A DNA stretch of 63,449 nt from an uncultured Prochlorococcus sp. (GTDB lineage Bacteria; Cyanobacteriota; Cyanobacteriia; PCC-6307; Cyanobiaceae). How positions within the stretch are numbered: position 1 is the first letter of the stretch; each line of letters starts with the position of its first letter. Under the pieces are notes generated by a model. That model did no database searches and had not been told where the DNA came from. It worked only from the letters and a program-made list of their open reading frames with translations. Shown here piece by piece: positions 1 through 63,449 of this stretch. The stretch spans positions 1 through 63,449 of the forward strand of contig CACIYC010000006.1 of NCBI GenBank assembly GCA_902590775.1, written 5' to 3'. Position numbers and translations under genes: made by a program.

Positions 1-312
1 GCCAATTTGAAGGATGATGTGCAAGCAAAACTTGGTGAAAAAATTTATACTGAACTTCTTAAGAATGGTATTGATGCATTAATTGACGACAGAAGTGAAA
101 GAGCAGGAGTGAAATTCAAAGATGCAGATTTAATTGGTATTCCTTGGAAGGTCATTGCCGGGAGAGATTCCAAAGAAGGAAAGGTAGAATTGATCAATCG
201 GGTTGATCAAAGCTCAAGATTGCTTAATGCGGAAATAATTTTAGAGGAGCTCTTAGATGAAATAGCTAAGAGTAGAAAATCTTTTTTGTCTCAAAAGCCA
301 CAAAACTTATAG
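1..312 (+). CDS. proS: prolyl-tRNA synthetase, C-terminal fragment
   Basis: This is the 3' end of proS; the frame is open to the first base, so the gene begins outside the window. ProRS charges tRNA-Pro in the cytoplasm. The visible ~103 residues match the C-terminal anticodon-binding domain: the stretch [18 protein letters not shown], then IPWKVIAGR, is characteristic of class II ProRS, and the acidic/basic helical tail ([13 protein letters not shown]) follows. The catalytic motifs 1-3 lie upstream of the window. The stop is 24 bp before psb27 on the same strand, so co-transcription is possible. Recognition is good for the family, but only the last domain can be judged. Confidence 0.85.
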
Positions 313-336
313 AGTAAAGGAAATTTCAACTAAAAA

Positions 337-771
337 ATGATTCTGGACTTTCATCTCCTATTAAAAAATCTTGTAAAAGCTTCCTTATCTATTTTATTGG
401 CAGTTTTGCTTATATTTCATCCTTTTGGTTCAAGCATAGAAGCAGCAAAGCCGTCTATGTCTGGAGATTTTGTACAAGATACTGTTTCAGTTGCCCATAG
501 TTTAAAAGAAACCATTGCATTGGCCGATGATGACGACAATCGATTAGAAGCTAAAGATGAAGCTCTAGGTCTAATAACTGCCTACATTTCAAGGTATAGA
601 AATCGCCCCCAAGTAAATGGAACTAATTCTTTTACAACCATGCAAACAGCTTTAAATGCAATGGCTGGTCACTACAAAACCTTCTCTAACAGACCTTTAC
701 CCGAAAAATTAAAAGACCGTTTGAATAAGGAACTATCAAGAGCAGAAAAAATCGTTGTCAAAGAAATCTAA
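337..771 (+). CDS. psb27: photosystem II assembly protein Psb27
   Basis: Psb27 is a lumenal factor that binds CP43 in assembling or repairing photosystem II and keeps the Mn cluster from loading too early. The 144-residue protein has a hydrophobic N-terminal export segment (about residues 16-28) ending near SSIEAAKP, followed by the helical Psb27 domain. The blocks ALGLITAYISRYR, SFTTMQTALNAMAGHY and RPLPEKLKDRLNKEL are typical. Characterised freshwater Psb27 proteins are lipoproteins with a lipobox cysteine; no cysteine is visible here, so this form is probably a soluble lumenal protein or is held by an uncleaved signal anchor. It lies between proS and purA on the same strand. Confidence 0.9.
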   Translation: MILDFHLLLKNLVKASLSILLAVLLIFHPFGSSIEAAKPSMSGDFVQDTVSVAHSLKETIALADDDDNRLEAKDEALGLITAYISRYRNRPQVNGTNSFTTMQTALNAMAGHYKTFSNRPLPEKLKDRLNKELSRAEKIVVKEI

Positions 772-835
772 ATATAACTTTTAAGTTATTTGTTTGACTT
801 CACCTAAGAAATCTGAGAGTGTTGTAAACTCTTAA

Positions 836-2188
<1,353 letters not shown>

Positions 2189-2225
2189 TTATTTTCAATT
2201 CTTTAATTTAAAATTTTTATAAGCA

Positions 2226-3245
2226 ATGCCGAAAAACGATGTAAAAAAAAATTCAAATAATTTTGACGTTATAGGTATTGGTAATGCCATAGTTGATGTA
2301 CTGATAAATACTGAAGATTCCTTTCTCTCTAATAATCATCTAAAGAAAGGTAGCATGACATTAATTACACAAGAAAAAGCAGAAGAGCTTTATTTAAGAA
2401 GCAAACCCTGCGTTCATTCTTCTGGCGGATCTGCAGCAAATACAATTGCTGGTTTATCAGCTTTAGGGAGTTCAGTAAGTTTCATAGGTCGAACAAAAGA
2501 AGATCCTTTAGGACATATTTTCATGACAGATATTTGCTCAACTGGAGCAATATTCAATACTGTCCCAATAAAGGAAGGGCCTTCAACTGCAAGATGCTTT
2601 ATCTATGTAACTCCTGATGCGGAAAGAACAATGTGCACTTACCTTGGATGTTCTATATTACTCGAACCAAAAGATATAAACTTTTCAATATTTCATAAGA
2701 CAAAAATATTATATTTAGAAGGTTATTTATGGGACATGAATTCAGCCAAAGATTCATTTAGAACTGCGGCAAAAGAATGCAAGAAATATGGAGGAAAGAT
2801 AGCGCTCTCTTTATCAGATTCATTTTGCATTAAGAGGCATAGGGAAAGTTTTCAAAATCTAATACAAGATTATGTCGATATTGTTTTTGCAAATGAAGAA
2901 GAAATAATTGAGTTGTATGAATCAAAAGATTTCAGATCAGCAATAAATACAATGAAAAAAAAATGCAATATTGCTGTTTTAACAAGAGGTAAAAAAGGAT
3001 CAACTATTTTATTTGAAAGCAAGATTTATAATATTAAATCCTACAACTTTGGGAAAACAATTGACACAACTGGAGCTGGTGATTTATATGCAAGTGGATT
3101 CCTATATGGCTATATTAATGGAGAAAATTTATATAGATGTGGACATATGGGATCTATTTGCGCGGGACATATAGTAACACAATTTGGATCAAGGTCAAAA
3201 ATAGATCTAAAGAAATTACTTAAAGACAATCTTCATCAAATTTGA
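2226..3245 (+). CDS. PfkB-family carbohydrate/nucleoside kinase
   Basis: A 339-residue ribokinase-fold kinase. The N-terminal DVIGIGNAIVDVL strand, the SSGGSAANTIAGLSALG glycine block (substrate side), and the C-terminal TTGAGDLYASGF with catalytic Asp at about residue 286 mark the PfkB family. Many cyanobacteria carry this protein annotated as adenosine kinase-like; its position after purA would suit a purine nucleoside substrate, but that is inference. Ribose, fructose or another sugar alcohol cannot be excluded. Its last 10 bases overlap the 3' end of the convergent cutA gene. Confidence 0.8.
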   Translation: MPKNDVKKNSNNFDVIGIGNAIVDVLINTEDSFLSNNHLKKGSMTLITQEKAEELYLRSKPCVHSSGGSAANTIAGLSALGSSVSFIGRTKEDPLGHIFMTDICSTGAIFNTVPIKEGPSTARCFIYVTPDAERTMCTYLGCSILLEPKDINFSIFHKTKILYLEGYLWDMNSAKDSFRTAAKECKKYGGKIALSLSDSFCIKRHRESFQNLIQDYVDIVFANEEEIIELYESKDFRSAINTMKKKCNIAVLTRGKKGSTILFESKIYNIKSYNFGKTIDTTGAGDLYASGFLYGYINGENLYRCGHMGSICAGHIVTQFGSRSKIDLKKLLKDNLHQI

Positions 3246-3574
3246 TTGACTAAGTTAATCTCAACCCAATTAATATACTCTTGACTGCAAGATGCGTTAA
3301 GAAAAATAAACTCTGGTAATTTATAACTATGGTTTTTCTTAAAAAAATCATAGAGTAAATCTATATACTTTGACTTAGTTTTAATTATTATCTGAATTTC
3401 AAGATTCTCATTCAGTTCATCTTCCCACCAATAAATTGAATTAATTTTATGAAAACTTACACAAGATGCTAATTTCTTTTTAAGAATATCTTTAGCTAGT
3501 TTCTTCGCATTCTCAAGATTACTTTCTGTAGTAAAGACTAAGGAAAAATCATCTCTTTTTATGTTTAAAGTCAT
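3236..3574 (-). CDS. cutA: CutA1-like divalent-ion tolerance protein
   Basis: A small (112 aa) CutA1 family protein, normally a very stable trimer of ferredoxin-like folds. Family features seen are FTTESNLENAKKLAKDILKKKLASCVSF, the IYWWEDELNE strand pair, and the C-terminal YINWVE. Escherichia coli CutA was linked to copper tolerance, but the biochemical role in cyanobacteria is not settled. It converges on and overlaps the PfkB gene by 10 bp, and faces the same way as cobK, 49 bp further on. Confidence 0.8.
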   Translation of the reverse strand: MTLNIKRDDFSLVFTTESNLENAKKLAKDILKKKLASCVSFHKINSIYWWEDELNENLEIQIIIKTKSKYIDLLYDFFKKNHSYKLPEFIFLNASCSQEYINWVEINLVNQI

Positions 3575-3623
3575 CTAAACTTTATGTTTAAAATATTTGT
3601 TATTTTAACCTAATATAAAAAGA

Positions 3624-4418
3624 TTACAGATAATCAACTAATTCTGAAGAACTATGAAAAACATAATTACTTTTTTTTACTGCTGGACGGGAAATCAACC
3701 ATAAATCGAGTCCTTGTTGTTGAGTAATTCTTTGCCAAGTGTCTTGCGTGGGTCCTCCAGATTCTCTTGCAACAACTCCCGTAATCCCCCATTTTCGGCA
3801 CAGAGCTTCTTCAATCCCTCCTACCTCGCTTTTTATAGGCTTCAATACTGCCAAATGATCTGGAGGCAAGTCAGCAGACAAACCTTGCACAAGGCCATCT
3901 ACAGTTGGCATAACTCTTGCGAAAGCAATTGCACCTGATAAACGTGCAATCTTTAAGGCTTTAGGCAGCGCCCTTGATCCAATAGCAAATAATATTCGTT
4001 GTCCAGTTAATTTGAAATTAATAAGATCTTCAAATTTTTTTATTAACGATGCTTCTGGAATTGTTTCGCAATGGCGCTCAAAACGGAGTAAAGGCTGATC
4101 TTCGTCTACACATACTGACTGAAGATTAGAACTGATAATTTGTGCAAATGGATGGGTAGCATCAACAACCCAATCAAATCCATCATGAATTTCTTGAGCA
4201 TTCTCTAAGACTCTACGAATATCATTAGCACCTTCCAAAGCACCTATCCATAAAGAGTTTAAAGGCATTTGTGAATACGCCAATGAAGCTTGCTCAGAAA
4301 CAACACTTACACTAATCTTCCAACCTTTTGTAAGCAAAGCCTTTACAAGTGGGGGGCCATCTCCAGTTCCAGATAGAATCCATAAATGACCATGGCAATT
4401 TCGTCTATTGTCCATCAA
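3624..4418 (-). CDS. cobK: precorrin-6A reductase
   Basis: CobK/CbiJ reduces the precorrin-6A macrocycle with NADPH during cobalamin (here pseudocobalamin) synthesis. The 264-residue protein opens with LWILSGTGDGPPLVKALLTKGW, the dinucleotide-binding start of this family, and carries the conserved VVDATHPFAQIISSN and LLRFERH blocks. The start MMDN at 4418 lies 25 bp from the divergent ssb start at 4444, so both promoters must sit inside or very near the genes. The other pathway gene here, cobM, lies 38 kb away, as is usual for the scattered cobalamin genes of picocyanobacteria. Confidence 0.88.
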   Translation of the reverse strand: MMDNRRNCHGHLWILSGTGDGPPLVKALLTKGWKISVSVVSEQASLAYSQMPLNSLWIGALEGANDIRRVLENAQEIHDGFDWVVDATHPFAQIISSNLQSVCVDEDQPLLRFERHCETIPEASLIKKFEDLINFKLTGQRILFAIGSRALPKALKIARLSGAIAFARVMPTVDGLVQGLSADLPPDHLAVLKPIKSEVGGIEEALCRKWGITGVVARESGGPTQDTWQRITQQQGLDLWLISRPAVKKSNYVFHSSSELVDYL

Positions 4419-4443
4419 GATACCTTTTACTGCTTGCTAGAAA

Positions 4444-4914
4444 ATGAACCACTGCTTGCTTGAAGTCACAGTAAAAGTAGCACCCACAATCCGTTATACC
4501 CAAGACAACCAAACTGCAATAGCAGAAATGGAAGTAGCTTTTGAGGGGCTTCGTGCAGATGACCCAACAGGAACAATCAAAGCCATTGGATGGGGCAACA
4601 TGGCTCAAGACCTTCAAAGTAATGCCCAAGTTGGGCAAAAACTTATTCTTGAAGGCCGGTTGAGAATGAATACAGTTCCAAGACAGGATGGGAGCAAAGA
4701 AAAGAAAGCTGAGTTCACAATATCTAAGTTGCACTCCTCTACTAAAAATCCAGGCTCATCAAACACATCTACTGAAAATTTCCAATCTAAAAATTCTTCA
4801 ACCTCTAATCTTTCAGAAACACCCTTAAAACAAACAAACAATTCATCAGAAGAAGATCCTGTTACTTGGAATAGCGCTCCTCTAATACCAGATACTGATG
4901 AAATACCTTTTTAA
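4444..4914 (+). CDS. ssb: single-stranded DNA-binding protein
   Basis: SSB coats single-stranded DNA in replication, repair and recombination and recruits partners through its acidic tip. The 156-residue product has an OB-fold over about residues 1-105 (VTVKVAPTIRYTQ, TIKAIGWGNMAQDLQ, VGQKLILEGRLRMNT) and a low-complexity Ser/Asn/Thr/Glu linker. It ends DTDEIPF, a good match to the conserved acidic tip. Divergent from cobK with only 25 bp between starts. Confidence 0.9.
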   Translation: MNHCLLEVTVKVAPTIRYTQDNQTAIAEMEVAFEGLRADDPTGTIKAIGWGNMAQDLQSNAQVGQKLILEGRLRMNTVPRQDGSKEKKAEFTISKLHSSTKNPGSSNTSTENFQSKNSSTSNLSETPLKQTNNSSEEDPVTWNSAPLIPDTDEIPF

Positions 4915-4931
4915 TTAAAATTACTGATTGA

Positions 4932-5117
4932 TTAATCCTCAAGCTTTTCAGATGCCAATGCAAGAAATTGATCAAGCTCTCTTTCCAAAGCCGCCAAATC
5001 ATGCCTCAATTCTGGCCAACAACCTTTGTCAATCTTCTCTAAGATCAAAGCTCTATCTTCATGCAATAGAGCTATTAACTTTTGAAGATCAATCGGTTGT
5101 TTGTCTAATGAAGCCAT
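4932..5117 (-). CDS. conserved small helical protein of unknown function
   Basis: I do not recognise a named family. The 61-residue product starting MASLDKQPIDLQKLI is almost all predicted helix, with heptad-like leucines (LQKLIALL, LRHDLAALERELDQFLALA) that suggest a short coiled coil or helical hairpin, and one WPEL loop. I chose the inner ATG at 5117 over the one at 5135 because the outer residues (MYVGNF) look unconstrained and the inner start matches the style of picocyanobacterial small proteins. Convergent with ssb, 17 bp apart. It has no signal peptide or membrane segment, so it is probably cytoplasmic. Confidence 0.55.
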   Translation of the reverse strand: MASLDKQPIDLQKLIALLHEDRALILEKIDKGCWPELRHDLAALERELDQFLALASEKLED

Positions 5118-5168
5118 GAAATTTCCTACATACAAAAAACTTAAGGCCTAAAAAACCAAATTTTAAAA

Positions 5169-5741
5169 ATGAAAAAACAATTGTCACCGGCAAGTTTAGT
5201 TTCAATAACAGGAAGCATTCTTGCAGTAACAGGTCTTATTTCATACTTCAAAGACGCGACGAACCTAAGTGTACCAACCTTTTTCTATGGAGTTCCTATT
5301 CTTTTAATAGGTTTAGCAATGAAAAACTCTGAGATTCAGCCAGTTAAAAGTTTGATTTCCTCATCTCAATTAATGAAATTGAAAGATCAAGGACCAAAAG
5401 AATTATCAGATCTTATTGGAGATGTAACGCGATTTAGATATGGGCAAAGAGCTCATCTTGAAACATCGCTGCAAGCTTTAAAACTTTGGGATGATAACAA
5501 GCCTCCCCAGTTACGTGAAATTGAATTGATAGAAATTGAACATCAATTTGGTGTTCGCATGAAATTTGAATTTCTTGGAGTCCCAATTGAAAAATGGCAA
5601 GATAAAAAAGACCGTCTTGGAAGATTCTTTGCAAAAGATTTAATAGCTGACATTGCCTGTAGCTCTCCTGGAGAACTTAGTCTCCAACTTCTTCCAAAAT
5701 CACAAACACTAGAAAAAACAAACATCGATGGGACCGAATAA
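5169..5741 (+). CDS. DUF2854 membrane protein
   Basis: A 190-residue protein of the DUF2854 family, shared by cyanobacteria and chloroplasts and of unknown function. Two hydrophobic segments at about residues 8-26 and 37-52 form a membrane hairpin with a short loop ([10 protein letters not shown]). They are followed by a charged soluble domain with [19 protein letters not shown] and [13 protein letters not shown]. Gene order continues directly into argB on the same strand (stop to next ATG 13 bp), so the two are probably co-transcribed. Membrane location is inferred from hydrophobicity only. Confidence 0.7.
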
Positions 5742-5754
5742 TTTTCATTCAAGC

Positions 5755-6642
5755 ATGCCTAACAACTCTTCAAATAAATACGAAAATAATGACTCAATAA
5801 GGGTTTCGGTCCTTAGCGAAGCTCTCCCGTATATTCAAAAATTTGCTGGTCGTCGAATAGTAATTAAATATGGTGGTTCAGCAATGTCCAACAAAAATCT
5901 AAAGGAAGCTGTTTTTCGAGACATAGCATTACTTTCAAGTGTAGGCGCTCATCCAGTAGTCGTTCACGGAGGCGGTCCAGAAATCAACCAATGGTTGAAG
6001 AAACTTGAGATTGACAGTGAATTTCGTGACGGATTAAGAGTAACAAACTCTGAAACCATGGATGTAGTTGCGATGGTTCTTACAGGGAGAGTGAATAAGC
6101 AAATTGTCAATGGAATAAATAATGTTGGAGCTTCTTCAGTAGGCATATGTGGAATTGATGGAAGGCTGCTAGAAGCACGTCCTTGGGGAAATGGAAGCCA
6201 TGGCCTTGTAGGAGAAGTAGCTAAGGTTAATTCAGAAGTAATTGAGCCACTTATTGCCAAAGGTTATATACCTGTCATCTCTAGTGTTGCATCTTCAGAT
6301 AAAGGGGTCACTTACAACATCAATGCAGATACTGCGGCAGGGGAAATCGCTGCTGCCATTGGGGCAGAGAAGCTGATTTTATTAACAGATACTCTGGGGA
6401 TACTAAGAGATCAGAATGACCCCTTAACACTTCTTCAACATGTAAGGCTGCCAGAAGTTCGTGAGCTTATTGATCAAGGTGTAGTCAATGGTGGAATGAC
6501 ACCTAAAACAGAGTGCTGTATAAGAGCATTAGCTCAAGGAGTAACAGCAGCACATATTATCGATGGACGCATCCCGCATGCTCTTCTTTTAGAAGTGTTT
6601 ACAGATAAGGGGATAGGAACAATGATTACTGGTCGAGGATAA
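5755..6642 (+). CDS. argB: acetylglutamate kinase
   Basis: ArgB phosphorylates N-acetylglutamate in arginine synthesis; in cyanobacteria it is the arginine-inhibited enzyme relieved by PII. The 295-residue product has [10 protein letters not shown] (phosphate-binding Lys and Gly pair), HGGGPEIN, the [26 protein letters not shown] kinase core and the NGGMTPK loop near the end. An ATG at 5728 would overlap the upstream gene; the ATG at 5755 gives [13 protein letters not shown] and fits better. The N-terminal helix containing [12 protein letters not shown] is the element that in arginine-sensitive enzymes builds the hexamer. Three bases separate its stop from the next gene. Confidence 0.93.
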
Positions 6643-6645
6643 GCA

Positions 6646-7740
6646 ATGAGTCGGGAAGCGACTCTAAAGGCAGCCAAGGCTGCCTTATCAAGAGGTTCTT
6701 ACCGAGAATGTTTATCAGTATTAGAATCATTAATGCAAAATGATTCATTACTAAGTAATAAAAATGCAGAAATTGGGACATTAATAATTACTGCTTTGAT
6801 TGGGCAAGGAGAGAATCAAAAAGCCATTGCAATCTGTGAGATTCTTTCAAAGCACGAAAAAGATTCTATTCGTCAGCAAGCGAAACAATATATCTCCATA
6901 TTGAAATCTCCAGAACTTGAGAAACCTGACAACTGGTCAATAACTATGCCAAGAATAAATATTCAAGATGAATTAACTAGTTTCCAGAAAACCAAAAGTC
7001 CAAAGATTAAAGAAGAAACAATTAGTCCACCTACTGGTTCAACTAAATCTTTAAGTCCAGGTTTTACACTTCTTAGCTTAGTAATAATTTTACTTCTAAC
7101 TTTTTTACTTAGTGGATGCGTAAAGTTTAATACAAAAATAGAAGTAACAGGGCCTGATAGATTAAAATTGTCTTTAGACATTGAAAGCAATTCAAATAAA
7201 TTAACACCTTGGCAAGAAAAGTTTCAATCCTCATTAAATAGTTTGACCCCTAAAGTTAGCGTAGTTTCTGACAACGAAGGTAAACAAATAATAAAAGCCC
7301 CTTCTTTAAGTTCTAAAAATGCAAATATTCTTCTAAAAAAAACTATTGCTATTGCAGCAAATAAAGCAGGCATTACCCCCCCCCCAACAAATATTCATTT
7401 AGCCGAAAAAAACTGGTTAATAGGAATAGAACAAAATCTAGATTTAGAAGTCGACCTTAGTGATCTCCCTGAGGTACCTGGGCTAAAACTAGCGATATTA
7501 ATACCCTCATCACCTAATACAAAAATTTCAACAGCCAAACCTTCCTTCCCAATTCTTGTAAACAAGAATCTTAATTGGTCTCTTCAACCTGGATCAGTTA
7601 ACACCTTATCTCTCCATAAGTGGCAATGGAGTCGCATTGGATTAGGAACTCTTATAATTTTAGTAATTATGTCTATCAGCATAATTTTGCAATATGTGAA
7701 ACTGCAAATGGGCCTCGGATTCCCAGAATTACCTCCATAA
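6646..7740 (+). CDS. DUF3153-type protein with TPR-like N-terminus
   Basis: The 364-residue product starts with a helical, TPR-like region (about residues 1-88; CLSVLESLM, IITALIGQGENQKAIAICEIL). A proline- and serine-rich linker and a transmembrane segment at about 140-156 follow. The membrane segment ends LLSGCVKF, which resembles a lipobox but lies far inside the protein. The outer domain (GPDRLKLSLDIESN, VEVDLSDLPEVPG region) and a second membrane helix at about 330-350 match cyanobacterial DUF3153 proteins, normally without the TPR part. Function is unknown. A run of ten C residues lies in the coding sequence at 7376-7385. Confidence 0.6.
   Translation: MSREATLKAAKAALSRGSYRECLSVLESLMQNDSLLSNKNAEIGTLIITALIGQGENQKAIAICEILSKHEKDSIRQQAKQYISILKSPELEKPDNWSITMPRINIQDELTSFQKTKSPKIKEETISPPTGSTKSLSPGFTLLSLVIILLLTFLLSGCVKFNTKIEVTGPDRLKLSLDIESNSNKLTPWQEKFQSSLNSLTPKVSVVSDNEGKQIIKAPSLSSKNANILLKKTIAIAANKAGITPPPTNIHLAEKNWLIGIEQNLDLEVDLSDLPEVPGLKLAILIPSSPNTKISTAKPSFPILVNKNLNWSLQPGSVNTLSLHKWQWSRIGLGTLIILVIMSISIILQYVKLQMGLGFPELPP
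7376..7385 (+). repeat. poly-C tract of 10 inside coding sequence
   Basis: Ten consecutive C in the DUF3153 gene, translated as part of a Thr-Pro-Pro-Pro-Thr stretch. In an AT-rich genome such a tract is unusual and is a potential slippage site; the reading frame is intact as given. Confidence 0.9.
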
Positions 7741-7752
7741 AAAAAATCAAGA

Positions 7753-10002
7753 TTAAAGCTGAATAGGATCTGGATCTATTGATAGATAGACACCTTTAGA
7801 TAGACATTTCCAAAGTGAATCACTATAAGGAAGAGGTAAATCACTTCCCTCAGGGCCATGAAGCAAGATTTGCCAACGAACCTTCCCTGCAACTCTCTCT
7901 ACCATTGCTGGAGAAGGTCCTAAAAGCATCCACCCTTCCTTAGTACATTGTGGTCGAATATATTCAGCCAAAGCCGTCGCGGAAGTTGCTGTCAAAGAGG
8001 CGGATTCTCCAGATAAACGTAATAAGCATGCTCTACTATATGGAACAAGTCCTGCATTAAACCTTAAGCTCGACTCTTTTTCAAGAAATCCTTCATAGCT
8101 ACCCTCAACAAGATGATGTATAACTGGATGATCAGGAGAATAAGTTTGAACAAGTACTTTTCCTGGTCTTTCTCCTCTCCCAGCTCGGCCAGCTAATTGC
8201 ATAAAAAGCTGCAATGCTTGCTCCTCAGCAAGTAAATCAGGGCGATGCAACAACCCATCTGCAGCAAGTACTACTGCAAGAGTCACTTTGGGCAAATCCA
8301 TACCCTTAGCTAACATTTGCGTACCAATAAGCACATCCGCATCACCAGAAGCAAATTTTTCCAATAATCTTCGGTGTCCATCTCTACCACGAGTAGTATC
8401 ACGATCAAAGCGCAACAATCTTAAGTCTCCTAGTTCTGTCTCTAAATGCTCCATTACTCGTTGAGTCCCTGCTCCAAATGGTTTAAAAGCAGTCGACCCA
8501 CATTCCTTGCATTTAAACTCAATACCAGCTCGATATCCACACCAGTGACAACTGAGCCATTGGTGTCCAGGGTTAGATTGATGAACAGTTAATGAAACAT
8601 CGCAATTTGGACAATGAACCACATCGCCACAACTCCGACAACTCAAAAAACTGTTATATCCTCTTCTCGGAACCAAGACAACTGCTTGTTCTCCCGCCTC
8701 AGGCAGCAAAGAAAGACGGTCTAACAATGGTCTACTTAAAAGCTTTCGGTGTCCGTCTCTTAACTCTTGACGCATATCTACAACCATTACAGAAGGCAAA
8801 GGATTATCTGATATCCGTCGTGAAAGTTTCGCTACAGCAATAGTCCCACTTGGAAGTAATCTTTTCCATGTAGTTAATGATGGTGTTGCACTCCCAAGAA
8901 CAACTTTTGCTCCAGTTTTTTTTGCACGATCCAAAGCTAATTCTCTTGCGTGATAACAAGGCATTGGTGAGTCTTGTTTGTAAGAACTATCGTGTTCTTC
9001 ATCTAATACAATTAAGCCTAAAGGAGCTAAAGGGAGGAAAACAGAAGAACGTGTCCCTATGATCACCACTGGCGTCTTAGTGCTCAATGCCTGACGCCAG
9101 ACTGCGACTCTTTCCTTATCTGAGCAACCACTGTGGTACTCAAGTACTTTAGATCCAAAGCGATTTGTAAAGCGATCTACAAGTTGTGGTATTAATCCAA
9201 TCTCGGGAGTCAAAACCAAACAATGTCTACCTTCTAATAATTCACGAGCTGCCATTTGCATATAAACCTCTGTTTTTCCTGAACCCGTAACCCCCCATAA
9301 AAGAAAAGCTGAACCTTCAGATTGTTCTGCATACAACTTCAAAGCATTTTTCTGTTCATCAGTAAGGCAATATCTCATCTCTGCCTCATGCGTTGACAAA
9401 GAGCAAGGCCTGATCGTTTTAAAATTTTTGTGAACTACAGCACGCTTAGCTCGTGTTACAAGTTTGCGGTCCAAACAACCTTTTATCAAAGTCAACGAAA
9501 ACCCATTTAAAAGAATATTTTTTTGCCAGTCTCCCCCCCCCTGCTGTAGAAGAAAATTGTGCAAGTCTTTTTGTCTGGATGAAAGTTTTGATGATGAATC
9601 ATCCCAAGAAATCCACCACATGTTTTTCGCCTCAGAATCTCTTCTTTTTACTTGACCGAGCCAACCAGGAGGCAAAGCAGCTTTCAACATCCTAAAAGGA
9701 CTGACGTGGCAATTGAGAGCTGCAGTATCCAACCACTCTTTCCAACTAGATTCAACCGCAGCTTTCTGCAAAACAGCTTCAATGCTATTTAAAGCATATT
9801 TTTTCTTTTGATTACCAGAATCTCCCTCTGTGCGTTGCGAATCGTTCTCAATCTCTGCGACAAGTCCATGCATTGATCTTCCATTCAGTCGAACAAGAAC
9901 AATGTCACCTAATCCAACTCCTAAGTTTTCACCATCTTGATAGGTAAAGCAACGTCCTGTTCTCCCTACGTCAAGCCATACATCTATTGCCTTAATGCTC
10001 AT
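7753..10002 (-). CDS. priA: primosomal protein N' (replication restart helicase)
   Basis: PriA is the 3'-5' helicase that reloads the replisome at stalled forks. The 749-residue protein has the N-terminal DNA-binding domain, the Walker A loop GVTGSGKT at about 237-244, and a DEEH box (LIVLDEEHDSSYK) at about 333. It also has a zinc-binding block of paired cysteines (CRSCG, CPNC, CHWCG, CKECG) at about 455-500 and the helicase C motifs GTQMLAKGMD and QLAGRAGRGERPG. All key residues look intact. A run of nine G (C9 at 9533-9541 on the plus strand) encodes part of QQGGGDW. It starts back to back with rpoD across a 384-bp spacer. Confidence 0.93.
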   Translation of the reverse strand: MSIKAIDVWLDVGRTGRCFTYQDGENLGVGLGDIVLVRLNGRSMHGLVAEIENDSQRTEGDSGNQKKKYALNSIEAVLQKAAVESSWKEWLDTAALNCHVSPFRMLKAALPPGWLGQVKRRDSEAKNMWWISWDDSSSKLSSRQKDLHNFLLQQGGGDWQKNILLNGFSLTLIKGCLDRKLVTRAKRAVVHKNFKTIRPCSLSTHEAEMRYCLTDEQKNALKLYAEQSEGSAFLLWGVTGSGKTEVYMQMAARELLEGRHCLVLTPEIGLIPQLVDRFTNRFGSKVLEYHSGCSDKERVAVWRQALSTKTPVVIIGTRSSVFLPLAPLGLIVLDEEHDSSYKQDSPMPCYHARELALDRAKKTGAKVVLGSATPSLTTWKRLLPSGTIAVAKLSRRISDNPLPSVMVVDMRQELRDGHRKLLSRPLLDRLSLLPEAGEQAVVLVPRRGYNSFLSCRSCGDVVHCPNCDVSLTVHQSNPGHQWLSCHWCGYRAGIEFKCKECGSTAFKPFGAGTQRVMEHLETELGDLRLLRFDRDTTRGRDGHRRLLEKFASGDADVLIGTQMLAKGMDLPKVTLAVVLAADGLLHRPDLLAEEQALQLFMQLAGRAGRGERPGKVLVQTYSPDHPVIHHLVEGSYEGFLEKESSLRFNAGLVPYSRACLLRLSGESASLTATSATALAEYIRPQCTKEGWMLLGPSPAMVERVAGKVRWQILLHGPEGSDLPLPYSDSLWKCLSKGVYLSIDPDPIQL

Positions 10003-10386
10003 AAAAAAAAACAGTTGCCTACTTCAGGAATTTTTCATAAACTTATAGAGTTACAGCATAAAGCTGTTATCTGAACAATACAGAATTCTGTTCAGTGGGA
10101 AGGCAAGAAGCTCAGCCAAAGGGAATTTCCCAAAAGGCCAGGCCTGCCTGAGAAAGCCCCTAGCAATTCTGTTTTTCACAACTAAACAGACCTTCTTTAA
10201 CATCACAATCTCATAAAGGCTTGTTTCCCCTAATCTCTTATATACAGCATTTGCCTATAAGAGGTAATCCGATTTTTATTTTTTGAATTTAAAAATCTAG
10301 AGCCTTAGGTCTACTTTTTAATGAAATAAAAGGGGAGAAAAAAATCAATATCTGTTAACCATTTTGTTCCTTTTAAAGCTTTTACA
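10003..10386. other. structured intergenic region between priA and rpoD, possible small RNA or long leader
   Basis: No credible coding frame is seen in these 384 bp. They hold an unusual density of dyads: CTGAACA/TGTTCAG at 10071-10095, around the 12-bp palindrome ACAGAATTCTGT (10080-10091); GGGAATTTCCC at 10121-10131; a GC-rich GGCCAGGCCTGCC segment at about 10136-10148; and an 8-bp stem CTCTTATA/TATAAGAG (10235-10242 with 10256-10263) followed by a T-rich stretch from 10274. The local GC is higher than normal for a spacer. The arrangement would fit a small RNA ending near 10285 or a structured rpoD leader. I could not match it to 6S, SRP, RNase P or tmRNA. Confidence 0.4.
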
Positions 10387-11685
10387 ATGACTACTTTGAC
10401 TTCGCAAAAATCCATTGAAAAAGAGAACCCAGATGCCTCTAAATCAAAGAAGGCAAAAGCTGTAGTCAAACAATCCATCAAGAAAAATAAAACCACATCG
10501 CAAAAGAAAGCTAAGCCCAAAAAAAAAGCAATCGCAAAGTCCAAGCCAACAACAAAAACATTAGATTCTCCTAATCAAAACTTAGAGCTTGCTGCGGATG
10601 AACTACTTCTAGCGAATGAAGAAGAAAATCCAATAAATCCCAGACTAGAGATATCTGAGGACGCAATTGTTAGTGATTTAAGTGATCAAGAAGCAAGGGA
10701 AAAAGCGCTTGCTAGCATTAAACTTGGTCCGAAAGGAGTTTATACAGAAGATTCCATAAGGGTTTATTTGCAAGAAATTGGTCGAATAAGGCTATTGAGA
10801 CCAGATGAAGAGATTGAACTTGCACGCAAAATCGCTGATCTACTTCATTTAGAAGAACTTGCTATTCAATTTGAAAGCGAACATGGTCAGTACCCAACAA
10901 AAAAAGAATGGGCAGCTTTAGTCAATATGCCAATGGCAAGGTTTAGGAGAAGACTAATGCTTGCTAGAAGAGCAAAAGAAAAAATGGTCCAATCTAACCT
11001 TCGACTAGTTGTATCAATTGCTAAAAAATATATGAATCGAGGTCTTTCTTTTCAAGATCTCATTCAAGAAGGAAGCCTTGGCCTAATACGTGCTGCTGAA
11101 AAATTTGATCATGAAAAAGGTTATAAATTTTCAACTTATGCAACTTGGTGGATTCGACAAGCAATAACAAGAGCAATCGCAGATCAAAGTAGAACAATCA
11201 GACTCCCTGTTCACCTTTATGAAACTATTTCAAGAATCAAAAAAACCACAAAAGTTCTTAGTCAAGAATTTGGGAGGAAACCAAGTGAAGAAGAAATTGC
11301 CGAAAGTATGGAGATGACCATTGAAAAACTTCGTTTTATTGCTAAAAGTGCTCAGTTACCAATCTCTTTAGAAACACCTATAGGAAAAGAAGAAGATTCA
11401 CGTCTAGGTGATTTTATTGAATCGGATTCTGAAAATCCTGATATGGATGTTGCGAAAACATTACTAAGAGAAGATTTAGAAGGAGTTCTGGCAACTCTCA
11501 GTCCCAGAGAAAGAGATGTTCTCAGATTGCGCTATGGTCTTGATGATGGACGAATGAAAACACTAGAGGAAATAGGTCAAATTTTTGATGTAACAAGAGA
11601 GAGAATCAGACAAATAGAAGCAAAAGCACTACGAAAACTCCGCCATCCTAATAGGAATGGTGTGCTTAAAGAATACATAAAATAA
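10387..11685 (+). CDS. rpoD: principal RNA polymerase sigma factor (group 1, SigA-type)
   Basis: The housekeeping sigma-70 factor, 432 residues. A Lys/Ser-rich variable N-terminus (about 1-65) precedes region 1.2 ([21 protein letters not shown]). Region 2 has the core-binding and -10-recognition block ([45 protein letters not shown]), then region 3, and region 4.2 with the helix-turn-helix [28 protein letters not shown]. Full length and intact motifs make it the primary rather than an alternative sigma factor. It is preceded by the structured spacer described above. Confidence 0.93.
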
Positions 11686-11742
11686 CTTGTCAACCGCTAT
11701 TTTTCCCTCCTAAAAACATCCAAAACAATACACAAAGAAGCA

Positions 11743-11758
11743 TTTAGGAGCTCCTAAA
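11743..11758. promoter_or_regulatory. 16-bp perfect palindrome upstream of hemC
   Basis: TTTAGGAGCTCCTAAA is a perfect palindrome 84 bp before the hemC start and 57 bp after the rpoD stop. With no loop it is more like a protein-binding operator than an RNA hairpin. The half-site TTAGGAG recurs as an inverted repeat at 58217-58244 before ctaC, another gene connected to heme. Binding protein unknown. Confidence 0.35.
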
Positions 11759-11842
11759 CAAACATCAGACTAATAACGTATGCCTAAGACAATTACATAA
11801 GGTCATCCACATGAGTAAGGTAATTAAGTAATTAGAATTCTA

Positions 11843-12790
11843 ATGGCTCTAGACCAAGTGCGTATCGCCTCACGACGCAGCCAACTAGCCATGGTGCAAA
11901 CAAACTGGGTAAAGGATGAGCTTATAAAAGCCTGCCCCAGTATTGAGATTTCAATAGAGGCCATGGCAACTCAAGGAGACAAAATTCTTGATGTGGCCCT
12001 TGCAAAAATTGGAGACAAAGGTCTTTTCACTAAAGAGTTAGAAGCTCAAATGCTCATTGGACGTGCTGATATAGCAGTTCATTCCCTAAAAGATCTTCCA
12101 ACAAACCTTCCTGAAGGATTAATGCTTGGATGTATTACAGAAAGAGAAGATCCTTCAGATGCTTTGGTCGTAAATAAAAAGTTTGAAAATTTCAAACTAA
12201 ATAATCTTCCTGAAGGTTCAATAGTTGGCACAAGTTCATTAAGGCGCCTTGCTCAGCTTAGATATCACTACCCTCATCTCATTTTCAAAGATGTTAGAGG
12301 CAATGTAATTACTCGTTTAGAGAAACTAGATGCAGGTAATTATGATTGTTTGATACTCGCTGCAGCAGGATTAACCAGGCTCGGATTTAGCGACCGCATT
12401 CATGAACTAATTTCCAGTGAAATATCCCTTCATGCGGTTGGGCAAGGAGCACTAGGGATAGAATGCGTAGAGGGTAAAGAAGAGATTCTCCAAATAATAA
12501 AAAATCTTGAACACACAGAAACATCCCAAAGGTGCTTAGCAGAACGTTCATTCTTAAGGGAACTCGAAGGAGGATGCCAAGTTCCCATTGGGGTTCATAC
12601 CAAAATAAAAGATGGAAATCTCACACTTACAGGCATGGTTGCAAGTCTCGATGGGAAAAAACTAATAAAAGACAAGAAATCTGGGCCTTCCCATAATTCT
12701 GAAGTAATAGGGATTGAGTTAGCAAATATTCTTAAGTCTCAAGGTGCAATGGAAATATTAGAAGCTATTTTTAAAGAGGCCAGAACTTAG
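11843..12790 (+). CDS. hemC: porphobilinogen deaminase (hydroxymethylbilane synthase)
   Basis: HemC polymerises four porphobilinogens into hydroxymethylbilane, the common step to heme, chlorophyll and cobalamin. The 315-residue protein opens [17 protein letters not shown]. It contains [15 protein letters not shown] (active-site Asp), [11 protein letters not shown] and [14 protein letters not shown] (substrate-binding arginines), and [10 protein letters not shown], in which Cys at about residue 245 anchors the dipyrromethane cofactor. The start ATG gives [11 protein letters not shown] strong hairpin overlaps its 3' end (see terminator), and a perfect palindrome lies upstream. Confidence 0.95.
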
Positions 12791-12811
12791 AGGCCTCTTT
12801 GAAGATAGCTT
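12762..12811 (+). terminator. rho-independent terminator overlapping the end of hemC
   Basis: A 20-bp stem (12762-12781 with 12792-12811, two G-U pairs, all other pairs Watson-Crick) with a 10-nt loop, followed by six T at 12810-12815. The left arm encodes the last residues of HemC and the loop holds the stop codon at 12788-12790. A T tract follows only in the hemC direction, so it appears to serve hemC rather than the convergent ppa. Confidence 0.75.
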
Positions 12812-12833
12812 TTTTAAAAGATAAAAAATATAT

Positions 12834-13421
12834 CTAGTCAACCAACTTGGGATCTATTTCCGATAAATAACGACTCTCACAAGTTTTAATAATCTCAACC
12901 GCTTTTTCTGTTCCAAAGAAACCATTTACTGAACAAGTACCTGGTTTTTTTAAGTCTTTATAATGCTCCCAATAATAAGTAGTCTCTTTAAGCCAATGCT
13001 CACCAAGCATCTCAAAACTAGTTATATGGTCTAAGCGCTTATCATCAGCTATGACTGCAATAACCTTGTCATCAACTTCCCCACCATCATCAAAGGTCAT
13101 GATTCCAATTATTCTTGCTTCCAAGATTGAACCTGGAATTAAAGGCTCCGTTACTCCAACAATTTCTATATCTAAAGGATCTCCATCTTCATCCCATGTC
13201 CTAGGAATGCATCCATAAGCGAAAGGATAAGCCAAGGAAGAATATCCAACTCGGTCAAGCTTGAGGTGCCCTGTTTCTGTAATTAATTCGTATTTATTAA
13301 TCGTATTAGAGTTGAGCTCCACAATAGTGTTAACTCTTAAAGCACCTTCATCTGCAAATGCAGGCAAAACATGCAACAAATTTGGCATGCTACGACTAGG
13401 GGGCTGTTCAAGATTAGCCAT
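12834..13421 (-). CDS. ppa: inorganic pyrophosphatase (family I)
   Basis: Hydrolyses pyrophosphate released by biosynthetic reactions, with Mg2+. The 195-residue protein has the family I active site: ELNSNTINKYELI (substrate-binding Lys), YPFAYGCIPRTWDEDGDPLDI containing the metal-binding aspartates of the DxDPxD signature, and the later DDKVIAVIADD. I start at MANLEQPP (13421); the frame extends upstream to an ATG three codons earlier (MLF), which is less typical. It converges with hemC and is divergently placed, in tandem, after the carboxypeptidase gene on the same strand. Confidence 0.92.
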   Translation of the reverse strand: MANLEQPPSRSMPNLLHVLPAFADEGALRVNTIVELNSNTINKYELITETGHLKLDRVGYSSLAYPFAYGCIPRTWDEDGDPLDIEIVGVTEPLIPGSILEARIIGIMTFDDGGEVDDKVIAVIADDKRLDHITSFEMLGEHWLKETTYYWEHYKDLKKPGTCSVNGFFGTEKAVEIIKTCESRYLSEIDPKLVD

Positions 13422-13447
13422 AAAAAGCAATACTTTTTATTGGTATC

Positions 13448-14989
13448 TTACGAGGTGCTAGTAAGCATATTTAACTTATTCTCTAAATAATTCAAAAATG
13501 CATTACTTGATAAAGAACGCCCAGTGACTTGTTTTACTAATTGCTCAGCATTAACCTGACGCCCCCAATGATGAACTTCATTCCTCAACCATAAAAGAAG
13601 CTTAAACTCACTGCCTTCAAGAATACATTCATCAATTGGGTCCTCACTTTTGTAATCCTTTTCCTGAAGTGAAAAAGCCATTGATTCAGACAGTTGCGCA
13701 CTAATCAAATGACCAAGCAAATAGGAAGGAAAATATCCAAAAGAGCCTTCACTCCAATGAACATCTTGCAAACATCCTTCGGAATCATTCGCAGGTGTTA
13801 CTCCAAGAAGTTCTTTGTATCTAGTATTCCACTCAAAAGGAAGATCCAAAACGTCCAAACCATCTTGAAGCAAAGCAATCTCTAAATCAGTTCTGATAAG
13901 AATGTGAAGTCCATAACTAAGTTCATCAGCTTCTACTCGATTTAAGCCTGGAGACAAAGGATTCATTGCATGCCAAAGATCCAAACCATTATTAAAAGGA
14001 GCTCCTTCATTTGCGAAATGACGCCAAAAACGATCTGAGAAAGCTCTACTTCTTGCAACTCTATTCTCCCAAAAAAGAGATTGACTTTCATGCACACCCA
14101 TTGAAGTAGCTTGCCCTAATGGCCATGCAAACCATTGATGGTTTTGTAAAGGTAAGCCCTGCTCGTATAGAGAATGCCCCCACTCATGAGCAGTTGCTAA
14201 AAAGCAAGAAAAAGGTTGACATGGAACAACTCGAGTAGTTAATCGAAAATCTTTTGGTCCTAGAGTTATTGAGAAAGGATGAGGAGATCTTGCTAAAGCA
14301 GTTACTTTTTGATCTCTCCCCCAATGATTCAATAAAAGATTGCAAAGGCTCTCTTGAGAACTTTCATCTAAATCCCAATCAGGTAATTTATTTTTTGAAG
14401 AATTCTGTGCATCATTAATCATTTCTGGCAAGCGGATTCTTAAAGGCTGAAATAATTGATTCAAGCGTTTAATTGTTAAGTCGGGCTCAAAAGGTTGAGC
14501 AAGAGTTTCCCAACAACTTCTTTCTTCATCAAGCTGTTTTGCTTGTTGCTGCCTCAGATATATCAACTTTTTAAGCGCAGGAGCAAATTTCTTGTAAGCG
14601 TTTTCTGCTTTAGCCTCTTGCCAAAGAGAGTATCCCTCAGTTTGAGCAGTAGACAAATGAACAATAAGTTGGGGGTCAAGCCGTTTTTGACGATTCAGTT
14701 CCAGCTCCAAAAGATCTAAATTTCTTTCTTTGGCTATATATTCTTCTTTACTATCAGAGGAATTGGCTTGAAATTCTATTTTAGCCTCTTTAATTAATGC
14801 CTCAAATTCGCTACTACTTTGTCTAGCATGCAAAAGCTTTGCTAATAAGCTTAATTGCTCTCCTCTCCAAGGGGCAGCTTGAGAAGGCATGGAAGTATTT
14901 TGATCCCAATAAAGAGTATTGTGAATAGATCCAAGCAATTGAGTCTCACGAAGATAGTGACCTAATTTTCCCCAAGAAGTATTAGTCAA
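13448..14989 (-). CDS. M32-family metallocarboxypeptidase (Taq type)
   Basis: A cytoplasmic zinc carboxypeptidase that trims C-terminal residues. At 513 residues it has the usual M32 length. The zinc site HEWGH is seen at about residues 268-272 within ATAHEWGHSLYEQGLP, followed by GVHESQSLFWENRV, the second conserved block that provides the further ligand, and ADELSYGLHILIRTDLE. Most of the N-terminal half is helical. The last gene before ppa on this strand, 26 bp away, so a two-gene transcript is possible. The physiological substrate is not known. Confidence 0.9.
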   Translation of the reverse strand: MTNTSWGKLGHYLRETQLLGSIHNTLYWDQNTSMPSQAAPWRGEQLSLLAKLLHARQSSSEFEALIKEAKIEFQANSSDSKEEYIAKERNLDLLELELNRQKRLDPQLIVHLSTAQTEGYSLWQEAKAENAYKKFAPALKKLIYLRQQQAKQLDEERSCWETLAQPFEPDLTIKRLNQLFQPLRIRLPEMINDAQNSSKNKLPDWDLDESSQESLCNLLLNHWGRDQKVTALARSPHPFSITLGPKDFRLTTRVVPCQPFSCFLATAHEWGHSLYEQGLPLQNHQWFAWPLGQATSMGVHESQSLFWENRVARSRAFSDRFWRHFANEGAPFNNGLDLWHAMNPLSPGLNRVEADELSYGLHILIRTDLEIALLQDGLDVLDLPFEWNTRYKELLGVTPANDSEGCLQDVHWSEGSFGYFPSYLLGHLISAQLSESMAFSLQEKDYKSEDPIDECILEGSEFKLLLWLRNEVHHWGRQVNAEQLVKQVTGRSLSSNAFLNYLENKLNMLTSTS

Positions 14990-15326
14990 TGTTTTCTATA
15001 GTCATTAAATCCAGCCTAATAAAATCTGAACAAAAAAGAATTATGTATGAGTATTTATAAGTCTTTAATATCCACTCTTTGTTCCTTTTCCATAATCAAA
15101 TTGCCGCCATAGGGAATTATTGTCTTAAGTTGAAAATTCTTAAGAAAGAAGGCCTTATTAAGATATCCATAAAACTATAAGAATAATGTCTTCGATTTAG
15201 AATCTAATATTATTCTGTGTTTTAAAAATCAAGTAATAAGCTTGAATGAATTCTAGAAGGTTATGATTTGAAAACTAGGTGGCATTAAATAGCTAACCTA
15301 GGAAGTTAAATTTTTTCATTCTACAA
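14990..15326. other. AT-rich intergenic region between divergent genes
   Basis: No credible coding frame in 337 bp. I see a short dyad TCTTAAG/CTTAAGA at 15123-15145 and otherwise AT-rich sequence. It must hold the promoters of the carboxypeptidase (minus strand) and the YjbQ-like gene (plus strand). Nothing recognisable beyond that. Confidence 0.5.
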
Positions 15327-15965
15327 GTGGAACAATTTTTATCTGAACTTTCTCTTGCGACCCACGGGGAGGGTTTTATAGATATCACTAATGATATTAA
15401 TAACTGGATTAAAAAAAATAAGATCCAAAAAGGAATAATAGTTATTACTTCAAAACATACAAGTTGCAGCCTTATAATAAATGAAAATGCTGATCCAAGA
15501 GTATTGAAGGATCTTGCTGCATACATGAAAGCTATTGTTCCAGAAATAGGTTTTCAATCAATTCTTTCAAAAGAAAATCCTCGCAAATATCTTCACTCAG
15601 AAGAAGGAGTTGATGATATGCCAGCACATATAAGAACAACACTTACTTCAACAAGCTTGACGCTGAGTATCCAACAATCTCGACTAGATCTTGGCACATG
15701 GCAAGCAGTTTATCTTTGGGAGCATAGATATGCAGAGAATCTTCGCAAAGTCACTCTACATTCAATAGGTGAAACAAGTGCTAGTGAAATTCAAAAATCT
15801 GGAGATGATTTGAATGCCGTTATCAGAAAGAACAACCCTGCAAAGATAAACAATCTTTTATTGAGAAAGCAAAAATCTATTAATACAATAGAAGAAGAGG
15901 AGTCAGACACAAATATGGATCTTCTGATAGACCGTATTCATGATTTGACAAGTCAAAACAACTAA
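15327..15965 (+). CDS. YjbQ/UPF0047 family protein with C-terminal extension
   Basis: The first ~145 residues are a YjbQ (COG0432) domain: GIIVITSKHTSCSLIINENADPRV, GVDDMPAHIRTTLTSTSLTLSI and LGTWQAVYLWEHR. Some YjbQ proteins have weak thiamine phosphate synthase activity in vitro; the real role is uncertain. A tail of about 60 residues, charged and poorly conserved in appearance (KKNNPAKINNLLLRKQKS), is not part of the standard domain. The start is a GTG at 15327 giving MEQFLSEL. The next gene begins 15 bp downstream. Confidence 0.75.
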   Translation: MEQFLSELSLATHGEGFIDITNDINNWIKKNKIQKGIIVITSKHTSCSLIINENADPRVLKDLAAYMKAIVPEIGFQSILSKENPRKYLHSEEGVDDMPAHIRTTLTSTSLTLSIQQSRLDLGTWQAVYLWEHRYAENLRKVTLHSIGETSASEIQKSGDDLNAVIRKNNPAKINNLLLRKQKSINTIEEEESDTNMDLLIDRIHDLTSQNN

Positions 15966-15980
15966 CTTTCCAAAACTAAT

Positions 15981-16265
15981 ATGTTAAACAACAAACTTCT
16001 GTCAGATCAAGAAATTTCCAGACTATCGAAGGATATTCCATCATGGCAATTAAAGGATAAAAAACTTATACGAACATTCCATTTTAAAAATTTTGTCGAA
16101 GCTTTTGGCTTTATGACAAAAGTAGCCATTCTTGCAGAGTCATTCTGTCATCATCCTGAATGGATGAACGTTTATTCTAAAGTAGAAATACAATTAACTA
16201 CTCATGACTTAGGTGGAATAAGTTCAAATGATTTCGAACTTGCTAAAGCTATTGATAGACTTTAA
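15981..16265 (+). CDS. phhB: pterin-4a-carbinolamine dehydratase
   Basis: A 94-residue PCD/DCoH-type protein that dehydrates 4a-hydroxytetrahydropterin. The family pattern is seen as the helix-strand order with IPSWQL, LIRTFHFKNFVEAFGFMTKVAILAES and the active-site CHHPEWMNVYSKVEIQLTTHDLGG, including the His-His-Pro-Glu-Trp core. No aromatic amino acid hydroxylase is visible nearby. Its place before a CobW-family gene is of interest because some PCD-like genes occur in zinc-stress neighbourhoods; that is inference here. Confidence 0.85.
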   Translation: MLNNKLLSDQEISRLSKDIPSWQLKDKKLIRTFHFKNFVEAFGFMTKVAILAESFCHHPEWMNVYSKVEIQLTTHDLGGISSNDFELAKAIDRL

Positions 16266-16321
16266 AGTATATAAATAAAACCATTTCATTTACTAATTCC
16301 TAAAATCTTTCAAGAAAAACA

Positions 16322-17386
16322 ATGGATAAATCATTAGAATTCAATCAAAATAAAGAAGACAATCTTGCTATTCCAGTTACTATAATTACTGGATTCTTAG
16401 GAGCCGGAAAAACTACTTTGCTTAATCATATTCTTTCAAATCAAACAGGATTAAAAACGGCTGTATTAGTAAATGAGTTTGGAGAAATAGGAATAGATAA
16501 TGATCTAATTGTAACTACAGGTGAGGACATGATTGAGTTAAGTAATGGCTGCATATGTTGCTCAATAAATGGGGAGCTGCTTAATGCAATAGAAAAGTTA
16601 ATTAAAAGAAAAGATGCAATTGATTACATTGTTGTTGAAACGACAGGACTAGCAGATCCTCTCCCAATCGCAATGACTTTTCTAGGTAGCGAGATCAGAG
16701 AAAGAACACGCCTAGATTCAATTATAACATTAGTAGATGCAGAAAATTTTAACGACGAATTACTAAAAAGTGAAGTTGGTCAATCTCAATTGCTATATGG
16801 TGATATTTTACTTATAAATAAATGTGATTTAGCAAAAGAAGAAGATATTAACTTAATTGAAGAAAGATTATATGAAATAAAAAAAGATGCACGGATATTA
16901 AAAAGTTATAATGCAAAAGTTCCTCTACCTCTTTTACTAAGTGTTGGCCTTTTTGAATCTGATAAAATTCAAAAAAGGGATCTTCATGATCACAGCGAAT
17001 GTAATCATGATCAAGGAATTTGCACTCACGAGCACGAGCACGAGCACGAGCACGAGAAAAGTTCAAACAAAAATGAAATTGAAGGATATACATCTCTTTC
17101 TTTTCAATCAAAGTATCCTTTATCATTAAGGAAGTTTCAGTACTTTTTAGACAATCAACTACCAGCTGAAGTCTATAGAGCAAAAGGAATACTTTGGTTT
17201 AATGAAAGCAATAAAAGGTACATATTTCATCTTGCAGGTAAAAGATTTTCAATAGACGATTCTGAATGGAATTCTGAAATGAAGAACCAATTAGTTCTAA
17301 TTGGCAAGGGTCTTCAACATGAAAAATTAGAAAGTCAGCTTCTTTCATGCATTAACAACGATATAGGTAAAGAATTTGAAAAATAA
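16322..17386 (+). CDS. CobW/COG0523 family GTPase, putative metal chaperone
   Basis: A G3E-family GTPase of 354 residues thought to deliver metal ions to client proteins. It has the P-loop GFLGAGKTT (residues 24-32), the zinc-binding GCICC motif (residues 76-80), the ETTGLADP switch and the NKCD guanine-specificity motif (INKCDLA). A histidine-rich insert (HDHSECNHDQ and five His-Glu pairs) lies at about 223-245 between the GTPase and C-terminal domains and probably binds zinc or a similar metal. The C-terminal domain begins YTSLSFQSK. Its stop overlaps the TTG start of the next permease gene by 11 bp. Despite the family name there is no evidence that it acts in cobalamin synthesis. Confidence 0.85.
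   Translation: MDKSLEFNQNKEDNLAIPVTIITGFLGAGKTTLLNHILSNQTGLKTAVLVNEFGEIGIDNDLIVTTGEDMIELSNGCICCSINGELLNAIEKLIKRKDAIDYIVVETTGLADPLPIAMTFLGSEIRERTRLDSIITLVDAENFNDELLKSEVGQSQLLYGDILLINKCDLAKEEDINLIEERLYEIKKDARILKSYNAKVPLPLLLSVGLFESDKIQKRDLHDHSECNHDQGICTHEHEHEHEHEKSSNKNEIEGYTSLSFQSKYPLSLRKFQYFLDNQLPAEVYRAKGILWFNESNKRYIFHLAGKRFSIDDSEWNSEMKNQLVLIGKGLQHEKLESQLLSCINNDIGKEFEK
17027..17056 (+). repeat. CACGAG x5 microsatellite encoding (His-Glu)5
   Basis: Five perfect tandem copies of a 6-bp unit inside the CobW gene. Identical codons throughout suggest recent expansion by slippage; changes in copy number keep frame and would alter the number of metal-binding His residues. Confidence 0.9.
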
Positions 17387-18914
17387 AACCTTTTTTTCAT
17401 CAATTGGGAAACAAAGAAGATTATTACTTGATTTATTAGCCATCTCTCTTTGTTCACTTTTACTATGGCCTATTCTACGATTATTAAATGAAGGGTTAAG
17501 TGGTTTTAGCACTGGCGATATAGGCCTTGGTATTGATGGAATTAAGCAAGTAAAGGGTACATTTTTGCTGGTTCTTTTCAGCTCTTTTTTAGGTGGAATA
17601 CTTGGAACAGCAAATGGATGGCTTCTAACAAACTGCAGCTTCAAAGGTAGAAAGTACCTAAAATTTGCTCAACTTTTACCTTTGGCCACACCCGCTTATC
17701 TTCTCTCAGCAATATTGATTGATATTGGAAGTATTTATGGAATAAGGATTCATGGAATGATTTGGGGAGTATTAGTCATGTCATTTACAACATACCCTTA
17801 TGTATTTCTTCTAAGCGCTGAGAGCTTTTCAAAATGTGGTCAAAGTCAAATAGAAGCATGTAGATGCCTAGGGGTTAACCCATGGAATAGCTTTCGCCGA
17901 ATTGCATTGCCTCTGGCCGTACCATCGATAGGAGCAGGAATAGCACTTATGGGAATGGAAGTAATAAATGAATTAGGTGCAGTTCAACTTTTAAATATTC
18001 CTAGCATCTCCTCAGGAATTATTGAAAATTGGATTTTAAAAGGGAATCCATCAGGAGCTATAGCTCTTGCATTTATAGCTTTAGTAATTGTCCTAATATT
18101 GGTTGCATATGAAAAACTTTCTAGAAGTCGTAGCAGAAGATGGAGTGAAGGAATTGCAGATTTAAAAACTAGCAAATGGGAATTAATTGGTATAAGGGAA
18201 GTTGCAGCCCAAGTTTTAACTTTTTTTCCAATTTTTTTTACTTTAGGAATACCTCTCATCTGGGTATTGATCAATTCAGATCAAATCAAACAAGGTTTAG
18301 ATATAGAAATTATTCAACTATCAATGAGAAGTTTTTTGCTTGGGATCTTTGCAGCTTCATTAACAATATCCTTAGCATTATTTTTGAGCATTTGTAAAAG
18401 ATGGAATAAAAATATTTTAATTAAAAGTATTTCTTTTCTTTCAGGAATTGGTTATGCAATACCAGGTGCTGTAATCGCACTATCACTTCTTTCTTTCTCA
18501 GGATCAACATGGATGCTCCCTACTTTAATACTATTGCTTTGGGGATACAGTGTTCGATTTCTTGCAGTTGCGAAAGGGGGAATAGATGCTGGACTTGAAA
18601 GAATAAATCCAAATATTGACGAAGCTGCAATGATGCTTGGTGAAAGATGGCCAGGAATTCTAAGGAGAATACATTTACCTCTTCTTAAAGGGCCTTTGGT
18701 AGTAGGAGCCCTATTAGTCTTTGTGGATACTATAAAAGAACTTCCTCTTACTTTTATTTTAAGGCCCTTTGATTTTGACACTCTTTCCGTAAGGATTTTT
18801 CAATATGCAGGCGATGAAAGAATGGCTGAATCCATTATTCCAGGATTAATTGTACTTTGCCTAGGTCTTCTAGCATCAATAGCACTAATGCCAAGTTTAG
18901 ATTATAAAAAATAA
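17376..18914 (+). CDS. futB: ABC transporter permease, iron (Fut) type
   Basis: A 512-residue inner-membrane permease formed from two repeated binding-protein-dependent permease units, as in Fe(III) FutB/SfuB. Each half carries an EAA loop for docking the ATPase: EACRCLGVNPWNSFRRIALPLA near the middle and EAAMMLGERWPGILRRIHLPLL near the end. About a dozen hydrophobic segments are visible. The start appears to be TTG at 17376, 11 bp inside cobW. No partner ATPase or binding protein is adjacent, as is common in picocyanobacteria, where futA and futC lie elsewhere. Iron is the most probable substrate from family resemblance, not proof. Confidence 0.75.
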   Translation: MKNKTFFSSIGKQRRLLLDLLAISLCSLLLWPILRLLNEGLSGFSTGDIGLGIDGIKQVKGTFLLVLFSSFLGGILGTANGWLLTNCSFKGRKYLKFAQLLPLATPAYLLSAILIDIGSIYGIRIHGMIWGVLVMSFTTYPYVFLLSAESFSKCGQSQIEACRCLGVNPWNSFRRIALPLAVPSIGAGIALMGMEVINELGAVQLLNIPSISSGIIENWILKGNPSGAIALAFIALVIVLILVAYEKLSRSRSRRWSEGIADLKTSKWELIGIREVAAQVLTFFPIFFTLGIPLIWVLINSDQIKQGLDIEIIQLSMRSFLLGIFAASLTISLALFLSICKRWNKNILIKSISFLSGIGYAIPGAVIALSLLSFSGSTWMLPTLILLLWGYSVRFLAVAKGGIDAGLERINPNIDEAAMMLGERWPGILRRIHLPLLKGPLVVGALLVFVDTIKELPLTFILRPFDFDTLSVRIFQYAGDERMAESIIPGLIVLCLGLLASIALMPSLDYKK

Positions 18915-18968
18915 CATGATTTAAACTATTAATTTTAATTTATTGAAAAATAGTTAAATCATAGTTTT

Positions 18969-19937
18969 TTACTTATTCCTATTAGAAATTAAGAATAAAG
19001 GAATACTTGCATCAGAAATGCTTACTAAGAGTCTATAAGAAAGCAAGACAATTAAAACAGATTCTTGAGGCATAGGCTCTCTATTTATTAGTAAAAAGAC
19101 AGATTCAAAAACTCCAACTCCTCCAGGAGCAGATGGCACTACCAAACCTGCTACCCATGCAATAGAGAAAAGAGATAACCAACGAAAGATCCCAAGAGAA
19201 CTATCAATTTGAAAAGACTTCAAACAAAACCAAAATGCTAAAAACTTTAAGAGTAGAAAGATTATTTCTATTAAAAATGAGTTTATGGGATAAGGAGAAA
19301 TAGGATTCTTAGAGAAAATTAATTCTTTATTCAATGAAAGGTCTGATCCATATTTTTTGAATTGCATTAGTTTCATAGCAGCTAACTGCATTAACAAAGG
19401 TCCCCTCCAACGTCTAGCTAAAAGTATGGATGGAATAATAAAAATAAATGAAATAATACTTGGAAATTCAGAGATAGAAACTAAAAATAATGCAGCTGAT
19501 AACATTAAAAAAGGTTCAAGTAATACTGAAGAGAATGCTCTCTCTGAAGGTATTGAAAGACTTAAAACACGAAATCTCTCTATAAAATGCCATATTCCTC
19601 CAGGAAGATACTTAAGCAGGTTTGTCCTCAAGAATAAATTTATAATTTTTATATTATCTCTCTTATATCCTAACCAAGAAATAAGTTCTCTCCATGCTAA
19701 TGCATTAATTAGTAGGCTCAATAAGCATACAAAGTATCCACAGATCAAGAAAAATATTGTTTCTCTATTTAATTCTTTCTGAATTAGTTTTTCAAAATTA
19801 TTAGCAATCGCAAAACCTAAAAATCCAAGACTTAAAGATGTTAAAAGAATTTTAATTTCAAAGAAAGGAAGAATTACTTTTAAAAACGAGTTTTTTAAAT
19901 TAGGAAGTTTCTTCTTGTAATCCAATATCATTTCCAA
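18969..19937 (-). CDS. UPF0104/flippase-like integral membrane protein
   Basis: A 322-residue multi-spanning protein with about eight hydrophobic helices. Conserved spots of the LPG-synthase-transmembrane (UPF0104, AglD-like) family are present: NLLKYLPGGIWHFIERF and the late APGGVGVFESVFLL. Family members move lipids or lipid-linked sugars across membranes, but no substrate can be assigned. The initiator is probably MEMILDYKKKL, overlapping the 3' end of larC by 10 bp, so the two are likely co-transcribed. Confidence 0.7.
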   Translation of the reverse strand: MEMILDYKKKLPNLKNSFLKVILPFFEIKILLTSLSLGFLGFAIANNFEKLIQKELNRETIFFLICGYFVCLLSLLINALAWRELISWLGYKRDNIKIINLFLRTNLLKYLPGGIWHFIERFRVLSLSIPSERAFSSVLLEPFLMLSAALFLVSISEFPSIISFIFIIPSILLARRWRGPLLMQLAAMKLMQFKKYGSDLSLNKELIFSKNPISPYPINSFLIEIIFLLLKFLAFWFCLKSFQIDSSLGIFRWLSLFSIAWVAGLVVPSAPGGVGVFESVFLLINREPMPQESVLIVLLSYRLLVSISDASIPLFLISNRNK

Positions 19938-21154
19938 TCTTCATTTGGTTGAAAATTCTCTAATTCCAATGAAACCATTTTTCTAACTTCATCTACTGAG
20001 ATAGATCTTTTAAGACTAATTCGACTCAATTCATCATGTTCAATCTTAAAAGTCACATTTCCATTTGGCCTACGAACTTGCTTAACGCGTACTTCCCCAA
20101 ATTCAGTTGTACATGTTCCAGCTCTACGAGGTAAAACCCAACGTCCTTCAAGATTCTCTCTTAATCCAATGGTGGTTCCAAAAGATAACCAAATCATCCT
20201 AAGTTTTTTAGCATTACTTGGGAGAGTAATTGCTGTCAAGCAAACCCCGATTCTCCCTTTCTTCATTTGTATTGATTGAGACGCAACTTCAATAGCGCCA
20301 TTATTCCTAAGTTGAGTTGTAAGAATGGCCAAATCTTCTGGAGAAGCATCATCAATCCAAGCCTGCTGCAAAACTACTTCTTCCCATTGCAAAATTTCTG
20401 ATTTCTTTTCGGAAGAAGAGCCTTCATCAGCATTAAGTAAGAAAATCCTCAAAAGGTTTGGCCTATCTAATTCTTTATGCCCTAATCCAATTCCTATAGA
20501 ATCAATGGCCAAAGAAGAGGGCTTCTTAACAAAATCAGCCAAAGCAATTAACAGTGCCAATCCTGTAGGTGTAGTCAATTCTCCAGAAAACTTCTCATTG
20601 AAAAAAAGCTTGATTTTATGTCTCCTTGCAAGTTCTAAAACCGCAGGGACAGGAACAGGTAGAACACCATGAGAAGTTTCGACAAAACCAGAACCAGCAG
20701 CAGGGAAATTACAAAAAATATTTTCAAGATTTAGATACTCAACTGCTGCACAAACTCCTGTTATATCAACGATAGAATCAATTGCTCCAACTTCATGAAA
20801 ATGAACCATATCAACATCAATTCCATGTACATATGCCTCGGCTTCTGCAAGTAAATTAAATACTTTTAAAACACTTTTTTTTAGAAAATTATTTAACTCG
20901 GAATTATTAATTAATTGTCGGATATCTGCCCAATTAGAATATTCAGACTTTAAACATTTATCTTCTACAAAAACTTTAACCCCCCTTAAGTTAAAACTTT
21001 TACAATCTTCATATTTTAAAGAGTAATCATTTCTAAGACCGAGTAAATCAAGAGGTTTATCTATAATGTAAGAAGGCACTCCTAAATCCAAAAATCCAGC
21101 CAAAAGCATATCACCTGAAACTCCAGCAGAACAATCAATAAAAAGATCTTTCAT
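19928..21154 (-). CDS. larC: LarC-like nickel-pincer cofactor insertion protein (DUF111)
   Basis: About 408 residues from MKDLFIDCSAGVSGDMLLAG (an earlier ATG lies at 21163). LarC inserts nickel into the pincer nucleotide used by lactate racemase-type enzymes. Hallmarks are the N-terminal DCSAGVSGDM, the VHFHEVGAIDSIVDI metal/His block, and FVETSHGVLPVPVPAVLEL, GELTTPTGLALL and the C-terminal ferredoxin-like domain with GRWVLPRR. In some bacteria larC needs a frameshift to make the full protein; here the frame is continuous. No larA, larB or larE lies in the window, so the acceptor enzyme is unknown. Confidence 0.85.
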   Translation of the reverse strand: MKDLFIDCSAGVSGDMLLAGFLDLGVPSYIIDKPLDLLGLRNDYSLKYEDCKSFNLRGVKVFVEDKCLKSEYSNWADIRQLINNSELNNFLKKSVLKVFNLLAEAEAYVHGIDVDMVHFHEVGAIDSIVDITGVCAAVEYLNLENIFCNFPAAGSGFVETSHGVLPVPVPAVLELARRHKIKLFFNEKFSGELTTPTGLALLIALADFVKKPSSLAIDSIGIGLGHKELDRPNLLRIFLLNADEGSSSEKKSEILQWEEVVLQQAWIDDASPEDLAILTTQLRNNGAIEVASQSIQMKKGRIGVCLTAITLPSNAKKLRMIWLSFGTTIGLRENLEGRWVLPRRAGTCTTEFGEVRVKQVRRPNGNVTFKIEHDELSRISLKRSISVDEVRKMVSLELENFQPNEDWK

Positions 21155-21247
21155 CTGATTCAAAAGAATATAGGCAAATTAAAGAATATATATTTCATCT
21201 ACATTCTTGAAATATTCAATAAGGAAGTTAGAAGCTTTAACATCATT

Positions 21248-21874
21248 TCATTTTCTATGAAATTTAGGCTTAGTTGAGTGTAAAGGTCCAATAAGTTGAC
21301 TATCCTCTACACAAAGTCTCTGCCCAAATCTACGAACATCAAGACTTACAAAGTTTCTCAACCAGTCTAATGGAATTTCGCCCTTTAAGTAAATCTTAAA
21401 TGGAAATTTCTTACTACCACACCCCTTCGCTTTTTGTCTGATTTTTATAACTAATTCTTTAGTCTCAGGCTTAGTAAAAATTAATTCTCCACGAATAGAA
21501 AAATAATCATCGCCTTCTTTTACTAAATCAATATCCTTTTTTAATATCTGGCCTGTTTCTTCAATTTTTCTAGAATCAGGCTTATGTTCCAAAGTACTTG
21601 GTTCCCAAATACCAGCTATCTGCAAGTGGAGTTGGTTGTTATCACGAGATCGTGGGTAGACAACCCACAAATGAGGAACATCAGTAGATATTTTATTTTT
21701 AATCAGGCTAAGAGCCCTTCCTAAAATTACAGCTTCAATTTCTTCTCCTTCTTCATCCAAAATGAATCCACGAGAAAAGCGATCAATATTTTCCGGTTTA
21801 TATTTTCCTCTTACTAAACCTATTGCCCTAAATTGCAATAATTCAGTGACTGGAGGAATGGGATGTTCTCTCAT
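21248..21874 (-). CDS. conserved cyanobacterial protein of unknown function
   Basis: I do not recognise a named family. The 208-residue soluble protein has a structured N-terminal part (LLQFRAIGLVRGKYKPENIDRF, EGEEIEAVILGRALSLI), a WVVYPRSRDNNQLHLQIAGIW strand pair, and a basic C-terminal half (LVIKIRQKAKGCGSKKFPFKIYLKG). The alternation of hydrophobic and charged residues suggests a beta-rich fold, possibly nucleic-acid binding, but this is only an impression. It lies on the same strand as larC, 94 bp upstream of it, with an AT-rich gap. Confidence 0.6.
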   Translation of the reverse strand: MREHPIPPVTELLQFRAIGLVRGKYKPENIDRFSRGFILDEEGEEIEAVILGRALSLIKNKISTDVPHLWVVYPRSRDNNQLHLQIAGIWEPSTLEHKPDSRKIEETGQILKKDIDLVKEGDDYFSIRGELIFTKPETKELVIKIRQKAKGCGSKKFPFKIYLKGEIPLDWLRNFVSLDVRRFGQRLCVEDSQLIGPLHSTKPKFHRK

Positions 21875-21922
21875 TGAGGAAAGTTAAACTTAGCCGTTTT
21901 TTAAAATACTCACTTTTTTATT

Positions 21923-22258
21923 TTAATTGTTGACTGAAAATCCCGCATCAGGAAAAGATTGATTTTTACCTTCTCTCTCAAATGCTTTTAATGCATCATC
22001 AATAGCATCTGAAGGCTCAGTTGCATTATTCATTGCTTCAAGACGCTTTAAAATATTCATTAATTCAGAAGGATTAGTAGGAAAATCAGAGTCATTAGAT
22101 TCTTCTAAAGAAGAATGTGCATCTTTTTCTTCTATATCACTGAAACCTGATATTAAAACGACATTTCTATTTGAGAATATATTTTCCTTAAAAAAACAAC
22201 CGATTGGGATTATAAGTCCTATCAAAAATATATATTTTATGTAGGAGAAGGTCTTCAT
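21923..22258 (-). CDS. small secreted or membrane-anchored hypothetical protein
   Basis: About 111 residues from MKTFSYIKYIF (22258; an upstream ATG adds two residues). The N-terminus is a hydrophobic segment YIFLIGLIIPIGCFF with a cysteine, resembling a signal anchor or a poor lipobox. The rest is acidic and low in complexity (SSLEESNDSDFPTNPSELM) with a short helical part EPSDAIDDALKAFERE. No named family. It is transcribed towards the 208-residue unknown gene, 48 bp away, and divergently from xth. Confidence 0.5.
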   Translation of the reverse strand: MKTFSYIKYIFLIGLIIPIGCFFKENIFSNRNVVLISGFSDIEEKDAHSSLEESNDSDFPTNPSELMNILKRLEAMNNATEPSDAIDDALKAFEREGKNQSFPDAGFSVNN

Positions 22259-22323
22259 ATCCATCTATGCTAAAAACTAAAGATAACCAATTCTAAACCA
22301 ACTTCAACTTAAAAGATCAAATC

Positions 22324-23154
22324 GTGTTAATTGCCACTTGGAACGTCAACTCAATTCGTACTAGAATCAACCAGGTTATTTCGTTCCTTGACGAAATAGA
22401 ACCTGACCTTTTGTGCTTGCAAGAAACAAAAGTAGAAGATAAATTATTTCCAAAAGAATGTATTGAAGAAAAAGGTTATCATCTAGGAATATATGGTCAG
22501 AAAGCTTATAACGGTGTTGCTTTAATAAGCAAGTTTCCACTAGAAGATATAAGGAAAGGAATGCATGGAGAGCTTTTATCAGATCAAAATTGTAGTTACT
22601 TTGATGAGCAAAAAAGAATTATAAGTTCATTAATTGACGGAATTAGAGTTGTCAATGTATATGTTCCAAATGGAGCGACTATTAACTCTGAGAAATACAC
22701 ATACAAAATAAAATGGTTAAATCAATTATACAATTATTTAAAAGAGCAGCAGAAAAGGGCCGAGCCTTTATGTCTACTTGGAGATTTTAATATTGCACTC
22801 GAAGAGAGAGATATTCATAACCCAGATAAATTCAACAAAGGAATCATGGCAAGTCAAGAAGAGCGCGAAGCTCTAGAAAAAGCTCTTGACAATAAATTAG
22901 AAGATGTATTCAGACTTTTCGAACAAAAAAGTGGGCATTGGAGTTGGTGGGACTATAGGAGTGGAGCATGGCAAAGAGATCAAGGTTGGCGGATTGATCA
23001 CATATACCTAAGTACAGAATTAATCAACAACGCTAAAAGTTGCGTAATTCATAAAAAATCTAGAGACAACATCCAACCAAGCGATCATGCTCCTGTAATC
23101 GTAAATATCAATTGGCCTCCTTCTGAATTGTCGTACGAACCTTTCATGGAATAA
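22324..23154 (+). CDS. xthA: exodeoxyribonuclease III / AP endonuclease
   Basis: Base-excision repair nuclease that nicks at abasic sites and degrades 3' ends. The 276-residue protein has the full EEP-nuclease set: IATWNVNSIRTR, CLQETKV (metal-binding Glu), YVPNGA, LGDFNIALEERDIHN (Asp and Asn of the active site), WSWWDYRSG, WRIDHIYLS, and the terminal SDHAPV with the catalytic His. The start is GTG at 22324, the residue before LIATWN; no better ATG lies nearby. 59 bp of spacer separates it from the divergent gene. Confidence 0.93.
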   Translation: MLIATWNVNSIRTRINQVISFLDEIEPDLLCLQETKVEDKLFPKECIEEKGYHLGIYGQKAYNGVALISKFPLEDIRKGMHGELLSDQNCSYFDEQKRIISSLIDGIRVVNVYVPNGATINSEKYTYKIKWLNQLYNYLKEQQKRAEPLCLLGDFNIALEERDIHNPDKFNKGIMASQEEREALEKALDNKLEDVFRLFEQKSGHWSWWDYRSGAWQRDQGWRIDHIYLSTELINNAKSCVIHKKSRDNIQPSDHAPVIVNINWPPSELSYEPFME

Positions 23155-23510
23155 ATTTTACTTATCCGAGGTGAGAAGACATATAAGAGCATTGTCAGCT
23201 TTCAAAGGGTTAAAAACAAGCAACAAAAAATTGAATCTGAAATTTTCTTGATAAATGAAGTTTTTATGAACATCTATTGTCAAATCATCACAGTATTAAA
23301 ATATATGTTTTGAACACATTCAAGGATGGAAGAATTCGTGGAAGAGGCTTATTTTGCAATGGATTACAAGGGAAAGACCACCCAAGATCGAAACAAGAAA
23401 TGTATCAGCCCGAACTATTGAGGTAAAGAAAAAATTAGAACTTTTAGACTAATTCGACTCTTTTAGGCCATTATGGCGAACTGTCTTATCAGCTTATTTG
23501 CTTAGGTGCC
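23155..23510. other. intergenic region before hemL, with a possible 31-residue frame
   Basis: The 356 bp hold no recognised element. A frame at 23326-23421 would encode MEEFVEEAYFAMDYKGK and 14 more residues ending CISPNY; its codon use is not odd, but the only purine-rich stretch (AAGG) touches the ATG, so it is a weak candidate. The rest is AT-rich and presumably carries the hemL promoter. Confidence 0.3.
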
Positions 23511-24812
23511 GTGACGAACGCCTTCAACACATCTAATTCCAAGACTGTGTTTAACGCTGCTAAAGAGCTAATGCCTGGTGGTGTCAGCTCTCCTGTTCGC
23601 GCTTTCAAGTCTGTGAATGGAGATCCAATTGTTTTTGATCGAGTCAAAGGACCATACGCTTGGGACATAGATGGGAATCGTTTCATCGACTATGTAGGCA
23701 GCTGGGGTCCTGCTATATGCGGTCATTCTCATCCTGAGGTAATAGCATCTCTTCAAGAGGCATTAGAGAAAGGGACAAGCTTTGGTGCGCCTTGTGAGCT
23801 GGAAAACAAGCTTGCTGAAATGGTCATAGAGGCAGTCCCTAGTGTGGAGATGGTCCGTTTTGTTAATAGTGGGACAGAGGCCTGTATGGCCGTACTTAGG
23901 CTTATGAGAGCTTTTACAGGAAGAGACAAGCTAATCAAGTTTGAGGGGTGTTATCACGGACATGCAGATATGTTCCTTGTTAAAGCAGGTTCTGGTGTAG
24001 CTACTCTTGGTTTACCTGATTCCCCTGGAGTCCCTAGAAGCACAACATCAAATACCCTTACCGCTCCATTTAATGATCTTGAAGCCGTAAAAGAGCTTTT
24101 TGCAGAAAATCCAGATGCGATCTCAGGTGTAATTCTTGAACCTATCGTTGGAAATGCAGGTTTCATACCTCCAGAACCTGGATTTCTAGAAGGACTTCGA
24201 GAACTAACTAAAGAGAATGGGGCATTACTTGTTTTTGATGAAGTTATGACAGGTTTTAGAATTAGCTATGGCGGAGCTCAAAAGCGTTTCGGTGTTACTC
24301 CTGACCTAACGACTATGGGGAAAGTCATTGGCGGTGGACTTCCTGTCGGAGCCTATGGAGGTAGAAAAGAAATCATGTCAATGGTTGCCCCAGCAGGTCC
24401 TGTATATCAAGCAGGGACACTAAGTGGAAACCCACTTGCAATGACAGCTGGAATTAAAACCTTGGAAATACTTAAACAAGAAGGAACTTATGAACGTCTT
24501 GAGAACATGACCACCAAGCTGATAAATGGAATATGTGATTCAGCAAAGCAATCAGGATTAGCAATTACGGGAAGCAGCATAAGTGGAATGTTTGGGTTCT
24601 ACTTATGTGAAGGTCCAGTAAGAAATTTTGAAGAAGCCAAGCAAGCAGATTCAGATTATTTTGGAAGACTTCATCGAGCCATGCTTCAAAAAGGAATTTA
24701 TTTGGCTCCAAGTGCCTTTGAAGCAGGGTTTACATCTCTTGCACATTCAGAAGATGATATAGATATGACTTTGCAAGCATTCAACGAATGTTTTAACGAA
24801 CTCTCTTCATGA
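23511..24812 (+). CDS. hemL: glutamate-1-semialdehyde 2,1-aminomutase
   Basis: A PLP enzyme that turns glutamate-1-semialdehyde into 5-aminolevulinate in the C5 pathway, which feeds chlorophyll and heme. The 433-residue sequence has [13 protein letters not shown], the [15 protein letters not shown] region, [25 protein letters not shown], the [10 protein letters not shown] Asp that holds the cofactor, and [17 protein letters not shown] with the PLP-binding Lys. Start is GTG at 23511 ([11 protein letters not shown]). Length and motifs are complete. Confidence 0.95.
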
Positions 24813-24862
24813 TCAAAATAAATATTAATTAAGAATGAAATATTGATTTTTATTCTTTTAAA

Positions 24863-25669
24863 TTAGTTTCTTCTCCCACCTACTATTACAGGAGTATTAT
24901 TTCCTGAAGTTCCAGGTAATGCAGGAACTACTTGAGTCTTTCCATCCCATTTATCTAAAAATAATTTAAATAAAACTTGGTCATCAAGACTTTTATTAAG
25001 AGTGTCATATCTTTTTGCCTCTTGTTCAGCTATTTTTACTTCGGTTTGAGCCCTTAATAATTGCTGTTCAGCAATCTGCTTTTGCTCAATAGCTGCTCTA
25101 TATTCCTCTGCAATCTCTAGACCAGTTAAATCAAGTCCTTGGATATCAACATAACCAAATTGACTAATTTCATCAGCAACAGTTTTCTCAACAATTGCAG
25201 AAATATCACTCCATGAGCTAGCAATAGTTACCAACTCATATTTAGAGAAAACAGATTTCAGTGCCTTTAATAAGGAAGGCTTAATTATACGATTATAGAT
25301 TTCCCTATCATTGTATGAAATTGTTCTAAATACTCGACCAGCCTCGCTAGATTTAAGAGCATATTTCACAGTTGCTGTAGCTGAAATCACCTGCAAATCT
25401 TTTGTCAAAGACTCAAATTCTTCAGGCCTTACTTGCGTCTGCACATTAAAAGGGTAAGTATTCTGAACAAATGGCAATTTAAAGTTAAGTCCTGGAAGGC
25501 GAGCTGAGCCACTTACCTTTCCAAGAGTCGTAACTACTGCCACCTGTCCGGCTGGGACAATAAACAAAGCTTGAGTAAGTAGCAGTAAACCAGTAAATGA
25601 AACTATGAGAGCAAGAGTTGCTGTTCCTCCAGAGCCTCCTGGAGTCACATTTCGAATAGGGTTAGTCAT
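24863..25669 (-). CDS. prohibitin/SPFH-domain membrane protein
   Basis: A 268-residue prohibitin-like protein. The N-terminus has a Gly-rich start and a single membrane segment (TLALIVSFTGLLLLTQALFIV, about 17-37). The SPFH domain follows (PAGQVAVVTTLGKVSGSARLPGLNFKLP, DLQVISATATVKYAL), then a long charged coiled coil (AAIEQKQIAEQQLLRAQTEVKIAEQEAKRY). Such proteins form large membrane rings and often stabilise proteases; in cyanobacteria the function is unclear. It appears monocistronic, with about 90 bp to the next gene on the same strand. Confidence 0.82.
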   Translation of the reverse strand: MTNPIRNVTPGGSGGTATLALIVSFTGLLLLTQALFIVPAGQVAVVTTLGKVSGSARLPGLNFKLPFVQNTYPFNVQTQVRPEEFESLTKDLQVISATATVKYALKSSEAGRVFRTISYNDREIYNRIIKPSLLKALKSVFSKYELVTIASSWSDISAIVEKTVADEISQFGYVDIQGLDLTGLEIAEEYRAAIEQKQIAEQQLLRAQTEVKIAEQEAKRYDTLNKSLDDQVLFKLFLDKWDGKTQVVPALPGTSGNNTPVIVGGRRN

Positions 25670-25755
25670 AAAATTTTTCCAATACTTAGAGCATATCTTT
25701 ATATCGCAAATTTTGTAGTTAAATCAATTAAATTGATTTTGTAATCAAAATAAAA

Positions 25756-25962
25756 TCAATTTTCCAAGAGGCCTTTAGCAACATCCAAAACCTCAAGATA
25801 AAGAGTTTCATCTACTTCTCTTATGTCATATTCAAAAGGCATTAATCCATGATGGTGCTCGTGAATTACCATCCAACAAGCCTTCTCAAGCTCAAAATTA
25901 TGCGATTGCTTTAAAAGTTCGATTGTCTTTATAGCTAATGAATGAACCAAAATTGAATCCAT
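25756..25962 (-). CDS. conserved small protein of unknown function
   Basis: A 68-residue, mostly helical protein, starting MDSILVHSLAIKTIELL. It has a distinctive MVIHEHHHGLMPFEYDIREVDETLYLEVLDVAK region with a His cluster (HEHHH) that might bind a metal, but no named family is known to me. It sits 22 bp upstream of yajQ on the opposite side of yajQ's stop, in the same direction, so they may be co-transcribed, yajQ first. Confidence 0.6.
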   Translation of the reverse strand: MDSILVHSLAIKTIELLKQSHNFELEKACWMVIHEHHHGLMPFEYDIREVDETLYLEVLDVAKGLLEN

Positions 25963-25984
25963 TTTTTATGAAGTTTTGCCCTAA

Positions 25985-26482
25985 TTATCTATAATTTTCA
26001 AATTGTAATGGTATTTCATACTCTTCTTCTTTTTTCTTAAGTATTTCTATCGCTAATTGCAATTCATCTTTATTCTTTCCTGAAACCCTTAAGCTATTAC
26101 CTTGGATTGAAACAGTAATTTTTTTAAGTTGATCTCTCACATCTTTACTTAATTTCTTTGCTATATCTTGATCCAGTCCTTTTCTTAAAGCAATATTTTG
26201 CTTTATCTTATTCCCCGAAACAATCATAGAATCTTTGAAATCAAAAATCTTTAAAGATAACTTTCTTTTGGTAGCTTTTTGGAGAAGGATATCTACTATT
26301 GCTTTCAAGGTCATATCGCTGGTAGTTACAATAACAACTTCTTCTTCCTCTAAAATGATCTCACTATTTGAGTCTTTTAAATCATAACGTTGTGAAACTT
26401 CTCTTTTAATTTGATCAATTGCATTAACCAACTCTTGACGATCAAAATCCGAAACAACATCAAAAGAATAAGATGCGGCCAT
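25985..26482 (-). CDS. yajQ: YajQ family nucleotide-binding protein
   Basis: About 165 residues from MAASYSFDVVSDFDRQELVNAID (an upstream ATG adds three residues). YajQ proteins fold as two ferredoxin-like domains; in Xanthomonas a homolog binds c-di-GMP, and others bind nucleic acids. The pattern here includes QIKREVSQRYDLKDSNSEIIL and VRDQLKKITVSIQGNSLRVSGKNKDELQLAIE, typical of the family. Its role in Prochlorococcus is unproven. It may share a transcript with the 68-residue gene downstream. Confidence 0.88.
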   Translation of the reverse strand: MAASYSFDVVSDFDRQELVNAIDQIKREVSQRYDLKDSNSEIILEEEEVVIVTTSDMTLKAIVDILLQKATKRKLSLKIFDFKDSMIVSGNKIKQNIALRKGLDQDIAKKLSKDVRDQLKKITVSIQGNSLRVSGKNKDELQLAIEILKKKEEEYEIPLQFENYR

Positions 26483-26559
26483 GATAATCAACTATATAGA
26501 TTCATATTATAGCTAATAATAAAGTCAAAGAGATTTAAAGAAATCCCATCATAAAAAAG

Positions 26560-27111
26560 CTAATCAAAAAACAACAGGCTAACAACCTTACCCATATCTT
26601 CAGCGCTATGACAACTACTCAATAAAGTCTCACTATCATGAAATGCAAAGCAAATAAGCTGATCAGAACGGCTAATTATTTCCTGATTACATAAACTACT
26701 TGCCATAGGTAAAGACAAGTCATCATTGTCAGGCTTCTCAACCAGGTGCAAAACTTGATCTAATAACTTGCATATTTCACTGGGCTGGCGATCAAGGCTC
26801 TGCGGAAGCAAAACTGTCAGCAAAGAAGGATCAACCTCTAGAGTCGCTCTAATAACAGCAGCATTAACCCCTTGAGAACCAGATGTGATAAGAGAATGTC
26901 CTTCTTGTACCAAAGAACGAGCAATTAATTCAACAAGATGTATTGTCACGACGGGGACATGCCTGCTTCCTAAAAAAGCTATTCTTCTTTTCCCTTTATC
27001 TTGTAATAACGCCAACTCTTGAGCCAACGTATCAATGCTCCCTGTTTGAGGTAAATCTAGCGATTGACTTCGACGCAAAGAAATTCTCTTACTGTTATTT
27101 GAACCTAGCAA
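26560..27111 (-). CDS. DprA-/LOG-like Rossmann-fold protein
   Basis: A 183-residue protein with RRIAFLGSRHVPVVTIHLVELIARSLVQEGHSLITSGSQGVNAAVIRATLEVDPSL. This resembles the GSR/TSG strand-loop pattern of the DprA (Smf) and LOG-type Rossmann folds, which bind single-stranded DNA or nucleotides. It lacks the winged-helix parts of real DprA, so transformation is not implied. A second part (NQEIISRSDQLICFAFHDS) fits the continued fold. It lies only 5 bp downstream of the BioD-like gene on the same strand, so the two are surely co-transcribed. The annotation is by fold resemblance only. Confidence 0.55.
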   Translation of the reverse strand: MLGSNNSKRISLRRSQSLDLPQTGSIDTLAQELALLQDKGKRRIAFLGSRHVPVVTIHLVELIARSLVQEGHSLITSGSQGVNAAVIRATLEVDPSLLTVLLPQSLDRQPSEICKLLDQVLHLVEKPDNDDLSLPMASSLCNQEIISRSDQLICFAFHDSETLLSSCHSAEDMGKVVSLLFFD

Positions 27112-27116
27112 TGATC

Positions 27117-28214
27117 TTACGATTTTGAGGGGATACCTAAAAAGCTAAATAATCTTTTTAAATCACAATTGTCTTCAACCAATCTAAATGCATAAGAAGC
27201 TTTTACATCTTCATGCAAACGAACATGACCAAAAGCCTGTTCAATAACCTCTACGGTTGAAAGAGTATCACTCTCCACTTTCAGCAAAGGTACTTCCAAC
27301 TCTTCAGCACGATTTATCAACTGAGGCAATGGCTCTCCAGCTCCTGTAAGAATCAAACATTGCGTAGAAGCTTCCAATGCAGCAAGTTGAATATCAGTTC
27401 TATCAGCTCCAGTGACAACTGCCATATTTCGGCGTTTGCGAAAAAACTCCATAGCCGAATTAACACTCATAGCTCCAATACTTAACGTTTCAACCATCAA
27501 CTCAAGCCTCTCTGAACAACATATAACACGAGCTTGAAGTCTTCTTACTAATTCTTCTACAGTCACGCTTCTTAAAAGCGGGGACCTAGGCATTACCCCA
27601 AAGACATCAATGTCAAGTGCTTTTAACGCGGGTACTATTTGCTCTTTAAGATCTTTAACATCATCTGGTGTAACAGCATTTAGTACAACTCCCAACAAGC
27701 GACTCCCAAGAGATGCTTTAGCCGCCAACAAAGCATCAACACTTCGGCTGTCTTTCCACAAATGAACTAATAAGACCTTTGCTTGAAATTCTTTAGAAAG
27801 CTGAGAAAGGCTCAACCCATAAAGCATACCCTCATCAATACTCCCTGCTGCTTCCAAAATATTTAAGCCTTCAAAAGAATCATTAAGTTTTTCCTTCAAT
27901 GATTCAAAACGTTCTCCAGGGGCAATAAATGAATCAAAAAGTCGTTTTTCGGCTGTATTGGTAGCCAAGAGATCCACAGATGGAATCAGATGATCATCTT
28001 TTAATCCAACAATCGAGCCTATGAAGCGAACATCATCATCTATCAAAGGGGATGAAGTGTTGATATTTTCTTCATTCAACTCAATACTTGTAGCAAGAGG
28101 CTTACCAAAACGAACTCTCACATTTAGAGCTTTTAAGTATCTAGCGACACCCAACACTAAGGCTGATTTCCCACTAAAAGACTCGCAAGACCCAATCATC
28201 AAGGTCTTACCCAT
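27117..28214 (-). CDS. BioD-like/DRTGG-domain protein (N-terminal part of phosphotransacetylase type)
   Basis: A 365-residue protein matching COG0857, the regulatory half of long phosphotransacetylases, without the catalytic Pta domain. It has a P-loop-like start IGSCESFSGKSALVLGVARYL (residues 7-27), a BioD/CobB-like fold with LEAAGSIDEGMLYG and LLVHLWKDSRSVDALLAAKASLG, and a DRTGG-like domain with the sequence VTGADRTDIQLAALEAS near residue 265. Family members are regulatory; no target is known here. It precedes the Rossmann protein by 5 bp. Confidence 0.75.
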   Translation of the reverse strand: MGKTLMIGSCESFSGKSALVLGVARYLKALNVRVRFGKPLATSIELNEENINTSSPLIDDDVRFIGSIVGLKDDHLIPSVDLLATNTAEKRLFDSFIAPGERFESLKEKLNDSFEGLNILEAAGSIDEGMLYGLSLSQLSKEFQAKVLLVHLWKDSRSVDALLAAKASLGSRLLGVVLNAVTPDDVKDLKEQIVPALKALDIDVFGVMPRSPLLRSVTVEELVRRLQARVICCSERLELMVETLSIGAMSVNSAMEFFRKRRNMAVVTGADRTDIQLAALEASTQCLILTGAGEPLPQLINRAEELEVPLLKVESDTLSTVEVIEQAFGHVRLHEDVKASYAFRLVEDNCDLKRLFSFLGIPSKS

Positions 28215-28376
28215 GAGCGGACTCCATCTATCAGCTATAACTAAATATTAGTCATATATATAGAATAGTGATTGTTTTTTGGCAAAATAATGTTGGGATC
28301 CAAGGAATTAAACGCTTTGCTATTCCTTTTTTCTAACCTCGCATTAATAATCTCGTCCTGAGATCCCTATTTTTTA

Positions 28377-29144
28377 ATGGCTTTTCTCAATCAAGACAAA
28401 ATTGATGAACATAGCGAGAAAATTTTTTGGGAAAACCGAAAAGTAGGCATTACAGGTGCTTCAGGGACTCTTGGAATGGCATTGGCAAAAGTTCTTAGAG
28501 AAAAAGGGTCTTTTGTTTTTGGCATAACTCATCGATCAATTGAAAAAAAGGTTGATGTAAAAGATGGCCCAAACCAATGGGTTCATTGGCATTGCGGAAA
28601 TGAGAAGGAACTGGACAAACTTCTAGGAAACTTAGATATTTTGATACTTAATCATGGAATTAATCCAGGAGGGAATCTCGATACCGATTCACTAAATAAA
28701 GCTATTGAAGTAAATGCTCTAAGCAATTGGCGCCTTATTGAAAGTTTTGCAAAAATTGCATTAGGACAGCAAGATACCTCAAGGTATAAAGAGATTTGGA
28801 TCAATACATCAGAAGCGGAAATCCAGCCTGCATTTAGTCCTTCATATGAAATTAGTAAAAGATTAATTGGTCAATTAGTAAGCTTTAAATATAGCTCACT
28901 TACGACAGATGAACAAAAGAAACTAAGACTTAAGAAGTTAATCTTAGGTCCATTTCGTTCGCAATTAAATCCTATAGGTATAATGAATGCAGACTTTGTT
29001 GCTAATACAATTATCAATAAATCGATAGGTTCATCTAAGTTAGTTATTGTAACGCCTAATCCAATTACCTATCTAATTATGCCTTTAACTGAAATGTGTA
29101 GGGAGATATATTTTAACTTTTTTAAATTTCAAAGTAAAACCTAA
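28377..29144 (+). CDS. short-chain dehydrogenase/reductase
   Basis: A 255-residue SDR with the nucleotide-binding VGITGASGTLGMALAKVLREKG (residues ~23-44), the NHGIN stretch in place of NNAG, and the active-site part WINTSEAEIQPAFSPSYEISKRLIGQL. The YxxxK pair is present as Tyr-Glu-Ile-Ser-Lys, preceded by Ser. The C-terminus ends with a hydrophobic patch (TPNPITYLIMPLTEMC) that may sit on a membrane. Substrate unknown. It is divergent from the BioD-like gene, with a spacer of about 160 bp. Confidence 0.8.
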   Translation: MAFLNQDKIDEHSEKIFWENRKVGITGASGTLGMALAKVLREKGSFVFGITHRSIEKKVDVKDGPNQWVHWHCGNEKELDKLLGNLDILILNHGINPGGNLDTDSLNKAIEVNALSNWRLIESFAKIALGQQDTSRYKEIWINTSEAEIQPAFSPSYEISKRLIGQLVSFKYSSLTTDEQKKLRLKKLILGPFRSQLNPIGIMNADFVANTIINKSIGSSKLVIVTPNPITYLIMPLTEMCREIYFNFFKFQSKT

Positions 29145-29155
29145 AAGAATCTTTT

Positions 29156-29992
29156 CTAGCCTCGATCAGTCAATATTTCACAGCCTTCACTGGTAACCAA
29201 AATAGTATGCTCCCATTGTGCTGACAAACTTCCATCTTTAGTCACTACTGTCCATTGATCTCGAAGAGTTCTACATCTTTTATCTCCATAATTAAGAATT
29301 GGTTCAACTGCAAGAGTCATTCCTGATCTTAAGGTTACGTTAGGTAAATCATTTGTTCGAAAATTAAATACAGACGGTTCCTCATGAAGGTTTCTACCAA
29401 CTCCATGCCCTGTATAGTCTTCAACAACACTAAAATTGTTATTTTTGACATGATCTTCTATTGCACCAGCTACATCTAAGAGAGTGTTATTAGCCTTAAT
29501 TTTTGATAAGCCTGCCATCAAAGATTCATGAGCAACTTCACTTAATTTCCTTGCTTTATTTGATACATCCCCAACACATATTGTGATACAACTATCCCCA
29601 TGATATCCATCAAAAAAAGCACCTGTATCAACTTTTAAAAGATCACCAGATTTAATAATTCTTTTTGTATTAGGTATACCATGTACAACCTCATTATTAA
29701 TACTTGCACAAATACTTCCAGGGAAGCCATGATATCCCTTAAAACTTGGCAAAGCTCCCATATCTTTTATCCTTTTTTCTGCATATTTATCAAGATCTCC
29801 GGTTGTCATTCCAGGTTCAACCATTTCATTTATTTCCTTTAAAACAGTTGCAACAATTTTGCTAGATCTACGCATAATCTTAACTTCTCTAGCTGATTTG
29901 ATCTCGACACCTCTTCTCTGCTGGATACGTGGGCCAACATTAGTTTTTTGGCTTGATGAACTTGCAAGCAAATCAGCGAAAAGTTTATTCAT
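29156..29992 (-). CDS. map: methionine aminopeptidase, type I
   Basis: Removes N-terminal methionine from nascent proteins, using two metal ions. The 278-residue protein contains [15 protein letters not shown] (His), [23 protein letters not shown] (metal-binding Asp pair), [14 protein letters not shown] (metal His) and [11 protein letters not shown] plus QWEHTILV (metal-binding Glu residues). The first 35 residues ([21 protein letters not shown]) are an extension beyond the catalytic core, as in cyanobacteria. Convergent with the SDR gene, 11 bp apart. Confidence 0.93.
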
Positions 29993-30290
29993 GTCTAATA
30001 TTTTGAAAATACTTCGAATTTCAAGCTCTCCCTGAAGAGCTTTCTAGTATTAAGTCTAATTATAAGTTATCAATTTTTGAATATCCATAAACAATTCAAA
30101 ATTGGAGATAGATGGATCCTCTAATGACTATGAATCATTCTCTAATCTGAAAAATGCATTAGAAATACCATGCATCAATTTTCAAGGATGTAATCTTGAC
30201 TTGCAAAAGCTCATTAAGAAGAAAATGATTATCTAAAATTGATTAATGAACAGTTACAATGAACCTTGGGAAAACAAAATCAAATTTGGG

Positions 30291-30773
30291 ATGACGGAAG
30301 ATTTAAAAAATACTCCTCCAAGTGAAGAGGAGACTAAAGAATTAGCTCAAGATTCCTCTGAAGCTACTTCCAAAAAAACAGTTAAGGTGAAAACCTCTAG
30401 TCCAAGCTCTTCAAAGTCAAATGCTCACATGCTTATTGAAAAGTTTGAAAAGTCTCAGCAGAAGACAAAAGTCCCAGATATATATGTAGGGGATACAGTT
30501 CGTGTAGGAGTCCGCATTAGTGAAGGGAATAAGGAGCGAGTACAGCCTTATGAAGGAGTTATAATTGCCAAACGTCATGGAGGAGTAAATCAAACCATAA
30601 CTGTTCGTAGAATTTTTCAAGGAATAGGGGTTGAAAGAGTATTCATGGTGCATAGTCCACAAGTTGCTTCTATAAAAGTTGAGCGTCGCGGTAAAGTAAG
30701 AAGAGCGAAGCTCTTTTACCTTCGTGATCGTGTTGGTAAAGCAACACGAGTCAAGCAGCGCTTTGATCGCTGA
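30291..30773 (+). CDS. rplS: 50S ribosomal protein L19
   Basis: L19 sits at the interface of the ribosomal subunits. The conserved domain ([75 protein letters not shown]) is complete. It follows a Ser/Lys/Glu-rich N-terminal extension that is typical of picocyanobacterial L19. I start at MTEDLKNTP (30291). An upstream in-frame ATG at 30246 adds 15 residues, and its real use cannot be settled here. A short hairpin GAGGT/ACCTC with a UCCG loop follows the stop at 30772-30785. Downstream comes tRNA-Trp. Confidence 0.92.
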
Positions 30774-30835
30774 GGTTCCGACCTCGTTCCATCCAAATAC
30801 CATTTTCACACATTGGTACTTAGGGCATCTATAAT

Positions 30836-30908
30836 GCGCCGTTAGTTCAGTTGGTAGAACGCAGGTCTCCAAAACCTGATGTCGGGGGTTCAAGTCCTCC
30901 ACGGCGCG
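30836..30908 (+). tRNA. trnW: tRNA-Trp (anticodon CCA)
   Basis: Full cloverleaf of 73 nt: 7-bp acceptor stem GCGCCGT/ACGGCGC with discriminator G, D-arm containing the GTTCAGTTGGTAGAAC pattern, anticodon stem CAGGT/ACCTG around CTCCAAA (anticodon CCA), and T-arm GGGGGTTCAAGTCCTCC. CCA is not encoded. It lies between rplS and the hyper-conserved small gene. Confidence 0.97.
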
Positions 30909-30944
30909 TTCCATACCCTAATCAACAGTTTCTTTGTTTTACGA

Positions 30945-31133
30945 ATGGAGTTAGACCTTCAACCTGGTGATGTTGTAAAAGTCCTTGAGTCTGCAGCTCT
31001 TGGCTGGGTTAGGGCACGTGTAATACGAGTCAAATCTGGTGGGAGAGTTGTAGTGCAAAGCGACCAAGGCCGTGAATTCACGGCTCGAGGTAACCAAGTT
31101 CGTCTTATTGAACCAGCTGGGTTCCGACCATGA
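30945..31133 (+). CDS. hyper-conserved small protein of marine picocyanobacteria (Hcp)
   Basis: A 62-residue protein beginning MELDLQPGDVVKVLES, with an SH3/KOW-like beta pattern (GWVRARVIRVKSGGRVVVQSDQGREF) and a basic character. From memory, a 62-residue protein nearly invariant across Prochlorococcus and marine Synechococcus, encoded between rplS/tRNA-Trp and tRNA-Asp/gltX and possibly linked to ribosomes or translation, has been described; sequence and context fit it. The longer frame starting at 30879 is rejected because it would begin inside tRNA-Trp. Neighbours: tRNA-Trp 36 bp before, tRNA-Asp 164 bp after. Confidence 0.85.
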   Translation: MELDLQPGDVVKVLESAALGWVRARVIRVKSGGRVVVQSDQGREFTARGNQVRLIEPAGFRP

Positions 31134-31297
31134 TTCCTATGAATGTTTTTCGCTTTTAAATAACGAATAACAACCTTAAAATCAAGGTTTTTCAAAGGAT
31201 GCATTAAATGAGGTGATAGGTTTATAGTTCTTTTGCAAAACTCCTTGCATTAGAACTCCTCCAAGAAACATTCCTAATTAAGGAGTTCCCAAAACTT

Positions 31298-31371
31298 GGG
31301 ACCGTAGTTCAACTGGTTAGAGCACCGCCCTGTCACGGCGGAAGTTGCGGGTTCGAATCCCGTCGGTCCCG
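31298..31371 (+). tRNA. trnD: tRNA-Asp (anticodon GTC)
   Basis: A 74-nt cloverleaf: acceptor GGGACCG/CGGTCCC with discriminator G, D-arm with GTTCAACTGGTTAGAGC, anticodon loop CTGTCAC (anticodon GTC) on a CCGCC/GGCGG stem, and T-arm GCGGGTTCGAATCCCGT. CCA is not encoded. GltX begins 8 to 20 bp downstream. Confidence 0.97.
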
Positions 31372-31379
31372 TACCTAAA

Positions 31380-32822
31380 TTGTTAAAGCAATTGGAAGTT
31401 AGAGTAAGACTCGCACCTAGTCCCACAGGACATTTACATATAGGTACAGCACGGACTGCTCTATTCAACTGGTTGTTTGCCCGCAAAAACAATGGTTCTT
31501 TTTTGCTTCGAATAGAAGATACAGATAAAGAAAGATCAAAAAACGAATATACAGAGAATATTCTTGAAGGGCTAAAGTGGCTTGGATTAACTTGGGATGA
31601 AGTTCCCATTATTCAAAGCAATCGCATCGAAAAACATAAAGATGCAATTAGTCATTTACTCAAAGAAGGTCTTGCTTATAGGTGTTACACATCAGAAGAA
31701 GAACTTCAATTTTTGCGAGATAAACAAATCAAAGCTGGGGAAGCACCTCGCTATGACAATCGACATAGAAATCTCACAAAAGAACAAGAATTAAATTTCC
31801 TTGAAGAAGGAAGATCTTCTGTAATCCGATTTCGTATTGACGAGGATCAGTCTGTTATATGGAAAGACATGGTTAGAGGACACATGACTTGGGATAGTAA
31901 AGATCTAGGGGGAGACATGGTCATATCTCGAAGAGCACCAGCAAATGAAATTGGAGATCCTTTATATAACTTGGTTGTCGTATTAGATGATTCAGAAATG
32001 AAAATCACTCACGTAATCCGTGGAGAAGATCACATTTCAAATACTGCCAAACAATTACTGCTATACAAAGCTCTTGCACTAAAACCTCCAAGCTTTGCTC
32101 ATGCACCATTAATTCTTAATCCAGATGGGAGAAAACTTTCCAAACGAGATGGAGTTACTTCAATAAGTGATTTTCGAGCAATGGGTTACACCCCTAAAGC
32201 AATGACAAACTATATGACTCTACTTGGATGGTCTCCTCCTGATGGGATGGAAGAAATCTTCTCCTTAAATGAATCATCTTCTGTTTTTGATTTTGACAGG
32301 GTCAATAAAGCTGGAGCAAAATTTGATTGGGATAAACTCAAATGGTTAAATGCGCAAGAGATTCACAGTTGGTCCCCTAAAAAACTTCTTGGTTTTCTTA
32401 GACCTCTCTGGGAAAAGGAAGGCTGGGAATTGCAGAGCGAAGATTGGGGCTTAAAGCTTTCAGAACTAATTGGCCCATCTCTTACTCTTCTAAATGATGG
32501 ATTAGAACAAAGTCGTATTTTCTTTGAAACCCCCTCAATCCAAGAAGATGGACTTAAACAATTAAGTATTGAAGGAGCAAAAGAAAGCCTTAAGATAATT
32601 TTTCAATTGTTAGAACAAACTCCTTGGGATGGGAAGGACTTTTCAATAGCTAAAAATTTGATAAATGATTGCTCCAAATCCTTAGGAATAAAGAAAGGGA
32701 TAACAATGAAAAGTCTTAGAGTTGCTCTTCTTGGAAGTATTCAAGGACCAGATTTACTTACTTCCTGGAGTCTTCTTGCAATGAAAAATTCAGACAAAAA
32801 TAGAATCAAAAGATGTCTTTAA
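31380..32822 (+). CDS. gltX: glutamyl-tRNA synthetase
   Basis: GluRS charges tRNA-Glu, whose product also starts the C5 chlorophyll/heme pathway. The 480-residue sequence has the class I HIGH-like motif [38 protein letters not shown] and the KLSKR-type KLSKRDG motif. TTG codons at 31380 and 31392 are both possible starts; the inner gives [13 protein letters not shown], a standard beginning, and may be the real one. It follows tRNA-Asp closely and overlaps the convergent antiporter gene by 4 bp. Confidence 0.94.
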
Positions 32823-34030
32823 GAGGAATTAATCTCATCTGTAGCAAGCAAACCAAATCTCTTAGCCAAAGGCTTTGCTGTAAGTCCCTGAATGCCTACA
32901 GTCATTAGAATAGTCAAAAATACCAATCCCTGAAGACGTCCTGCGCCTAATACACCTGCTTGCTCTAAACGAATAGAAAATAATGACGCAACTGCAGCTG
33001 TGACAATACCCCTAGGCGCTAGCCATCCAAGAAATAAACGCTGCTTTATGTCTAAAGGAAGTCCAATAGTTGCAAGGCTTACCGCTAAAGGACGAACAAC
33101 TAACATCAAAACCAAAACACAACTAACACCACCCCAACCAAGTGGGCTTAATTCTCTCCAAGAAACGTCTGCTGCAAGAAGCGGAAAGAGCATGGTTATA
33201 GCCAACTGAGCTAATTCTCTAATTAATTCATCTAATTTATCAACCTCGATTGAAGGGCTTCTACCAACAATAAAACCAGCAGCTACTGAAGCAGGCAATC
33301 CTGATTCAGGCAAAATCCATTCACATATTCCATAGAGCAAAAAAAGAACTCCCAAAGTAATTTGAAGCCTAATTCCTATTGCGGAATCAGCTTTTATCCT
33401 CTTTAAGACTTCTGAAAGAATCCATCCTGCAAATAAACCAATAAAAACTCCACCTCCCAACCTTGCCAATAAACCAAAAAGCAATTCTTTCCATCCATGA
33501 AGATCTCCAACTAACAACTCAAGAAGAAGCAATGCCAAAACAGCACCTATGGGCTCTAAGAACAAACCTTCTGCTTCAAGGACATCCCCCAAGGGAGAAG
33601 CCAGGCGAATTTGCTGAACAAGAGGAGTAATTACAGTAGGTCCAGTTGCTAAAACAATTGCGCTATAAACTGCCGCAACATTCCAAGCTAAGCCTGCAAG
33701 AAAATGAGCAGTAATCCAAACTGCAACTAAAGATACAAAGAATCTGATTACAGAAATTCTTAAAACAGTTGCTTTTATAGTGTCGCCTGGCAAACGAAGA
33801 TTTAGCCCTCCATCAAAAAGGACAAGACTCACTAATAACCCCACAATTATTTCAAGTCCTTGACCTAAATCAAGAGGCTCAACCAATCCCAATCCAGATC
33901 TTCCAATCAATAGGCCAGAAAGGAGAAGCAACACAACTCCTGGAAAGCCAGTAATTACTGAAACAAGTCTTGCCCCTGCCCCAGCAAAAACAGTGACTCC
34001 CCAAAGCAGTCCTAGCCGCTCAGGAGTCAT
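32819..34030 (-). CDS. CPA-type sodium/proton antiporter family membrane protein
   Basis: A 403-residue protein with about 11-12 hydrophobic helices, matching the NhaP/CPA1-2 exchanger fold. Marker segments are [14 protein letters not shown] (DGGLNL, near residue 75), [16 protein letters not shown] (a conserved unwound-helix position where other members have ATDPVAV) and a late [16 protein letters not shown], the basic residue site. The usual charged ATDP motif here is ATGPT, so the exchange mechanism may differ or the ion may be another cation. It overlaps the 3' end of gltX by 4 bp. Confidence 0.75.
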
Positions 34031-34267
34031 AGAAAAAGAAATTCAAAAGGATAAGTTCTATCCAATGATCTTTAAGGAGAGAAAGCATATTTAATTACTA
34101 ATACTAATTTTGCAGAGCTTCAAATAAAGTATTTCCCAAATAAGTTCAAACCCAATTATTAGCTTAGAAAAATTGACTAATCAAGAGGAAAATGCAATAA
34201 AGATTTTAAGTTTGATAAAAATACTCACGTCCTTTCTCAAAAAAAAAGATGCAGATGAGGAAATTTA

Positions 34268-34456
34268 TTAATTAGCTGATAGTAAATTGTTCACCAATAT
34301 CAAAAGAAAGAGTCCTATTATTAATCCAATTGAAGCCATTCTCCCATTCCATATTTCTGCTTGAGGTGTAAAACCTCTCTTCCATGCATTGAGCTCCTGC
34401 TTACTAACAGTTGATCTCAGATCTTGTTCATCTTTTTCAGGTGGAGGTAAATTCAT
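34268..34456 (-). CDS. hli: high-light-inducible (Hli/Scp) chlorophyll-binding protein
   Basis: A 62-residue single-helix protein. The C-terminal helix has the chlorophyll-binding pattern AEIWNGRMASIGLIIGLFLL (Glu, Asn and Arg that bind chlorophyll; MAS-G of the helix contact). It has an acidic N-terminus (PPPEKDEQD). HLIPs protect or assist photosystem assembly under stress. This is the single full-length example found in the window; others in such genomes lie elsewhere. It sits alone in the 467 bp between the antiporter gene and tsaD. Confidence 0.9.
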   Translation of the reverse strand: MNLPPPEKDEQDLRSTVSKQELNAWKRGFTPQAEIWNGRMASIGLIIGLFLLILVNNLLSAN

Positions 34457-34497
34457 AAACTTAAAATTTTTAAATTAAAAAAGTTATCAATGACATT

Positions 34498-35571
34498 TCA
34501 GAAAGGTGGGACAGCATCGTAAAGGAAATCTGCCTTATCTAAATTGTACCTCGCAGAAACGCCAAGTCCTATTGAACTAGGACTTGTACCAGATCTTAAT
34601 CGCAACAAGGCAGCAGTGCCTATCATTGCAGCATTATCAGTGCAAAAAGACTTAGGGGCAAAGTGAACAGTCACAGATTTAGAACGGGCTTCTTTAATCA
34701 TCATTGCTCTTAAACAACTATTAGCAGCAACACCTCCAACCAGAACCAAAGAAGAAATATCATAATCTAAAGCATATTTAAGGCTTCTCTCTACTAAAAC
34801 CTCAGCAACAACATGCTCAAAACTTGCGGCAATATCAGCTAAAGGGATTTCATCTTCCATCAATCTGAGATTCTCCACTTTTCGTAAGACTGAGGTCTTC
34901 AGTCCACTAAATGAAAAATCATATGGATAAAATCCCCCCAAAGGATTTGAGACCTTTCCCTTAGGAAAAACAAAGCGTTTAGGGTCTCCACTCTTAGAGA
35001 TTTCCTCAATAGCAGGTCCACCTGGATAAGGGAGGCCTAACAGTCTTGCGACCTTATCAAAAGCTTCGCCAGCAGCATCATCGTGACTAAATCCAACCCT
35101 TTTATATTCCAAATCTTGACTAACTTTAATCAATTCCGTATGTCCCCCACTTGCTAATAATAATAAGAAAGGTGGAGACGGAGGATTTGCTGAAAGGAAA
35201 GCAGAGGCAAGATGACCTTCCAAATGATGAATTCCTAAAAAAGGAAGACCATATAGGCAAGCTAAAGTTCTAGCAGTTACTGAACCAACTATCAAGGCTC
35301 CAGTCAATCCAGGAGTTGCTGTTGCTGCAACTGCATTGATCGCAGAATAATCAAGACCAGATTTCTCAACTGCAGCCTCTAATAGGAAAGGGATATTTTC
35401 AAGGTGTCTTCTTGAAGCAATCTCCGGGACAACGCCCCCCCACTGGGAATGCTCGTCTGCCTGAGAAGCGATTAAACTTGATAAAACATGGAAATTACCA
35501 TCCTTAAATTGGACTACAGCCACGGCAGTCTCGTCACAACTTGTTTCGAGGGAGAGCACTGTATGCATCAT
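34498..35571 (-). CDS. tsaD: tRNA N6-adenosine threonylcarbamoyltransferase
   Basis: TsaD attaches the threonylcarbamoyl group to A37 of ANN-reading tRNAs. The 357-residue protein opens [16 protein letters not shown] and contains [15 protein letters not shown], the metal-binding [44 protein letters not shown] and [14 protein letters not shown]. All are characteristic of the Kae1/TsaD family. A run of seven C lies at 35435-35441. It starts divergently from psaF, separated by 74 bp that must hold both promoters. Confidence 0.94.
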
Positions 35572-35602
35572 TTATGCGTATCTCATTTAACTTAGGTGTA
35601 GT

Positions 35603-35639
35603 GAATCCTGTTCTATTAAGACAGGTTAAATAAGGATTC
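35603..35639 (+). promoter_or_regulatory. nested inverted repeats just before psaF
   Basis: GAATCC (35603-35608) can pair with GGATTC (35634-35639), and CCTGT (35607-35611) with ACAGG (35621-35625). The two stems share the CC at 35607-35608, so they cannot fully form together. The outer repeat ends 6 bp before the psaF ATG. It could be an RNA hairpin pair over the ribosome-binding site or a protein operator. Confidence 0.3.
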
Positions 35640-35645
35640 GAACTA

Positions 35646-36197
35646 ATGCGTCGTCTCTTCTCAATTCTTCTATCCGCTTTCCTCTTTTTAGGTTTAGCAC
35701 CAATAGTCAATGCAGCTGGTGAAACTGTCAATCCTGATAGACCCAGTACTGAATTTACAGCTTCTGCACTAACACCTTGCTCAGAAAACGCTCGTTTTCA
35801 AGAGCGTGCTAGTGGAGCAACTACACCAAAAGACATAGCCAGATTTGAACGCTATAGCAAAGCATCATGTGGAGATGATGGCCTCCCCCATTTAATCATT
35901 GGTGCAACAATTGAGCCTTTCGGTGCCCTTGCCAATCGTCATCATGAAGGTGACATATTAATTCCTGGTCACATTTTTATTTACATTGCAGGAATTATTG
36001 GTTGGTCTGGTAGAGAGTATCTAAGAGCATCAAAGCAGTCAAAAAATCCTGCTGATAAAGAGATATTCATTGACTTTGCATTAGCAAGACAATGCTTAAT
36101 AAAAGGAGCTGCTTGGCCAGTTGAAGCAAACAAACAAGGAAGAAGTGGAGATCTTCGAGAAAAAGATGAGAACATTTCTTTGAATGGCCCTAGGTAA
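35646..36197 (+). CDS. psaF: photosystem I subunit III, plastocyanin-docking protein
   Basis: PsaF lies at the lumenal side of photosystem I near the plastocyanin/cytochrome c6 docking site. The 183-residue precursor has a signal peptide MRRLFSILLSAFLFLGLAPIVNA. The mature part has the conserved cysteines in TPCSENARF and YSKASCGDDGLPHLI, and the membrane helix HIFIYIAGIIGWSGREYL, followed by an FALARQCLIKGAAWPVEA block. psaJ follows by 55 bp, the usual psaF-psaJ order. A nested dyad precedes the ATG. Confidence 0.96.
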   Translation: MRRLFSILLSAFLFLGLAPIVNAAGETVNPDRPSTEFTASALTPCSENARFQERASGATTPKDIARFERYSKASCGDDGLPHLIIGATIEPFGALANRHHEGDILIPGHIFIYIAGIIGWSGREYLRASKQSKNPADKEIFIDFALARQCLIKGAAWPVEANKQGRSGDLREKDENISLNGPR

Positions 36198-36252
36198 AAT
36201 TGAAAAAATAAATTTTTCCTATAAAACTAATTCACTTAATTACTAGTTACTA

Positions 36253-36387
36253 ATGTTTAAAATCTTCCAAACTAAATGGTTTAGATCCGCACCAGTTGTG
36301 TCAGCTATTTGGATAGTTATCACTGCAGGTATTCTTGTTGAATGGAATCGATTTGTCCCAGATCTATTATTTCATCCTGGTTTATAA
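36253..36387 (+). CDS. psaJ: photosystem I subunit IX
   Basis: A 44-residue single-helix PSI protein that contacts PsaF. The sequence [20 protein letters not shown], then a helix [21 protein letters not shown], is the standard PsaJ pattern. The stop at 36387 lies 18 bp from the 3' end of gmk. Confidence 0.95.
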
Positions 36388-36405
36388 CAGTTATGAAAGT
36401 AATCT

Positions 36406-36954
36406 TTAAATAAGTTTTTTAATTTCCAACAAGGCAATATTTAAATTATCGTTAACTACAATTGCATCAAATTCTCTTTGAGCTTCTAATTCTTTATTAG
36501 CTCTAATCAATCTATTTTTAATAGATTCCTCAGAGTCAGTTGCCCTTCCTCGAATTCGTTTTTCAAGTTCTTGAAAACTTGGAGGTGCCAAGAAGATCTG
36601 AAACCCTTCTGGGAAACTTTTTCTAACCTGCCTAGCCCCTTCTAATTCAATTTCGAGTAATACTTTTCTGCCAGTTTCAAGCTTCTTTTCTACTTCCGAT
36701 CTAGGAGTTCCATAAAAATTTCCTGCAAATTCAGCCCATTCAAGAAAACCATCATTTGCAACCAAATCTTGAAACTTTTTTTTATTTAAGAAAAAGTAAT
36801 CCTTTCCGTCTTGTTCTCCGTCCCTAGGCGGCCTAGTAGTAGCAGAAATTGAAAGCCATATGTCTTTTCTATCTTCAAGCAAATTTCTGACCAAAGTCCC
36901 TTTTCCAACACCACTAGGTCCAGTAATTACAGTCAAACCATTGTTATTAGTCAT
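36406..36954 (-). CDS. gmk: guanylate kinase
   Basis: Phosphorylates GMP to GDP. The 182-residue protein has the P-loop [17 protein letters not shown], then [18 protein letters not shown] (GMP binding), [20 protein letters not shown] and the [16 protein letters not shown] lid. Full length, intact. It is divergent from the RqcH-like gene and convergent with psaJ. Confidence 0.94.
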
Positions 36955-37044
36955 AGCATTAGTTCAATTGCATTCGCGGAGAATATAAGCATGTCTGCGA
37001 AGAATTACCAAACGAATCATGGAAAGCATTCAAATATTCAAAGG

Positions 37045-38742
37045 ATGGATATAACCAGTCTAAGGGCTGTCCTAACCAATTTACGAACAAAAATAATTCC
37101 TAGCCGTTTGGAAAAAGTGCAACAATTAGATGCTTATACACTACAAATTGCCTTTAGAACATTAGAAAAACTTGTTTGGGTTGAAATCAGTTGGCATGCA
37201 GATTCAGCAAGAATTATCCAAATATATCCTCCTGAAAAAATCAAAGGTGAAAGCACTCTAAGCAAACAAATTAAATTTGGATCAAGAGGGATGGCTTTAG
37301 TCGAATTAAAGCAAGAAGGTTTTGATCGTATAGCTGAATTTGGCTTGGGATTTCGTCCAAATGAAAATATTCAAAAATCTCTTGTAATTGAGATCATGGG
37401 GAGGCATAGTAATCTCTTATTTCTAAATGACAAGCGACAAGTAATAACACTAGGGAAACAAGTTCGTGAAAATCAATCTCGTTTTAGGCCAATTGGTACG
37501 GGAGATAAATATGTTTCACCTCCACCATTGCAAGGGATTGAGCCTAATAGAGGGCAATCATTTGAAGACTGGAAATCTGAGCTTTCAATCATTCCAATTC
37601 CACTAAAGCAAGCTCTCTGCAATACTTTTCAAGGAATTAGTCCTGCATTATTAATACAACTAGCAGGAGAGAGAGAAGATGAATCAAAACCAATACTTAA
37701 TCTTCATGTTGACCAACTATCAGATGAGAAATGGAGGAATTTATTTTCAAGATGGACTAAATGGGTGAAAGATTTAGAAGAGGAAAACTTCTGTCTATGT
37801 TTTAGAGGCCCTACCCCTTATAGAGTCTGGAAAATAAATAATTTAAATTCATCTTCGAACATAGACATAAGTCTTGAGATTGGGAACTACTATAAAAAAC
37901 AATTGGAGAAAAATAAATTCAATCAAATCCTCAACCAAATCTCAATAGAGTCAAAAAAGAAGAAAGAATCTGAGAAAGATTTATTAGAAAGGCAAGAACT
38001 ATTATTCAAAAATTCATTAGATACAAACTCTCTTAAAGTAAAAGCAGACAATATACTTTCTTCAAATTACCCAAGCAAAGAAAAAATAAAAGAGGCCCAA
38101 AATCTTTATTTAAAAGTTAAAAAGCTTCAAAGATCTAAAAAAATCCTACAAGAAAGAATTCATTTTCATAAACAAAAGATTAATTTCCTAAATGAAACAG
38201 ATTTATACATTGACTATATATTAAATAATGAAGATGAAGACATAAAAGAAAAATTAAAAAATATTTTCTCTCTCAAAGAGGACTTGGATATTTTCCTGAT
38301 TTCTAGAACCCAAAATAAAACAAAAAAGCCAAAGCCTCTCAGAAGAAATCCTATCAAAGGCATACTTGAATTAAGAAGCCCTAGTGGTTTGATAATTCAA
38401 ATAGGACGCAATCACCGACAAAATGAATTAATCAGCATAAAAAAGTCCCGTAAAGGAGACTTGTGGTTCCATGTACAAGAATGTCCTGGGAGTCATGTTG
38501 TCATCAAATCTTCAAATAGGCTTCCCCAAGAGTCAGATTTAAAGCTTGGGGCTGATTTGGCAGCATTTTTTAGCAAAGCAAGGCAAAACAACAAAGTATC
38601 TGTTTTGATGGTCCCTACTCATAAACTTCAAAAACTTAAAGGAACAGCCCCTGGGATTGTTAGCCCAAGAGAAAGCCAGGTGGTATGGGGTGACCCTTTC
38701 AATGGTCAAAAGTATCTAGAAGAATCAACTAAAAATGCATAA
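37045..38742 (+). CDS. RqcH/NFACT-family ribosome quality control protein
   Basis: Homolog of bacterial RqcH (Rqc2/NEMF), which recognises stalled 50S-peptidyl-tRNA and adds C-terminal alanine tails; older annotations say fibronectin-binding. From MDITSLRAVL it is about 565 residues. The N-terminal NFACT-N domain (IIPSRLEKVQQLDAYTLQI, FNDKRQ-like LFLNDKRQVITLG) precedes a long coiled coil (about 310-400, rich in Lys/Glu/Leu). The C-terminal NFACT-R domain follows, with GDLWFHVQECPGSHVVIKSS, GADLAAFFSKARQNNKVSVLMVPTHKLQK and KGTAPGIV. An upstream ATG at 36991 adds 18 residues (MSAKNYQTN) that look unlike the domain. Confidence 0.88.
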   Translation: MDITSLRAVLTNLRTKIIPSRLEKVQQLDAYTLQIAFRTLEKLVWVEISWHADSARIIQIYPPEKIKGESTLSKQIKFGSRGMALVELKQEGFDRIAEFGLGFRPNENIQKSLVIEIMGRHSNLLFLNDKRQVITLGKQVRENQSRFRPIGTGDKYVSPPPLQGIEPNRGQSFEDWKSELSIIPIPLKQALCNTFQGISPALLIQLAGEREDESKPILNLHVDQLSDEKWRNLFSRWTKWVKDLEEENFCLCFRGPTPYRVWKINNLNSSSNIDISLEIGNYYKKQLEKNKFNQILNQISIESKKKKESEKDLLERQELLFKNSLDTNSLKVKADNILSSNYPSKEKIKEAQNLYLKVKKLQRSKKILQERIHFHKQKINFLNETDLYIDYILNNEDEDIKEKLKNIFSLKEDLDIFLISRTQNKTKKPKPLRRNPIKGILELRSPSGLIIQIGRNHRQNELISIKKSRKGDLWFHVQECPGSHVVIKSSNRLPQESDLKLGADLAAFFSKARQNNKVSVLMVPTHKLQKLKGTAPGIVSPRESQVVWGDPFNGQKYLEESTKNA

Positions 38743-38779
38743 AATGATCTATCATCAATAGCCAAATGAAGGGCTTTTA

Positions 38780-39082
38780 ATGTTTGAATTTATTCTTGGT
38801 TCACATGAATTCTTAGGCAATCATACTTTTGCTGAATTTCTAATCGGTTACATCTTTGGTGCTGCTTTGATTGTTGGTGCTCCTACAGTGTTTCTTCTAT
38901 TAGTTTTCATTAGTGCACTAATGAAAACTAATGGAAAAATGGGAGGATATAAAGAATACAAAAAATATGGTGCTTCTTCTTTGAATGATTGCCCTCCATT
39001 TATCCTTCCTGACCCAACAGCATCCCAGTCATCGATAAAAAGTAATCGGCAAAACAATTCAAAGCGAAGTAGATTTGCTTAA
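38780..39082 (+). CDS. conserved picocyanobacterial membrane protein of unknown function
   Basis: A 100-residue protein with one clear membrane helix (FLIGYIFGAALIVGAPTVFLLLVFISALM, about 20-48) and a hydrophilic C-terminal part (GGYKEYKKYGASSLNDCPPFILPDPTA). I do not know a named family, though the style resembles small cyanobacterial thylakoid proteins. The coding sequence contains a perfect 34-bp palindrome at 38899-38932, so both strands can read the same peptide there (LVFISALMKTN). No signal peptide is seen. Confidence 0.6.
   Translation: MFEFILGSHEFLGNHTFAEFLIGYIFGAALIVGAPTVFLLLVFISALMKTNGKMGGYKEYKKYGASSLNDCPPFILPDPTASQSSIKSNRQNNSKRSRFA
38899..38932. repeat. perfect 34-bp palindrome inside a coding sequence
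   Basis: ATTAGTTTTCATTAGTG at 38899-38915 is followed directly by its reverse complement CACTAATGAAAACTAAT, with no loop. Its length is far beyond chance expectation. The mRNA could form a tight hairpin in the coding region, or it could serve as a DNA site. Confidence 0.95.
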
Positions 39083-39236
39083 AATCAATTACAATTAATA
39101 ACTACAAAATATTTTTTAAAAGCTAAATCATATATTTAAGTAACTTTTGCTGAAATATTTATGATTTTCTAGATATCAATATGAAGTTACAAACTAACAA
39201 AAAAAAGGATCCCCAATTTTCTTCAGACTAAGAAGA

Positions 39237-40001
39237 ATGTCATTCGAGCAATCTCATGACAAGCAAATGCCATTGCTTGATCACCTTGAAGAATTAAGGC
39301 AAAGAATTTTAAAATCTCTTATCGCAATAATTATTGGTGCCTTTGCAAGCTTTTTATTAGTAAAACCCTTAGTAAAATTATTAGAAGCACCAGCCTACTC
39401 GGTTCATTTCCTTCAGCTTGCTCCTGGAGAGTTCCTGTTTGTATCAATTAAAGTTGCGGGATATTCAGGCTTTGCAATTGCTCTTCCATACATAGTCTTT
39501 CAACTCCTTTCCTTTATATTACCTGGTCTTACAAAAGCCGAGAAAAAGTTAATTGCTCCAGCAGTAGCTGGATCAACAATTTTATTTTTAGTAGGCATAT
39601 TTTTTGCTTGGTGGGCTCTTCTCCCAGCTGCACTAAAATTTCTTGTCGAATATGGTTCTGATGTAGTTGAGCCACTTTGGTCTATTGAAAAATATTTAGA
39701 TTTTGTTTTACTACTAATGCTTGGCACTGGATTATCTTTTCAAATTCCTATTCTTCAACTTCTATTAGGAGTTTTAGGCCTAATTAATTGGAAAGAAATG
39801 CTTTCTGCTTGGAAATGGGTAGTTATGTCATCTGCTATTGCAGGAGCGATAATCACTCCCTCAACAGATCCCATTACAATGATTCTCCTAGCAAGTTCTA
39901 TATCCATTTTATTTTTATTTGGTGTTTTATTAGTTGCAATTACAAATCAGTTCAAAGAAGAAACTCCTCCAATCGCTCATCCCCCATCAAAGGCAAACTA
40001 A
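39237..40001 (+). CDS. tatC: Sec-independent (Tat) protein translocase subunit TatC
   Basis: The integral-membrane receptor of the twin-arginine export pathway, which moves folded proteins across thylakoid or plasma membranes. The 254-residue protein has the amphipathic MPLLDHLEELRQRILKSL, the APGEFLFVSIKVAGYSGFAIALPY conserved loop and six hydrophobic segments, ending in LASSISILFLFGVLLVAI. It is near petC, whose Rieske protein is a Tat substrate. The 3' end overlaps the convergent DUF3067 gene by 50 bp. Confidence 0.93.
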   Translation: MSFEQSHDKQMPLLDHLEELRQRILKSLIAIIIGAFASFLLVKPLVKLLEAPAYSVHFLQLAPGEFLFVSIKVAGYSGFAIALPYIVFQLLSFILPGLTKAEKKLIAPAVAGSTILFLVGIFFAWWALLPAALKFLVEYGSDVVEPLWSIEKYLDFVLLLMLGTGLSFQIPILQLLLGVLGLINWKEMLSAWKWVVMSSAIAGAIITPSTDPITMILLASSISILFLFGVLLVAITNQFKEETPPIAHPPSKAN

Positions 40002-40290
40002 GCGCTTTCCCCAACCTAGGCTTCCCTTCAATTTTTAATAACCAATTTCTAACATTTGATGATTTACCTAAGCGATTGACAACATCTAGAACTTCAGCAA
40101 GATTTTCGCGATACTCCTTCTCAGTTAAGGGAAAAGATTGCTTTTCTAAAAAACCCCACATTATTTGAAAATAAAGTCTTTTATCTTTTTTTAGAATTCT
40201 TAAATCATATGTAACTCCCCAACGATTTCGAAGCACTTTAATCACTTCTTCGACTGCCAATGGGTTGTTCAAAGGATTTCTAGAGAGCAA
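39952..40290 (-). CDS. DUF3067 protein
   Basis: A 112-residue protein of the DUF3067 family, found in cyanobacteria and plastids; function unknown. The sequence LAVEEVIKVLRNRWGVTYDLRILKKDKRLYFQIMW and the WLLKIEGKPRLGKALSLPL end are characteristic. It is soluble and helical. The last 50 bases overlap the 3' end of tatC on the opposite strand; both frames look real, as tatC's last 16 residues are low in constraint. Confidence 0.75.
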   Translation of the reverse strand: MLSRNPLNNPLAVEEVIKVLRNRWGVTYDLRILKKDKRLYFQIMWGFLEKQSFPLTEKEYRENLAEVLDVVNRLGKSSNVRNWLLKIEGKPRLGKALSLPLMGDERLEEFLL

Positions 40291-40359
40291 ATTAACCTCA
40301 AAATCAAATAAATCTTATTTAGAAACCTACCTTTTCAAACAGGAGAGCACCTTTACAGG

Positions 40360-40380
40360 TCATAATGGTGACAATTATGA
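40360..40380 (+). promoter_or_regulatory. inverted repeat just before petC
   Basis: TCATAAT, 7-nt GGTGACA, ATTATGA form a perfect 7-bp dyad ending 18 bp before the petC ATG. It could be a small leader hairpin or an operator for the petC-petA transcript. The same region also serves the divergent DUF3067 gene, which starts at 40290. Confidence 0.3.
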
Positions 40381-40398
40381 GCTGTGTGAACATCTGGC

Positions 40399-40935
40399 AT
40401 GACACAAATGAGTCCTAGCGATGTGCCCTCAATGGGAAGAAGGCAGTTCATGAACCTTCTCACATTTGGAACTGCAACAGGAGTTGCATTAGGAGCTCTA
40501 TATCCTGTGGCAAATTTTTTCATGCCTCTAAGAGCTGGTGGTGGGTCTGGCGGAACAACTGCTAAAGATGAATTGGGAAATTCAGTAACCAGTGAGGGAT
40601 GGCTTTCTACTCACCCTGCAGGTGACAGAAGCCTTGTTCAAGGGCTAAAAGGGGACCCTACTTATTTAATTGTTGATGGAGACGGAGCAATTGGCAATTT
40701 TGGAATAAATGCAATTTGCACTCATCTTGGATGCGTTGTTCCATGGAATAGCGGAGCGAATAAATATATTTGTCCTTGTCATGGAAGCCAATATGATGCA
40801 AATGGAAAAGTGGTTAGAGGTCCAGCGCCACTTTCCCTTCCCTTAACGCATGTAGATATAAAAGATGACAGTGTTTTTGTAAGTCAATGGACAGAAACAG
40901 ACTTCAGGACTGGAGACAAACCATGGTGGGTCTAA
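40399..40935 (+). CDS. petC: cytochrome b6f Rieske iron-sulfur protein
   Basis: The Rieske protein carries electrons from plastoquinol to cytochrome f. The 178-residue protein has a twin-arginine type N-terminus (GRRQFMNLL, Arg14-Arg15) with a hydrophobic anchor [22 protein letters not shown]. The [2Fe-2S] cluster boxes are CTHLGC (Cys107, His109, and disulfide Cys112) and CPCHGS (Cys125, Cys127, His128). It leads into petA after 52 bp, the normal petC-petA unit, and tatC lies just upstream. Confidence 0.96.
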
Positions 40936-40987
40936 TTTAATTTCTAAATTTTTCTTTCTTTCCCTAAGTCACTATTTAAATCAAACC

Positions 40988-41920
40988 ATGCGTCGCATAC
41001 TTACTTTTTTCCTAGGATCCTTGCTAATAGGACTCTCATTAATAGTTTCTCCATCTGCAACATGGGCATATCCTTTTTGGGCCCAACAAAACTATGAGAA
41101 CCCTAGAGAAGCTACTGGAAAGTTGGTTTGTGCAAACTGTCACCTTGCAAAGATGACAACTCAAGTTGAAGTGCCTCAGTCAGTAGGAGCTGACAGCGTA
41201 TTTAAAGCAGCAGTCAAAATTCCTTATAAAGATGGAACAGAAGAAATTGGCGCAGATGGCAGCAAGGTTCCACTTCAAGTAGGAGCTATTGTTATGCTCC
41301 CTGATGGTTTTAAACTTGCACCTCAAGATCGTTGGACTAACGATATTAAGGAGGAGACAAAAGGGGTTTACTTCACTCAATACAGTGAAGAAAAAGAAAA
41401 TATAATTCTTGTAGGACCATTACCAGGTGATCAAAATAAAGAAATTGTCTTCCCTATACTTTCTCCAGATCCAGCTACTAATAAAAATATTCGTTTTGGG
41501 AAGTATTCAATAAATGTAGGAGGAAACCGAGGGAGAGGGCAAGTTTATCCAACAGGTGAAAAAAGCAATAATTCTATTTTTACAGCTACTAAATCAGGAA
41601 CAATTTCATCTGTAGAAACCTTGGAAGATGGATCTACTAATATTAATATTCAAACTAATGATGGTGAAACAATTATCGAGACAATACCAGTAGGACCAAG
41701 CCTATTAGTTAAAGAAGGAGATAAAATTGAAGCCGGATCCGCCCTCACCAATGACCCTAATGTAGGTGGTTTTGGGCAATTAGATACTGAAATTGTTCTA
41801 CAAAGTCCAGCAAGAGTGTTAGGTTTATTAGCTTTCTTTGCAGGTGTTGCTTTAACTCAAATACTACTAGTACTAAAGAAAAAGCAAGTTGAGAAAGTTC
41901 AGGCTGCAGAAGGTATTTAA
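40988..41920 (+). CDS. petA: apocytochrome f
   Basis: Cytochrome f receives electrons from the Rieske centre and passes them to plastocyanin. A 27-residue signal peptide ending TWA precedes Tyr28, whose amino group is the axial heme ligand. The c-type heme site CANCH is at Cys48, Cys51, His52. The mature domain includes [12 protein letters not shown], the small domain [13 protein letters not shown] and a C-terminal membrane anchor [22 protein letters not shown]. 310 residues, full length. Likely co-transcribed with petC. Confidence 0.97.
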
Positions 41921-41949
41921 GACATAATAATCAGGTCATAATTTTGTAG

Positions 41950-42864
41950 ATGGAAGAGACAATTGCGACCTTTCTCAGGTCTCCTGGATCAGAGCTTTTA
42001 AAAATTGGACCATTAACTTTGCGCTGGTATGGAATACTTATAGCCATATCAGTATTTATTGGTCTAAATCTTTCTACTTATCTTGGAAAATATAGAAATT
42101 TAAGAAAAGGAATAATCAATGATCTGATGCCAATAATGGTTTTAAGTTCCTTAATTGGAGCAAGGTTCTATTATGTTTTATTTGAATGGAGAAATTACAA
42201 TGGGGTGGATTTTTGGAGTGAAATAAATATTTTTACTCTAAAAATCCAAATACCAAAATTTCTTGAAATATGGAATGGAGGAATAGCTATTCATGGAGCA
42301 TTGATAATGGGAACAGTTTCCCTAATTGTTTTCTGTAAGATTAAACAAGAAAGCTTTTGGGATGTTCTAGATGTTCTATTGCCATCAGTAATATTTGGAC
42401 AAGCCATAGGACGCTGGGGGAATTTTTTTAATAACGAAGCTTTTGGACTCCCTACAGATAAACCTTGGAAATTATTCATTCCTTATGAGTCAAGACCCGA
42501 GATCTTTTCCGATCAGAGTTTTTTTCATCCAACATTTCTTTATGAGTCTATTTGGAATCTTTGTATTTTCTTATTTTTGATTTTCCTTTTTAGATTGAAT
42601 ATTTCTGGATTAATAAAATTACCATCAGGAGCTTTAAGCTGCATATATTTAATTAGTTATAGCATTGGTCGTTTTTGGATCGAAGGCCTAAGAATTGATT
42701 CACTTTGCTTAGGTGCAATACCACCTTTTTGTTACGGCGGGATTAGAATTGCTCAATTGATGAGCTTCCTCCTAATAGGACTTGGCATCTTTGGACTTTG
42801 GTGGATTTATCAAAGGAAACGAAAAATGCCAAGTTTTGGTATCACTCCAAAAAGAGAATCATGA
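41950..42864 (+). CDS. lgt: prolipoprotein diacylglyceryl transferase
   Basis: Transfers diacylglycerol to the lipobox cysteine of lipoproteins in the cytoplasmic membrane. The 304-residue protein has several membrane helices and the Lgt signature [13 protein letters not shown], with the essential Arg/Asn/Glu residues, and [15 protein letters not shown]. The stop overlaps the ATG of cobM by 4 bp (ATGA), indicating translational coupling despite unrelated functions. Confidence 0.92.
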
Positions 42865-43613
42865 AACCTTTATCAATAGTTGGAGCAGGACCTGGAGCCA
42901 CAGACTTGCTAACAGTAAGAGCATTAAACAGACTCAAAGAGGCTGAGGTGCTTGTTTGGACAGATTCATTGATCTCTCCAAACATTGCAGAACTTGTTTC
43001 AAAAAAATGTGAAAAATATAAAACAAGTTCCTTAACTCTTGAAGAAATTCTTGATTTGCTTATTAAGAACTCAAAACAAGGTAAAAGGATTGTCAGATTG
43101 CATGATGGAGACCCTTGCCTTTATGGAGCTATCTCAGAACAAATATGTAGATTAGCCGAAGAAGGAATAGAAGTAGAAGTCATCCCAGGAATAAGTGCAT
43201 ATCAAGCAACTGCATCTGAATTAAAAAAAGAACTAACTATTCCAGGTCTTGTTCAAACAATTGTTCTTAGCAGAACTGGAGGGAGGACTGGTATCCCTGA
43301 CACAGAACAACTTGAGAACCTTGCAAGTATAGGAGCTTCTTTATGTTTATACCTAAGTGCTAGACATGTAGAAGATGTTCAAGAAAAACTTTTAAAACAT
43401 TATCCGAAAGAAACACCAGTAGCAATTGGTCATAGAGTTACATGGTCAGACCAATGGTTAGAAATAGTTCCTTTAAATCAAATGGCCGCAATCTCTAGGA
43501 AGGAAGGCTTCTTTAGGACGACACTATATATCATCAGTCCTGCATTAAAAGCTGATGGCCAACGATCAAAACTCTATTATGATGGCCACAAACATTTGTT
43601 TAGAAAAAAATAA
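42861..43613 (+). CDS. cobM: precorrin-4 C11-methyltransferase
   Basis: An SAM-dependent enzyme that methylates C11 in the corrin ring. From [22 protein letters not shown] (ATG at 42861) it is 250 residues. The [14 protein letters not shown] loop is the SAM-binding signature of the family, then [16 protein letters not shown] and [14 protein letters not shown] follow. The longer upstream frame (from 42798) lies inside lgt and is rejected because of the ATGA coupling. The next gene starts directly after the stop. Confidence 0.92.
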
Positions 43614-44147
43614 GTGGACAGAACCGACTCAGACAATTACAGAGCTAAAAACTACTCTGATTTTCAACTAACTCTTAATAGTGTTGGGCCAATTATAAAA
43701 AAGGCAAGAGAAGAAAAAAATATTTCATTAGATTCTTTAGCTGAAAGTCTAAAAATAAATAGAGGGTATTTACAATCAATAGAAAATGGCAGTTATGAAT
43801 CGCTTCCAGAAATAATTTATGTAAAAGCAATGATTAGGCGAATTTCTGAAAAACTTTCTATTGATATAGATTTGAGACAATTTTCAAGCCAAGGAATCAA
43901 GTCTAAAAAGATTGACCTTCAAAAAGAAAAGAAAGAAAAGGTAGCGAAGGAAGAAAAGGGAGAAAAGAAACAAAAGAAAGAAAAATTAATTAAGAATAAA
44001 ATGGCATATATCTTAATTCCAATTTTTGCATTTTTAGCTTTATTCCTAGGGATGCTAACTACAAAAATAGTTTTAAAATTTATACTAGAAACAAACCAAA
44101 AAAATTCCGAGACGATTGCCCCTAAGACTTTAAAGACTTTAAGCTAA
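43614..44147 (+). CDS. RodZ-like helix-turn-helix membrane protein
   Basis: A 177-residue protein. The first ~80 residues form a Cro/CI-type HTH (IIKKAREEKNISLDSLAESLKINRGYLQSIENGSYESLPE), as in RodZ. A highly charged Lys/Glu linker (KKEKVAKEEKGEKKQKKEK) and a membrane helix near 136-150 (ILIPIFAFLALFLGMLTTKIV) follow. RodZ joins MreB to the membrane in cell-shape control; the short C-terminal part lacks RodZ's periplasmic domain, so the role is uncertain. It starts with GTG right after cobM's stop (no spacer). Confidence 0.65.
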   Translation: MDRTDSDNYRAKNYSDFQLTLNSVGPIIKKAREEKNISLDSLAESLKINRGYLQSIENGSYESLPEIIYVKAMIRRISEKLSIDIDLRQFSSQGIKSKKIDLQKEKKEKVAKEEKGEKKQKKEKLIKNKMAYILIPIFAFLALFLGMLTTKIVLKFILETNQKNSETIAPKTLKTLS

Positions 44148-44182
44148 AAGTTAATTAAATATATAATCAATTTTCTTCTAAA

Positions 44183-45865
44183 TTAAATCAAATCTACTAC
44201 AACTTTTAGATCTACTCCAGTTAAATCTTTCACTATTGAGGTGCAATTTTTCAAGTTCCATTCTTCAAGTCCTAAGTTTTTCGTATTCCCATTTGGTACA
44301 AGTTGAACAATTAATTCTGATGATTTAACAAGGAGATTTAAAGAGAAATTTATAGTTTCAGATCTCAGATCTAAAGCCGAAGCTAGTCTAAGAATTAAAG
44401 ACATTTCAGAAACTATTTTTTTATACTCTTTGCTATCTAAAGCTTGCCAAGCTTCATGTCTTTTTTTAGGGGTACTTTTTCTATGATACCTAGCAATAGC
44501 TGCAACCATAAGATGTTCAGCTTGTGAATAACCTAATAATTCTCCATGTCGAATTAAATACCAAGAATGTTTATGATAAGCACTTAAATTAATATGTTTA
44601 CCACATGAATGCAACATTGCGGCAGCCCAAAGCAAATCCCTCCCCATTCCTTCGTCTTGATGCAAAAGCCCTTTTGTTTTGTCATAAAAAGCCATTGCAT
44701 AATTTGCCACTCGTTCAGCACTTAACCTATTAACAGAAAATCTTTCTACCTGGTGAATAACGGTTCGTTCACGAATACTTGCTTGGAAGCTGAATCTATC
44801 AGTTAGCAAACCTTTTCGAAGCATCCAATCAACCACCAGCCCTTCTCTTAATGCTCTTTCACTAAGAACAACCTGATCTACTTGAAGCATTTCCATAGCA
44901 ATTTGCATTATCAATACTCCTGGAACAATTATTTCTGCTCGTCGATCACTTAATGAAGGAATTCTTTTTCTTTGCTCAGGAGTCATACTCACCAACTTCT
45001 GAACCAACTCATCCAATTTTTCTTTTGAAACTTTATATCCGTGCTTCTTCAACAAAAAGTTTTGATCTTCAGAAGCAACAAGAGCGCCAATAGCAAGAGC
45101 AGTTCCACTTGTAGCAACCAAGACAGCCTTTTCTTCACCTTCTATACGAGAACAAACCTTATTCATTGCTGGTTCCAAAGAACCCTGAATAAAAGTTTTT
45201 ATAAAATCAAGTCGCTGAGTAGATAAAGGCTCTTTCTTTAAAAAGTCTCTTTGAATACTTACCGCTCCTATACGTGTACTAGTTAAAGCTCTTGCATCTT
45301 TATTATCAGCAAGGATTAACTCTGTAGAGCCTCCACCAATATCCAAAAGCAAGTGAGGAAGCTTGCCAAAAGACATTCCAGAAAGAACGCCTAAATAAAT
45401 CAGTCTGGCCTCCTCAGCCCCACTAACCAATTCCACTTCAAGATCAAGTTCATTTCTTATTTGATTTAAAAACTCTCGTCCATTTGAAGCCTCTCTTACT
45501 GCACTAGTTGCAGCTAAAAGGATCTCGTCAACGTTATGGCTAGCGGCCAGTTCTTTGAACCGTAGTAAAGTTTCAAGAACCCTGCTCTTTGCAGAGTTGG
45601 TTAACTGGCCTGTCTCTATGTCCCTATTGCCAAGCCTTGTAGAAGACTTCTCAGCAAAATCAATGCTAAATGTATTCAAGGTAGGATCAACTGAAGATAT
45701 AACAAGATGCGTTGAATTTGTTCCAATATCTATAGCTGCTACTCTTCGAATCTGTTCATTATTTCTAAAGCGAGAGTCCTTACTTTGAAAGCCCTCATTT
45801 TGATTAATTGAAAGTGACTCAACACCTGTTAATTCGACAGGGCTCTTTGACACAACAAGTCTCAA
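44183..45865 (-). CDS. ppx: exopolyphosphatase / guanosine pentaphosphate phosphatase family
   Basis: A 560-residue Ppx/GppA protein that hydrolyses polyphosphate or pppGpp. The actin-like fold markers are RRVAAIDIGTNSTHLVISS, the phosphate-binding GNRDIETGQL-type loop, VSGAEEARLIYLGVLSGM, PHLLLDIGGGSTELIL and the C-terminal HD-like half with LLWAAAMLHSCGKHINL. About 35 residues before the fold (LVVSKSPVELTGVESL) look like an extension. It is divergent from ubiA, with 25 bp between starts. Confidence 0.9.
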   Translation of the reverse strand: MRLVVSKSPVELTGVESLSINQNEGFQSKDSRFRNNEQIRRVAAIDIGTNSTHLVISSVDPTLNTFSIDFAEKSSTRLGNRDIETGQLTNSAKSRVLETLLRFKELAASHNVDEILLAATSAVREASNGREFLNQIRNELDLEVELVSGAEEARLIYLGVLSGMSFGKLPHLLLDIGGGSTELILADNKDARALTSTRIGAVSIQRDFLKKEPLSTQRLDFIKTFIQGSLEPAMNKVCSRIEGEEKAVLVATSGTALAIGALVASEDQNFLLKKHGYKVSKEKLDELVQKLVSMTPEQRKRIPSLSDRRAEIIVPGVLIMQIAMEMLQVDQVVLSERALREGLVVDWMLRKGLLTDRFSFQASIRERTVIHQVERFSVNRLSAERVANYAMAFYDKTKGLLHQDEGMGRDLLWAAAMLHSCGKHINLSAYHKHSWYLIRHGELLGYSQAEHLMVAAIARYHRKSTPKKRHEAWQALDSKEYKKIVSEMSLILRLASALDLRSETINFSLNLLVKSSELIVQLVPNGNTKNLGLEEWNLKNCTSIVKDLTGVDLKVVVDLI

Positions 45866-45890
45866 AGTATCTAATGAAATCTAGCAGTAA

Positions 45891-46805
45891 ATGATTAATC
45901 TTTCTAAAAACAATCTACAAGTGAAAAACTTTAAGAGCACCTGCATTGATTTAATAACACTACTCAGATGGGACAAGCCTAGTGGAAGATTAATTTTGCT
46001 AATTCCTGCCGGTTGGTCCCTTTGGCTAGCACCATCAGCACCCCCTGGAGGAAAATTGTTTTCATTAATAATGGTCGGTGGAGTTTTGGTAAGTGGTGCA
46101 GGATGCATTGCTAATGACCTTTGGGATAAAAAAATTGATGCACAAGTAAAGCGCACACAAGAAAGACCATTAGCTACAAAAAGAGTAAGGGCATCGACTG
46201 CCATTACATTGCTTTTTTTCTTACTCCTGGCAAGTTTGCAAATTATTTTCCTGTTACCAGCTTCTAGTCAACCTCTATGTATATATCTGGCAGTTATTTC
46301 TTTGATACCAATTCTGCTATATCCATCTGCGAAAAGATGGTTTAAGTATCCGCAAGCACTTCTTTCAATTTGTTGGGGCTTTGCTGTTCTCATTCCCTGG
46401 GCAGCAATTGAATCTGATTTAAACGGAGGCTTACCACTAGCAACTTGTTGGTTATCAACAATGGTATGGACTTTTGGATTTGATACTGTTTATGCAATGG
46501 CAGATATAGATGACGATAAAAAACTGGGCCTTAACAGTAGTGCAATAGCTCTTGGCAACAAAGCTTTCAGAACAGTTTCTGCATGTTATGGTATGACATC
46601 AATTCTAATAGCATCTAGTGCTTTAACTCAAGGTATAGGAATGCTTTTCTGGCCCATCTGGATCATTGCAACTTTTGGAATGCAGCGAGAAATATTTGTT
46701 TTAAAACAACAAAGGCAGAAAACTAGAAATTTTAGCAGGCATTTTCTTCATCAAGTTTTTTTAGGCAGTTTGATTTTGTTGGGACTAATTCTTGGAAGTG
46801 CTTAA
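45891..46805 (+). CDS. ubiA: UbiA-type aromatic prenyltransferase (4-hydroxybenzoate)
   Basis: A membrane prenyltransferase that joins a polyprenyl chain to 4-hydroxybenzoate, an early plastoquinone step in cyanobacteria. The 304-residue protein has several membrane helices and two Asp-rich motifs: NDLWDKKIDAQVKRTQERPL (first NDxxD) and YAMADIDDDKKLGLNS (second). Leader MINLSKNNLQVKNFKSTC is before the first helix. The next gene begins 3 bp after its stop. Confidence 0.9.
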   Translation: MINLSKNNLQVKNFKSTCIDLITLLRWDKPSGRLILLIPAGWSLWLAPSAPPGGKLFSLIMVGGVLVSGAGCIANDLWDKKIDAQVKRTQERPLATKRVRASTAITLLFFLLLASLQIIFLLPASSQPLCIYLAVISLIPILLYPSAKRWFKYPQALLSICWGFAVLIPWAAIESDLNGGLPLATCWLSTMVWTFGFDTVYAMADIDDDKKLGLNSSAIALGNKAFRTVSACYGMTSILIASSALTQGIGMLFWPIWIIATFGMQREIFVLKQQRQKTRNFSRHFLHQVFLGSLILLGLILGSA

Positions 46806-46808
46806 GTT

Positions 46809-47708
46809 ATGCATCTTATTAACTCTAGAACAAGACCAAAGAGATTAAGAGAAGGCGATGAAATAGTGACAATTGCTATAAGTTCACCTGTTAATGACCA
46901 GAATCATCTACTTGAAGGATTAAAAGTCTTTGAAAGCTGGGGGTTGACTTGCAAAAACAAAGTCATACCTGGACGACATTGGGGGTACCTTTCAGGCGAA
47001 GATCAGGTGAGATACAAAGAACTCCATTCACAAGAAAATTCATCTTTAATTGCATTTGCAAGAGGAGGATGGGGAGCTGCTCGTTTACTAGAACAGCATC
47101 AACCTTGGAAAAAAGGATGGCTACTTGGTTACTCAGACTTATCATCAATTCTTCTTGCACGACTATCAGCAGGTTTTGATGGCTCAATCCATGGGCCATT
47201 GGTCAACTCTCTTTCAAAAGAACCTAATTGGAGCAAAGAAAGATTAAAGTCTCTTTTATTTGACAAATCAGTTCCTGATCTCTATGGGGAGTCTTGGGTT
47301 AGTGGGATAGCAAAAGGACCATTAATTGCAACAAATCTAACCGTTGCAACACATCTAATAGGCAGTAGACATATGCCTAATTTGAACGGTGCGATTCTAG
47401 TACTAGAAGACATTGGAGAAGCTCCTTATCGCATTGACAGAATGTTAACTCACTTGAGATTAAATGGTCTCCTGAAAAATCTTGGAGGACTGGCTTTAGG
47501 GAATTTCAATGCTCCCTCAGAAGAGGAAAAATATGAACAACAAACCTTTTCGATGACAGAAATTCTGAAAGAAAGATGTATTGATCTAAATATTCCAATT
47601 CTAGTCAATTTACCTGTGGGACATTGCTGTGGGAATGCAGCCCTTCCACTTGGATGGGAAGCAACTATTGATGGATACAAAGGTAAACTCAGCATTCATC
47701 CCTCATAG
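46809..47708 (+). CDS. ldcA: LD-carboxypeptidase / MccF-like peptidase (S66)
   Basis: An S66 serine peptidase; in bacteria these cleave the L,D-bond of murein tetrapeptides or detoxify microcin C. The 299-residue protein has [43 protein letters not shown] (nucleophile Ser in GYSD), [21 protein letters not shown] (catalytic Glu) and the [17 protein letters not shown] catalytic His. A peptidoglycan-recycling role is the simplest guess. Its 3' end overlaps ispD by 20 bp, convergent. Confidence 0.85.
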
Positions 47709-48369
47709 AAATTAATGCTTTTGCAATTAATAGATCAAATGGCGTAGTGACTTTGATATTTGAGGGAGAAGCTTGAATCACCTTCACAGGCCATCCCAAT
47801 CTTTCAAAAAGTGATGCGTCATCAGTAACAGTCCAATTATTAACGAGAGCCTGTTCATGTCCTCTCTTTAAATCCGTTACTGAAAATGCTTGTGGAGTTT
47901 GAGCAGCCCACAACTCAGATCTATTGGGTGTTTCAACAATGAATCTATTCTTTGAGACTTTTTTTATTGTGTCAGTAACAGGGGTTGCAGCAATAACTGA
48001 TACGCCTTCTTTAACTAGTTCAGCACACTTATCCAACAAAGCAGGTTCAACTAAACATCGAGCTCCATCATGAATGAGAACGAATTCAGCATCTAAAGGC
48101 AACCCAGCTAATCCTAATTGCACAGATTCTTGGCGTGTAGCTCCTCCATTAATCCAATGAGTCTCCACCGAGCATTCCTTAGCAATAGAAATTATTGCTT
48201 TTTTATCACAAGGCTGACCAATAATCCCAATCCAATCAACAGAATCTGCGGACTCAACTGCTCCCAAAGTCCATGCAAGAACGGATCTACCCTCAACCTC
48301 AAGCAATAACTTATTGCGACCACCCCCCATACGCTTTCCACTACCAGCTGCAGCGATCAATAAATGCAA
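47689..48369 (-). CDS. ispD: 2-C-methyl-D-erythritol 4-phosphate cytidylyltransferase
   Basis: Third step of the MEP pathway to isoprenoids. The 226-residue protein opens with [20 protein letters not shown], the glycine-rich CTP-binding loop with Arg/Lys, followed by [39 protein letters not shown] and [14 protein letters not shown]. All conserved residues are visible. It converges with ldcA, overlapping by 20 bp, and is divergent from fabG. Confidence 0.94.
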
Positions 48370-48485
48370 AACTTTCTCCTTTTAAGAAAGACCTTAAAAT
48401 CTTTCAACTTAAACAATACTGATCTAATTTAAAAGGCTAAGTTCCAACTACTTTGATCTAATTGATCAAAGCAACAAAACATCGC

Positions 48486-49238
48486 ATGAATTCTTCATTT
48501 TCTCTACAAGGGCAAACTGCCATTATCACAGGCGCTAGCAGAGGCATTGGGAAAGCCATTGCTATAGCACTTGCAAAAATAGGAGCAGAGGTTGTTGTGA
48601 ACTATTCCAGCTCTCCACACAATGCTAGAGAGGTTGTTTCATTAATAGAAAAGGAAGGCGGGAAAGCCTATGCTGTTCAAGCGAATGTAGCTGATGAAAA
48701 CTCAGTAAACGAATTAATAAAAACTGTTTTAGCAAAAAGTGGTCAAATAGATATTTTGGTTAACAATGCTGGGATCACAAAAGATAGCCTTTTGATGAGA
48801 ATGAAAACAGAAGATTGGCAATCAGTAATAGATCTAAATTTAACGGGTGTTTTTCTCTGTACTAAAGCAGTCTCAAGAGCAATGATCAAAAGGAAAAAAG
48901 GCAGAATTATAAATATCACTTCTGTTGTGGGAATCATGGGTAATGCAGGACAATCAAATTATGCTTCAGCGAAAGCAGGAGTCATTGGACTAACAAAAAG
49001 CACTGCAAAAGAATTTGCAAGTAGAGGAATCACAGTTAATGCTGTAGCTCCAGGTTTTATCCAAACAGATATGACTAAAGATTTAAATGCAGATCAAATC
49101 CTTTCCTTAATTCCATTAGGATATTTCGGTGATCCAGAGCATATTGCAGGTACAGTATGTTTTCTTGCCTCTCATATGGCTTCCTCCTACATCACAGGAC
49201 AAGTCATAAATGTTGATGGTGGAATGGTGATGAGCTAA
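48486..49238 (+). CDS. fabG: 3-oxoacyl-ACP reductase
   Basis: Reduces 3-oxoacyl-ACP with NADPH in fatty-acid elongation. From MNSSFSLQGQTAIITGAS (ATG at 48486) it is 250 residues; a further upstream start at 48462 adds MIKATKHR and is less typical. It has TGASRGIGKAIA, the NNAG motif (LVNNAGITKD), the catalytic set Ser (NITSVVGIMGN), Tyr-x3-Lys (NYASAKAG), and the C-terminal SSYITGQVINVDGGMVM that closes the cofactor pocket. A 232-bp spacer follows with no gene seen. Confidence 0.94.
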   Translation: MNSSFSLQGQTAIITGASRGIGKAIAIALAKIGAEVVVNYSSSPHNAREVVSLIEKEGGKAYAVQANVADENSVNELIKTVLAKSGQIDILVNNAGITKDSLLMRMKTEDWQSVIDLNLTGVFLCTKAVSRAMIKRKKGRIINITSVVGIMGNAGQSNYASAKAGVIGLTKSTAKEFASRGITVNAVAPGFIQTDMTKDLNADQILSLIPLGYFGDPEHIAGTVCFLASHMASSYITGQVINVDGGMVMS

Positions 49239-49470
49239 TACACACTAGCTAACTTTTAAAAAACCATTTATAAGAGTAGGAGTCAGCGAAAAATTACCCT
49301 AAATTGCCAGTTTTTCCTAAAACAGAATTTATACCAAGGTATGAGGTCAGCTACTTAAGGGTTTCGACTGCCAAGAAGACACAAGAATCTAAAACTGGAA
49401 TCAAACGACAAAAGCAAGCTTGGGATAATTGACTAGCAGCTCACCCTAAGTACAAACCAAAGATTTTCAT

Positions 49471-51159
49471 TTGAAACGCTTACTACTTGCACCGCTTCTA
49501 TTAGGTTTAATTCCTTCAGTTAATGCCTTTCGTTGGAGTAGTGATTTTGTCGTTAAAACTGATCTGGGGGAGAAATCCGAGCTGCCTTCCGGTGAAGCCG
49601 TTAATGTCGACTTCATGGAGTTACCTGCGAGTCGGCCTCCAGCGAATGCTGTAAACATTTCAATCCCCCTTGAACAAGCTTTTCAGTTTGCGGGGGACAA
49701 AGCCGCCTGGATGGAGCCTCCAACTTGGCGCAATCGCATCTTGCGGTTTTCCTTTGAGGAAATTGATATGCCAGATGCAGGCGAACACATGGGTTTGTAC
49801 GGTATAGGGGCTTACGATCGACTCAACCCTTGGCTGTACGGCGGTATCACTCTTTACGGTGCCGCGAGCGGACACCGTGGCGGTTTTTTTACTGGTGGCT
49901 ATACCTTGGGCGTGGAACGTCAGTTAACCGATAACTGGTTTCTCGATGCCGGAGGCTATGTGGGTGCCGGGGGCGGCGGTGCCGCGGCGCAAGGAGGAGG
50001 GTTAATGATCCGCCCACATGTCGGTCTCAAGCACGACTTTAGCTGGGGCGCACTGGGCCTGAATTATACCTACGTAGACTTCCCCAACGGAGATATTTCC
50101 AGCGATGCAATCGCGCTTTCAGTGGATATTCCCTTCAGTTCACTGACACTCAATTGGGAAGATGATGGGCTGACTGCGGCCGATTACTTCGGAGCCGACT
50201 GGAGCAATGTGAGCCGCCACCGATCGCACCTAGCCGCCCGCGTTCGCACCTATTCTCCCGCCAGCTGGAGCAAAACCACCTCCGGTGGGTCGATTGATGA
50301 TTCATTGGGGCTGATCGGCGTAGAGTACTCTTACTTTCTTGATGACAACTGGTTTGCCACCTTTGAAACTGCCGGTGCCGTATCAGGTGGCGTAGGCGGG
50401 TACGCCGAACTTTTAGCCGGGTTAGGCTATCGCCTTCCCCTAACCAAAGACGATCGTCTAGCCCTACTCCCCGCCTTAACCATCGGCGGCGCCGGTGGCG
50501 GGGAGGTCGAAACCGGCGGAGGATTTGTTGCCCGAGCAAATCTAGGATTGGAATACCGACTTTCTCCTCATCTCAGCCTAATTATGGACGGCGGCTATCT
50601 CACCGCCCCAGATGGCAATTTTGATACCCCATATGTCGGCTTCAATTTGGCATACGTAATGGAAACCTTTGCTCAGGATCAAAAAGGAGCCCCCTTAACG
50701 GAAACAGACCTTATACAAACTACAAAATGGCGCTTTCGCCCGGCGCACCAATGGTATTTTGATGCGCAACGTAAGGGAGGCTCTTCACGCGATATGCAAC
50801 TTATGGGAGGTAAAATCGACTGGATGGGAGGAGATTCTTGGTACCTTACAGGACAAGGATTAAGCGCGTATGCAGGAGGAGCCGGTGGCTATTCAGAGGG
50901 ACATTGGGGGGCAGGCGTTTTTGGCCCGAGCTGGAAGAACTGGCAACTCTATGGCGAAATGCTCATAGGTGCCGGAGGGGGAGGAGGCGTTGATAGTGGT
51001 AGCGCCTTATTGTTCAAACCGAGTGTCGGGTTAGAGTGCAATCTAAATAAGGACTTCAGCCTTCAAACTGGCATAGGAAAAGTGATTTCTAAGAATGGGA
51101 ATCTTGATGCCAATATCTTGGACGCTAGTCTGGTTTGGCGCTTTGGGGCCCCAAAATAA
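49471..51159 (+). CDS. chimeric, high-GC, glycine-rich secreted beta-barrel-like protein (probable foreign insert in a native gene)
   Basis: A 562-residue protein with no named family known to me. Residues 1-20 (MKRLLLAPLLLGLIPSVNAF) are a signal peptide of the native style, and 22-35 (WSSDFVVKTDLGEK) match a native small secreted protein. After about residue 40 the DNA turns GC-rich (about 60% in a 60-bp sample at 49981-50040, against AT-rich neighbours). Three divergent units, at about 86-222, 245-397 and 417-559, each have an Arg-rich strand, an MGLIG-like strand, a W-containing strand, GG-rich turns (GAGGGG), an HVGL/NLGL/SVGL strand, a G-N-x-D turn and a final aromatic strand (SVDIPF, NLAYV, LVWRF). 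This fits outer-membrane beta strands. The start is TTG at 49471. GC falls again in the last third. It is followed by an in-frame remnant. Confidence 0.7.
   Translation: MKRLLLAPLLLGLIPSVNAFRWSSDFVVKTDLGEKSELPSGEAVNVDFMELPASRPPANAVNISIPLEQAFQFAGDKAAWMEPPTWRNRILRFSFEEIDMPDAGEHMGLYGIGAYDRLNPWLYGGITLYGAASGHRGGFFTGGYTLGVERQLTDNWFLDAGGYVGAGGGGAAAQGGGLMIRPHVGLKHDFSWGALGLNYTYVDFPNGDISSDAIALSVDIPFSSLTLNWEDDGLTAADYFGADWSNVSRHRSHLAARVRTYSPASWSKTTSGGSIDDSLGLIGVEYSYFLDDNWFATFETAGAVSGGVGGYAELLAGLGYRLPLTKDDRLALLPALTIGGAGGGEVETGGGFVARANLGLEYRLSPHLSLIMDGGYLTAPDGNFDTPYVGFNLAYVMETFAQDQKGAPLTETDLIQTTKWRFRPAHQWYFDAQRKGGSSRDMQLMGGKIDWMGGDSWYLTGQGLSAYAGGAGGYSEGHWGAGVFGPSWKNWQLYGEMLIGAGGGGGVDSGSALLFKPSVGLECNLNKDFSLQTGIGKVISKNGNLDANILDASLVWRFGAPK
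49533..49576 (+). repeat. 44-bp direct repeat, left copy
   Basis: This segment matches 51171-51214 with 2 mismatches in 44 bp. It encodes WSSDFVVKTDLGEK near the start of the barrel gene. Separation of the copies is 1638 bp, a multiple of three, so both are in the same frame. Confidence 0.95.
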
Positions 51160-51170
51160 AGCTCCCAACC

Positions 51171-51214
51171 TTGGAGTAGTGATATTGTCGTTAAAACTGA
51201 TCTGGGAGAGAAAT
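51171..51214 (+). repeat. 44-bp direct repeat, right copy
   Basis: Matches the left copy with 2 mismatches. It lies 12 bp after the TAA stop of the barrel gene and begins the native remnant WSSDIVVKTDLGEKFIVK. Confidence 0.95.
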
Positions 51215-51417
51215 TTATCGTTAAAGAATCAGCAGTCAATGTGATTCCTATGGGAGTAAATGATTTAATAAAAATAATTAATGAAGACGGAGTAAAGACA
51301 AAAGAAAAATTTTATAAATGCAATTCAAGATACGGAAAAGGCTACCAGCTACAAGAAGAGGGATATAGCTATTGCGAAATTAAATATGCAATGTATTTTG
51401 GGAAACTTCATAAATAA
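51172..51417 (+). pseudogene. C-terminal remnant of a native small secreted protein
   Basis: 81 codons open in the frame of the barrel gene, past its TAA (51157-51159), encoding WSSDIVVKTDLGEKFIVKE, then VNVIPMGVNDLI, FYKCNSRYGKGYQL and GYSYCEIKYAMYFG, ending at TAA 51415-51417. It is AT-rich with native codon use and has two Cys, as in small exported proteins of picocyanobacteria. It lacks a start and signal peptide of its own. With residues 1-21 of the barrel gene it would form one complete small exported protein of about 100 residues, so the native gene looks split by the insert. Readthrough of the stop is possible but undemonstrated. Confidence 0.7.
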
Positions 51418-51654
51418 CCTTCCGATATTGCTAAAAATTCGGAAACAGATGGTATCTACAAAAGGCACATCAAAATATTCATTCTTATAGAAATCAGTCT
51501 TAGCTTCTTCAATCACCAGATGTTAGACAGTATTTATACAAATACTAAAAATCGCTCAAACACATTGCAAGACAATTTATCTCGGGAGTTAGTCAGTATG
51601 TGTACTAACTTATGCACTGAGAAAGAATGATCAACTACACTAATTTCCCTTTAT

Positions 51655-51828
51655 TCACTCAATTGGCTGACCAAGTTCATCACGCAGCCTTCGAATACGC
51701 TGTAACAACTTTAACCTTCTGCTTCTAGCAGTTGCAGTTAAAAAAAGTCTTAAAGGGAAATAGATCAAAGTCATTGTGCCAGCTAGACCGGCCATTAAGA
51801 TAAAAAATAGTGATCCTGAATCATTCAT
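51655..51828 (-). CDS. small conserved membrane protein of unknown function
   Basis: A 57-residue frame starting MNDSGSLFFILMAGLAGTM. One hydrophobic helix (about 7-28, LFFILMAGLAGTMTLIYFPLRL) is followed by a basic, arginine-rich tail (ARSRRLKLLQRIRRLRDELGQ), suggesting a membrane protein with its tail in the cytoplasm. Codon use is native. It is divergent from the groEL paralog. I do not know a family name, and small genes of this type carry risk of over-calling. Confidence 0.55.
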   Translation of the reverse strand: MNDSGSLFFILMAGLAGTMTLIYFPLRLFLTATARSRRLKLLQRIRRLRDELGQPIE

Positions 51829-51909
51829 ATTGAAACCATAAGTGGCAAAGCAGCAATAAGCACTATTTTTTGAATCAAATTTTCAAAGGATTCGGCTTTC
51901 CCCACTTAT

Positions 51910-53667
<1,758 letters not shown>

Positions 53668-53726
53668 TCAAAAAAAATTCTTCAACCTAAAACATTTATC
53701 TCCTTCATAACAATTACCAAAAACAA

Positions 53727-54215
53727 TCATGAGGCTTTAGGTAATTGCATATCTATTGATGGGACCCAGCGCCGAAAATGATTCAAGGAGGGTATTGGTG
53801 GTGGAGCAATAACAGTAGAAAAATCTTCAGGTTCTTCTTCAATTAATGCCGCTTCATCGGGAATAACAACGTGATCCAATAATTCTCGAGTATTTTCGTC
53901 TTCATTAGTAGAAAATAATTGATCGTTATTCAAAGTTTCAATGTCCTCTATAGAATTATCTTCTTTCATTGAAAGAGAATGATCTAAAACTTCATCCGCA
54001 AAATGAGCTATCTCTTCTTGATTAGTTTCTGCTAAAACTTCATCCTCAAAATGATTTATCTCTTCTTGATTAGTCTCAGAAAGACTTTCAATCCCATAAC
54101 GGTGAACCAATTGAGACCTTAACCAAAAAAGTTGGTCTTGATTACCAAGTTCTTTTGCTTGAAAGATCTGATGGAAAAGCTGATTTTTACGCAAAGAGAT
54201 AAGATCTGTTGGCAT
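53727..54215 (-). CDS. acidic hypothetical protein with a tandem 16-residue repeat
   Basis: About 162 residues from MPTDLISLRKNQ (54215; an earlier ATG adds four). The N-terminal part (LFHQIFQAKELGNQDQLFWLRSQLVHRYG) is helical. A double repeat ETNQEEI-HF-DEVLA (16 residues, twice) follows, then acidic low-complexity sequence and a proline-rich end (VIAPPPIPSLNHFRRWVPSID). No named family. It lies directly after the ABC-2 permease gene on the same strand (15 bp), so it is probably in that operon. Confidence 0.5.
   Translation of the reverse strand: MPTDLISLRKNQLFHQIFQAKELGNQDQLFWLRSQLVHRYGIESLSETNQEEINHFEDEVLAETNQEEIAHFADEVLDHSLSMKEDNSIEDIETLNNDQLFSTNEDENTRELLDHVVIPDEAALIEEEPEDFSTVIAPPPIPSLNHFRRWVPSIDMQLPKAS
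53986..54081 (-). repeat. two tandem copies of a 48-bp unit
   Basis: The 48-bp segment 53986-54033 recurs at 54034-54081 with a few changes and codes for the 16-residue repeat of the acidic protein. It is an in-frame internal duplication. Confidence 0.85.
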
Positions 54216-54230
54216 TAGAGAAATCAATAG

Positions 54231-55088
54231 CTAAATGAGTTTGCGATTTAGTAGAGGACGAATGATAAAAAACAGTCCAATAGATAAAACCGTTAATAAG
54301 AACAAGCATCCATATCCTGTTATGTCTCCATAAGGAGCATGAACAAGGACACTACCTAAATCGAGTGAACCGCAATAAGCAGCTCTGATAGGTTCTATAG
54401 CAAAGGTAAGCGGATTTATCGATGCTAGCCAGCCCAACCATGCAGGCATGAAAGAAATTGGAACTAAAGCTGTACTAGCAAAAAGCAAAGGAAGGTTTAC
54501 AACGAAAATTACTGCGATTAATTCAATATGACCAGGCAAAGCAAAAGCCAAGCCAAGACTTAATGATGTAACACCAAAAATCAAGATCAAAAGTGTCAAG
54601 AGAACTAAGATGAAACCTAAAAAATTTGGCCAACCATATCCCAATAAGAAGGCAGCTCCCATAATTGCCAAGCTCTGCAATACACTAATAGTTGCTATAT
54701 AAATGACAGCAGAGAAAAGAATTGAGCTTCTTGTCTGCAAGGGAGCAACTAACAGTCTATTTAAGAAGCCAAATTCACGGTCAAACATTAGTGGCAATCC
54801 GGCATTAAGAGCACCACTAAATGCTGTAAAAACAATTATTCCTGCACCAAGAAACCTTCCATAACCTATTCCTCCTGGCAAAAAATCAGTCGGTGCATTC
54901 TCAAAAAGTGCCCCAAATAAAACAAGCCAAATCAATGGCTGAAGTATTCCCGCAACCAAAGTAGATGGTCGTCTTAATAACTGCAAAAAGAGTCTTAGAG
55001 TTAAAGCTTGTACTTCCTGAATGAATTGCAAGATTTTAGAATCTTGATTCTTTGTAGAAGAAATTGATTTTGAATTAGTGGTAGTCAT
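54231..55088 (-). CDS. ABC-2 type transporter permease (DrrB-like)
   Basis: A 285-residue inner-membrane permease with about six hydrophobic segments. It carries the ABC-2 pattern LQLLRRPSTLVAGILQPLIWLVLFGALF, the block MFDREFGFLNRLLVAPLQTRSSILFSA, and SFMPAWLGWLASINPLTFAIEPIRA, which is typical for drug/polysaccharide exporters. The substrate is unknown. It follows the ATPase gene by 33 bp, and the pair forms a two-component exporter. The N-terminus is a Ser/Asn-rich cytoplasmic stretch. Confidence 0.82.
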   Translation of the reverse strand: MTTTNSKSISSTKNQDSKILQFIQEVQALTLRLFLQLLRRPSTLVAGILQPLIWLVLFGALFENAPTDFLPGGIGYGRFLGAGIIVFTAFSGALNAGLPLMFDREFGFLNRLLVAPLQTRSSILFSAVIYIATISVLQSLAIMGAAFLLGYGWPNFLGFILVLLTLLILIFGVTSLSLGLAFALPGHIELIAVIFVVNLPLLFASTALVPISFMPAWLGWLASINPLTFAIEPIRAAYCGSLDLGSVLVHAPYGDITGYGCLFLLTVLSIGLFFIIRPLLNRKLI

Positions 55089-55121
55089 AGGTCTAAATTA
55101 AATAAATTTTCTAAAAATTAC

Positions 55122-56135
55122 TTACTTCATTGCCTCTTTCGCCTCTTTCTTTAAATCTCTCTTGCTAGCGACCTCAAGTTCAGCATCCATCAAGGTCTGA
55201 CCAGTTGCGTGCAAGTAAACATCATCTAAACTTGGGCGACTTTCTGATAAGGAAAAAATATCAATTCCTTCTACATCTAACTTGCTCCGTAATAATTTCA
55301 AAGACTCTGAATCATCAACAAAGAAATTCAAAGAACATCCCTGAGAATAATTTATAACCAAATCATGAACTCCATTCAGATCTTTAATGAGATCCTTAAC
55401 TTTTTCACCTTCAGACTTGGTACTAAATTCTCGTACTTTAAGAGTCACTTTGTTGTCACCTAATTTATTTTTCAATTCTTCAGGTGATCCTTGTGCAATA
55501 ACTCGCCCTGAATCAATTATTGCCATTTTGTCAGAAAGTTCGTCAATTTCTTCAAGATAATGACTACTCAAAAGAATCGTTTTACCTTCTTTACGGAGAG
55601 TTTTTAATAACGACCAAATTTTTGAGCGACTTTCAATATCTAAGCCAACAGTAGGTTCATCCAAAACCAATAATTCAGGTTCATGCAGTAATCCAGTAGC
55701 AAGGTCAAGGCGCCTTCTCATACCTCCTGAATAAGAACCAGAACGTCTATCAATCCATTCACTCATATCAAGTAATGCAATTAATTCTTTAATGCGCCCA
55801 TCTCGATACTTTCTTTGCAAGTGATACATATCACCATGTAATTGAAGCAACTCTCTTCCAGTAAGGATTTTATCTATTGCTATTTCTTGTGCAACATAAC
55901 CAATATTTCGCCTGACTTCTCGCGAATTTAACAAGACATTTTGCCCTGCAAAAGTAACCTCACCAGAATCTGGCTCTAACAAAGTGCAAAGGATTCTAAG
56001 AGTAGTACTTTTACCTGATCCATTCGGACCAAGCAGACCAAAAAGAGAGCCTTGAGGAATTTCAAGAGTTAATTTTCTAAGAGCCTTTACAGCCCCATAA
56101 GACTTTTCGAGATCCCGAAGTTCAACCAATGGCAT
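55122..56135 (-). CDS. ABC transporter ATP-binding protein (DrrA-like)
   Basis: A 337-residue ATPase with Walker A GPNGSGKST (residues ~37-45), Q-loop VAQEIAIDK, signature YSGGMRRRLDLA, Walker B LLVLDEPTVGLD and the H-loop SSHYLEE. A C-terminal DrrA-type extension (about 225-337) is present. It pairs with the permease downstream. It lies about 88 bp past ctaB on the same strand and may be transcribed with ctaA-ctaB; that would be a shared transcript rather than evidence of heme export. Confidence 0.88.
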   Translation of the reverse strand: MPLVELRDLEKSYGAVKALRKLTLEIPQGSLFGLLGPNGSGKSTTLRILCTLLEPDSGEVTFAGQNVLLNSREVRRNIGYVAQEIAIDKILTGRELLQLHGDMYHLQRKYRDGRIKELIALLDMSEWIDRRSGSYSGGMRRRLDLATGLLHEPELLVLDEPTVGLDIESRSKIWSLLKTLRKEGKTILLSSHYLEEIDELSDKMAIIDSGRVIAQGSPEELKNKLGDNKVTLKVREFSTKSEGEKVKDLIKDLNGVHDLVINYSQGCSLNFFVDDSESLKLLRSKLDVEGIDIFSLSESRPSLDDVYLHATGQTLMDAELEVASKRDLKKEAKEAMK

Positions 56136-56223
56136 TAAAAATAGATCGGTTAGCCAACTATCAAGAATCTAGAGAATAAATTCCAATAAAGTGAGTTTTC
56201 ACTGAATATTAATAATGTTTTTT

Positions 56224-57225
56224 TTATGAAATTAAAAATACACTTGTCATATTAGACAAAAGATAAATAGTCTGATGATGAAACTGATCAGCCAATGTTA
56301 AACGACTAATAACTAATAAAAGGCAAACTCCAAACATGTAAAGAATAGACCATCGAAAAAGTCCTTTAGCTCTGTTAAGATCTTCGGGGTCTGATGCCAA
56401 TCTATAAACCATTTGCAGTAATCGCACATTAAAAGGTATTAATAACAATCCGTATAGAAGTCCTCCCTCAGGTAATGCGAAAATCCCTAAACAACTTAAT
56501 AAAACAGTTGCCCAACCATAGCGAGATATTGCTTTAGCGGTAAATACAGATCCCTTAACGACCGGCAACATTGGTATTCCTACAGATTCATAGTCATCTT
56601 TAAGAAGGATGGCCAAAGCCCAAAAATGAGCTGGAGTCCACACCATGACCAATGAAAACAACCACCAACTACTAAGACCTAAATGCCCAGTTGCTGCCGC
56701 TGCACCTACTAAAGGAGGAATTGCACCGGCAACCCCTCCTATAACAATATTTTGAGATGTACGAGGTTTTAAAAATGCAGTATACAAAAGGACATAACTA
56801 CATAAACCTAACAATGAAAGTCCAGCAGCTAAACAATTTACACCACTAACAAGAAGGGCCGCTGCAGCCAAAGTACACGAAATTGCTCCTGCAAAAACAG
56901 CTGAAGGAGACAATCGGCCTGAAGGTAATGCCCTAGAACTTGTTCGTTTCATTCGTCCATCTAAATCCTGCTCCCAAAGGCAATTAAGGGCCCCAGCAGC
57001 AGCAGCAGCCAGTGCACCACCTCCAAGAGTGCAAGCAAGTCTTGGCGAAGGCAAAGGCCAACCTTCACTTAATGCCATGCCACCAAGGGTTGTAGCTAAA
57101 AGCAAAGGGATAAGGCGAGGTTTCGCAACTTCTAACCACGCAGGAAGCTTTATTTTTTTTCTTGAAGGGACTACTTGCTCTCTCGAAAGTGGACCTGAAA
57201 TAAGTTGAGAAGTAGAACTAACCAT
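56224..57225 (-). CDS. ctaB: protoheme IX farnesyltransferase (heme O synthase)
   Basis: Adds farnesyl to heme B, making heme O for the cytochrome oxidase. From [11 protein letters not shown] (57225) it is 333 residues; the ORF extends further back to 57318 but that part overlaps ctaA. It has the prenyltransferase motif [20 protein letters not shown] with its Asp cluster, and [17 protein letters not shown] and [11 protein letters not shown]. About eight membrane helices. Its start overlaps the end of ctaA by 8 bp, so translation is probably coupled. Confidence 0.93.
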
Positions 57226-58144
57226 GACAAACCTCCAATAAAATGTCGTCAAAGGACTTTGATTTAAGTGAAGAAGATGGGCTAATTCTTCTACAACTAA
57301 GTGCCGCCAAAGAAGCAACTAATAAACACGCAAGTAACTGATGTGAAACTCTTACTAAAGGCTGGTCTAGAAGCAGATGAACCGAAAGGACTCCAAGAAG
57401 AATTTGCATCATCAAAAGAACTACAACAAATAAAAGCAATGGCCATTGATCACGAAACCAACCGCCTTGGATAAAAGCTACAAAAACAAAAGAAAAAATA
57501 AAGAAAGAAACTGGCAATGCTGAGATTCTATGTATATCTAACCATTGGCAATCAATTCCTTTAGCCAAACATTTTTGAGCCCCCCAAGTAGTCGCCATTC
57601 GACTGCCAATTACACTCTGAATAATTACAATCAAAAGAGAGCTTCTACTTAAAAAGCTCCACCAAGAAGGTGGGTTTATTTCATTAAGAGAAAGTAATCT
57701 TTGAGTCAATCCACTCATTAGGGCAACAAGAGTTAAAGCTAAAAGCAAATGCCCTACAACCACATTCGATGGCAAAAGATCTACAACTGTCAATGCTCCC
57801 AAGGCACCTTGCAAAGCAATCAAAAGGAATATCCCCCCATTTACCCATGGCAACCAAAAAGGGAGAGAAGATTTATAAATTAAAGAAAGAAAAAATTGCA
57901 AACAAATTGCAATCCCAACAAAAAAAGCATCTAAACGGTGGAACCACTCTAGAAAAATCTGCAAATTCATTCTCCCTTTTGGGAAAAAAGACCCATAACA
58001 TAACGGCCAATCGGGGCAAGCAAGCCCTGCTTCCATAACTCGTGTAGCCCCTCCAATCACAACTAAACCTACAAGAGCTACAACAATATGAGCTGCTAAC
58101 TTGCCAAGAAGGCTTCTTATTTGATTTGAAGATAAACTGGTCAA
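57218..58144 (-). CDS. ctaA: heme A synthase (CtaA/Cox15)
   Basis: Oxidises heme O to heme A in the membrane. The 308-residue protein has multiple helices and the family's heme-binding histidines: [51 protein letters not shown] and [12 protein letters not shown]. Together with ctaB it makes heme a for the oxidase encoded divergently at 58408. The two gene sets share a 263-bp spacer. Confidence 0.92.
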
Positions 58145-58216
58145 ATTCAGAGGAACTATAAAAAAATTATTCCTATAAAGAAGGTAGCTATTTAGAGAAA
58201 TACGGCACGTTATTTA

Positions 58217-58244
58217 TTAGGAGTACAACTTAAAATCCTCCTAA
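58217..58244. promoter_or_regulatory. TTAGGAG/CTCCTAA dyad between ctaA and ctaC
   Basis: TTAGGAG (58217-58223), 14-nt spacer, CTCCTAA (58238-58244). The same half-sites form a compact palindrome before hemC (11743-11758). Both precede genes that use or make heme. It sits in the spacer between divergent cta operons. Confidence 0.35.
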
Positions 58245-58407
58245 AATCTCCCAATCCTGACAGAACTTACACATTTAGACCAAATATAGAAAAAAATCCT
58301 GCACAAAAGAAAGAAAATCTAAGGAAATAAGTTGAGACATATAAGTCCTGCATGCAGAAAAGAGAAAATATATATAAGTTAGTAAGAGAAATATCTGGAG
58401 CCTCATA

Positions 58408-59235
58408 TTGTTGCCATTAACGGCTATTTATACGATCATAATTAGCGTAGGTCTGATTTTCGGTTGTATTTGGGCCAGCAACAACTTCAACTTTTTACCG
58501 GTTGTAGCTAGTTCTAATGCACCTATATACGACGAATTATTCAAGGTTCTTTTTGTTATAGGAACAATATTATTTATTGGAATGACAGCTCTAGTCATTT
58601 ATAGCCTTATTAAATTCAGGAAAAAGCCTGGTCAAGAAGGAGATGGCCCCCCAATAGAAGAAAATTTACCATTAGAGATTCTTTGGACTGCAGTACCAGC
58701 TGTAGTTGTTTTATTCGTTGGTCTTTACAGCTACGACATTTACAACCGTATGGGAGGGATGCAATTACACAGCCACAATAATGATATTCATCACACAATG
58801 TCTTCTCAAGAGCGCATCTGGGGTGGCATTGGAGAAGCTTCAACACAAGTCAAGGATGACTCCCAAGTCTTCCCAGTTGTCAATGTTGAATTGTCTGCAA
58901 TGCAATTTGCGTTTCTATTTAACTATCCAAAAGGAAATATTATTTCAGGTGAACTTCATGTCCCTGTTGGGCATCCAGTAAGAATGACAATGGAGTCCAC
59001 AGATGTTATCCATGCATTTTGGGTACCTGAATTTCGTTTAAAACAAGATGTCATACCTGGGCAACCAACAATTTTAAATTTCACACCAACAAAAACTGGA
59101 AGATATCCAATAATCTGCGCTGAATTATGTGGTCCCTATCATGGTGGTATGCGTTCAACTGTTGTAGTCGAAGAACAAGCTGAATATGATGACTGGTTTC
59201 AAAAGAATTCCAAGTTATCAGAGGTAGAAGCATGA
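58408..59235 (+). CDS. ctaC: cytochrome c oxidase subunit II
   Basis: Subunit II of the aa3-type terminal oxidase; accepts electrons through the CuA centre. The 275-residue protein has two N-terminal membrane helices (ending LFIGMTALVIYSLIKFRKK), MESTDVIHAFWVPEFRLKQDV and the CuA loop CAELCGPYHGGM (two Cys, His, Met, Glu). The start is a TTG at 58408 (MLPLTAIYT). Overlaps ctaD's ATG by 4 bp. Confidence 0.94.
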   Translation: MLPLTAIYTIIISVGLIFGCIWASNNFNFLPVVASSNAPIYDELFKVLFVIGTILFIGMTALVIYSLIKFRKKPGQEGDGPPIEENLPLEILWTAVPAVVVLFVGLYSYDIYNRMGGMQLHSHNNDIHHTMSSQERIWGGIGEASTQVKDDSQVFPVVNVELSAMQFAFLFNYPKGNIISGELHVPVGHPVRMTMESTDVIHAFWVPEFRLKQDVIPGQPTILNFTPTKTGRYPIICAELCGPYHGGMRSTVVVEEQAEYDDWFQKNSKLSEVEA

Positions 59236-60893
59236 GTATTTCATTACCTCCAAAAACAGAAAGTCAGCCTGAAAAGCTTCAACCAACGGGATGGTTGCGT
59301 TATTTAAGCTTTAGCCTCGATCACAAAGTTATTGGTCTTCAATATTTAATTTGCGGTTTTGTTTTTTACCTCATTGGTGGAGTACTAGCTGGAGCAATAA
59401 GAATTGAATTAACAAGTCCCATGTCTGATTTCATGGCAAGGGATGTTTACAATCAAGTTTTAACTCTGCATGGAACAATAATGATATTCCTCTGGATTGT
59501 TCCAGTAGTAAATGGGGCTTTTGGTAACTATCTAATACCCTTTTATGTTGGGGCTCGAGATATGGCTTTTCCCCGTCTTAATGCCGTTGCATTTTGGTTA
59601 ATCCCTCCAGCAGGTTTAATGTTAATTAGCAGTTATTTTATAAATGGAGCAGCTCAATCAGGGTGGACAGCATATCCCCCTCTAAGTATCACAACACCTG
59701 CTCCAGGGCAAATTGTTTGGATAATAAGTGTTCTCTTGTTAGGTGGAAGTTCTATCTTTGGAGGAATTAATTTTATAGCAACCATACTAAAATTACGTAG
59801 ACCTGGATTAAAACTAATGCAATTGCCTATGTATTGTTGGGCAATGCTAGGAACAAGTATTTTAGTAGTCTTATCAACCCCAGTATTAGCAGGAACGCTG
59901 ATACTTTTAAGTTTTGACATTGTTGCACATACAGGTTTTTTCAATCCAACCCTTGGTGGAAACGTGATTGTTTACCAACATCTTTTCTGGTTTTATTCTC
60001 ACCCTGCAGTTTATATAATGGTTTTACCAGCCTTTGGTTTAGTTAGCGAGATTCTTCCTGTTCATAGTCGAAAGCCACTTTTTGGCTACGTAACTATGGT
60101 GTATTCAATTATGGCAATTGTAGTTCTAGGACTTGTTGTATGGGCTCATCATATGTTCACCAGTGGTACTCCTCCATGGATGAGACTCTTTTTTACTATT
60201 GCTACTTCGTTTATTGCTGTCCCAACAGGAATAAAATTTTTTAATTGGGTCGCAACTCTTTGGGGCGGACGGATTTCAATTAATAGTGCAATTCTCTTTT
60301 CATGCGGTTTCATAGTTAATTTTATTTTAGGTGGTATTACTGGAGTTGCTCTAGCTCAGGTTCCATTTGATGTTCATGTACATGATACCTACTTTGTCGT
60401 CGCTCACTTCCATTACATAGTCTATGGAGGTTCTGTTTTTGTAATATTTTCTTCTATCTATCATTGGTATCCAAAATTTACAGGGAAAATGCTTAATGAG
60501 AATTGGGGTAAATTGCATTTCTTAATGACTTTTATTGGGTTCAATTTATGTTTCGCTCCGCAACACTGGTTAGGACTAAATGGCATGCCTAGACGAGTAG
60601 CAGAATATGACCCTCAATTCACTTTCGTGAACCAGTTAAGTAGTATGGGTGCTCTTCTTATGGCCATCAGCACCCTCCCTTTCCTGTGGAATGTTGTTTA
60701 CAGCTTTTTAAAAGGAGAGGAGTCTGGAGACAACCCATGGGAAGGTTTAACAGCTGAATGGTTAACAACTTCTCCTCCACCTATAGAGAATTGGATTGGA
60801 GATGCTCCTTTAGTAGTTGAGCCATATGGATATGGAAAAAAAGAAAAGCCTCAAATCCCTTCAGAAACTGCAATGAAAGAGGACAAAAAATGA
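59232..60893 (+). CDS. ctaD: cytochrome c oxidase subunit I
   Basis: The catalytic subunit with heme a and the heme a3-CuB centre. 553 residues with 12 membrane helices; QVLTLHGTIMIFLW (heme a His), YQHLFWFYSHPAVYIMVLPAFG (CuB His and Tyr cross-link), VWAHHMFTSGTP (CuB His pair) and HDTYFVVAHFHYIVYGG (heme ligands) are present. Starts with ATG overlapping ctaC's stop (ATGA) and ends by overlapping ctaE's ATG in the same way, a tightly coupled operon. Confidence 0.96.
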   Translation: MSISLPPKTESQPEKLQPTGWLRYLSFSLDHKVIGLQYLICGFVFYLIGGVLAGAIRIELTSPMSDFMARDVYNQVLTLHGTIMIFLWIVPVVNGAFGNYLIPFYVGARDMAFPRLNAVAFWLIPPAGLMLISSYFINGAAQSGWTAYPPLSITTPAPGQIVWIISVLLLGGSSIFGGINFIATILKLRRPGLKLMQLPMYCWAMLGTSILVVLSTPVLAGTLILLSFDIVAHTGFFNPTLGGNVIVYQHLFWFYSHPAVYIMVLPAFGLVSEILPVHSRKPLFGYVTMVYSIMAIVVLGLVVWAHHMFTSGTPPWMRLFFTIATSFIAVPTGIKFFNWVATLWGGRISINSAILFSCGFIVNFILGGITGVALAQVPFDVHVHDTYFVVAHFHYIVYGGSVFVIFSSIYHWYPKFTGKMLNENWGKLHFLMTFIGFNLCFAPQHWLGLNGMPRRVAEYDPQFTFVNQLSSMGALLMAISTLPFLWNVVYSFLKGEESGDNPWEGLTAEWLTTSPPPIENWIGDAPLVVEPYGYGKKEKPQIPSETAMKEDKK

Positions 60894-61492
60894 CAACTAT
60901 TTCCCAGATAGAAAAAGAGTCTGATGAATCAATTTCATCTGAACAAGAACATTCAGATCATAGATTATTTGGTCTAATTACTTTCTTAATTGCCGATGGC
61001 ATGACATTCGCGGGCTTCTTTGCAGCTTATTTGACCTTTAAAGCAGTCAACCCATTAATGCCTGACGCTATTTACGAGCTAGAACTTCCTTTGCCCACTC
61101 TAAATACAATTTTACTGCTTGTAAGTAGTGCAACATTTCACAAGGCTGGGAAGGCCTTAGAAAACAAACACAATAGTCAATGCCAAAAATGGTTACTTGT
61201 TACAGCAAGCCTAGGTATTGCCTTTCTCATCAGTCAAATGTTCGAATACTTTACTCTTCCATTTGGCCTAACAGACAATCTTTACGCAAGCACTTTTTAT
61301 GCACTAACAGGTTTCCATGGATTGCATGTGACCCTTGGAGCAATAATGATCTTAATTGTTTGGTGGCAATCTCGTTCTCCAGGTGGTCGCATCACAAGTG
61401 TTAATACATTTCCCTTAGAGGCTGCTGAGCTCTATTGGCATTTTGTTGATGGTATATGGGTAATTTTATTCATTATTCTCTACCTACTTTAA
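60890..61492 (+). CDS. ctaE: cytochrome c oxidase subunit III
   Basis: A 200-residue membrane subunit of the oxidase. It has several membrane helices, the FGLITFLIADGMTFAGFFAAYLTF start, TGFHGLHVTLGAIMILIVW and LYWHFVDGIWVILFIILYLL end that are standard for subunit III. Its ATG lies within the ctaD stop (ATGA). It completes the ctaC-ctaD-ctaE operon. Confidence 0.94.
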   Translation: MTTISQIEKESDESISSEQEHSDHRLFGLITFLIADGMTFAGFFAAYLTFKAVNPLMPDAIYELELPLPTLNTILLLVSSATFHKAGKALENKHNSQCQKWLLVTASLGIAFLISQMFEYFTLPFGLTDNLYASTFYALTGFHGLHVTLGAIMILIVWWQSRSPGGRITSVNTFPLEAAELYWHFVDGIWVILFIILYLL

Positions 61493-61589
61493 TCTTGAAT
61501 TCTTGATAGTAAACAAATAAATTTCTAGAGGTTTATTGCCACATTTCAACTTATTCGTCAGAATTAATAGAAATCAAAAGTACTTCTAA

Positions 61590-61964
61590 ATGCTTGTAGG
61601 CCAGGAATTACTCGACAAAGCTAGATCCTTGAGCAAATGTTCTGAGGATGAAATCGCAAAAGGCTGTGGTTACGTAGGCCCAAGCGGAAGAGTTTTACGT
61701 AAAAGCTTTTATAGAGCTTTAGTGCAGGCAAAGGGTTATAAACTGCGTTCAAATGGACCCGGCAGGCCTGGGAACAGATCCTCTCGGGGACGTCAAGCTG
61801 AGTTCCGAACAAAAGTACATGGGAATGGGAATCTACTGATAGGTCATGCTTATACCAAAAAACTTGGCCTAGAACCTGGCCAAGAATTTAGGATTGATGT
61901 CAGAAGAGATTCGGGAGCTATATGCTTACTACCTCTAGGTGGTAAAACCCTTGAATTAAAGTAA
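61590..61964 (+). CDS. cyAbrB-type transcriptional regulator
   Basis: A 124-residue AbrB-like DNA-binding protein with the cyanobacterial layout: an N-terminal helical part (LLDKARSLSKCSEDEIAKGCGYVG, LRKSFYRALVQAKGY) and a C-terminal AbrB swapped-hairpin domain (KVHGNGNLLIGHAYTKKLGLEPGQEFRIDV). cyAbrB proteins regulate carbon/nitrogen and stress genes in cyanobacteria. A basic, Gly/Arg-rich linker (GPGRPGNRSSRGRQ) lies between. It follows ctaE by 97 bp and may or may not share its transcript. Confidence 0.88.
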   Translation: MLVGQELLDKARSLSKCSEDEIAKGCGYVGPSGRVLRKSFYRALVQAKGYKLRSNGPGRPGNRSSRGRQAEFRTKVHGNGNLLIGHAYTKKLGLEPGQEFRIDVRRDSGAICLLPLGGKTLELK

Positions 61965-62011
61965 TAAAAACTTCTACAAACCATAGATTCGGTAGTAAAA
62001 ATAAAGGAATC

Positions 62012-62680
62012 CTAGGTAAATCCATTTCTTGTCAACCAATCTTCTGAAATATCAGAATCCTCTTTATCTTTCCTATATACAGTGCTTAGATCCTTCGCAT
62101 CTTTTTTTAGAAGGTTTTCTGCATATTTGGCCATAAGATCTGCTTCAAGATTGACTAATTCCCCTTCTTTCAGATATTGCAAAGAAGTATTGACCCAAGT
62201 ATGAGGGATAACCGCAATTAAAAAGGCCCCTACTTCGTTTCTTTCAGCAACAGTAAGGCTTACACCATCCAAAGAAATGCTTGCCTTATTACATGTATAT
62301 TTTGTAAAACAATCATTTTCCCAAGCAATTTGAATATTCCAAGAATTAGATAAAGCTTTTATAGAAATGACTTTCCCTAAACCATCAACATGACCGCTAA
62401 CCAAATGTCCTCCAAGACGATCAGAAAGACGAAGTGCCTTTTCTAGATTGACAAAACATCTATCAGCAGCCTTTTTCCAAAGAGCAGTTCTTTTTAAAGT
62501 CTCTTGGCTTATATCCGCCGAAAAACCATTATTTCTTAAAGCAGAAACAGTCAAACAAACCCCATTCACAGAAATACTTTCCCCCAGATGCAAAGGGGAG
62601 AATGAATCAGGAACCTTTACAAAAACTCCATTCCCTTGAAGTTGAATTGAACCCACTGCTTGAATTAAACCTGTAAACAT
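62012..62680 (-). CDS. ribE: riboflavin synthase, alpha chain
   Basis: Converts two lumazines into riboflavin. The 222-residue protein is two similar lumazine-binding barrels: MFTGLIQAVGSI, LGESISVNGVCLTVSAL in the first, RLGGHLVSGHVDGLGKVISI and KASISLDGVSLTVAE in the second. No FMN riboswitch pattern was seen in the short spacer. It is divergent from the aldo/keto reductase gene, 97 bp away. Confidence 0.93.
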   Translation of the reverse strand: MFTGLIQAVGSIQLQGNGVFVKVPDSFSPLHLGESISVNGVCLTVSALRNNGFSADISQETLKRTALWKKAADRCFVNLEKALRLSDRLGGHLVSGHVDGLGKVISIKALSNSWNIQIAWENDCFTKYTCNKASISLDGVSLTVAERNEVGAFLIAVIPHTWVNTSLQYLKEGELVNLEADLMAKYAENLLKKDAKDLSTVYRKDKEDSDISEDWLTRNGFT

Positions 62681-62777
62681 TTTAAAAAAACCTAAAAAGA
62701 AAATCTTTAGGCATAATTCATTGGAAAGATCTTAAGAGAAAACACTGAACTATCAAGACACCTCAAATTGCAGTGAA

Positions 62778-63449
62778 ATGAACCCAAAACGTAATCGATT
62801 TGGTATTGGACGCGATGTCAGCCTATTCACATTAGGAACAATGAGGGCACTTGAATCTATAGACCAAATGTATTTGGTTGTCAAAGAGGCTTGTTTGGTT
62901 GGAATTAATCATATAGAAACAGCTCCAGCATATGGACCTGCAGAAGAGTTCCTAGGAGAAGTACTAAAAACACTAAGCTCTCAAGGATTAAAACCTCAAG
63001 ATGAATGGGTCATAACAAGCAAAATTCTTCCAGGTATTGAATTCGCGCACGGAAAACAACAAATCAAAGGAATTTTATCAAGACTAGGCATTTCAAAAAT
63101 TCATAATCTTGCAATACATGGACTAAACCTTCCTGATCATCTTGAATGGGCAATAACAGGTGAAGGCTATAAGTTAATTAATTGGGCAAAAGATAATGAC
63201 TTAATTGAACAAATTGGTTTTAGTTCTCATGGATCAACTTCACTAATCAAAGAAACGATTGAAAGCAATCATTTTACTTTTTGTAGCCTTCACATACATT
63301 TATTAGACCAAACACGTATACCTCTCGCCCAAAAAGCCTTAAGAAAAGGTATGGGAGTCATGGCTATTTCACCAGCAGATAAGGGAGGACATTTACATTC
63401 TCCTAGTAAAATGCTTGTTGAAGACTGTTCTCCCATCTTCCCACTTGAA
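62778..63449 (+). CDS. aldo/keto reductase family protein, 5' part only
   Basis: The gene runs off the right edge; 224 codons are visible. It begins MNPKRNRFGIGRDVSLFTLG, with GINHIETAPAYGPAEEFLGEVL (the Asp/Tyr region of the (alpha/beta)8 barrel), VITSKILPG and NDLIEQIGFSSHGS. These are typical of aldo/keto reductases, and the SHGS pattern is similar to the 4Fe-4S-containing group found in cyanobacteria, but the iron-sulfur region would be past the edge. Substrate unknown. Confidence 0.8.
   Translation, partial: MNPKRNRFGIGRDVSLFTLGTMRALESIDQMYLVVKEACLVGINHIETAPAYGPAEEFLGEVLKTLSSQGLKPQDEWVITSKILPGIEFAHGKQQIKGILSRLGISKIHNLAIHGLNLPDHLEWAITGEGYKLINWAKDNDLIEQIGFSSHGSTSLIKETIESNHFTFCSLHIHLLDQTRIPLAQKALRKGMGVMAISPADKGGHLHSPSKMLVEDCSPIFPLE

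Follow-up and report, generated by a model that had tools for sequence, protein, structure and literature searches.

Probable lateral movement of a putative outer-membrane beta-barrel behind resident export leaders in Prochlorococcus

Genomic islands of Prochlorococcus are places where surface genes undergo allelic exchange. Integron cassettes are small genes strung together in arrays through a short conserved sequence, and are recognised by their attC sites and integron integrase. According to the available parts of two reports, tycheposons are tRNA-associated integrative elements first described in Prochlorococcus (PMC10872708, PMC11389934), and a size of 4–200 kbp is given for them (PMC10872708). 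The gene described here concerns a narrower problem, namely that a surface protein acquired laterally depends on an export signal usable by its new host.

The window, that is, the whole 63,449-nucleotide stretch of DNA analysed, belongs to an assembly of 1.24 Mb in 48 contigs that is 67% complete (G000; G-numbers label genomes and L-numbers loci) and contains one barrel copy, the gene at 49471–51159, called the window copy below. According to the ORF list, this gene starts with TTG and encodes 562 aa on the forward strand, on which all of the parts given here lie. It opens with an export leader, MKRLLLAPLLLGLIPSVNA-F (49471–49532), which by inspection is a Sec-type signal peptide, and the 562-aa protein would be exported by the Sec route; the first stretch of this leader (49471–49487) is a copy of a repeat core, ATGAAACGCTTACTACT, with one mismatch (TTG), and is a member of a dispersed repeat family. 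A direct-repeat search found 44 bp repeated with two mismatches (BLAST E 3e-15) at 49533–49576 (copy 1, WSSDFVVKTDLGEK) and 51171–51214 (copy 2, WSSDIVVKTDLGEK). Between the copies lie a GC-rich linker (SELPSGEA...EQA; 49577–49680), recognised by composition and without a homologue among the loci compared; a second linker, FQFAGDKAAWMEPP (49681–49722), which is similar in some copies with leader A (L005, L006, L009, and L045); the foreign triple-repeat beta-barrel body, from TWRNR to the stop (49723–51159), delimited by identity, tree, model and profile repeats; and the head of the barrel 3' untranslated region (51160–51170), common to other copies. The 5' edge of the shared body is CCAACTTGG (49720–49728) and the 3' edge is CCAACCTTGG (51165–51174), which overlaps copy 2, both motifs having been noticed post hoc. 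After copy 2, the 3' remainder of a small secreted-protein (WSSD) gene, without its signal peptide, occupies 51215–51417, as judged by frame and composition.

The GC content is 0.387 in the leader, 0.386 in copy 1, 0.542 in the linker, 0.535 in the body, 0.291 in the native tail and 0.370 in the whole window; GC3 is 0.257 in the leader and 0.517 in the body, compared with 0.256 in fabG and 0.222 in groEL. GC and codon use are not uniform across the gene, and both GC and GC3 step at 49577, directly after the end of copy 1. The AT-rich tail is in the same frame as copy 2, and no signal-peptide DNA was found upstream of that copy; taken with the step at the end of copy 1, this indicates that the insert is 49577–51170, with one repeat copy on each side. 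The preliminary description of this DNA had claimed a native-like, AT-rich leader, a foreign GC-rich barrel body behind that export signal within a split small secreted-protein gene, direct repeats as its bounds, and a native segment that recurs after the stop and runs on AT-rich; these features are confirmed by the measurements above, and the leader–body fusion keeps the reading frame.

A 57-aa ORF stands beside groEL in 13 of 14 genomes of the genus, G000 included, and the gap between fabG and this ORF is ~10–21 bp in L061, L066, L067, L068, and L071 among 12 congener loci. The interval from fabG to groEL is variable; other inserts, of ~250–1370 bp, occur in L063, L064, L065, L069, L070, and L072. 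The flank of L062 (~1.5 kb) ends short of fabG, so both sides were seen in 11 of the 12 loci, and in none of these 11 does the fabG–groEL interval hold a counterpart of 49240–51658; the congeners seen lack the 562-aa form at this locus. This gap comparison identifies the 2.4-kb segment between fabG and the 57-aa ORF as an accessory insertion at a variable spot. Inspection revealed no transposase-like ORF in it, the edges of the insert carry no inverted repeats of at least 20 nt, and no RNA element was matched by Rfam in 48400–53700. The small secreted-protein gene, which had been taken to be resident, is itself accessory in the genus: its protein occurs in one of 14 genomes (G000 only; several of the 14 are incomplete), and the gene has matches in 11 of 400 family genomes (G000 is among them), some of which cover its N-terminal part only. 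That N-terminus stands on different bodies, for example on frames of ~580 aa in L041 and L042, which look like a trypsin-type protease with repeats.

The earlier statement that no recognisable mobile element is present proved too strong. Positions 49340–49471 of the forward strand encode what looks like the N-terminal ~44 residues of a serine recombinase, interrupted by one TGA, and this remnant stops where the leader begins. Its match to Pfam Resolvase has an E value of 0.043, below the cut-off, and a match was found in one of 138 other genomes searched (L219, 42% over 36 aa); none of 2000 shuffles reached the score of the remnant–L219 alignment, and the L219 fragment is a Resolvase with an E value of 1.7e-9. 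No intact serine recombinase was found at the locus, only the interrupted N-terminal remnant.

The barrel body was followed through other genomes by a contig scan with six peptide patterns, a design by which distant relatives may be missed. The scan matched 29 loci, of which 26 are titled Prochlorococcus, L027 is a gammaproteobacterial MAG, L033 is a Verrucomicrobiota MAG, and L032 is a MAG titled Crocinitomicaceae that is probably mis-binned because its leader and flanks look like Prochlorococcus. The body is present in two of 14 genus genomes and 17 of 400 family genomes, G000 included in both, and one of the 17, G237, has a shortened barrel form. DNA identity to the window body is 82.6–94.0% in the Prochlorococcus copies of the scan, 73% in L027 and 70% in L033. 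In a tree of 37 distinct bodies out of 44 (six duplicates and one fragment were dropped), 35 bodies group in a single clade that excludes L027 and L033, with support of 100/100; the window copy, L008, and L010 are short branches near the clade base, L027 and L033 are long branches, many inner forks are open, and the window body has the highest GC within the 35-body clade. As for the source, which the preliminary description proposed to look for in proteobacteria and picocyanobacteria, the nearest relatives found are other Prochlorococcus and not proteobacteria, and direct recent transfer from proteobacteria was rejected on that ground. The ratio dN/dS is 0.14–0.34 in eight Prochlorococcus pairs (of ten pairs selected, one dropped out because the lengths were unequal, and dS is 2.8 in the pair that includes L027), and these codon comparisons demonstrate purifying selection on the body. 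A search for carriage by phages (50,697 records) or plasmids (72,556 records) gave no match to the body, and viral contigs gave no confirmed match to it.

The AlphaFold model of the window body has 24 strands and is weak (pLDDT 62, pTM 0.51). In a Foldseek search, the best 50 of 294 matches (E up to 0.001) are all outer-membrane proteins, with TM-scores under 0.25. Profile comparison recovers three internal repeats (R2–R3 97.4%, R1–R3 93.6%, and R1–R2 87.7%), the profiles being shallow and glycine-rich (Neff 1.6). The window body has no family match in Pfam, NCBIfam, or PHROGs, and no relative of solved structure was found; L033 reaches 28.3 bits against PF13505, whose cut-off is 28.7, in three stretches. 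The model and the repeats suggest that the body is probably an outer-membrane beta-barrel made of three repeats of ~8 strands. It would serve as an exchangeable surface barrel, in glycan export, in uptake, or as a change of phage receptor. In L033, the barrel at 4209–6440 has a longer N-terminus and an LptC/LptA-like stretch (E 0.0038 and 0.048, both under the cut-off), and the ORFs neighbouring this barrel look like polysaccharide-export and glycosyl-transfer genes.

Leaders were compared in the 43 rows in which the gene start could be read, a set that counts six duplicates and the two outgroups: leader A is present in 37 rows, and other leaders are found in the window copy, L008, L030, L057, L027, and L033. 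The leader of L030 is common to L057 and may be distantly akin to A. L008 comes from the same genus (G011) and lies at a site that differs from that of the window copy; a 59-aa piece downstream of it has only a weak PHROG match, to which PHROG assigns no function. At least three unrelated leaders stand in front of the body, and flank comparison gives at least seven site groups, some of them judged from short contig ends. Thus, the claim that a barrel was gained behind an export signal stands as regards the fusion and falls as regards a single event, since the same body occurs elsewhere in Prochlorococcus at other sites and behind other leaders. The observation is real and is part of a wider pattern, in which a body roams behind resident leaders, and is not a case of one captured gene. 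Direct repeats surround the barrel gene in five copies (L012, L015, L017, L021, and L022), of which L021 belongs to the cultured strain MIT 9302. In L012, L015, L017, and L022, the 5' half of tRNA-Pro together with its upstream region is repeated around a single barrel gene. Among the eight tRNA-Pro copies compared (L046, L047, L050, and L053 were left out, L047 and L053 being duplicates), L007 has a repeat of only 29 nt, inside the tRNA, and L009, L028, and L029 have no repeat.

A native AT-rich protein of ~607 aa likewise begins with leader A. The 30 leader-A loci comprise 19 barrels, two barrels with an internal deletion, and nine native genes; in the 19 barrels the GC content is 0.20–0.27 in the leader and 0.46–0.51 in the body, and in the nine native genes it is 0.30–0.31 in the body. 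In L170 and L183, an in-frame internal deletion fuses leader A to the third repeat alone. A leader-A query against 200 genomes of the high-light genus, many of them incomplete, matched 127, 72 of them strongly (E under 1e-8), and is blind to barrels with other leaders; by frame length, the 72 are 29 barrels, two deleted barrels, 32 native genes, eight of ~320 aa and one unclear (538 aa), and none of the 72 genomes has two leader-A genes. L205, L206, and L207 carry a third leader-A protein, of ~320 aa, at the locus of the native and barrel forms. The downstream neighbour c0 is common to all 12 of the other leader-A genes (nine native and three of ~320 aa), most with c1–c5 as well, but it follows only five of 20 barrels (L025 counted as a barrel), so that replacement at this locus covers only those five of the barrel loci compared. 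In these five barrel alleles (L210, L211, L214, L018, and L013), leader A is kept, and after the stop and untranslated region each has a stretch like the last ~60 nt of the native gene; this likeness was reached by 0, 0, 2, 0, and 0 of 300 shuffles, compared with 165, 68, 4, 285, 90, 25, 169, 287, and 36 of 300 in nine control barrels at other sites. Comparison of the alleles, made at the level of sequence, shows the barrel replacing a native body at a fixed locus in high-light strains, with the leader and a 3' fossil kept. The architecture of these alleles, namely resident leader, foreign body, and resident tail, is the same as that in the window. The model of the ~607-aa native protein is poor (pLDDT 39), for which reason we only infer that a barrel was exchanged for a barrel. 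The high-light 3' region was also considered as a decayed WSSD segment and rejected, as alignment by eye gave nothing clear beyond TTGGAGT.

The best explanation of these data, to which we assign a probability of about 0.78, is that a laterally moving and probably outer-membrane barrel without its own export signal was recombined in-frame behind a resident leader. The moving part of the gene seems to end short of any signal peptide, and recombination that places the body in frame behind a resident leader would turn it into a surface protein. In the window, the body would have entered a small gene of the MKRLLL-leader type, so that a signal peptide plus 44 bp of mature region is followed by the linker, the body, copy 2, and an orphan tail; the joining may have occurred by short-homology or site-specific recombination in island DNA. 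The 3' junction, where the barrel untranslated region meets the WSSD gene (TTGGAGT), is also present at two loci whose barrels carry leader A, namely L010 (89% over 168 bp) and L032 (83% over 114 bp), and the 5' junction was seen in this assembly only. Of the suggestion that the repeats are a target duplication, the part that would need a fresh duplication is not required, because the 3' junction is common to these two records; since the barrels of both have leader A, the window form need not be a new insertion and may be of old date or the product of a leader swap. Two histories would fit: the leader may have been swapped here, or the body may have inserted into a WSSD gene and leaders may have been exchanged at other sites afterwards. 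In the swap, a tentative alternative, recombination with an undamaged WSSD gene would have cost a barrel gene that already had leader A and a downstream WSSD fossil its 5' end; L010 and L032 have leader A upstream and the WSSD fossil downstream, but the linker at 49577–49680 is unmatched in the leader-A copies compared and would fit an older foreign N-terminus.

Cassette-like integration of a circular molecule, bearing the body and a single 44-bp WSSD segment, into a resident WSSD gene at that segment is unlikely, even though the insert bounds coincide with the repeat ends, L010 and L032 have the same junction, and a recombinase remnant adjoins. Such a circle would also account for the CCAAC(C)TTGG motif at the body edges, where CCAACTTGG and CCAACCTTGG are the only places within one edit of CCAACTTGG in 1780 bp of the window, and which 11 of 2000 shuffled 40-mers of body composition match; however, this motif was recognised only in hindsight, and the copies that have it with at most one edit number just 23 of 41 at the 5' edge and 8 of 41 at the 3' edge, duplicates included. 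The WSSD segment is unmatched in most barrel copies, and neither a circle nor an integrase gene was seen, nor the 5' junction in a second genome. Tandem duplication of the small gene, with later replacement of the 3' half of the first copy and the 5' half of the second, would likewise leave two WSSD segments, but just 44 bp are doubled and copy 2 has no signal-peptide DNA, so that two losses with exact edges would be needed, which makes this course improbable. An assembly or amplification chimera could be suspected from an incomplete, multi-contig assembly and a 5' junction found in one genome; it is very improbable given that the frame is intact through the leader–body fusion, that the 3' junction is found in two other records and that GC-rich bodies stand behind AT-rich leaders in dozens of genomes.

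The DNA of the leader is a dispersed repeat, a 71-base query with it matching 73 of 400 genomes; the core ATGAAACGCTTACTACT is found in 75 of 400 genomes and the reversed pattern in none of the 400. At the loci examined, 54 of 91 distinct copies of ATGAAACGCTTACTA come directly after a stop codon, compared with 37 of 482 ordinary ORF starts (Fisher p 4e-27) and 59 of 692 ATGAAA sites; the 91 copies are not a random sample, because the loci were chosen largely by leader searches, and core copies from related genomes are not independent. In 30 of the 54 stop-abutting copies, the stop closes an ORF of at least 60 aa. Fewer than 50 codons follow the core in 49 copies (33 abutting a stop) and more in 42 copies (21 abutting a stop), and in the short-frame copies identity fades after ~26 bases. 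Zero-spaced core pairs occur in L088, L090, L091, L092, and L095. Examples of core positions are 1500 and 1905 in L090, 1500 and 1950 in L091, 1212 and 1500 in L092, and 1218 and 1500 in L095. In L034–L102 and L120–L167, ATGAAACGCTTACTA(CT) heads unrelated small secreted proteins or tiny ORFs. The 17-bp core is also present in 17 viral contigs (L103–L119), mostly starting signal-peptide-like genes, including a recurring MVHKIT-type family. Among the viral copies inspected, one (L105) comes after a stop; the core copy of the window has TTG and is preceded by the recombinase remnant and not by the stop of a gene. A doubtful proposal drawn from this arrangement is that of leader-dispensing cassettes in Prochlorococcus islands: the core ATGAAACGCTTACTACT(TGCACCGCT) would be a recombination site placed immediately behind the stop of one cassette, and would at the same time supply the following cassette with its start codon and signal peptide. 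If it were true, any in-frame body landing at the core, such as the barrel, would be exported immediately. A literature search by description and not by letters, mostly without subscription papers, found nothing on the ATGAAACGCTTACTACT repeat.

The significance of the window gene lies in the fact that one foreign barrel can be traced through many genomes behind different resident leaders, with fossils marking some of the events, so that leader capture can be tested directly in an abundant phototroph of the ocean. It is a marked example of surface exchange and could change interactions with phages or nutrients. In the literature searched, again mostly without subscription papers, nothing was found on the barrel or on leader capture in Prochlorococcus. 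With LptD and the outer-membrane exporters of exopolysaccharides, the body has in common a large barrel and, in L033, an LptC/LptA-like stretch beside polysaccharide-export-like ORFs; it differs from them in its three internal repeats, and the Prochlorococcus bodies scanned have no family match. The leader repeats resemble integron cassettes in that small-gene arrays are joined at a short conserved sequence, a likeness of arrangement; they differ in that the sequence conserved here codes for the beginning of the signal peptide that follows. Some high-light barrel copies are like tycheposons in that they adjoin tRNA-Pro and the 5' half of this tRNA is directly repeated; unlike them, the window barrel has no tRNA near it, the nearest ending at 31372, so that the combination of a tRNA site with flanking repeats is not seen there, and the moving unit of about one gene is below the size range quoted above from the available text. 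As in the allelic exchange of genomic islands, surface protein genes are swapped at island loci and genes of foreign composition stand in AT-rich hosts; the difference is that here the barrel body alone is exchanged, in-frame behind different resident leaders, and 3' fossils of the host genes are left behind.
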